DNA from: Acetobacterium sp. KB-1
GTDB lineage: Bacteria; Bacillota; Clostridia; Eubacteriales; Eubacteriaceae
Assembly (NCBI RefSeq): GCF_003260995.1
Contig: NZ_CP030040.1
Location: forward strand, 1,363,701 to 1,397,017
Reading direction: 5' to 3'
DNA length: 33,317 nt
Positions 1 to 33,317 of this stretch are shown here, in pieces (the first letter of the stretch is position 1; each line of letters begins with the position of its first letter). The notes beneath the pieces were generated by a model, which did no database searches, was not told the DNA's origin, and saw nothing but the letters and a program-made list of their open reading frames with translations. The position numbers and the translations under genes were made by a program.

Positions 1-45
1 GGCTGCTTTTTCCTCTGGGGTCCAGGTTCGTCGTTTTCTACTCAT
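1..45 (-). CDS. Transposase orfA, first 15 codons (runs off the window)
   Basis: An ATG at 45 opens a frame that reads MSRKRRTWTPEEKAA to the window edge. This basic start followed by W-x-PEEK is typical of the N-terminal helix-turn-helix of IS3-family OrfA proteins. No strong ribosome binding site precedes it. The call rests on 15 residues plus the IS-like terminus just upstream, so the family is likely but not certain. Confidence 0.6.
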   Translation of the reverse strand, partial: MSRKRRTWTPEEKAA

Positions 46-96
46 GTGTATAGTTTATCTTATTTTCTGGATTTTGTGTCCAACTATTTGTGGACA
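1..96 (-). mobile_element. Insertion sequence, left end only (IS3-type)
   Basis: Homology to tniQ/tnsD stops abruptly near 97. From 96 leftward the minus strand begins TGTCCACAAATAGTTGGACA, which looks like an IS terminal sequence, followed about 50 bp on by the start of a transposase-like reading frame. Only this end is visible, so family, length and target duplication cannot be confirmed. The sequence differs from the IS inside tnsA, so two different elements have hit this transposon. Confidence 0.7.
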
Positions 97-184
97 TTAT
101 AACATTACCCACATAGTAATGATATCGTGCAATTGCAGAATACAACAATTCATCTTTATAAACAAACGGAAAAAAAGTAAGCAT
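97..184 (-). pseudogene. tnsD: tniQ/tnsD N-terminal fragment, cut by an IS
   Basis: Starting at ATG 184, 15 bases after the tnsC stop, the frame reads MLTFFPFVYKDELLYSAIA and on to about residue 29. This matches the conserved start of TniQ/TnsD proteins (short hydrophobic lead, then P-x-x-x-DE-LLYS-x-I-AR). TnsD proteins bind the 3' end of glmS and direct insertion there, which fits the location of this transposon. The frame is lost at about 97, where IS sequence begins. The remainder, if present, lies on the far side of the IS outside the window. TniQ and TnsD cannot be told apart from so short a stretch. Confidence 0.8.
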
Positions 185-199
185 ATAATCACCAACTCA

Positions 200-1885
200 T
201 TAAAATGGAAATTCTTGTAACGGATTTTTAATAAATCCTCTATTTTCTAAAATTTCGCACAGATCTTTCTTTTCCTTGATTCCACGCTCATAGATTTCTA
301 GAAGTTCTTTCTCAGCGTTTTTAATTAATCTTTCTTTTGAAGCTACTTTTTCAATTGTTCTTTTGTTTTTTCTATCATCATTAATTTTCATTAAATTGAT
401 TAACGTACTTCGCATTAATTCTTCATATGTTGATTTTGGATTTGTTTGAACTTCTTTTCTTGCAATTTCTTTTATTTCTATTTGAGCGACCATTTCAAAA
501 ATATCCAGTTTTGTTAATTCATGGGTCACCCTATCACAAATATTACATTTCTCATCTTCAAATTGATCTATGTCATATTGATATTTCTTTTGAATAGTAT
601 CAATTAATTTAAGGTCAATTTTTGATGTTACATCTCGATAATCCAGAGAAATATCATCATACTGAATGATTTTTTTAAAATCTCGCGAACGTAGAGCCTC
701 AATTTTGGGCTGAACAAGATATAATTCGTCTTTTGCCGTTTGTCTAATCAAAGACACCGTAATTTCTTCCATATTTTGCAATAATGCATTTGTCTGTATC
801 AATCTAAAAAGATTGACAGCAATTGCAGTTATACCTTGACATTCATCATAGAAAGCACGACTCAATTTAGCATTTAATTGGGTATAATTTTTTAAGTATT
901 GTAATTTCCAAAGATCTTCAAGAAACATTTTCCATTCTCTTGAATCTTCTTCCATATTTGACCATTTAACAGTTCCCATACTCGAGCCTCTTCGCGCCTG
1001 TCTCAAATTACCAAATAATTGTTCAGCTTGTGGCGTTCCAATTAATACTAGAGGTATCCCTACTGTATTTGCAAGAGTAACAAAGAAATTAAGCATTGTA
1101 TCATTCTCTTTATTATTAACTAAATGCTGTATTTCATCAATGCATAAAACCCCAACCCCATGCAAACTTGCAACAATAGACATTTGTTGCAGAAGTAAAG
1201 AAACTGAACGAGTAGAGTAAACATTTTTTTCGAAATATCGCGTTCTTAAAATGTCATCAACAGCCTTAAAGAAATTTTTACATAATGTATTGAGGCTACC
1301 ATCATAAGGACAGTCAATTTTTAGCCAGACAATTTGAGTAAGATTGACAGATTTGTCCTTGTATTTGCTATGAATTATTACTTGAGGATACATGAGAAGC
1401 AGCTTTTCAACAGCTGTTGTTTTCCCCATACCGGAAACACCAATTACTGGAAAGGCATCTGCCGTTGACCGTAATCCTTCAAACTTCTTTACATAATTCT
1501 TTTCGGAAGACTCTTTTTTTAGTAAATCATTTGAGATGTCATTTAATATTCTAATTCTTTCAAGAAAGCTTATTTCCATCGGATTTCTTGCAAGATAACC
1601 TTTGCGAATAATCGTCCCTAATTTTGACTCGATTTTTAAATGATTAGTCATAGGTTCAACAAACTCACTTATTCGTTGTATCATGTGACTACGAACTCCA
1701 GTAGATTGAGATTTATCTTCATCACTGATTTCTGGTATATTCCTTATTTTTTTCGCGACTTCAATTGGTTCCATAAGTGGTGGTAAGGATTCAATAAAAG
1801 GATTTCCATTGTATTAAGCAACTTTTTGTTCTTGATATACTGCTTTTACAACTTCTCCTTTAAGAATTGTTGTTGAATTATTCAT
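200..1885 (-). pseudogene. tnsC: tnsC, AAA+ transposition regulator with a nonsense codon
   Basis: TnsC is the ATPase that links target selection to the TnsAB transposase. The main open part (from ATG 1774, 524 residues) has Walker A GVSGMGKTT (residues 112-120) and Walker B GVLCIDEIQH (about 208-217). The natural start is ATG 1885, overlapping the end of tnsB by 8 bp. That frame runs 23 codons, meets TAA at 1816-1814, then continues in the same frame with YNGNPFIESLPPL, the conserved TnsC N-terminal motif, into the long ORF. A CAA-to-TAA or TAT/TAC-to-TAA change would explain it. ATG 1774 has no Shine-Dalgarno, so reinitiation would be poor. A sequencing error remains possible. Confidence 0.88.
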
Positions 1886-4025
1886 TCTCGTCGTTTCCTT
1901 TATCTTCATTTTGAATTTTTTCCAAAATATTTAATAAATAGTCATCTTTTGCAACAACTTCTTTCTTATTAAAATAAGAAATAACCTTTCCCTGTCCTCT
2001 ATTCAGATCATTATCATTTTCAAAATTAAAAGCTTCTATATTTCTGTTGAATGCTTTTTCTTCTGACCTATTTTTTCTGATATTTTTTAAAGTCTTTGAC
2101 TTCGATATTTTCCCATTTACACTAATTGTATTTTTCTTTTGATTTTCTGCTTTTTTGACGATTTTTGCTATTCTTTCCATAGTATTTACATTTATTTCAG
2201 GCTCTTTTTTTCTACCTTCTCGAATTAATTCATTCTCAAGTTCTGAACTATAAGCTATCTCTTCAAAAAAATCTTGTCCATATTGTGCTTGATCAGAAAT
2301 CAAATAACAAATTTCGTAGTCATTATTTTTTAGTGGAATGTAGATATTTTTCATATTTCTCGGATCATATATAATATCAATCTTTCTTTTCTTCTTTACA
2401 AACCATTGTTCCTTAATAGACAATTTAGATGTGTAATGAAGACCTGTAAATTTAATTCCTTTTCGTGTTACAGTTCCTTTAGCTTTAGGAAGAAGACTTA
2501 ATAAAAATCCTTTTTTATCTGCTTTTCTCAACTGGCTAGTTCCAGCTTTTATGCTATAATTCCATAAGTCAATTGGCCTTGGAACGACCTCATTTATCCT
2601 CATGTCTCTGCTTGTTTCATATTTGGACATAATCATTCTATTATTTTCGAGAACCAGCTCAATCATTACCTCTGTAAAAGCATGTAAATCAAGGTTAGCT
2701 TTTAAACGGTAATCGACATCTCCTCGCTCTCTGTATTCTTTCATTATCGCGCCAGGTAACTGACGTTTTATTTTACCATTAATTGTCCCAAATTTTCTTT
2801 CAACTATTCCCTTCATATCTCCACGATATGGTCTCGTATTCTCAATTGTGATATTAAAATTATTTATTATCCCTTCTGGAAAGTGTCCCATAAATTCTCC
2901 TCGATCCGCAATTATGATCGCCGGAATATGATTGCAAGGCCAGTCTTCTTCAGAAATAATAATTCCAAATTCTTTGCAAAATTCAACTTTGTTACTTATC
3001 ATATTGGCTAACGCCCCTGTTGCTCCAAGTGCAGATGGTCCTTCTAATCCTACGTAAAGACCAGTAATCATCCGAGAGTAAACATCAATAACACCGTATA
3101 CGACAGGTCGTCCAATTGGCTTATCCCGATGCAAACTACTTACCAGGTAAACATCTGCTATCGTTGCATCAATCTGAAATCTACTTCCTATTCCAAATGT
3201 TTCGGATTGAGAATTTGCTGTTAATTCTCTATTGGTGAGCTCATACTTTTTCGAACTCTCTCTTAACGAAATTTCCTGATTTTGATCTCTTATTTTTTCA
3301 AAGTAATAACGAAACTGAGAATAAGAAGGTCTTTGACTCTCGTTTTTTAATTTATATTCATTTTTTTTTGTTATCACATGATCACTATAAAAATCTCGTA
3401 AAAACAGGTTATATGTGTCAAGAATAGTAAATTTGTTGGCACTTAGATAGTATTTTTTATAAGCGGAAATTATTTGATTTTTTACGACATCGGTGATAAT
3501 GATTCCCGAACTTTGGATACCTGATAAATCGATATTTCGTTTTCTTCCAGATTTTTTTGTTCCTTTTTTTTCTTTTCCACTCCCTCCTGAATATAACCAA
3601 TCAGGTAACAGCGCATTCTTTATCATTCCTCTCTGCCAATAACGAGACAATAAAGCTTTTATTTTTGCTACATTATAGCCACTTTGCTCTGCAATAGATG
3701 AAATACATTTCCCTCTCGTTTCTTTTTTTAATAATTCTGACATTTTGGGAATACACCACTCCGTTACAAAGATCCAGTCCAAATTTCGTTGGTCAAGCGT
3801 CTTTTTAGGGATTCCATCATCTGTATAAGGTAGATTAAATGGATCATCCATTTCAGTATAAAGACCAATAACAAAATTCTGATTCATTATTTCTCTTTCA
3901 ATTATAAAAGGCATCGCATTTCTTTTTTTCATATTGATAACATAACAACAGTTTTCCTGAATACTTATAATTCTATTTACCTGGTCTTTTTCGTTATCAA
4001 AGTAAACTTCAGAGAGATATTGCAT
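1878..4025 (-). CDS. tnsB: TnsB, DDE transposase of the Tn7-like element
   Basis: TnsB binds the transposon ends and cuts and joins the 3' strands. The protein has an rve integrase core with FQIDATIADVY, IIADRGEF and MKGIVERKFG, giving the DDE triad D286, D374 and E409. A basic helix-turn-helix-rich N-terminal half and a Mu-transposase-type beta-barrel C-terminal part surround it. I place the start at ATG 4025 (715 residues) because GGAGG lies 9 bases upstream. The open frame extends to 4100 but those extra 25 residues lie inside tnsA. The gene overlaps the tnsA end by 17 bp and the tnsC start by 8 bp, so the operon is translationally coupled. No lesion is visible. Confidence 0.95.
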   Translation of the reverse strand: MQYLSEVYFDNEKDQVNRIISIQENCCYVINMKKRNAMPFIIEREIMNQNFVIGLYTEMDDPFNLPYTDDGIPKKTLDQRNLDWIFVTEWCIPKMSELLKKETRGKCISSIAEQSGYNVAKIKALLSRYWQRGMIKNALLPDWLYSGGSGKEKKGTKKSGRKRNIDLSGIQSSGIIITDVVKNQIISAYKKYYLSANKFTILDTYNLFLRDFYSDHVITKKNEYKLKNESQRPSYSQFRYYFEKIRDQNQEISLRESSKKYELTNRELTANSQSETFGIGSRFQIDATIADVYLVSSLHRDKPIGRPVVYGVIDVYSRMITGLYVGLEGPSALGATGALANMISNKVEFCKEFGIIISEEDWPCNHIPAIIIADRGEFMGHFPEGIINNFNITIENTRPYRGDMKGIVERKFGTINGKIKRQLPGAIMKEYRERGDVDYRLKANLDLHAFTEVMIELVLENNRMIMSKYETSRDMRINEVVPRPIDLWNYSIKAGTSQLRKADKKGFLLSLLPKAKGTVTRKGIKFTGLHYTSKLSIKEQWFVKKKRKIDIIYDPRNMKNIYIPLKNNDYEICYLISDQAQYGQDFFEEIAYSSELENELIREGRKKEPEINVNTMERIAKIVKKAENQKKNTISVNGKISKSKTLKNIRKNRSEEKAFNRNIEAFNFENDNDLNRGQGKVISYFNKKEVVAKDDYLLNILEKIQNEDKGNDENE

Positions 4026-4813
4026 TCGAAATATCCTCCACATCAATGAACAAATTATTGTCATGAAATTTGGCAGGAACAGCACTATTAATTTTTTCAT
4101 ACAAATTTACTTCTATCCATTTTGTCGCGATCAAATTGTGATATAGTGCTATCCCGACACCTGGGCAAATACTCATTCGTCGATCAAAATCATTTGTAAT
4201 TTCAATAAGTGGTATTCCACTTCCTTCTGCAGCATGGAGTTTATCAAGAAAAATCTTTTTTAAATATGTAATTTCGTTTTCATTCAAACCAGACAAGCCT
4301 TCGACTTCGCTCAAATCAAACCTGTTTCGAAGAGCTTGCAAATTCAAAATATAGTTGCTATCAATATATTTTTCCGTGATAATACCCCAATTAATATTAT
4401 TTCTGCGACACCATTCTCGTTCAATTTCGAATTTCTCTAACACTCGTGAATCGTATAAGTCTTTTTCATATTTAGCTGTTCTAAAAATATCGATCGATCC
4501 ATCTTCAGTCCGTAAAGTTATATTAAAATCTGTTGTCATAACAACCAGTTCCCCGTTTTTAGGATTAGTTGGATGTTTGATGCCGAGTTCATCTGCAATT
4601 AATAGGGTTTCTTGAATTGGAAGTAAAGGATACTGTTCACGTATATCCAAAACCCTATCACTGAAATCTAAAATATGTAAAATATTACGTTCTAAATCAG
4701 ATAACAATTGATGCTCTCTTTTAATTTTTAGCCCTTTAATTCGAGATACCCTTCCACCCTTCGGACCACCAATTACATTAATCCAAGGTTTATATCCATC
4801 ATAGCTTCCAGAT
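4009..4813 (-). pseudogene. tnsA: tnsA, 3' part (interrupted by IS)
   Basis: TnsA is the restriction-like endonuclease that makes the 5' cuts, giving cut-and-paste movement. The fragment begins right at the IS junction in frame (GSYDGYKPWINVIGG...) and runs to a stop at 4009. A TTG at 4707 is not a real start: coding sequence continues upstream of it to the IS. Joined to the 5' piece at 6859-6918 it gives a 286-residue protein. In that numbering E60 (DLERN), D114 (VMTTDF) and K133 (TAKYEKDL) fall almost exactly where E63, D114 and K132 lie in E. coli TnsA, so the nuclease site was intact before the IS arrived. Confidence 0.92.
4810..4813. repeat. Target-site duplication AGAT, left copy of the internal IS
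   Basis: AGAT here matches AGAT at 6859-6862 on the other side of the IS. Removing the IS and one copy restores a perfect tnsA reading frame (...GFGS-GSYDGYKPW...), which fixes the IS boundaries at 4814 and 6858 to the base. Confidence 0.9.
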
Positions 4814-5077
4814 CACTATGTGTTAAGATAGTTGTCAGGTGATTGAATTTACTATATTATAGTAAATATATAAAAGGATAGGAGTATCACATGACACAAT
4901 ACACTATGTGTTAAGATAGTTGTCAGGTGATTGAATTTACTATATTATAGTAAATATATAAAAGGATAGGAGTATCACATGACACAATACACTATGTGTT
5001 AAGATAGTTGTCAGGTGATTGAATTTACTATATTATAGTAAATATATAAAAGGATAGGAGTATCACATGACACAATA
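4814..5077 (+). repeat. Three tandem 88-bp copies of the IS left end
   Basis: Copies start at 4814, 4902 and 4990 and appear identical. Each contains the terminal inverted repeat, an AT-rich promoter-like stretch, the ribosome binding site AGGAG and the ATG of orfA. In copies 1 and 2 the ATG opens only a seven-codon frame (MTQYTMC, stop); copy 3 leads into the real orfA. A real expansion or an assembly error could explain this. Confidence 0.95.
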
Positions 5078-5564
5078 TAGCGATGAATTCAAAGAACATA
5101 TTATACAGCAGATGTTGCCGCCGATCAGCAAATCAGTTCGTCAGCTGCATAATGAAACCGGTGTTTCAGAGCAGACACTTTTCAAGTGGAAGAAGCAGGC
5201 AAAAGCGTCCGGAATGGCAGCACCATCGGGAACAGGAACTTCAGAAGACTGGTCCAGTGAGGATAAATTTCTGATCGTCCTGGAAACAGCCCGTATGAAT
5301 CAGGCTGAGCTGGCTGAATATAGCCGTGAAAAAGGCCTTTATGTTGAACAAATCGAAGCCTGGCGTGATGCCTGCATCAATGCCAATGGGAGTGTTGCCA
5401 ATGAATCAAAGAGACTTAAAAAAGATCTAAGCGAATCAAAAAAACAGGTGACCCAACTCAATCGCGAACTGAAGCGAAAGGAAGCAGCATTGGCTGAAAC
5501 AGCAGCATTACTGGTGCTCAGAAAAAAGGCACAAGCGATCTGGGGGGAGCCCGAGGACGAATGA
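5067..5564 (+). CDS. IS3-family transposase OrfA
   Basis: This 165-residue protein has an N-terminal helix-turn-helix (residues about 1-50, with SVRQLHNETGVSEQTLFKWK) that would bind the IS ends. A C-terminal heptad-type coiled coil from about residue 110 (KRLKKDLSESKKQVTQLNREL) is typical of OrfA multimerisation. The start has AGGAG 7 bases upstream. orfB overlaps its stop by 4 bp in the -1 frame, and a slippery A AAA AAG near the end would yield the OrfAB fusion, the active transposase in this family. Confidence 0.93.
   Translation: MTQYSDEFKEHIIQQMLPPISKSVRQLHNETGVSEQTLFKWKKQAKASGMAAPSGTGTSEDWSSEDKFLIVLETARMNQAELAEYSREKGLYVEQIEAWRDACINANGSVANESKRLKKDLSESKKQVTQLNRELKRKEAALAETAALLVLRKKAQAIWGEPEDE
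5522..5528 (+). promoter_or_regulatory. Programmed -1 frameshift site A AAA AAG
   Basis: The heptamer is in the correct orfA phase (agA AAA AAG). After a -1 slip the frame stays open for 33 bases up to the orfB ATG at 5561 and continues through orfB. This is the classical IS3/IS911-type signal. No stimulatory structure was worked out. Confidence 0.8.
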
Positions 5565-6646
5565 TCCCAACCTCAGATCGCAAAATCGCTGCTGCTTTAA
5601 TCGAAGAAGCCATTCAAAACGGAGCCCGCCAATTTATGGCATGCCGTGAGCTGAATATCAGCGAACGTACTTTTTCACGCTGGAAAAATCCGGCAACACC
5701 GCTGGAAGATCAGCGTCCCGTTGCGATTCGGCCAACTCCCTCCAATAAACTGACACCAGCAGAACGGAAAGAGATAATAAAAGTCGTGAATTCGAAAAAA
5801 TATCAGAGTCTGCCACCCAGTCAGATTGTTCCCCGTCTGGCAGATGAGGAGGGGCGCTATATTGCATCCGAATCTTCCATATACCGTGTGATGAAAGAAG
5901 CCGGCATGAATAATCATCGGGGTCGTTCATCAAAACCTCAGAAGCGCACGATCACAAGCCACAAAGCAACAGGGCCGAATCAGGTCTGGATGTGGGATAT
6001 CACGTGGCTGCCGGGTCCGGTAAAGGGTTTTCACTATTATCTTTATCTGATTCTGGATCTTTACAGTCGAAAGATCGTTGGCTGGGAAATCTGGCCGGAA
6101 GAATCCGCACAAAATGCCAGCATACTTGTTCGAAAAGCAGCGCTTTCAGAAACGATTTCAACCGCTAAACAGCCGCTGGTTCTGCATTCCGATAACGGTA
6201 GTCCGATGAAAGGAGCTTCGTTGATGGAAACCCTTCAGAAACTGGGAATTGTTTCATCCAAAAGCAGACCGAGAGTCAGTAATGACAATCCCTATGCCGA
6301 ATCCATCTTCAAAACCTGCAAATATCGCCCTGATTACCCTTACAAGGGCTTTAAATCAATCCCGGAAGCAAGACAATGGGTTCTGGAATTTACGCATTAC
6401 TATAATTTTGAACACTGCCACAGTGGGCTTAATTTCCTGACCCCAAATCAGCGGCATACCGGAATGGATAAAGAGATTTTTTCAAACCGCACAGCTGTTT
6501 ATGAGGCCGCACGGCAGAATAATCCAAACCGCTGGACTAAAAATATTCGCAAGTGGGCTCTGGAAAACGAAGTATGGTTAAATCCTGAAAAAGATGAATC
6601 AAATGAAACAAATGAAACCAATGAAACCAATAAGTCAGTCGGTTAA
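5561..6646 (+). CDS. IS3-family transposase OrfB (DDE catalytic part)
   Basis: The 361-residue protein has an N-terminal HTH_21-like part and an rve catalytic core with the DDE residues in WDITWLPG, LHSDNGSPMKG and NPYAESIFKTCKY, the last being the typical IS3 N-x-x-x-E-S-x-F-x-x-x-K signature. It begins with ATGA overlapping the orfA stop, so it can be made by coupling as well as by frameshift fusion. Its C terminus is a short ESNETNETNETNK repeat encoded by the same 88-bp block that is then repeated twice downstream. It looks intact. Confidence 0.94.
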   Translation: MIPTSDRKIAAALIEEAIQNGARQFMACRELNISERTFSRWKNPATPLEDQRPVAIRPTPSNKLTPAERKEIIKVVNSKKYQSLPPSQIVPRLADEEGRYIASESSIYRVMKEAGMNNHRGRSSKPQKRTITSHKATGPNQVWMWDITWLPGPVKGFHYYLYLILDLYSRKIVGWEIWPEESAQNASILVRKAALSETISTAKQPLVLHSDNGSPMKGASLMETLQKLGIVSSKSRPRVSNDNPYAESIFKTCKYRPDYPYKGFKSIPEARQWVLEFTHYYNFEHCHSGLNFLTPNQRHTGMDKEIFSNRTAVYEAARQNNPNRWTKNIRKWALENEVWLNPEKDESNETNETNETNKSVG

Positions 6647-6858
6647 TTCAAGAAAAACCGCCAACTATCTTGACAACTACCGTGAATCAAATGAAACAAA
6701 TGAAACCAATGAAACCAATAAGTCAGTCGGTTAATTCAAGAAAAACCGCCAACTATCTTGACAACTACCGTGAATCAAATGAAACAAATGAAACCAATGA
6801 AACCAATAAGTCAGTCGGTTAATTCAAGAAAAACCGCCAACTATCTTGACAACTACCG
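6595..6858 (+). repeat. Three tandem 88-bp copies of the IS right end
   Basis: Copies start at 6595, 6683 and 6771. Each holds the last codons of orfB with its stop, then the right terminal inverted repeat ending CTACCG. Unit length (88) and copy number (three) are the same as at the left end although the sequences are unrelated. Confidence 0.95.
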
Positions 6859-6918
6859 AGATCCAAAACCTTCTTTTATACCTTTATCTATATATTTAGG
6901 GTAGTTTGAAACTTGCAT
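6859..6918 (-). pseudogene. tnsA: tnsA, 5' part (first 20 codons)
   Basis: ATG 6918 is preceded by GGAGG with 8 bases spacing and opens 20 codons (MQVSNYPKYIDK...GFGS) that stop at the IS. Joined across the AGAT duplication they run straight into the 3' fragment at 4809. This piece shows that the IS removed no tnsA sequence; it only split the gene. Its start codon and part of its ribosome binding site lie in a strong inverted repeat. Confidence 0.9.
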
Positions 6919-6968
6919 AAAAAGCACCTCCAATAAGTTTATTCTAACTCATTACAGGTGCTTTTTAT
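6917..6968 (-). promoter_or_regulatory. Inverted repeat covering the tnsA Shine-Dalgarno and start
   Basis: Bases 6917-6929 (ATAAAAAGCACCT, plus strand) are perfectly complementary to 6956-6968 (AGGTGCTTTTTAT). In minus-strand RNA this makes a 13-bp stem with a 26-base loop. The downstream arm includes most of the GGAGGTG ribosome binding site and the AU of the start codon. RNA entering from glmS would contain both arms; RNA starting at the local promoter would lack most of the upstream arm. Confidence 0.75.
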
Positions 6969-6992
6969 ATATTTTTTTATAGATTTAAGCAA
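6964..6992 (-). promoter_or_regulatory. Candidate tnsABCD promoter
   Basis: On the minus strand TTGCTT (6992-6987) and TATAAA (6969-6964) are separated by 17 bp. The start point would be near 6957. The promoter is embedded in the transposon end next to the TnsB boxes, so binding of TnsB there could repress it, as is known for Tn7. The -35 match is weak; the assignment is by position and -10 quality. Confidence 0.5.
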
Positions 6993-7000
6993 ATTTAATT

Positions 7001-7109
7001 TTTTGTGCAAACTTTTTTAGCTTGATGCAAACTTTCATCACTTTGTGCAAACTTTTTTAACTTTGTGCAAACTTTTTTAACTTTGTGCAAACTTTTTTAC
7101 ACGCCCACA
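7001..7109 (-). repeat. Tn7-like right end with five 20-bp TnsB-type boxes
   Basis: Boxes with the core TGCAAACTTTTTT (plus strand) begin at 7001, 7021, 7041, 7061 and 7081, each exactly 20 bp apart. The one at 7021 is diverged, and a weaker sixth may lie at 6981. They end at the terminal TGTGGGCG (7109-7102, minus strand). Tn7 right ends carry closely packed TnsB sites, so this is the expected architecture with a regular two-helical-turn period. Confidence 0.9.
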
Positions 7110-7114
7110 GCTCT
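7110..7114. repeat. Presumed Tn7-like target duplication GCTCT, glmS side
   Basis: Tn7 makes 5-bp duplications. These are the five bases next to the transposon terminus on the glmS side. The other copy lies outside the window, so this is inferred from position only. Confidence 0.55.
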
Positions 7115-7132
7115 TAAAGACGAATCGCTTCT

Positions 7133-8956
7133 TTACTCAACCGTCACGCTCTTAGCCAGATTTTTAGGTTTATCGACATCACAGCCTCTGGCAACCGCCA
7201 GATAATAGGCTAGCAGTTGAAGATAAACAATGGTGGGAATGGCGGTGATATCATCGTCCATTTCTGGAATTACCCACACCTCATCGACCTCTGTGGCAAT
7301 GTCTTCATGGCCTTCCTGGACAATCGCCAGGACATGGGCGCCTCGAGCCTTGACTTCTTTAATATTGCTAAGCATTTTTTCAAAAACATTTTCTTGGGTG
7401 CAAACCGCCACAACGATGGTACCGTCCTCGATTAGTGCGATGGGGCCATGTTTAAGCTCCCCGGCCGCGTAGGCTTCGGAATGAATATAGGAAATCTCCT
7501 TGAGTTTTAGCGAACCTTCCATGCTGGTATAAAGATCAACACCTCTACCCATGTAAAAGAGATCATAGATTTTATGATTTTTATCGGCAAACGCTTTAAT
7601 TACGGCCTGGGTTTCCAGGGCTTTTTCGATGAGTCCCGGGGTCATCATCAAACCATGGCAAATCCGGGAGCCTTCTGCCTTTTCCATTTTCCCGTTAAGT
7701 TCTCCTAAAAACGAGGCTAACATCATCATGCAACCCACCTGAGTGACATAAGCCTTAGTCGATGCCACAGCGATTTCCGGCCCGGCATTGGTATAGATCA
7801 CATCATCGGCTTCCCGGGCGATCGAACTTCCGACCACATTGGTCACCGCTAAAACCCAGGCCCCCCGTTCTTTAGCCAACCGGATAGCAGCCAGCGTATC
7901 AGCGGTTTCGCCGGATTGACTGATGACAATCAGTAGAGTGTTTTTATCCACGATTGGATCTTTGTAACGATATTCTGAAGCTGCCTCGGTTTCCACGCTG
8001 ATCCGGGCAAATTTTTCAAAATAGTATTTGCCCACCATTCCGGCATGATAAGCCGTACCACAGGCAACAATCTGAATGCGGTTGATGTTTTTCATCATCT
8101 CGGTATTTAGCTTAAGACCGGCGAAGGTTACGCCACTTTCACAGCATCGGCCCATTAATGTTTCCATCATGGCTTTGGGCTGTTCCACCATTTCTTTAAG
8201 CATAAAATGATCATAGCCGCCTTTTTCCGCATCTCCGGGATCCCAATCGACGGCGAAAATCTCTTTTTCGATGATCTCACCATCACTATTCATTACCTGG
8301 ATAGTGTCGGCGGTAAGCACTGCAATTTCGCCGTTATCCAGCAGATAAACTTCCCGGGTATAGTTTAGAATCGCCGGAATATCAGAAGCGATAAAATTCT
8401 CGCCGTCTCCCAAACCCACAATCAGGGGGCTATCTTTGCGCACGGCCACAATTTTATCCGGTTCATTGGCGCAAAGAACTCCCAACGCATAAGAACCCTT
8501 TAGCTGCTGCATCGCCATTTGAATCGTCTTGACAATGTCCCCGGTATACAGCTCATTAAGCAAATGAGCCACTACTTCCGTATCAGTGTCGGAAACAAAC
8601 ACGTGGCCCCTATCTTTAAGCTCGTTCTTCAATGCCATATAATTTTCAATGATGCCATTGTGCACGACGGCAATCTCTTGATTAACACTGGAATGGGGAT
8701 GGGCATTGGCATCAGAAGGAACCCCATGGGTCGCCCAGCGGGTATGGCCAATGCCAACCTGGCCGGAAAGGGGTGCTTTTTCCAGAGCATCTTCCAGATT
8801 TATAAGCCGTCCCTTTTTCTTTTCGATCCGGATGACGTCATTTTCCAGCGTTGCAATTCCGGCCGAATCATAGCCCCGGTACTCCAACCGGGAAAGACCG
8901 TTAATTAAAACGTCCTGAGCCTGCTTAGCTCCGATATAACCTACTATTCCACACAT
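7133..8956 (-). CDS. glmS: Glutamine:fructose-6-phosphate aminotransferase GlmS
   Basis: GlmS makes glucosamine-6-phosphate from fructose-6-phosphate and glutamine, the entry step to UDP-GlcNAc and the cell wall. The 607-residue protein starts MCGIVGYIG, with Cys2 as the N-terminal nucleophile of the glutaminase domain (about 1-220), followed by two SIS sugar-isomerase domains (about 285 onward; SQSGETADT is the phosphate-binding loop). It ends NLAKSVTVE, the highly conserved tail whose codons are the TnsD recognition site; a Tn7-like element sits 23 bp beyond the stop. It is controlled by the ribozyme in its leader. Confidence 0.98.
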   Translation of the reverse strand: MCGIVGYIGAKQAQDVLINGLSRLEYRGYDSAGIATLENDVIRIEKKKGRLINLEDALEKAPLSGQVGIGHTRWATHGVPSDANAHPHSSVNQEIAVVHNGIIENYMALKNELKDRGHVFVSDTDTEVVAHLLNELYTGDIVKTIQMAMQQLKGSYALGVLCANEPDKIVAVRKDSPLIVGLGDGENFIASDIPAILNYTREVYLLDNGEIAVLTADTIQVMNSDGEIIEKEIFAVDWDPGDAEKGGYDHFMLKEMVEQPKAMMETLMGRCCESGVTFAGLKLNTEMMKNINRIQIVACGTAYHAGMVGKYYFEKFARISVETEAASEYRYKDPIVDKNTLLIVISQSGETADTLAAIRLAKERGAWVLAVTNVVGSSIAREADDVIYTNAGPEIAVASTKAYVTQVGCMMMLASFLGELNGKMEKAEGSRICHGLMMTPGLIEKALETQAVIKAFADKNHKIYDLFYMGRGVDLYTSMEGSLKLKEISYIHSEAYAAGELKHGPIALIEDGTIVVAVCTQENVFEKMLSNIKEVKARGAHVLAIVQEGHEDIATEVDEVWVIPEMDDDITAIPTIVYLQLLAYYLAVARGCDVDKPKNLAKSVTVE

Positions 8957-8978
8957 TTTTTCACCTGTTTTCTTTTTT

Positions 8979-9112
8979 TATGCCATCTTTGTCCTAAAGA
9001 TCACTCTTTAGTTTTTTATGACAATTCTCCAGGGCATCCGCCGAATTTTCGATACTCCCTGACCTCGTCAACTCAACCTTGTGTGGACCAACACTTGAGT
9101 TCTGGCGCTTCT
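8979..9112 (-). ncRNA. glmS ribozyme (glucosamine-6-phosphate riboswitch)
   Basis: The glmS leader contains the conserved blocks in order on the minus strand: AGCGCCAGAACT, AGTTGACGAGG, GGGAGTATCGA and TTCGGCGGATGCC. ACTCAA/TTGAGT forms P2. A P4-like hairpin CTAAAGA-GTGA-TCTTTAG sits inside a P3 stem closed by TGCC/GGCA. Self-cleavage is expected between A9109 and G9108. When GlcN6P is plentiful the ribozyme cuts the mRNA and the 5'-OH product is degraded, lowering GlmS. Confidence 0.97.
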
Positions 9113-9163
9113 TTGTTGTACTTTGGTTTTGGCCCATTATTATCCCCAAATACTAACTCGATT

Positions 9164-9192
9164 ATTCTATCATAAAAGCACTTTTAACACAA
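9164..9192 (-). promoter_or_regulatory. Candidate glmS promoter
   Basis: TTGTGT (9192-9187) and TAGAAT (9169-9164) are 17 bp apart on the minus strand. Transcription would begin near 9157, about 48 bases before the ribozyme cleavage site. It directly follows the glmM terminator, so glmS appears to be its own unit. Confidence 0.5.
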
Positions 9193-9221
9193 AGAAATGA
9201 GGACCTAAGCCCTCATTTCTT
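9192..9221 (-). terminator. Terminator after glmM
   Basis: A perfect 11-bp stem (9192-9202 with 9211-9221) has an 8-base loop. The minus-strand tail after it is only moderately U-rich (TTTGTGTT), so termination may be partial. Confidence 0.65.
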
Positions 9222-9256
9222 AATCAATTTTTAATGATTTTCGCTATTTATTCGAA

Positions 9257-10627
9257 TTATGCCACCACAGGCCGCCCCACGGCTTCGATTGAATCGCTCA
9301 AACGTGCCTCAATCAATTGAGCCAATTCTTTTGCGATCCGGGTTAGTTCATTCTGATCTTTTCCTTCAATCATCACCCGAACCAGTGGTTCCGTTCCTGA
9401 AGGCCGAATCAGTACCCGCCCCTGTCCGTGAAAATGGGTTTCGACCTCTTTGATCTTTTTTTGAATCTGGTCGTCACGCAGGTAATCCTGTTTTCGTCCA
9501 TTCTCAACCCGGGCATTCACCAGAATCTGGGGATAAACCTTCATGAGATCTCCCAGTGTTTTGGCATCTCGTCCATCTTTTTTTAGTAGTTCCAGCAAAA
9601 CCAACGCTGTCAGCATGCCATCTCCAGTAGTATTATGATCCAGCAGAATAAGATGGCCGGATTGTTCCCCACCGAGATTATAATCCCCCTCAATCATGGC
9701 CTCCAGTACATAACGATCACCCACATCGGTTTTGATCGTCTGGCATCCGGCTTGATTCAGGGCGATATCCAGACCGATATTGCTCATCACCGTCACCACA
9801 ACCGTATCCTTTTTCAGCCGGCCACTAGCCTTCATCCGACTGCCAATGAGATTCATGATCTTGTCGCCATCAATGATATTCCCATGATTATCCACCGCCA
9901 GACACCGGTCAGCATCCCCGTCAAAGGCGATACCGATATCAGCTTTTTCTTTTACTACCCGTTGTTGAAGCGGTGTAAGATGCGTCGAACCGCACCCGGC
10001 GTTGATATTTTTTCCATCTGGTTTATCACCAATAACGATAACCTCTGCTCCAAGGTCACAAAACAATGCCGGTGCAATGTTATAAGCAGCGCCATTAGCA
10101 CAATCCAGTACCACCCGAAGCCCAGAAAAATCTGTTTCAATTGCTTTTTTGATATGGTTGAGATAGAATACTTCCGGATTTTCCAGTGTCTGAATACTAC
10201 CACCATCTTTTAGCGGCACGGCCTGACTTTGTAAAATAATTTCTTCAATTTCGTTTTCCACCGCATCCGCTAGCTTAAAGCCCTGACCATTGAAAAACTT
10301 GATCCCATTAAACTCATAAGGATTATGAGACGCCGAGATCACAACTCCGGCATCGGCCTTAAGCGCCCGCGTAATAACTGCCACGGCCGGCGTTGGTAGC
10401 ACTCCCACCAGTAGCACATCTCCGCCCACCGCGAGAATTCCCTTAGCTAATGCCATCTCTAGCGGCGATCCCGATTCACGGGTATCCCGACCGATGACAA
10501 TCTTTGGCCGGTGGGCATTTCTGCCTAATACGCTGGCTCCCGCCTGACCAAGGCCATAGGCCAACTCCAGTGTTAAATCCTGTTCATATATACCACGTAC
10601 ACCATCGGTACCAAATAATTTTCCCAT
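9257..10627 (-). CDS. glmM: Phosphoglucosamine mutase GlmM
   Basis: GlmM converts glucosamine-6-phosphate to glucosamine-1-phosphate, the step after GlmS. The 456-residue protein has the GTDGVRG start, the phosphoserine active site in VVISASHNPYEFNG, the metal-binding loop DGDADR and the C-terminal substrate-phosphate motif RPSGTEPLVRVM. The length is normal for the family. It lies just upstream of glmS in the same direction, which groups two successive steps of the amino-sugar pathway, though a terminator and the ribozyme separate their control. Confidence 0.98.
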   Translation of the reverse strand: MGKLFGTDGVRGIYEQDLTLELAYGLGQAGASVLGRNAHRPKIVIGRDTRESGSPLEMALAKGILAVGGDVLLVGVLPTPAVAVITRALKADAGVVISASHNPYEFNGIKFFNGQGFKLADAVENEIEEIILQSQAVPLKDGGSIQTLENPEVFYLNHIKKAIETDFSGLRVVLDCANGAAYNIAPALFCDLGAEVIVIGDKPDGKNINAGCGSTHLTPLQQRVVKEKADIGIAFDGDADRCLAVDNHGNIIDGDKIMNLIGSRMKASGRLKKDTVVVTVMSNIGLDIALNQAGCQTIKTDVGDRYVLEAMIEGDYNLGGEQSGHLILLDHNTTGDGMLTALVLLELLKKDGRDAKTLGDLMKVYPQILVNARVENGRKQDYLRDDQIQKKIKEVETHFHGQGRVLIRPSGTEPLVRVMIEGKDQNELTRIAKELAQLIEARLSDSIEAVGRPVVA

Positions 10628-10789
10628 CTATTATAACTCCTTCGATTGTATGCTCATAAACCAAAACTAATAAAATTTAGCGACTAAAATAAAAAACCTT
10701 ATCTTTATTTTATCGGCAATACCAGCCTTTTATTAATTATTTTGCGGTGCATCCCTTTATTTTCTCATGCAAATGTTAAAATCTCACCT

Positions 10790-10817
10790 ATTATACCGCA
10801 GGACTACCGAAATTCAA
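10790..10817 (-). promoter_or_regulatory. Candidate glmM promoter inside the mnmA end
   Basis: TTGAAT (10817-10812) and TATAAT (10795-10790) are 16 bp apart on the minus strand. This predicts a leader of about 155 bases before the glmM ATG; I see no recognisable riboswitch in it. Confidence 0.45.
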
Positions 10818-11877
10818 AATGTTTTATGATTCCGCCACCAAGTACCCGGCGTCCCTGATAAAAAACCAGGGCCTGACCAGGGGCTGGCGCCCGCACTGAC
10901 TGCTGACTGTGAACAATCGCCTGATTGCCGGGTAGCCGTTCAATCTGACCACGGTAGATATGACCCCAACGACAGGTTTTAAAGGAAAACTCCTGTTTGG
11001 TAAGGTCAACGTGAGGATGCACAAATAGTTGATCCACAAAAATCCGATCTTTAAACAAAACCTGCTCATCATCAAGAACAACGGTATTTGTTTGCGGCTC
11101 AAGACCGACCACTGCCCATTTTGTGTTTGATAATAGACCAAGCCCCCGCGTTTGGCCCAGAGTAAAGTTTTGTATCCCTTTATGCCGCCCTAAAATTTTC
11201 CCCGAAGAATCCACAAAAATACCAGTTTCGGCGGGCTGTGATCCAAAAATTGCTTGTTTTAAAAAAAGTTGGTGCCCTTTTTTAGGGATAAAACAAATCC
11301 CCTGGCTTTCCGCACCTTTTGAAAGTTCTGGTAAAAGCTTCTTAATCATCCCGCGTACCTGATCCTTGGACTCAAAAGCATTCAGCGGAAAAATCAGTTT
11401 TTTAAGTACCTCCTGGTTAAGGTGATACAAAAAATAGGATTGATCCTTTCTGGCATTAGGGCTGGCCCATAATTCATAATTGTCGTCCTTTTTTTTGACC
11501 TCGGCATAATGACCGGTGGCAATTGCAGCCTGATCATTAATCTTTGCAAAATCACAAAGCAGCGGGAATTTCATGGTCTGATTACACAGCATGCAGGGGT
11601 TCGGGGTTTCGCCGTTTTTATACGCATCAATAAAGGGCAAGATGACATTTTTTCTAAACTGATTTTGTGCTTCCAGTACATGATGCTCTATTTGAAGATT
11701 CTCGGCCACCTTTTTTGCGGCCGTGATGGTTTGTTCTGAACTTAAAAAATTGAAGGTTACGCCAATAACCTCGTAACCTTCACTTTTTAAAAGACTTGCC
11801 GAGGCAGCACTATCAATACCGCCACTCAGTCCGATTATTACTTTTTTCTTTTTCACGGTTATTTTCTTTCTATTCAT
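10804..11877 (-). CDS. mnmA: MnmA-family tRNA 2-thiouridylase
   Basis: Enzymes of this family use ATP and a persulfide to make 2-thiouridine at tRNA position 34. The protein shows the PP-loop GLSGGIDSAAS, a first cysteine pair in TPNPCMLCNQTMKF and the second catalytic cysteine in GICFIP, plus the C-terminal beta-barrel. I choose ATG 11877 (357 residues); an open frame extends to a TTG at 11895 but that has no well-spaced Shine-Dalgarno. The region after the PP-loop is shorter than in typical MnmA and the second motif reads SQGICFIP rather than the common (S/T)xGICFIGE, so this could be a paralogue of the main enzyme. Confidence 0.85.
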   Translation of the reverse strand: MNRKKITVKKKKVIIGLSGGIDSAASASLLKSEGYEVIGVTFNFLSSEQTITAAKKVAENLQIEHHVLEAQNQFRKNVILPFIDAYKNGETPNPCMLCNQTMKFPLLCDFAKINDQAAIATGHYAEVKKKDDNYELWASPNARKDQSYFLYHLNQEVLKKLIFPLNAFESKDQVRGMIKKLLPELSKGAESQGICFIPKKGHQLFLKQAIFGSQPAETGIFVDSSGKILGRHKGIQNFTLGQTRGLGLLSNTKWAVVGLEPQTNTVVLDDEQVLFKDRIFVDQLFVHPHVDLTKQEFSFKTCRWGHIYRGQIERLPGNQAIVHSQQSVRAPAPGQALVFYQGRRVLGGGIIKHFEFR

Positions 11878-11954
11878 ATTAAGTGTCGGGATCAAATCCT
11901 CGTATTAAATGCTGCTGCTAAATGCCACGTTAAACACTTTCTTAGTTGTTTAGA

Positions 11955-12719
11955 TTAACGCTCACCGAGCTTTTTCAGCCGGGTTTCTTTTTTATTAATA
12001 TGGACGATCTTGGTTTTAAGTGATTTTAGTTCCAAGGAATTATCACGCTGGTCTTCCCAGACTGGCCAGTTTTTATTGGCTTCAATTAAATTGATGATTT
12101 CTTCGGTCAGCCAGGGGTTACAAACCAGAACCGGACCCAAGGTATTGGTAAACATACCCTTGCCGCTGATAACACCTTCAAAGCGGGTCTCGCCGTTATT
12201 ACCATAACCATATTTTAACCAGCCAAAAGGCGACTCTTCTTTGATATCCAGATCCAACATCTGAATTTGACTACCGATGATGTCCATTTCTTTGCCGTTG
12301 TAGCGGCAACTGTAATAAAGATCATCTCCGTAGACGACATGATTTTCCCGTGTTTTCACCTCAATAATTCCCAATCCTCTGATCGTGGACTGATCATCGC
12401 GCTTTATTGTTTCACCGAAAAGACCCACCGAGGTGCCGGTCACCAGCATCGGCCGGGTTTCAATATAATCCATCAGTTCTTTGCGGTGCGGTTCCAGATA
12501 GGCCGCAACTGCTTCAAAATGTTCAATTTCTCCCGGTGGACAAAACAGGAAGTCAAAATCGATCGGATTAAAGGTCTCCGTATCGAGATTAATCTGTTCG
12601 ACCTCAACCCGGTAACCCCGCCGTTCCCCTTCAGCCCGAATGGCCAGCAGGTTACCCCGGTCGCCATGCAGGTTAAACATATTATTAAAAAGCCAGCCGA
12701 CTTTTATCGTCTGTTGCAT
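11955..12719 (-). CDS. GatD-like type-1 glutamine amidotransferase without its catalytic residues
   Basis: The 254-residue protein aligns along its length with GatD, the glutaminase half of lipid II isoglutaminyl synthase (for example GNLLAIR, INLD, YGYGNN). But the nucleophile motif LTICGGYQFLG of S. aureus GatD reads LVTGTSVGLFG here, putting Gly95 at the Cys position. The histidine motif LHGP reads TLGP, putting Leu194 at the His position. The conserved ENHGG stretch is absent too. It therefore should not release ammonia from glutamine. Its start is coupled to the upstream MurT-like gene by TAATG. I infer it is a structural or substrate-recognition partner of that ligase. Confidence 0.85.
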   Translation of the reverse strand: MQQTIKVGWLFNNMFNLHGDRGNLLAIRAEGERRGYRVEVEQINLDTETFNPIDFDFLFCPPGEIEHFEAVAAYLEPHRKELMDYIETRPMLVTGTSVGLFGETIKRDDQSTIRGLGIIEVKTRENHVVYGDDLYYSCRYNGKEMDIIGSQIQMLDLDIKEESPFGWLKYGYGNNGETRFEGVISGKGMFTNTLGPVLVCNPWLTEEIINLIEANKNWPVWEDQRDNSLELKSLKTKIVHINKKETRLKKLGER

Positions 12720-14071
12720 TAATTCTGTCCTCCCTCGATAAATTTTTTCATCTTTTCAAAGGTGGAAAGCCAGGTAATCAAATAAATATTATCGGTTTCG
12801 GCCTTATCAATTTCGGCGAAAATTTCGTTAATATTATCACTGTCCATGATCGTGATCGCTTCTTTGGCAACCCCATCATAAATAAGCCGATTGGCGGTAT
12901 CGTAGGAAACATGCTCAGAGAAACACAGGTATCGCTCGACATTGGAATTGACTACTGGTTTAAAATCACAGTCAAAGGCGTAAAAGGTATTGATATAATG
13001 AGGCACAAAGTCATTGACCACATACAAACCCAGGGCCACCATTTTTTCACTCTGATCAGAAGCCATAATATTTAACGCACTTTGAAGGGTATCGGGATTT
13101 TCCTGTTTAATCCGCATGTATTTAATGGTTTTGTTCTTATAGGTCAATACCTCAAAGCGGCCGCCGATGTTTTTAAAGTTTTCAAAGGCCTTGGCCGCAG
13201 CTTCTGGCGCAATCCCGCAAATTGCTTCGCAAACAGCCAGAGAACCGGCGTAATTATAAAACATGAAGGGCAGATCGTAGGGCATATGAAAGCTCACATC
13301 TTTTAACTTAAAACTTTGCTTGGAAAAATTCAGGTCAGTGATCAGATAGTCCGGTGTTTTTTTGCTGGCAAAGCCGCAAAAGTCGCAATGAAAAGGCCCG
13401 ATACTGTCCACATTGTAATAGTCAAAGCTCATATCGTGATGGCATTTGGGACACGCCTGGGTGGGATAATCCGCACCTTTGGTGAATGATTCATCATGAT
13501 GGGAAACCCCGTAATAAATCGAGCGGCAGGCGGTTTCCTCAAAAAATCGGGATCGCGGTTCTTCGTTATTGAGGATCAGTGTCATCTTGGGATTCACCAC
13601 CTCTTTTAATTTACGGATAATAAAATCCGGATCCCCATTTCTCTGGACCTGGTCTTTTTGCAAATTGGTGATCAGCATGTTTTGGGCTGGCAATTGAGCA
13701 TAAATCAAGGGCAGGTAGCGCTCATCCGTTTCAAAAATATAATAATCGGCCTTGAGTTTCCCCGATAAACTCGCTTCTTTGGCCAGAATTGTGGCAATGC
13801 CACCGAGTAAATTGGCACCTTCCAGATTCGAGACGATCTTTTTTCTGTTTTGTTTTAAAATGTGGGTAACCAGGTTAGTCGTTGACGATTTTCCATTCGT
13901 CCCCGTAATGAAAATAACCTTCGAATAGTCTATGTTTTTAAAATGTTTTACAAAATCAGGGTCGATCGTCAAAGCCTTTTCTCCGGGCAGATTGGTGCCC
14001 CGATCCTTACTGATCATGTTGATGGCCACACCCATTAATTTTGCAAACCATAATGCGAGATAAAATTTCAT
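12719..14071 (-). CDS. MurT-like Mur ligase (divergent)
   Basis: MurT is a Mur-ligase homologue that activates the alpha-carboxyl of D-Glu in lipid II. This 450-residue protein has the ATP loop GTNGKSSTT (57-65), NLEGAN, a Cys4 zinc ribbon (C207, C210, C229, C232) inserted in the central domain and a DUF1727-type C-terminal domain. It is a clear MurT relative, but the motif AADGRDTSWIYDADFE of S. aureus MurT reads VPHYINTFYAFDCDFK here. Asp349, which I recall as its proposed catalytic residue, aligns with Asn361. Together with the dead GatD-like partner this suggests a changed amine donor. An alternative is a different substrate altogether. Confidence 0.85.
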   Translation of the reverse strand: MKFYLALWFAKLMGVAINMISKDRGTNLPGEKALTIDPDFVKHFKNIDYSKVIFITGTNGKSSTTNLVTHILKQNRKKIVSNLEGANLLGGIATILAKEASLSGKLKADYYIFETDERYLPLIYAQLPAQNMLITNLQKDQVQRNGDPDFIIRKLKEVVNPKMTLILNNEEPRSRFFEETACRSIYYGVSHHDESFTKGADYPTQACPKCHHDMSFDYYNVDSIGPFHCDFCGFASKKTPDYLITDLNFSKQSFKLKDVSFHMPYDLPFMFYNYAGSLAVCEAICGIAPEAAAKAFENFKNIGGRFEVLTYKNKTIKYMRIKQENPDTLQSALNIMASDQSEKMVALGLYVVNDFVPHYINTFYAFDCDFKPVVNSNVERYLCFSEHVSYDTANRLIYDGVAKEAITIMDSDNINEIFAEIDKAETDNIYLITWLSTFEKMKKFIEGGQN

Positions 14072-14118
14072 GATTAATAACCTTTCTTATTATTGACGTT
14101 GCAATCGTGCCGCGAACG

Positions 14119-15153
14119 TTACAGTTGTTTATTTTTTAATTTTTCTCGAACCACGGTGATCATGCTTTTTCGATCACTGGGTTCGTTCTGCTCTGATCCG
14201 TCACTGTGATTTTCGCTTTCCAGGCTTTGACTCCAACTCATCTGGGCGGCTCCGGCAACCACTGCCCCAACAAAGCAAGCGGTACTAAACATACTGGCTA
14301 AACCGATGACCATCGCCACCAGTTCACCGTAGATCATCCCGTTAAAGCGTACAGGATGGATATCCCCATAGCCGATGGTGGCAAAAGAGATGACCATGTA
14401 ATAAAGCATATCAAAGGCGTCCAGGGCCCGGTCTGAATTAGCGGCATAAAAATTCGGATCGATCTTAAAGCAATTATAAACCATTAAATAGAGGATACTC
14501 ATTTCGCTGACAACCAGTACCAGCATGCCCTTTAAAATACTGGCGGTTTCCTGATATTTTCGCCTTTTTGAAACCGAACTCCGAATGATACTGGGATTTG
14601 CAATAGCTCGAATCATCACCGAAAAACAGAGGATCAAGGCAAAAGAAAGCCCCACCAGACCGAGTGGCAGACTTGGCGGTGAAATAAAATTCGCAAACAA
14701 TACAAAATAATGACCCAAAACCAGATAAAAGATCAGATCCACGAATCGGGAGACGACAAGATCCTGAAACTGATCAATTTTCATAAAGAGGTGCTGAACC
14801 AAAAATACAACGATGATAAAAACGGCAAAACTTCCTAAAATTCCGATCAGTTCACTCATTAGAATACGATGATGGCTGGACACGACCACCAGTGAAATAA
14901 TTAGCAATGCACTGGTAACCATTAGAATCCCCTGATACTCATAATTAACGATTAACTTTACCAGAAAACGGCGAAATGGTTTGATTTTTTTAGTTTTATT
15001 TTGCCTTACTGCTTCAACAAGTCGTTCTTTATTATAAAATAGAAAAAGTTCAAACAAAAAAAGCGAAAGGATAAACAGATCATAAATAATAATAATGGTA
15101 TTACCGTTGGCAAGGGTCTCGTATACCGGAAATTCATTGACTAACGGATTCAT
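14119..15153 (-). CDS. Potassium-channel-like membrane protein
   Basis: The protein (344 residues from ATG 15153, which has AGGAG 7 bases upstream; the frame opens 5 codons earlier) has about seven hydrophobic segments. The selectivity-filter motif FATIGYGDIHP lies near residues 257-267, between the last two, with an aromatic pore helix before it. This is a two-helix ion-channel pore preceded by an extra membrane domain of five helices without an obvious S4 charge ladder. The C-terminal tail is short, acidic and polar with no RCK/TrkA domain, so gating is unknown. It lies 47 bp upstream of the MurT-like gene in the same direction. Confidence 0.8.
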   Translation of the reverse strand: MNPLVNEFPVYETLANGNTIIIIYDLFILSLFLFELFLFYNKERLVEAVRQNKTKKIKPFRRFLVKLIVNYEYQGILMVTSALLIISLVVVSSHHRILMSELIGILGSFAVFIIVVFLVQHLFMKIDQFQDLVVSRFVDLIFYLVLGHYFVLFANFISPPSLPLGLVGLSFALILCFSVMIRAIANPSIIRSSVSKRRKYQETASILKGMLVLVVSEMSILYLMVYNCFKIDPNFYAANSDRALDAFDMLYYMVISFATIGYGDIHPVRFNGMIYGELVAMVIGLASMFSTACFVGAVVAGAAQMSWSQSLESENHSDGSEQNEPSDRKSMITVVREKLKNKQL

Positions 15154-15164
15154 ATGAAAACTCC

Positions 15165-15431
15165 TCATTGGTCTTGCGATTCACAACACCCAATCAATTT
15201 TATTTTTTGTCTTTTTGACATTTTTTTTATCACGGCTTCCCGACTGAGGGCTTCCGACCGATTATTGAGGGCTTCCCAATAAACCAGCGTCACCGGCAGG
15301 CGACCCCGGGTATATTTTGCTCCGGTTCCCGAATTATGAACCTTAATCCGAGCTTCTAGATTACAAGTCCACCCCGTATAAAGTGTATTGTCATTACATT
15401 TTACGATATAAACGTAAGCCTTGTCTATCAT
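15165..15431 (-). CDS. GIY-YIG domain protein (UPF0213/YhbQ type)
   Basis: The 88-residue protein is a single GIY-YIG nuclease-fold domain: YVYIVKCNDNTLYTGWT carries the two strands of the name motif, followed by the GAKYTRGRLPVTLVYWE segment and the EALSREAVIKK helix with the metal-binding glutamate. Small proteins of this type are widespread in bacteria; some have weak nuclease activity, and their cell role is uncertain. The gene ends 11 bp before the channel gene begins, so the two are probably cotranscribed. Confidence 0.9.
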   Translation of the reverse strand: MIDKAYVYIVKCNDNTLYTGWTCNLEARIKVHNSGTGAKYTRGRLPVTLVYWEALNNRSEALSREAVIKKMSKRQKIKLIGCCESQDQ

Positions 15432-15480
15432 TTGTTTATCTTTCTTTCCGTATCCGCGGAAAATCTTCTCGGAGACGTCT

Positions 15481-15518
15481 ATTATAAGGACAAATCGATT
15501 CCATCTACGAATCGATTT
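15481..15518 (-). promoter_or_regulatory. TATAAT box with adjacent 10-bp dyad
   Basis: On the minus strand TATAAT (15486-15481) lies about 50 bp before the GIY-YIG ATG. Just upstream is a perfect 10-bp inverted repeat, AAATCGATTC/GAATCGATTT (15492-15501 and 15509-15518), where a -35 box would be. No good -35 is present. This arrangement suggests a regulated promoter with an operator, but no regulator is identified. Confidence 0.4.
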
Positions 15519-15554
15519 GATTCTGTCAATTCCGATGCTAACTGGTACACCATG

Positions 15555-15590
15555 AAAAAAAGATCCCTAAAAGGGATCTTTATTGTTTTT
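15555..15590 (-). terminator. Terminator after the zinc-ribbon gene
   Basis: A 10-bp stem (15559-15568 with 15572-15581, AAAGATCCCT/AGGGATCTTT) is followed on the minus strand by a run of T. The plus strand also has a T-rich tail, so it may work both ways. Confidence 0.8.
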
Positions 15591-15600
15591 TTCGTAATTC

Positions 15601-15768
15601 CTAGAAATTGCTATTTCTTGGTCTTCTCGTTTGTTTTCTTTTTGTTCGACATTCACGACATCTTTTTGGTTCATTGTCAAAACCTTTTTCCTGGTAGAAT
15701 TCTTGTTCACCTACAGTAAATACAAATTCTTCGCCACAATCTTGACAAATTAAAGTTCTGTCTTCCAT
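15601..15768 (-). CDS. Small zinc-ribbon protein, 55 residues
   Basis: From ATG 15768, with GGAGG 6 bases upstream, the frame reads MEDRTLICQDCGEEFVF... and ends at TAG 15601. Two CxxC pairs, CQDC (8-11) and CREC (37-40), form a zinc ribbon of the kind annotated as 'probable zinc-ribbon domain' in many clostridia. A motif EFYxxKGFxNEPKRC joins them. The C terminus is very basic (KRKQTRRPR), which suggests nucleic-acid or ribosome contact, though no function is established to my knowledge. It has its own promoter and terminator. Confidence 0.88.
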   Translation of the reverse strand: MEDRTLICQDCGEEFVFTVGEQEFYQEKGFDNEPKRCRECRTKRKQTRRPRNSNF

Positions 15769-15890
15769 GAGTAACCTCCACTTAATTTTATGTACAGGAT
15801 CTGATTATTCTTTTTTAAATGGAGCATGGACCATTCTGTCTGAACGTTGTTACCATTTATGAACATGTAATCATTAACTATACTGTAGTT

Positions 15891-15919
15891 ATTATACAAT
15901 GTTCGTTTACATTTGTCAC
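15891..15919 (-). promoter_or_regulatory. Promoter of the zinc-ribbon gene
   Basis: GTGACA (15919-15914) and TATAAT (15896-15891) are 17 bp apart on the minus strand, a near-consensus sigma-70/SigA promoter. The leader would be about 115 bases. The rest of 15769-16002 shows nothing else I can name. Confidence 0.7.
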
Positions 15920-16002
15920 CTGTTTTTTTAATTTTTTATTGAGTTAAATTCTTTTTTCGGATATATTTAACTAATACTATTTCAATTATAAGGAGATAAA
16001 CC

Positions 16003-17112
16003 ATGAGAGATCATCGACTGATAAAATATGCCCAAACCCTAATCAACTATTCCCTCTATGTGAAACCAGACGAATGGGTTGTGATCCGGGGGTCTGATCT
16101 GGCTCTGCCCCTGATTAAAGAATGCTACCAGGCCGTGTTAAAAGCTGGCGCCCACCCTACCGTTTTGCTTAACCCGGAAGGAATTTCAGAAATTCTTTTA
16201 AAGGAAGGCAGTGATGATCAACTGCAGTTTAATGCCCCCATGATGATGTCAATCTATTCTAAAGCGGATAAGATTCTAAACATTTTGGGAGACCATAACT
16301 TAAGGTCCCTGGCCGCAATTCCTGGTGAGCGTATAGCTCTACAACGCCGTTCTGGCGCACCGGTTACTAAAATTTACAATGACCGGGTCGCCCGGGGTGA
16401 AATGGATTGGACGCTGTGTCTCTATCCCACTGAAAGTGGCGCCCAGGAAGCGAACATGTCACTTTCTGACTATGAAGAATTCGTATTTTCTGCCTGTCTC
16501 CTCAATACTGACAATCCCATTGCGTCCTGGCAGAAAATTCATCATGAACAGGCGGCAATGGTCACCTATTTAAATCAAAAAAAAGAATTCCATGTGCTTG
16601 CTAAAGATACCGATCTGACCCTTTGCACCGAAAACCGGATCTGGATCAATTCCGACGGTCACCATAATTTCCCCAGTGGCGAAGTCTTTACTGCGCCGGT
16701 AAAAGAAAGCGTAAACGGAACCATTCGTTTCACCTTTCCTGGTATTTACAGCGGACAGGAAATTGAAGACATTAAGCTCACCTTCAAAGATGGCCGGGTT
16801 GTAACGGCTTGTGCCAAACGTGGCGAAGATTTGCTTAACGCTCTGCTTGATACGGACGAAGGTTCCCATTATCTTGGCGAATTTGCCATCGGCACCAACT
16901 ATGGCATTACTAAGTTTACCAAAAACATGCTTTTTGACGAAAAAATTGGTGGCACCATCCATATGGCTCTGGGTAAATCCTATCCAGAATGCGGACCCAT
17001 CAACGATTCGATGCTCCATTGGGACATGCTCTGTGACATGAAAGACGGCGGTGCGATTTATGCCGACGGGGAGCTCTTTTATCAGAACGGTCGGTTTATA
17101 AAAAAATTGTAA
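16003..17112 (+). CDS. M29-family metallo-aminopeptidase
   Basis: The 369-residue protein matches the thermophilic (M29) aminopeptidases, cytosolic enzymes that release N-terminal amino acids using two metal ions. Visible metal-site motifs are FPSGEVFTAPVKES (Glu), LGEFAIGTN (Glu), GGTIHMALGKSYPE (His) and SMLHWDMLCDM (His and Asp). Length is as expected. The start is set by GGAG 8 bases before ATG. It stands alone between a divergent gene and glnS, which has its own Shine-Dalgarno 45 bp on. The natural substrate is not predictable. Confidence 0.92.
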   Translation: MRDHRLIKYAQTLINYSLYVKPDEWVVIRGSDLALPLIKECYQAVLKAGAHPTVLLNPEGISEILLKEGSDDQLQFNAPMMMSIYSKADKILNILGDHNLRSLAAIPGERIALQRRSGAPVTKIYNDRVARGEMDWTLCLYPTESGAQEANMSLSDYEEFVFSACLLNTDNPIASWQKIHHEQAAMVTYLNQKKEFHVLAKDTDLTLCTENRIWINSDGHHNFPSGEVFTAPVKESVNGTIRFTFPGIYSGQEIEDIKLTFKDGRVVTACAKRGEDLLNALLDTDEGSHYLGEFAIGTNYGITKFTKNMLFDEKIGGTIHMALGKSYPECGPINDSMLHWDMLCDMKDGGAIYADGELFYQNGRFIKKL

Positions 17113-17163
17113 TAACCCCGACTTTATGGTATTATTGGCAAATATATAAACAGGAGGAAATTA

Positions 17164-18834
17164 ATGGAGACCACGGAAAAAAAGACGAATTTTATCACCA
17201 ATGCAATCGATCAGGACATTATTAACAAAGTCTACACCAACGATCGCGTTCACACCCGCTTCCCCCCCGAACCAAACGGCTATTTACATATCGGCCATGC
17301 TAAAGCCTCACTACTTAACTATCGCATTGCAAAACAATATCACGGCAAGTTTAATCTCCGCTTTGACGACACCAACCCGATCAAAGAAGAGTTGGAATAT
17401 GTCGATTCGATCAAGGAAGATCTCACCTGGCTGGGAATCAAATGGGACGACCGACTCTTTTTTGCCTCCAGTTATTTTGATAAAATGGCGGCATACGCCG
17501 TTGAACTGATTGGTAAGGGCCTGGCCTTTGTTGATCAGCTCTCCGCTGAAGAAATGCGCCAGTATCGGGGAAACCTGACCGAACCCGGCAAAGAAAGTCC
17601 CTACCGCAACCGCAGCATTGACGAAAACCTGAGCCTGTTTTCCCAGATGAAGGCTGGAAAGCTACCAGAGGGTTCTTATATCCTGCGGGCTAAAATTGAT
17701 ATGAGCAGCCCCAACATGAATATGCGGGACCCGGCCATCTATCGGATTATGCACACCAAACACCATTCGACCGAGAATGACTGGTTTATTTATCCGATGT
17801 ACGATTATGCCCATCCGATTGAGGATGCCATCGAGGGTGTTACACACTCCCTCTGTACTCTGGAATTTGAAGACCACCGCCCCTTCTATGATTGGGTGCT
17901 TGCTAACATCGACGATTTTAAGAACGAACCCCCGCGACAAATCGAATTTGCCAAACTCAATCTGACAAAAACCATTGTCGGCAAACGGTTTTTAAAGCAA
18001 TTAGTCGATGAAAAAATTGTCGACGGCTGGGACGATCCCCGCTTAGCCACTATCTCCGGCTTGCGCCGCCGTGGCTTTACGGCGGAATCCATTCAGGCTT
18101 TCTGCGAAGCCATTGGAGTCGCCAAAACCAACAGTACTGTGGATATCGCGATGCTGGAACATTTTATTCGGGACGACTTAAAACTAAAGGCCCCCCGTTT
18201 AATGGCGGTCGTTGATCCTCTGAAGGTAACCATTACTAACTACCCGGAAAATCAAACAGAATGGGTTGAGTTACCACTTAATCAGGAAAATGACGCGATG
18301 GGAAGCTACAGTGCACCATTTAGCCGCGAAATTTTAATTGACCGCAAGGATTTTATGGAAATTCCTCCCAAAAAGTATTTTCGGCTATTCCCCGGAAATG
18401 AGGTCCGCCTGCGCGGTGCCTACTTTATCACCTGTCAGGAAGTGATCAAAGATGCCGATGGCCAGGTTATTGAGCTTAAATGTACCTACGACCCGGGCAC
18501 CAAATCCGGCGCTGGCTGTGAGCGAAAGGTCAAAGGGACCATCCACTGGGTGGACGCCAACCACGCCAGCGAAGTGGAACTCCACCTCTACGACTACCTG
18601 GTTGAGGATGATGCCGGCCTCAACAAAGATAATTTTCTGGAACGAATCAATCAGAAATCACTGGAAATTGTCAAAGCCTATATTGAACCAGAACTGCTAA
18701 AGGCCGAGCCCTATGAAAAATTCCAATTTATCCGCAACGGCTTTTTCTCGGTCGATCCTAAATACTCTAAACCAGGTGCACTGGTTTTTAACCAGATCGT
18801 CTCTTTAAAAAGTTCTTGGAAACCGACAAAATAA
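17164..18834 (+). CDS. glnS: Glutaminyl-tRNA synthetase
   Basis: GlnRS charges tRNA-Gln directly. The 556-residue class I synthetase has [16 protein letters not shown] (HIGH at 42-45), FDDTNP, and the [17 protein letters not shown] motif that marks GlnRS rather than GluRS, followed by the two anticodon-binding beta-barrels. The KMSKS-loop equivalent reads [12 protein letters not shown] where E. coli has TVMSKRKL, so the middle Ser is Gly. AGGAGG precedes the ATG. Many Gram-positive bacteria lack GlnRS and use GatCAB transamidation; its presence here suggests ancient acquisition in this lineage. Confidence 0.97.
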
Positions 18835-18881
18835 ATATATTAATGCTGCTACATGCTGCTTTTAGACGAGGGGAATAAGTT

Positions 18882-20180
18882 ATGAAAATATGGTCTGAAA
18901 AAGAAAAAATATCCCGGGAAGAAATCCGGAAACTCCAGTTTAAGCGTTTAATGAAAACCCTGCATCACGTTTATGAAAACGTGCCTTATTATCATGAAAA
19001 GTTCAAAGCCGCCGGGGTTAAGCCGGTGGATATCCGAAGCCTTAAAGATCTGCGGCTCCTCCCACTCACCACTAAGGAAGACCTGCGGAAAAATTATCCC
19101 TTCGGACTCTTTGCCGTACCCAAAAATAAAATTGTCCGTTATCATGCCTCTTCCGGGACCACCGGAAAACCAACTGTGGTCGGTTATACCAAAAATGATC
19201 TAAAAGTCTGGCGGGAAGTCATCGCCCGGATTGTGACCATGGGTGGCGTCACCAATGAAGATACCGCGCAGATCACCTTTGGATTTGGTCTCTTTACCGG
19301 TGCCTTTGGCTTACAACAGGGTTTGGAAAAGGTTGGCGCCGGGGTGATCCCGATTTCTTCCGGAAATACTAAAAAACAAATTATGATCATGCAGGATTTC
19401 CAATCCACCGTCCTGATCGGAACCCCCTCCTACGCCCTGCATCTGGCTGAAACCGCCCAGGAAATGGGGATTGATCCCAAAGAAGAACTGTTTCTTAACT
19501 ACGGACTCTTTGGCGGCGAAGGCTCCACCGAAGAAATGCGGGCAAAACTAAACGAAGCCTGGGGCATTATCTCGACTGAAAACTATGGCATGAGCGAACT
19601 GATCGGTCCCGGAGTCTCCGGAGAGTGTCAGGCTTTTAACGGCATGCATATCAATGAGGATCATTTTATTGCCGAAATTATTGATCCCGAAACCCTGGAA
19701 GTGTTGCCGGAAGGTTCGGTCGGCGAATTGGTGATTACACCAATTACCAAAGAAGGACTACCGCTAATCCGTTACCGCACCAAGGATATCACTCAGCTTG
19801 ACACCACCCCCTGCGATTGTGGCCGAACCTCTGCCCGGATGGCAAAGATCACTGGCCGAACCGACGATATGCTAATCATCGGTGGGGTTAATGTTTTCCC
19901 ATCACAAATTGAAGGGGTACTCCTGGGCATTAAGGGAATCGGCTCAAATTACCAGATTCGGGTGCTCAAAAAAGGGTATCTTGATCGTATCGAAATCGAT
20001 GTCGAAGTGATCAATCAGGACCTGCTGGTCTCGGTTACCCTGCTTGATCAGCTTTACAAAGAAATCGAATCCAAACTGCATACGATCCTTGGCATCCACG
20101 CCGGTATTCATCTGGTTGAGCCTAAAAGTCTGGTTCGCTCCGAAGGAAAAGCCAAACGGGTCATCGATCTGCGATCTTAA
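18882..20180 (+). CDS. paaK: Phenylacetate-CoA ligase family enzyme
   Basis: This 432-residue adenylate-forming enzyme would activate an aryl acid such as phenylacetate to its CoA thioester with ATP. It has the AMP/ATP loop SSGTTGKPT (90-98), YGMSELIGPGVSGEC, RYRTKDIT and the C-terminal GRTDDMLIIGGVNVFPSQIE hinge, all typical of PaaK. In anaerobes such genes often sit with 2-oxoacid:ferredoxin oxidoreductases acting on aromatic amino acids; none is in the window. It is followed 20 bp later by an ACT-domain gene, a frequent pairing. The exact acid is unknown. Confidence 0.92.
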   Translation: MKIWSEKEKISREEIRKLQFKRLMKTLHHVYENVPYYHEKFKAAGVKPVDIRSLKDLRLLPLTTKEDLRKNYPFGLFAVPKNKIVRYHASSGTTGKPTVVGYTKNDLKVWREVIARIVTMGGVTNEDTAQITFGFGLFTGAFGLQQGLEKVGAGVIPISSGNTKKQIMIMQDFQSTVLIGTPSYALHLAETAQEMGIDPKEELFLNYGLFGGEGSTEEMRAKLNEAWGIISTENYGMSELIGPGVSGECQAFNGMHINEDHFIAEIIDPETLEVLPEGSVGELVITPITKEGLPLIRYRTKDITQLDTTPCDCGRTSARMAKITGRTDDMLIIGGVNVFPSQIEGVLLGIKGIGSNYQIRVLKKGYLDRIEIDVEVINQDLLVSVTLLDQLYKEIESKLHTILGIHAGIHLVEPKSLVRSEGKAKRVIDLRS

Positions 20181-20200
20181 AAATTTATAGGAGGCAAACC

Positions 20201-20644
20201 ATGCTTATTAATCAATTATCAGTCTTTATTGAAAATAAAAAAGGCCATCTCAGCAAGATCACCAAAGTCTTAAAAGATGCCCAGGTTGATATTCGCGCTA
20301 TTTCCGTTTTTGACAGCGCTGAATTCGGGATTTTGCGGATCGTCGTGGATAAACCCGAGGTGGGCGCCGAGGCTCTAAAAAACGCTGGGCATGTCGTTAA
20401 ACAAAGCTATGTGCTGGCGGTGGATCCTTCTGATAAGGTTGGCAGCCTTCATGATGTCTTTTCGCTCCTTTCTGAAAATGACGTCAATATTGAATATGTC
20501 TATTCTTTCGTTATGCCCAATAACCAGGGTTCACCCCTGATTATTTTAAAAGCCGACGATCAGGAAAAAGCCATTGCCCTGCTGACCGCCTCGGATTTTA
20601 ACCTGATTCCCAAAGAGGCCGTATATAACGTTCAAAATAACTAA
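20201..20644 (+). CDS. Tandem ACT-domain protein
   Basis: The 147-residue protein consists of two ACT domains (about 1-70 and 71-143), beginning MLINQLSVFIENKKGHLSKI, the usual ligand-binding loop. ACT domains bind amino acids and regulate enzymes. With AGGAGG and a 20-bp gap after the PaaK-like gene, the two form an operon closed by a terminator. I infer that it senses an aromatic amino acid and modulates the ligase or its pathway. Confidence 0.88.
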   Translation: MLINQLSVFIENKKGHLSKITKVLKDAQVDIRAISVFDSAEFGILRIVVDKPEVGAEALKNAGHVVKQSYVLAVDPSDKVGSLHDVFSLLSENDVNIEYVYSFVMPNNQGSPLIILKADDQEKAIALLTASDFNLIPKEAVYNVQNN

Positions 20645-20750
20645 ACAAAATACACTTGGTCCCTTATTAACCCCGTACCAACAATTATTCGTCCGCAAGC
20701 AAACAATGAATTAATAATTGCTCGGTCGGCAGGCAGTTGACGACATAGTA

Positions 20751-20780
20751 AAAGCCGGAGCGTTGCTCCGGCTTTGTTTT
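20751..20780 (+). terminator. Terminator between convergent operons
   Basis: A perfect 11-bp GC-rich stem (20751-20761 with 20765-20775, AAAGCCGGAGC/GCTCCGGCTTT) has a 3-base loop and is followed by GTTTT on the plus strand. It overlaps the stop codon of the ATPase D gene, so it probably also helps to end the opposing operon. Confidence 0.85.
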
Positions 20781-21393
20781 ATCGTCTATTTTTAACCTTT
20801 TTAAGCCGGAAAAACTCTTCCCGCTCTTTTTCTTCGATGGTATCCTGAATATACTTAATTTCGTCCTTTAATCGGGGAATCTGAATCTTATCCAGGGCAT
20901 TTGCACTTTTTTGAGTCTTTCTAATTTCTAACGAAAGTTTATAGGCCGTTGTTTCAACCTGGGCCAATTGATAGGACAAAAATTTGACATCATTAAATTT
21001 TTTGATGGCAATATCCAGGGCCGGATTATTCTCATAAAATCCATAGGGAAGACTTTTTTCGTATTTTTCGGTATAAACCACCTCCGGTATATCAACCCCC
21101 ATTACCCCTTTAATTCGAATCTCAAAGGGCATTTCCGAGTTTATTGATAAGGCAAACTCTTCCAGGTGATTGAGTCCCATGCTAATGCAAACCTGTTGCA
21201 ATGCCTTATAGGCTTCCTGAAACTTCTGGTTGATCTCATTTTCAATCAACTCCGCTTCTTTAACCAATTGCATGATCTCCTGGATCAGGATGGTTCTTTT
21301 TTTATCCAAAAGATCATACCCTTTTACCGAAAAACTCATTCGACTCTTCGCTTTTATCAGGTTTGCTTTTGTTGGCGTTATTTTAATGGCCAT
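20779..21393 (-). CDS. ntpD: V/A-type ATPase subunit D (central stalk)
   Basis: Subunit D is the long coiled-coil axle that turns inside the A3B3 head. The 204-residue protein begins IKITPTKANLIKAKSRM, the conserved D signature, and ends in a helical basic segment. Both terminal thirds are predicted long helices, as expected for a rotor shaft. It is the last gene of the operon, 8 bp after the B gene; its stop lies in the terminator. Confidence 0.96.
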   Translation of the reverse strand: MAIKITPTKANLIKAKSRMSFSVKGYDLLDKKRTILIQEIMQLVKEAELIENEINQKFQEAYKALQQVCISMGLNHLEEFALSINSEMPFEIRIKGVMGVDIPEVVYTEKYEKSLPYGFYENNPALDIAIKKFNDVKFLSYQLAQVETTAYKLSLEIRKTQKSANALDKIQIPRLKDEIKYIQDTIEEKEREEFFRLKKVKNRR

Positions 21394-21401
21394 CGTCCCA
21401 C

Positions 21402-22880
21402 CTACATTTCTTTAGGGAAATATTTTTCGATGTTTTCAGGACTCAGTCGATCCAGCTCCGTCAGTGGTAATAAAGCCAGAAGTTTCCACCCCAGGTTAAG
21501 GCTTTGCATAATATTTCGACTTTCATCAAAACCCTGGTTTAGAAATTTCGCCTCAAAAGCACGTCCAAAAGCCATATATTTTTTATCAGTGGGACTTAGA
21601 TCCTCCTCACCGATAATCTGAGATAAATCCCTTACTTCCTGAACCTTGGAATAGGAAGCAAACAATTGGTTGGCAACCTCAGCATGATCTTCCCGGGTGA
21701 AACCTTCACCAACACCATCTTTCATCAGTCGGGACAGCGATGGCAAAATAGCCACCGGCGGGTAAATACTCCGCTGGAAAAGATCGCGCCCTAAAACAAC
21801 TTGCCCCTCGGTGATATATCCGGTCAGATCCGGGATCGGATGCGTTATATCATCATTTGGCATGGTCAGTATTGGTAAAAACGTAATTGAACCAACCTGG
21901 TCTTTTAACATCCCAGCTCGTTCATAAAGAGAAGCCAAATCCGAGTACATATAACCGGGATAGCCTTTACGGCTGGGAACTTCTTCACGAGCGGAGGATA
22001 TTTCCCGCAATGCCTCGCAGTAACTGGTAATATCGGTCATGACGACCAGGATATGCATATGTTTTTCAAACGCCAGATACTCGGCTGCTGTTAAAGCGCA
22101 GCGGGGCGTTGTAATCCGTTCAGCAATGGGATCATCAGCATAGTTGACAAACATTACCACCCGGTCCATGACATTGGCATCATCAAAGCTCTTCCTAAAG
22201 AATTTTTCATCATCGTGTTTAACCCCAATAGCGGCAAAAACAATCGCAAAATCTTCGTGAACATTGTCTCCTAGTCGGGCCTGCTTAACAATTTGAGCGG
22301 CCAATTCATTATGAGGTAAGCCATTACCTGAAAAAATCGGCAATTTTTGACCGCGGATCAGCGTCGCCAGAGTATCGATGGAAGAAATACCCGTCTGGAT
22401 AAAATTCCGCGGATATTCCCGGGACATCGGGTTAATGGGACGACCATTAATGTTTGCTTCAACCAAACTAAAAATGTCACTGCCATTATCAATCGGTTCA
22501 CCGATGCCATTAAAGATCCGTCCCTGTAAATCCAGGGACATCGGTTCACCGATGCCATTAAAGATCCGTCCCTGTAAATCCAGGGACATCGGTTCACCGA
22601 TGCCATTAAAGATCCGTCCCTGTAAATCCAGGGACATCGGCAAATTAAAGGATTCGCCAGTAAATTTGATAATACTGTTTCCGGCGGCCAAGCCGGCCGT
22701 ACTTTGAAAAACCTGGACGGTAACCTTTTTTTCGTCAATTTTGATGACTTTTCCCTTTTTGACTTTCCCGGTGCTGATTTCGACAATATCAACCACTTCA
22801 CCGTAGAAAACATCGTCCACATCCGAGATTTGAATCAGGGGACCAACGACTTTATCAATTTTTAAATACTCTTTTTTCAT
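21402..22880 (-). CDS. ntpB: V/A-type ATPase subunit B with a 32-residue repeat insertion
   Basis: B is the non-catalytic nucleotide-binding head subunit. Family motifs are present ([16 protein letters not shown]-type [22 protein letters not shown]). At 492 residues it is 32 longer than usual because [16 protein letters not shown] (one 16-residue block) occurs three times in a row near residues 77-124. Without two of them the length is 460, normal for the family. The block lies at the junction of the N-terminal barrel and the nucleotide domain, where extra residues would be hard to accommodate. Assembly error, a silent decay event or a tolerated expansion are all possible. Confidence 0.95.
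22492..22635. repeat. Three tandem 48-bp copies inside ntpB
   Basis: Units start at 22492, 22540 and 22588 and appear identical, so this is a recent event. Each unit carries the inverted repeat TCCCTG-TAAATC-CAGGGA, which could promote slippage or confuse assembly. The unit length is a multiple of three, so the reading frame is kept. Confidence 0.96.
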
Positions 22881-22889
22881 TGTTTCCCC

Positions 22890-24677
22890 CTAATTCTCAT
22901 ATTTTTTAAAAAGCACTTCAAAATACTGGTCGATCTCATCTTTTAGCCGATCAATCCCGCTTAAATCATCATTTGGAATGGTATACTTCATTTTTATGAA
23001 CTGTCCAAAAATATTCAGATCTTTTAGTTGCGATGTCGGTATTCCGAGTTTTAAGCCTTCCCGACCGCGTTCGTATAGATATTCAATGGCTTTTAACATC
23101 GCATACTGTTTTTCCAAGGGGACATAGGTATCATCTTTATTATAGGCGTTTTGTTGCAGATAACCGACTTTGATCAGTTTGGCAATCTCAAGAACCCAGC
23201 GCTGATCATCGGGCAGCACATCTTCCCCAACTAGCATCACCATTTCCTGGAGCTTATTTTCTTCATACATCAACTCCAGCATTTTATTTCTCAGCGAAAT
23301 GCAATCCTCGGCCACATTGTCCTCATACCAGTCCGATAGTATTTTAATATAGCCACTGTAGCTTTCCAGCCAGTTGATAGCCGGATAATGTCTAGCATAA
23401 GCAAGACTCTTATCCAGCGCCAGAAAAACATTGACAAAGCGCTTGGTGTTTTCAGTAACCGGTTCGGAGAAATCTCCTCCGGCTGGCGACACGGCACCGA
23501 TAATCGTAATTGAACCCTCATCCCCGCCCAGGGTTTCAATACTACCAGCCCGCTCGTAAAATTCAGCAATTCGGGATGGTAAATAGGCCGGATATCCTTC
23601 TTCTGCCGGCATCTCTTCCAGACGGCCGGAGATCTCGCGCAGCGCCTCCGCCCAGCGCGAAGTAGAGTCTGCCATCATTGCCACCGCGTAACCCATATCC
23701 CGATAGTATTCGGCAATGGTGATGCCAGTATAAATACTGGCCTCCCGGGCCGCTACTGGCATATTGGACGTATTGGCAATTAAAACCGTTCGCTCCATAA
23801 TCGATTTACCCGACCGGGGATCGATAAGTTTAGGAAAATCTTCAATAACTTCAGTCATTTCATTTCCCCGCTCACCGCAACCGATATAGACAATGATATC
23901 TGCATCCGACCACTTGGCCAACTGATGCTGAGTCATCGTTTTTCCGGTTCCAAATCCCCCGGGGATCGCTGCTGTTCCACCTTTGGCAATGGGGAAAAAG
24001 ATATCAATTACCCGCTGTCCAGTGATTAATGGCACCAGGGTTTCTTTTCGGTAGGCATTGGGACGAGGTGTACGAATTGGCCATTCATGGGCCATTTTTA
24101 GTTCATGAACCTGATTCTTATGATCCGAAATTCGCACCAGCACATCGTCAATGGTATAGCTGCCATTAGGGACCACCTCAATAACGGTTCCCGAAAGGTT
24201 TGGTGGCACCAGTAACCGATTTTTTATAACTTCCGTTTCCGAAACGGTGCCAAAAATACACCCCGCCGTTAACGCATCCCCCGGTTTAACACTCAAGACG
24301 GTTTCCCACAATTTTTTGTCATCAATGGATAAAAGTCCTATTCCTTCCGGAATAAAAATTGGCGAGATTTCCTGGATTTTTTCCAGGGGACGCTGGATTC
24401 CGTCAAACATGTTTTTTAACATCCCAGGACCTAAATTCAAGCTCAGTGGTCTGCCGGTGGGGTTGATTACCTCGCCAATTTTCAGCCCTTCCGTTTCCTC
24501 ATAAACCTGAATCGTGCCTATGTCACCTTCTAGAATAATCACTTCGCCAATGAGCCGTTTATCACCAACCGTGACCATTTCTCGCATTTTAAAGGTGGTC
24601 ATGTTTTTACCTTTGATAACCGGTCCATTAATCGCCGAAATCATCCCGGTAATTTTCTTTTCTTCTGTAACTGCCAC
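22890..24677 (-). CDS. ntpA: V/A-type ATPase subunit A (catalytic)
   Basis: A hydrolyses or makes ATP in the cytoplasmic head. The 595-residue protein has the P-loop [11 protein letters not shown], the [18 protein letters not shown] segment with the catalytic Glu region, [27 protein letters not shown], and the 'bulge' non-homologous region (about 110-200) that tells A from B. Length and motifs are normal. It is placed E-A-B-D as in other bacterial V/A operons, one base after the E gene. Confidence 0.98.
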
Positions 24678-25295
24678 CTAAATCACCTGCTTTTCCATAA
24701 ACCCATTAAGTGTCATTCCGATGAGTTTATAATTGCTTTTTATGAGACTTTCAACGGTAAAATCGCAATGAAGGCTGACTTCTTCATCTTCGACAATGAA
24801 TCCGCCAATACACTCCTGACAATTCTTATGATAGTTTACCGCATAACCATCTAACTGCTCGTCAATGAGGTTTTTGATTTGCTCGTAATCGCGTTCATTG
24901 ACAAAAACAACCAGTTCCTTTTTACTTTCAAATACCTGCGGTATCTGGGCGATACAATCACGCAAATAGCACTCGTAAACTTCTTCGGTCAGATACGCTC
25001 TGGCCTTTTCCCGGATAATCTGATTAAAATCCAGTAAAATGCGTTTCTTTTCTTCCAGTTCTAATGCTTTGGCTTTGTTTTTTCCTTCTGCGATAATTTT
25101 ATTTTTATCTCTGAAAATAGTATGGTAACTCCGTTCTTCAACAGACCTTTTTTCTTTTCTGATTTTTTCCCACGAGTCTTCCAATAGGGCGTCCCGCTTT
25201 TCTTTCGCTTCGTAGATGATATCTTTTCCCCATTTTCGTTCTTTACTTAAAATATATTGGGTAAACACCCGGAGTTTTTCTTCTACAGAAATCAT
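24678..25295 (-). CDS. ntpE: V/A-type ATPase subunit E (peripheral stalk)
   Basis: E pairs with the H/G-type subunit in the outer stalk that holds the head still. The 205-residue protein has a charged N-terminal helical half (KERKWGKDIIYEAKEKRDALLE and following, coiled-coil like) and a compact C-terminal domain that binds the head. Identity rests on this architecture plus its place between F and A. Confidence 0.92.
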   Translation of the reverse strand: MISVEEKLRVFTQYILSKERKWGKDIIYEAKEKRDALLEDSWEKIRKEKRSVEERSYHTIFRDKNKIIAEGKNKAKALELEEKKRILLDFNQIIREKARAYLTEEVYECYLRDCIAQIPQVFESKKELVVFVNERDYEQIKNLIDEQLDGYAVNYHKNCQECIGGFIVEDEEVSLHCDFTVESLIKSNYKLIGMTLNGFMEKQVI

Positions 25296-25307
25296 TTTAT
25301 CACATCC

Positions 25308-25610
25308 TTACAATCCCACAGACTCTTTAATATACCGTGTTATCATTCCTTCGCTTCTTTGATAACCATAACGATCCGGAATAATTGTAATTAAAGGCGT
25401 AAAATACTTCTTCTTTACTTCATTTACAGTTTCTTCCATCATCAAATATGCTTTTTCCGTCAAAAAAATAATTCCAATATCCTTGTTTTTCAAGGCTTCT
25501 TTAAAAGCCGCTTCAATATCATCTTTTGATTTTAAATAAGTCCCTTCGATACCCGCTAGTTGCATTCCCAGATAAGAGTCCCGGTTCTCACTAATCACAT
25601 AAGATTTCAT
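25308..25610 (-). CDS. ntpF: V/A-type ATPase subunit F
   Basis: F binds the D shaft and modulates activity. This 100-residue protein has the family pattern GMQLAGIEGTY, IGIIFLTEKAY and PLITIIPDRYG, a small alpha/beta fold. The start lies 2 bp from the end of the K gene. Length is typical. Confidence 0.93.
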   Translation of the reverse strand: MKSYVISENRDSYLGMQLAGIEGTYLKSKDDIEAAFKEALKNKDIGIIFLTEKAYLMMEETVNEVKKKYFTPLITIIPDRYGYQRSEGMITRYIKESVGL

Positions 25611-25612
25611 TT

Positions 25613-26053
25613 TTATAAACTTCCAATAATCATAATTGAAATGATCAGACCGTAGATTGCAACACCCTCTGCCAAGCCAACATATATAAGGGTTTTACCT
25701 AAAATTTTCTGATCTTCAGAAACGGCACCCAAGGCGGCCGAACCAACAACCCCGACTGCATAACCAGCCCCAGCACAAGCCAGCCCGGTCGATAGTGCTG
25801 CCGCGATATAACCTAAACCGGCATCTGTGATTCCACTGGATACACCGTCAGTCGCGGCTGAAACAATACTGGGAGCCATAAAAATAAGGGCCCCAGCGAG
25901 TAAAGGAATAAATGTTGACAGATTTACGCGCAAGAATTTTTTCATATTCTGACTTTTTTCATCACAATCATTATAGACAAAATAGACCCCACAAGCGATT
26001 GTTCCCAAAACTAACAGTGCTGCTCCAATTGTAATCAGAGTTAATAGATTCAT
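25613..26053 (-). CDS. ntpK: V/A-type ATPase rotor-ring subunit K
   Basis: K forms the membrane ring. The 146-residue protein has four hydrophobic segments (about 3-27, 46-66, 79-110, 118-145). Only the second hairpin carries the ion-binding carboxylate, Glu129 in VGLAEGVAIYG. The first hairpin looks like the membrane lead common in clostridial K subunits rather than a duplicated c-hairpin. The Gln and Thr/Ser ligands that I associate with Na+-binding rings are not obvious near Glu129, so the coupling ion is open. Confidence 0.93.
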   Translation of the reverse strand: MNLLTLITIGAALLVLGTIACGVYFVYNDCDEKSQNMKKFLRVNLSTFIPLLAGALIFMAPSIVSAATDGVSSGITDAGLGYIAAALSTGLACAGAGYAVGVVGSAALGAVSEDQKILGKTLIYVGLAEGVAIYGLIISIMIIGSL

Positions 26054-26064
26054 TTTAATTCTCC

Positions 26065-28035
26065 TTAATTTAGATTAATTTCCAGATCAACCGGTTTAAA
26101 CTCAATCCCGTCACCTGAATAGTATTTACTGAACAACTCATAGAATTGTAATCTTAATGCCTGAATACCAACAATTAGACCTTCCAAGGCAATGATAAAT
26201 ATATTGGCAAAGATGAGTATTCCAAAACTGATCACACCATTTTGTACCATGATGGCCAATGTCTGAAAGGCCATAAACAGACCCACATGGGTCAATGCAA
26301 AGGCACCGATTCTGATAAAGGAAAGGGTGTTGCTCAACATACCCAAAAACATTTCGAAAAGCTCAAAACCGCTCTCGACATAATACTCTGATGCCGTTTC
26401 TTCATACAAGGGCTTTTTCTTCATCAAATAGTTTGCCAAAGGCTCTCTAATTAGTACCAGAAATACCAAAAACACTGCCAGAAGAATCAACCCGGGAACT
26501 AAGATTTCCAGATGCGGAAATATTCCAAAGTTCAAACCCATAATCCCCAAGAGACTGACATATAAAGCAAAACCGCAGAGGCCGTTTTTTCCAAAAACCC
26601 CCTCTTTGATATCTTTCTTTTTAAGTTTGTTGATGATACTATAAATATAGGCAACAAAAAGCATCACAATTCCGATCAGAACGGCCGAAAGAAGGACGGT
26701 ATTAATCTCATGGAAGGGCCTTAACCAGAGCGGATGAATCACCTCTTCAAATCCAAAAATACTGCCATACATAAACCCAAAAAACGTAGAGCACATCCCT
26801 AATCGTAACAGCACTTTCCCAAGCTCTACTCCCCTTTTTCCCAGGATCCAGCCAGCGAGAGCCAAAATAAGGCCCTGGCCAACATCACCAAACATAAATC
26901 CGAAACAAAACATATAGGTTATGCTTAAAAAAGGGGTTGGGTCCAGCTCATTAAATGAGGGCACGCCATACATTTTTACTAAGGTCTCAAAGGGACGAAA
27001 AAGCCAATTATTCTTCAATTTAGTGGGTGGCTTTCCACTACCACTATTTGTATCCGAAAACATGATGATCATTTCCGGGTATTTAGCGGCGATCGCCTCC
27101 ATCCGTTTTTTATCACGTCTGGAAATCCATCCAGAAAAATAAAAATTCTCTTCACTAAAGGCCATATATTTTTTAATGATGCTCAAATTCCCATATAAAC
27201 TCAGGGTATTAAAACTCTCCGTTGCTTCTTTTTTATTTTCTTTTAAATGGGCATTCAAATCCACAAGTAACTTTGATTTTCTTTCTTTTAACACTTCAAC
27301 TTCTTGATTAATTTTTTTAAGAATGATCTTTGGTGTTTCGGTATATTCTGAACTAAACCCTTCAATGGGCTTAAAATTCAGCGCCTTTAGAATCCGCTTG
27401 GATTCAATTTCTAAATCCCTGGGGGACACAATCATAAACACTTCTTCATTGTCTACCTGATTGCCAACATGAAATACAATTGAAGTCACACTGTTATAAA
27501 TACTTTTCAAGCGGGCGGCATTATCCTTTGTAACTGATCCCATACTAAACGAAAAATTTTCGAGATGATCAAGTTCGCTCATATTAGCTTCCAGTTCATC
27601 TAAATAGCCATAAGCCGTTCTGCTTTTTTCAAGCGTTTCAAGGCGATCGTTTATTTCTTTGATCTCACCATACTCAAGGACTAAATTGTTTTCAAAAGCT
27701 TTAGCATTGGCCAACGCTTTTCCGAGATCCGTATCACCTTTCGCTAAAGACACCATATCTAAACTGAGGGATCCCTTGTAGAGTTCATTTAATTTATTTA
27801 CGGTTTTGACAAAATTCTTCTCATCCATCATGGTTTCTCCAGACACAAGCTGAGCAAACCCCAATAGTTCTCCCATGTTTTCTTCCCGAATTGGCAGAAT
27901 AAATCTACCCGAGTCAATCTCGTGCATGGCGTCCACTATTTGTATGTCATTGAAAAGAAAAATGTCTTTGGCAAATTTGTCTACATCTTTAATTTTGCCG
28001 ACTACATCCATCATAATCACATTTTCAACTGCCAT
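26065..28035 (-). CDS. ntpI: V/A-type ATPase subunit I (membrane stator)
   Basis: Subunit I provides the ion half-channels beside the rotor and anchors the stalks. The 656-residue protein has a soluble N-terminal half with coiled-coil segments (about 1-340) and a C-terminal half with about seven membrane helices, including FGFMFGDVGQGL and LSNTLSFIRIGAFALTHVGL, where the conserved Arg of the ion path lies. Length is normal. The K gene follows 11 bp later. Confidence 0.96.
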   Translation of the reverse strand: MAVENVIMMDVVGKIKDVDKFAKDIFLFNDIQIVDAMHEIDSGRFILPIREENMGELLGFAQLVSGETMMDEKNFVKTVNKLNELYKGSLSLDMVSLAKGDTDLGKALANAKAFENNLVLEYGEIKEINDRLETLEKSRTAYGYLDELEANMSELDHLENFSFSMGSVTKDNAARLKSIYNSVTSIVFHVGNQVDNEEVFMIVSPRDLEIESKRILKALNFKPIEGFSSEYTETPKIILKKINQEVEVLKERKSKLLVDLNAHLKENKKEATESFNTLSLYGNLSIIKKYMAFSEENFYFSGWISRRDKKRMEAIAAKYPEMIIMFSDTNSGSGKPPTKLKNNWLFRPFETLVKMYGVPSFNELDPTPFLSITYMFCFGFMFGDVGQGLILALAGWILGKRGVELGKVLLRLGMCSTFFGFMYGSIFGFEEVIHPLWLRPFHEINTVLLSAVLIGIVMLFVAYIYSIINKLKKKDIKEGVFGKNGLCGFALYVSLLGIMGLNFGIFPHLEILVPGLILLAVFLVFLVLIREPLANYLMKKKPLYEETASEYYVESGFELFEMFLGMLSNTLSFIRIGAFALTHVGLFMAFQTLAIMVQNGVISFGILIFANIFIIALEGLIVGIQALRLQFYELFSKYYSGDGIEFKPVDLEINLN

Positions 28036-28055
28036 AGAGTACTTCCTTTCACACC

Positions 28056-29102
28056 CTAATCAATGGGTCTGATTAAATATTTTTTTGTCTCATCCGCGCC
28101 CATTCGATAACGCTTGCTTTCAATTATTGACGTGATATCTTCGATTTCAAAATCCAACAAGCGCACATATGCTACAACCCGACCCAAACCACTGTCACTA
28201 TCGCCGAAAAGCTTTAAGTTCTGATAATACAAATAGCGTTCCTTGCGTCTTTCCATAAATAAATCGATGGTATCCGTGTGGTTAAAAAGAAATGCATAAT
28301 CAGAATTTGTTAATAAAGCTTTAATTTCGACGAGATTTTTTGCATCAACCAGGCTTAATAAACGTTTCTCATTAAGCTCCAGACCACCGCGTAGCGAATA
28401 GGCAATTAATTCTTCTCGGGATAAGCTATAGAATTTTTTTCCGCGATAAATCCAGATTAAATTTAGCAAATCGAAGTTTCGTCTTTGTAGATCGATTAAA
28501 TCTTGATTCGATTTTTTATCAAGCTTCATTAAACGGTTTTTTAACAAATCATAATAATAGCGATCCAGATTTTTTTCCACCATTACTAAGTCATGGGGAC
28601 CCTTGATATCCTTATAAATTTCAAAAATACGGTAGTAATCGGTATTAACGAGCATCTTTTTAAATTCTTCCCAGTCTCTAGCACGAAAAAGACGATCAAA
28701 AGGTACTTTAGTGTACTTTTCGGAAAAAATCATTAGTGCCTTGAGTGATTCCAAATTACCACTTCTGGCGATGCCACGAATTAAAATTCGAATCGATTCG
28801 ACCTCCATACGGATTAGCAAAATCAGAAGAAAATTCTTTTCCTCACCGAGTAGGTAATGCATCAGCTTTTCGGTGTCACGCACTTTCAAATCATTCAAGT
28901 GCGCTTCAATCTCTGTTCGATGAAGATCTTCTGGATTCATTTTACTTAAAAAATCGCCATAATAAGTATGATCTCTTAGGTAAAGGAATACTTCTTTCAA
29001 GTCTTTTGCCTTAATCAACTCAAGATAATCTTTATCATTAATTCTTCGAGCTCGCATTGCAAGCACTTTTGTATTTATAGCTGCATGTTTACTTTTAGAC
29101 AT
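28056..29102 (-). CDS. ntpC: V/A-type ATPase subunit C (central socket)
   Basis: C (the eukaryotic d equivalent) is the socket linking the D/F shaft to the K ring. The 348-residue all-helical protein has the family size and internal repeats, with NLDRYYYDLL and LLNLIWIYRGKKFY as typical stretches. It lies between H and I, the usual place, with a 20-bp gap before the I gene. Confidence 0.93.
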   Translation of the reverse strand: MSKSKHAAINTKVLAMRARRINDKDYLELIKAKDLKEVFLYLRDHTYYGDFLSKMNPEDLHRTEIEAHLNDLKVRDTEKLMHYLLGEEKNFLLILLIRMEVESIRILIRGIARSGNLESLKALMIFSEKYTKVPFDRLFRARDWEEFKKMLVNTDYYRIFEIYKDIKGPHDLVMVEKNLDRYYYDLLKNRLMKLDKKSNQDLIDLQRRNFDLLNLIWIYRGKKFYSLSREELIAYSLRGGLELNEKRLLSLVDAKNLVEIKALLTNSDYAFLFNHTDTIDLFMERRKERYLYYQNLKLFGDSDSGLGRVVAYVRLLDFEIEDITSIIESKRYRMGADETKKYLIRPID

Positions 29103-29166
29103 TTAACTCTCACACTTTTCTATAAAATTTAGATCGAAAATCCATAGAATCAGATACTGCCATCGG

Positions 29167-29499
29167 TTACTTAAAGAGTTTTTCCAGAACTTCCAGTGCC
29201 TTTTCATCTTTTTTCTCATCATATCGGCATTGAGTCTTAGCTAATTCCTGAACCATCGAATCAATGATGCTTTGACGCTCTTCTTTGGCTTTGCTAATCT
29301 CCACGTGATAGTTTTGTTTGGCTAATTCCTGAACACCATCTAATTCATTTTTCTCATTTGCTTTAATCTTATTTTTAGTATGTTCTAAAATTCGATCCGC
29401 TCGTTGGCTAACATTTTTTTTGATCCGCACCGCCTTCATATCAAGATCGATAACTTGCCTGATAACCAAATTAATATCTGCGTCTTCACTATGTAACAT
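29167..29499 (-). CDS. ntpH: V/A-type ATPase peripheral-stalk subunit H/G-like
   Basis: This 110-residue protein is almost entirely a charged helix, predicted to pair with subunit E as a stalk coiled coil. It is the first gene of the operon, with AAAGGAG well placed before ATG. Sequence signatures are weak in this family, so the call depends on size, helix character and operon position. Confidence 0.82.
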   Translation of the reverse strand: MLHSEDADINLVIRQVIDLDMKAVRIKKNVSQRADRILEHTKNKIKANEKNELDGVQELAKQNYHVEISKAKEERQSIIDSMVQELAKTQCRYDEKKDEKALEVLEKLFK

Positions 29500-29569
29500 G
29501 ATTAATCTCCTTTCAATTAAATTTCAAAACATTTTCTTCTTATTAATATACCCAATATTTCTGTTTTTC

Positions 29570-29597
29570 ATTATAGCACTTTAAAAAATGATAGCAA
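29570..29597 (-). promoter_or_regulatory. Promoter of the ATPase operon
   Basis: TTGCTA (29597-29592) and TATAAT (29575-29570) are 16 bp apart on the minus strand, about 70 bp before the first ATPase gene. It is divergent from the copA promoter, with about 50 bp between the two. Confidence 0.65.
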
Positions 29598-29650
29598 GAT
29601 GTAATTTTTTCTAGCAACCGATTGCATGTTTCTTAAAATTAATTATTGTG

Positions 29651-29679
29651 TTGACACAAATCGATAAATGGTGTATTAT
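29651..29679 (+). promoter_or_regulatory. Promoter of the copper operon
   Basis: TTGACA (29651-29656) and TATTAT (29674-29679) are 17 bp apart, close to the consensus. Transcription would start near 29686, just before a GC-rich palindrome. Confidence 0.85.
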
Positions 29680-29694
29680 TCGGTTATAAAGACA

Positions 29695-29713
29695 CCCCCT
29701 CCCCATGAGGGGT
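29695..29713 (+). promoter_or_regulatory. Candidate CsoR operator
   Basis: CCCCTC (29696-29701) and GAGGGG (29707-29712) form an inverted repeat with a 5-bp gap, in an otherwise AT-rich region between the likely start point and the copA ribosome binding site. CsoR operators are G/C-tract pseudo-palindromes, and csoR is in this operon, so repression here is a reasonable inference. Confidence 0.55.
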
Positions 29714-29735
29714 AGATTTAAAAGGAGGACTCACT

Positions 29736-32324
29736 ATGGAAAGAACGCAGTTTAATATTAGTGGCATGACCTGCACCGCATGTGCCAGCGCCATTGAACG
29801 TAAAGTTGGCCAAATAGATGGTGTCGATTCTGCCGTTATTAATTTTTCAAATGAGAAACTAATTGTCCAGCATGATCCGACACTTGCTCCCGTACCGCTG
29901 ATTGTCACCACCATCACAGCTCTAGGCTATGGCGCAACACTGGTTGAAGAAGGAAGTAAATTCACCTCAGGTACTAATAAAAAACAAAATGATAAGCCCA
30001 GTTATCAAGTTCAAATTGACGAAGTTAAATCGCGACTCATCAGTTCGCTGATCTTTACCCTCCCCTTATTTTATCTCGCCATGGGTCCGATGATCGGCTT
30101 GCCAATTCCCGCTTTTTTAGCTGGCGAAAAAAACTTACTGATTAACGCCTTAACGCAAATGTTTCTAACCTTACCGGTTGTCTTTTTGTGTCGGCATTTT
30201 TACATCAATGGTTTTAAAGCTCTGGCCAAACGTATTCCTAATATGGATTCGCTCGTGGCCGTAGGCACGAGTGCTGCCTTTATCTATGGGGTTATCGTTT
30301 TGTTTATCCTCGCTTATGGTTTTTCATATGATAATATGGAATTGATTCATCACTATTCACATGAACTCTATTTTGAATCAACCACTGTTATTTTAGTTTT
30401 AATCACTTTAGGCAAATTTCTTGAAACAAAAGCAAAAGGAAAAACGTCCCAAGCGATCGAAAAATTGATTGCTTTAGTACCCGAAAACGCCCGCGTGTTA
30501 AGAAATAATTTAGAAGTCGAAATTTCTATTGATGAGGTTCGAATCGATGATATTGTCATTATTCGCCCCGGAGAACGTGTTCCTGTCGATGGGATTATTC
30601 TGAGTGGTCATTCCAGCGTTGACGAATCTCTACTGACTGGCGAAAGTTTGCCTGTCGAAAAAGTGACCGGTGACACTGTTATTTCCGGCAGTATGAATAA
30701 AACCGGTTCTTTTGAATTTAAAGCGACTAAGATCGGACAGGACACTACCCTCAGTAAAATTATACAACTGGTTGAAGAAGCACAGTCATCGAAAGCCCCA
30801 ATTGCCAGAATTGCCGATGAAATCAGTCGCTTTTTTGTTCCCGCAGTAATGGGAATCTCACTGCTGACTTTTATAATCTGGATGATCCTTGGTTTTGGGC
30901 TATCTTTTGCCTTATCGGCTGCGATATCTGTTCTCGTTATTTCCTGCCCCTGTGCCTTAGGACTAGCCACTCCAACAGCTATTATGGTTGGTACCGGAAA
31001 AGGCGCCGAAAAAGGCATCTTATTTAAGAATGGTCCGGCTTTGGAAATTCTTGGCAAATCAAATACCGTTGTTTTCGATAAGACCGGTACCTTAACGATC
31101 GGTTCTCCATCGATTACCGATATCATTCTTTATGATTCTGAAATCGATCAGAATGAATTGTTAACCATAACCGCTTCTTTAGAAAAAAAATCAGAGCACC
31201 CGCTGAGTGAAGCGATTGTAAAGAAAGCTGATGAACTTCATCTTTCTTTACATGAAGTGTCAAAATTTGATTCGTTATCTGGATTAGGTATTCAAGGTCA
31301 GCTTGCTGGTAAAAATGTAGTGATAGGAAATATCAAACTAATGGAGCAAAATAGCCTTTCCGTTGAACACATTATGAATGATTATCTGCGACTCTCTGAT
31401 TTGGGAAAAACGCCGCTATTAGTAGGCTGGGATCAATCGGTCAAAGGCATCATCGGCGTTGCCGATACCATTAAGGAAAACAGTAATTTAGCCGTTTCGC
31501 AACTAAAAGCAATGGGGATCAAGGTCTATATGCTCACCGGCGATAACGAACGGACAGCGCAGGCGATTGGCAACACGGTCAACATCGAAAATGTCGTAGC
31601 CAATGTGCTTCCCCATGAAAAAGCATCGATGATAAAGAATCTGCAAGCAGAGGGACATCAGGTAATCATGGTCGGAGATGGCATCAATGATGCCCCGGCG
31701 TTAGCCCAAAGTGATGTCGGCATTGCAATCGGTAACGGCACCGACATCGCCATTGAATCGGCCGATGTTATCCTTATGCAAAACGATTTAATGAATATTG
31801 TTTCAGCAATACAATTAAGTAAGGCCACTTTGAAGAACATCAAACAAAACTTATTTTGGGCCTTTATTTATAATGTGATTGGTATCCCCCTTGCTGCTGG
31901 TGTTTTATTTATACCGTTTGGGCTAAAACTAAACCCAATGTTTGCCGCCGGCGCAATGAGCTTAAGTTCAGTTTCCGTTGTGCTCAACGCTTTATCGCTA
32001 AAAACATTTAAAGCTAAATTATTAAACGTAAAGCAACCCGAAGCAAATCCTACCGTTAGCAAAGCAACACTGCTTAAAGATAAAAAAATTGAAATGAAAG
32101 AAGGAAAAAAAATGAAAAAATTATTAAAAGTTAGTGATATGAGTTGTCAACACTGCGTTAAATGTGTTGAAAGTGTGTTAAATGGCATTGATGGAATCAG
32201 TGATGTGTCCGTATCTCTAGAACAAGGCCAGGCCAGTTTCACAGCTTCCGATAATGTTAATCTAAGTGCAGTGACTGCTGCCCTCACAGAAGCAGGTTAC
32301 CCGGCCTCTGAAATCACTGAATAA
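29736..32324 (+). CDS. copA: Copper-exporting P1B ATPase with a fused C-terminal CopZ-like domain
   Basis: The 862-residue protein has an N-terminal heavy-metal domain (GMTCTACA, Cys13 and Cys16), eight expected membrane helices, the CPC metal site (404-406), phosphorylation motif DKTGTLT (Asp448), the SEHP motif and GDGINDAPA, all features of Cu+ exporters. After the last helices a linker leads to a second metal-binding domain (about 793-862, MSCQHC with Cys804 and Cys807) that resembles the free chaperone CopZ. This domain begins with an in-frame ATG (32112) preceded by GAAGG with 7 bases between, so a separate CopZ may also be made. AAGGAGG precedes the main start. Confidence 0.95.
32112..32324 (+). 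other. Possible internal CopZ-like start within copA
   Basis: ATG 32112 would give a free 70-residue chaperone with the MSCQHC metal site. GAAAGAAGG upstream is a usable ribosome binding site. The same place holds a run of eight A in the phase gga-aaa-aaa-atg, a potential slippery site; the -1 frame stops after seven codons and the +1 frame stops at once, so a slip would give CopA without the extra domain. Both ideas are inferences from sequence. Confidence 0.4.
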
Positions 32325-32326
32325 TT

Positions 32327-32593
32327 ATGGAAGTCAAAGATCGTACAACCGAGCTAAACCTGCTTAAAACTGCCCGGGGTCAGATTGATGGCATTATAAA
32401 GATGCTTGAAAATGATCGGTATTGCATTGACATTTCGAAACAAATCCTCGCAGTTCAGGCCCTTTTAAAAAAGACGAACCTGGAAATTTTAAAAAAACAT
32501 ATGAATTCTTGTGTAGCAGATGCCTTTGAAAAAGGCGATGGTGAAGCGAAAATTGATGAGATCATGCTTGTCCTTGATAAGTATTATCGATAG
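32327..32593 (+). CDS. csoR: CsoR-family copper-sensing repressor
   Basis: The 88-residue helical protein belongs to the CsoR/RcnR family. Its metal ligands Cys33, His58 and Cys62 have the same spacing (25 and 4) as the known Cu+ site of CsoR, so copper is the likely signal. Copper binding releases the repressor from DNA. The gene begins 2 bp after the copA stop and has no clear Shine-Dalgarno, pointing to translational coupling. The palindrome before copA is the probable target. Confidence 0.92.
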   Translation: MEVKDRTTELNLLKTARGQIDGIIKMLENDRYCIDISKQILAVQALLKKTNLEILKKHMNSCVADAFEKGDGEAKIDEIMLVLDKYYR

Positions 32594-32620
32594 ATTAGAC
32601 TAAATTAGCGCCTGTAACTA

Positions 32621-32666
32621 AAAAAATGCCGCCACGATCGGTCAAGATCTTGGGCGGCATTTTTTT
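32621..32666 (+). terminator. Terminator of the copper operon
   Basis: A 13-bp stem, AAAAAATGCCGCC (32621-32633) with its complement at 32653-32665, closes on a T run. The A-tract in front makes it symmetric, so it could also stop transcripts coming from the tRNA genes on the other strand. Confidence 0.9.
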
Positions 32667-32714
32667 GATTCAAACAAAATAAAAACCGCATCATCTGCGG
32701 CTAAATTTAGAAAT

Positions 32715-32790
32715 TGGTGACCCATGGGCGACTTGAACGCCCGACACCCTGATTAAAAGTCAGATGCTCTACCAACTGAGCTAATGGGTC
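32715..32790 (-). tRNA. tRNA-Lys (UUU)
   Basis: A 76-base cloverleaf starts GACCCATTAGCTCAGTTGG, with anticodon loop CTTTTAA and a matching acceptor stem. The CCA end is encoded. Confidence 0.97.
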
Positions 32791-32891
32791 ATGCTATAAT
32801 TTACTTTTTGTCTGTCTCCAAACGATTATGAATACTCCCGTTTGCCTAACTAAGTGATTCACACCAAATCAAAGATTTGGGTTCTCTACTT

Positions 32892-32910
32892 GGCAACTGA
32901 GCTAATGGGT
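32892..32910 (-). pseudogene. tRNA-Lys 5' fragment (remnant)
   Basis: CAACTGAGCTAATGGGT is identical to 17 bases of the 5' (acceptor/D-arm) part of the neighbouring tRNA-Lys, but no cloverleaf follows. The surrounding spacer 32791-33051 otherwise holds hairpins: 32864-32880, 32944-32962 and 33020-33041. Confidence 0.6.
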
Positions 32911-33051
32911 ATTTAGAGGAGCGTATTTTATTCGAAAACTCTTCTCATCCTAATTGGATGAGTTTTCAATTAAAATGCGTTAGCTTTATCACTGTTGTCT
33001 CGCTATGCTCGCCTGCCGACCAATTTCAGGTATGAAATTGGGATAAAGCGT

Positions 33052-33136
33052 TGGTGGGAGAAGATGGATTCGAACCATCGTAGACGTTGTCAACGGATTT
33101 ACAGTCCGCCCCCTTTAGCCACTCGGGCATTCTCCC
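33052..33136 (-). tRNA. tRNA-Tyr (GUA)
   Basis: An 85-base class II tRNA has a long variable arm, anticodon GTA in CTGTAAA, acceptor GGGAGAA paired with TTCTCCC and an encoded CCA end. Confidence 0.97.
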
Positions 33137-33165
33137 AGATGTTTAAATAATTCTTGACATAAAAA

Positions 33166-33241
33166 TGGAGCTGATGAACGGACTCGAACCGTTAACCTGC
33201 TGATTACAAATCAGCTGCTCTGCCAATTGAGCCACATCAGC
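33166..33241 (-). tRNA. tRNA-Thr (UGU)
   Basis: A 76-base cloverleaf starts GCTGATGTGGCTCAATTGG, with anticodon TGT in TTTGTAA and an encoded CCA end. It is the first of the three minus-strand tRNAs; their promoter would lie right of the window. Nothing further is recognisable in 33242-33317. Confidence 0.97.
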
Positions 33242-33317
33242 TTAATGATAAAATATTGACACATATAAATTACGTTGCTTTAAGTCACAGCCAATCAACT
33301 CAGCGATTCATTCAAAA

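Follow-up and report, generated by a model that had tools for sequence, protein, structure and literature searches.

The gene pair analysed here encodes a candidate ATP-dependent ligase which, with a probability that we put at about 0.6, modifies the alpha-carboxyl of D-Glu with a D-diamino acid (probably D-ornithine) and thereby carries out the first step in the building of the group B peptidoglycan bridge. MurT/GatD is the lipid II isoglutaminyl synthase, which amidates the alpha-carboxyl of D-Glu in lipid II; as judged from sequence, the present pair is a descendant of MurT/GatD in which the residues that make ammonia are gone throughout an entire clade, while the ATP site, the zinc ribbon and the GatD fold are kept. 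Since glutamine hydrolysis is lost and the ATP chemistry remains, the nucleophile would be either free ammonia or another amine, and a D-diamino acid is favoured because of a link to a racemase, the rebuilding of the former glutamine pocket, and the wall types of those holders of the pair that are best known. Group B walls, which occur in Acetobacterium, were first described decades ago, and their B2 bridge contains a D-diamino acid; we know of no enzyme for attaching the bridge amino acid to D-Glu in these walls. The literature searched, which covered few subscription journals, yielded neither an enzyme that attaches the bridge amino acid of group B nor a paper connecting MurT/GatD to group B walls or to ornithine racemase.

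The gene pair and its locus

The pair lies in the window, by which is meant the whole stretch of Acetobacterium sp. KB-1 DNA that was analysed (33,317 nucleotides), and comprises the following features:

12719..14071, minus strand: MurT-like ligase subunit, type 1, 450 aa
11955..12719, minus strand: GatD-like subunit, type 1, 254 aa
12717..12721, minus strand: TAATG overlap coupling the murT-like and gatD-like genes

A first-pass annotation of this DNA had described the two genes as coupled in the manner of murT-gatD, and the overlap was seen again at the position given. A search of the organism's own genome, a single contig of 3,988,268 bases, found no other MurT and no second, catalytic murT-gatD. 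The pair is flanked upstream by a potassium-channel gene and downstream by mnmA, glmM and glmS. Elsewhere in the window a run of minus-strand genes at 20779-28035 looks, by eye from its open reading frames, like a V/A-type ATPase operon.

In the MurT-like protein both Mur_ligase_M and MurT_C score above their Pfam cut-offs (MurT_C at 59.8 bits against 25), and in the GatD-like protein the CobB/CobQ-like amidotransferase domain is slightly below its own (23.6 against 27). The nearest solved proteins by sequence are, for both subunits, MurT/GatD complexes. Predicted models of the two subunits have mean pLDDT values of 94.9 and 89.0 and find their best structural matches in GatD and MurT; the GatD-like protein has the class I glutamine amidotransferase fold of the GatD kind.

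The pair resembles the characterized MurT/GatD complexes (S. aureus 6gs2/6h5e, S. pneumoniae 6fqb and S. pyogenes 9sq9) in gene order, coupling, both folds, ATP site and zinc ribbon. It differs from them in that the glutaminase Cys, His and Arg and the MurT Asp are replaced, in its link to a racemase, and in scores that are far below the NCBIfam equivalog cut-offs (60.9 bits for the GatD-like protein against a GatD cut-off of 400, and 165.6 and 145.7 bits for the MurT-like protein against a MurT cut-off of 800).

Clade-wide loss of the catalytic residues

From the loci fetched, 239 MurT-GatD gene pairs were assembled, of which 185 are distinct, and nine partnerless MurT rows were excluded. The 112 unique pairs that constitute type 1 are set apart from the other 73 by a gap in profile score, the lowest type-1 score shown being 478 bits, for a partial row, and the other 73 pairs scoring at most 304 bits.

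In the alignment the GatD-like protein has Gly95 at the site of the catalytic Cys (Cys94) and Leu194 at that of the catalytic His (His189), and it also lacks the Arg that captures glutamine (Arg128), while the MurT-like protein has Asn361 at the site of the catalytic Asp (S. aureus Asp349) and retains the P-loop (GTNGK), the Mg-binding Glu (E114) and the Cys4 zinc ribbon. The substitutions read from this single pair in the first-pass annotation, and the retention of the ATP loop and zinc ribbon beside them, are confirmed, and its claim that glutamine-amidotransferase chemistry has been lost proves true of the whole type-1 clade: Cys94, His189 and Arg128 are each present in 0/112 unique pairs, and the Asp349 site is Asn in 104 and Asp in only 2, while each of the zinc Cys residues is kept in 112/112. 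Since the identical state recurs in 112 unique pairs, an artefact of assembly or frameshift is ruled out. Among the 73 pairs outside type 1 the Cys is present in 32, and all 32 of these retain both the His and the Asp.

The consequences of such replacements are described for known enzymes: in S. aureus, changing GatD C94 to Ser or Gly abolishes catalysis in vitro (PMC6113224; C94G also in PMC6085368), as does MurT D349N (PMC6113224), and in S. pneumoniae changing the corresponding residue, Asp355, to Ala leaves activity reduced but not dead (PMC6085368). The alignment was also used to look for a catalytic Cys or His relocated within the GatD-like protein, which the first-pass annotation had recognized as fatal to its argument, and none was found: no Cys column exceeds 37/112, and the sole new conserved His, His18, aligns not with the catalytic His but with the Tyr that is reported to plug the ammonia channel of S. 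pneumoniae MurT/GatD.

The type-1 clade has acquired conserved residues of its own in both subunits. In the GatD-like proteins these are D133 (112/112), Q151 and Y170 (111/112 each) and H18 (103/112); in the MurT-like proteins they are R118, N145, P148, K343, G348 and P357 (112/112 each), together with a two-residue insertion, Q323-E324, in the KNP loop (110/112 each). All of these are rare or absent among the 32 Cys pairs, and the pattern of conservation indicates that in type 1 selection is now acting on features other than glutaminase chemistry.

Phylogeny and other Cys-less lineages

In a quick MurT tree of 73 rows, computed without bootstrap, type 1 (27 rows) forms a single clade with SH-aLRT 100 and a stem of 1.32. 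It is adjoined by a second Cys-less group, type 2, the unity of which has a support of 69. A third group, type 3 (7 rows), unlike type 1, arises within the Cys-bearing rows of an Actinomycetales-like order (named from a MAG label, Actinomycetaceae), in a nested position with supports of 96 and 100. On this tree the Cys was lost at least twice, if it was never regained. Types 2 and 3 are like type 1 in having no catalytic Cys and unlike it in that the MurT Asp349 is kept as Asp or Glu in 40/41 pairs. Type 2 has R118, E324 and K343 of MurT in common with type 1 in most rows, and it is possibly an amino-acid ligase as well.

The type-2 pairs, which are both Cys-less and His-less, were observed at loci L058-L067, L070 and L222-L247, in families of Clostridia and in the order of genome G824; they have the motifs ATGNSxExFG in GatD and SKNEN in MurT, and Asp349 is mostly retained. 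At L253:4554-6404 a type-2 pair is followed directly by a gene which looks, by eye, like a glutamine-dependent asparagine synthase. Type 3 occurs at L200/L248, L212/L249 and L260-L269 (order of G822), in about ten genomes, with the GatD motifs AVGAGAELLA or VGTGWELLSWG and with the His kept in some; its loci are, by eye, syntenic with sigA-like and parE-like genes.

Distribution of type 1

Type 1 is present in 44 of the 67 genomes of the source order and is the only MurT found in 39 of these 44. The other five (G036, G037, G315, G401 and G809) have an additional MurT, and in G036 and G037 the GatD that accompanies it has the catalytic Cys, so that a canonical pair stands beside type 1. In a sample of the class, 15/391 genomes reach 476 bits, two of which (G388 and G092) are outside the order, and in a sample of the phylum type 1 is found in 2/398, the organism's own genome and G560.

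A scan of named genomes gave at least 592 stretches, of which at least 408 were confirmed, and among the best 80 of them are A. fimetarium, E. aggregans, E. barkeri, Eubacterium minutum, Anaerofustis stercorihominis, Emergencia timonensis, Aminicella lysinilytica, Mogibacterium MAGs, and MAGs labelled Bacilli, Propionibacteriaceae and Actinomycetaceae. In all 17 genomes reached via the listed loci type 1 is present and no other MurT is found at E 1e-15. One of the genomes, G833, has two type-1 copies; tandem type-1 pairs were observed in genomes of the Mogibacterium type (L155, L166 and G833:C25). The order of one of the Bacilli MAGs has type 1 in 4/193 genomes, and that of the MAG labelled Actinomycetaceae in 1/297, the one being that MAG itself. 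In this Actinomycetales-like order the type-3 profile finds any match at E 1e-25 in 69/248 genomes. One paper states that murTgatD is universal in Actinobacteria, but this is not borne out by the counts of 1/297 and 69/248 at the thresholds used.

Association with ornithine racemase

Clustering covered the genes no more than 9.5 kb away at 87 type-1 loci, including two duplicate pairs of loci. The neighbour with the most constant position is an ornithine racemase (Orr) gene directly downstream of the GatD-like gene. It stands there in 13 of the 112 unique type-1 pairs, with a gap of -40 to +82 nt, and is divergent at about 200 nt beside one more, making 14 linked pairs; the downstream DNA extends for 300 nt or more in 102 of the 112, and no Orr adjoins 88 of these 102, the window's own pair included. 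No Orr was found, with a neighbour profile built from the type-1 neighbours themselves, beside the pairs outside type 1 whose downstream DNA is equally long (37 Cys-less and 11 with the Cys), nor, in a further difference from type 1, at the nine type-2 loci with long flanks that were examined. NCBIfam names the neighbour Orr (NF040742) in 7/7 cases scanned, at 287 to 457 bits, and since all seven are below the 480-bit cut-off the ornithine specificity of this putative Orr is graded as likely. The pairs adjoined by Orr include those of two MAGs labelled Actinobacteria (L153 and L172), and at L163 the four genes murE, murT-like, gatD-like and orr follow one another with overlaps.

At five loci (L170, L184, L218, L220 and L171) a gene of the alanine-racemase family lies directly upstream of the MurT-like gene, as confirmed by NCBIfam alr in two of them (L184 and L170). 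The first, second, third and fourth of the five belong to the Bacilli order. The four genomes with such loci that were tested (G824, G825, G1197 and G1266) have no Orr match, and to judge from these neighbours the donor may differ there. Other recurrent neighbours, namely CarD-like genes (11 loci), potassium-channel genes (8) and ABC-type ATPase genes in scattered positions (14), gave no functional clue.

The association extends beyond adjacency when Orr is sought across whole genomes at a threshold of E 1e-30. Within the source order Orr is present in 41/44 type-1 genomes against 4/23 others (Fisher p 4e-10), or by genus in 13/14 against 2/12 (p 1e-4), and outside the order in 12/18 type-1 genomes against 6 of 62 hand-picked others (p 3e-6), all three p values ignoring shared ancestry. 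Of the 62 comparison genomes, 20 carry Cys-less pairs resembling type 2, 2 carry Cys pairs, 22 have a MurT with an unread GatD, and 18 gave no MurT match. Exceptions occur in both directions: type 1 is without an Orr match in G036, G037 and G821 within the order and in G824, G825, G834, G835, G1197 and G1266 outside it, and Orr is found without type 1 in G008, G039, G811 and G812 within the order and in G135, G040, G059, G061, G070 and G103 outside it. The curated 480 bits are exceeded by Orr in 4 of the 67 genomes of the order, the organism's own scoring 402.9. This own orr lies away from the pair (G000:C1:999028-1000128), adjoining genes that by eye resemble leuS and a dehydrogenase gene. 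Orr enzymes can also function in the fermentation of amino acids.

Wall type of the organisms that hold type 1

The MurE motif DNPR corresponds to diaminopimelate and DNPA to a different residue. In the best MurE match of each of 30 genomes, the organism's own motif is DNPA, as is that of G017, G023, G029 and G811, while DNPR is found in G560, G069, G178, G262, G092, G817, G102 and G829, an unusual DNSR at the diamino-acid site in G030, G031, G034 and G036 (L299, L304, L300 and L305), and other forms in the remaining 13. As a proxy for wall type the motif gives a mixed picture, type-1 holders having DNPA as well as DNPR, the latter in G560, G092 and G829 (Anaerofustis). In G092 orr adjoins the type-1 pair (L090) and the MurE motif is DNPR; if the D-ornithine reading is true, the wall of this organism is of a kind not known to us.

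For most of the named type-1 holders no published peptidoglycan structure was found. A review lists Eubacterium in its Table 1 with B2-alpha beside several A types (PMC11382707). The first-pass view of the host as a group B organism is upheld to the extent that B2-alpha is listed for Eubacterium and that type 1 is present in E. barkeri, E. aggregans and A. fimetarium, and the organism's own MurE, with DNPA in place of DNPR, fits it; the tie between type 1 and such walls is weakened by the holders with a DNPR MurE. The further expectation that Cys-less pairs track group B walls is not supported as it stands, the two additional Cys-less lineages making the trait wider than group B explains, and the count of 1/297 in the Actinomycetales-like order gives no support to type 1 as the general group B enzyme. 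Since some holders have a DNPR MurE and the count is so low in this order, type 1 appears to be neither confined to group B walls nor general for them.

Proposed function and alternatives

The pair would act as a two-subunit ligase of the Mur type. The MurT-like subunit would still phosphorylate the alpha-carboxyl of the stem-peptide D-Glu, on lipid I or II in the manner of MurT; what was once the glutamine pocket of the GatD-like subunit, with its gate to MurT (His18, D133 and Q151), would take a D-diamino acid, most likely D-ornithine and possibly D-lysine, supplied by the Orr-family racemase. The amine of this donor would attack the acyl phosphate, giving D-Glu with D-Orn on its alpha-carboxyl, the bond with which the group B (B2-type) bridge begins in Acetobacterium and Eubacterium. 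Such an enzyme would be like MurC-F in its Mur ligase middle domain, in its ATP chemistry and in adding an amino acid to a carboxyl, and unlike them in needing a GatD-like partner and in having the D-Glu alpha-carboxyl as its acceptor; MurT is also described as being without the UDP-binding N-terminal domain that MurC-F have (PMC6113224).

The proposal that an amino acid rather than ammonia is joined to D-Glu had been made in the first-pass annotation, and it stands in so far as an ornithine racemase linked to the pair is in keeping with an amino acid as donor; its connection with group B is weakened by the type-1 holders that have a DNPR MurE and by the 1/297. The pair could alternatively be an ammonia-dependent amidase which makes D-isoglutamine from free ammonia with the GatD-like protein as scaffold and channel only, a function for which the retained fold and ATP site would suffice and which has a precedent in S. 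aureus MurT/GatD, reported to use ammonia at pH 8.5 with GatD still required. This we consider unlikely, as it leaves unexplained both the linked racemases and the new residues that mark the pocket and gate throughout the clade. We consider it equally unlikely that the enzyme ligates some other amino acid (glycine, serine or an L-amino acid) to the alpha-carboxyl, the racemase link being a metabolic coincidence or a feature of part of the clade. The absence of Orr beside most type-1 pairs and from 6/18 type-1 genomes outside the order would fit such an enzyme, as would the alanine-racemase-family gene found instead at some loci, which implies that donors may vary within the clade; against it are the near-constancy of Orr in the type-1 genomes of the order (41/44) and its recurrence as a neighbour in the two Actinobacteria-labelled MAGs.

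An enzyme that acts on another acceptor carboxyl, such as that of the position-3 residue, or on another polymer, whether as ligase or as amidase, is improbable. The MurT ligase core is retained, and type 1 is the only MurT found in 39/44 type-1 genomes of the order, although the coexistence of canonical and type-1 pairs in G036 and G037 implies that the two need not compete for one site, and the MurE motifs of the holders vary widely. Least probable is a non-catalytic relic or regulator, which would account for the lost catalytic residues but not for the conservation of the P-loop, Glu and zinc Cys, for the high confidence with which both subunits are modelled, or for how widespread the pair is.

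Returning to the D-diamino acid ligase, we tentatively extend it, at somewhat less than even odds, to an evolutionary reading in which a glutaminase subunit has been rebuilt as the amino-acid-binding half of a ligase that uses D-ornithine (a D-diamino acid) to begin the group B2 bridge, and in which the switch from ammonia to an amino acid was made more than once, by types 1 and 2 in Bacillota and by type 3 in the Actinomycetales-like order. If this reading of multiple switches is true, there would be undescribed walls with D-Orn on D-Glu in Clostridia that have a MurE of the diaminopimelate type, G092 being an example.

For the step that starts the group B bridge, the analysis puts forward a pair of genes as candidate enzyme, D-Orn or D-Lys as the donor, and a racemase as its partner. 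If true, the proposal would describe a route by which a glutamine amidotransferase becomes an amino-acid ligase, and it would aid the prediction of wall type from the genomes of uncultured gut bacteria.
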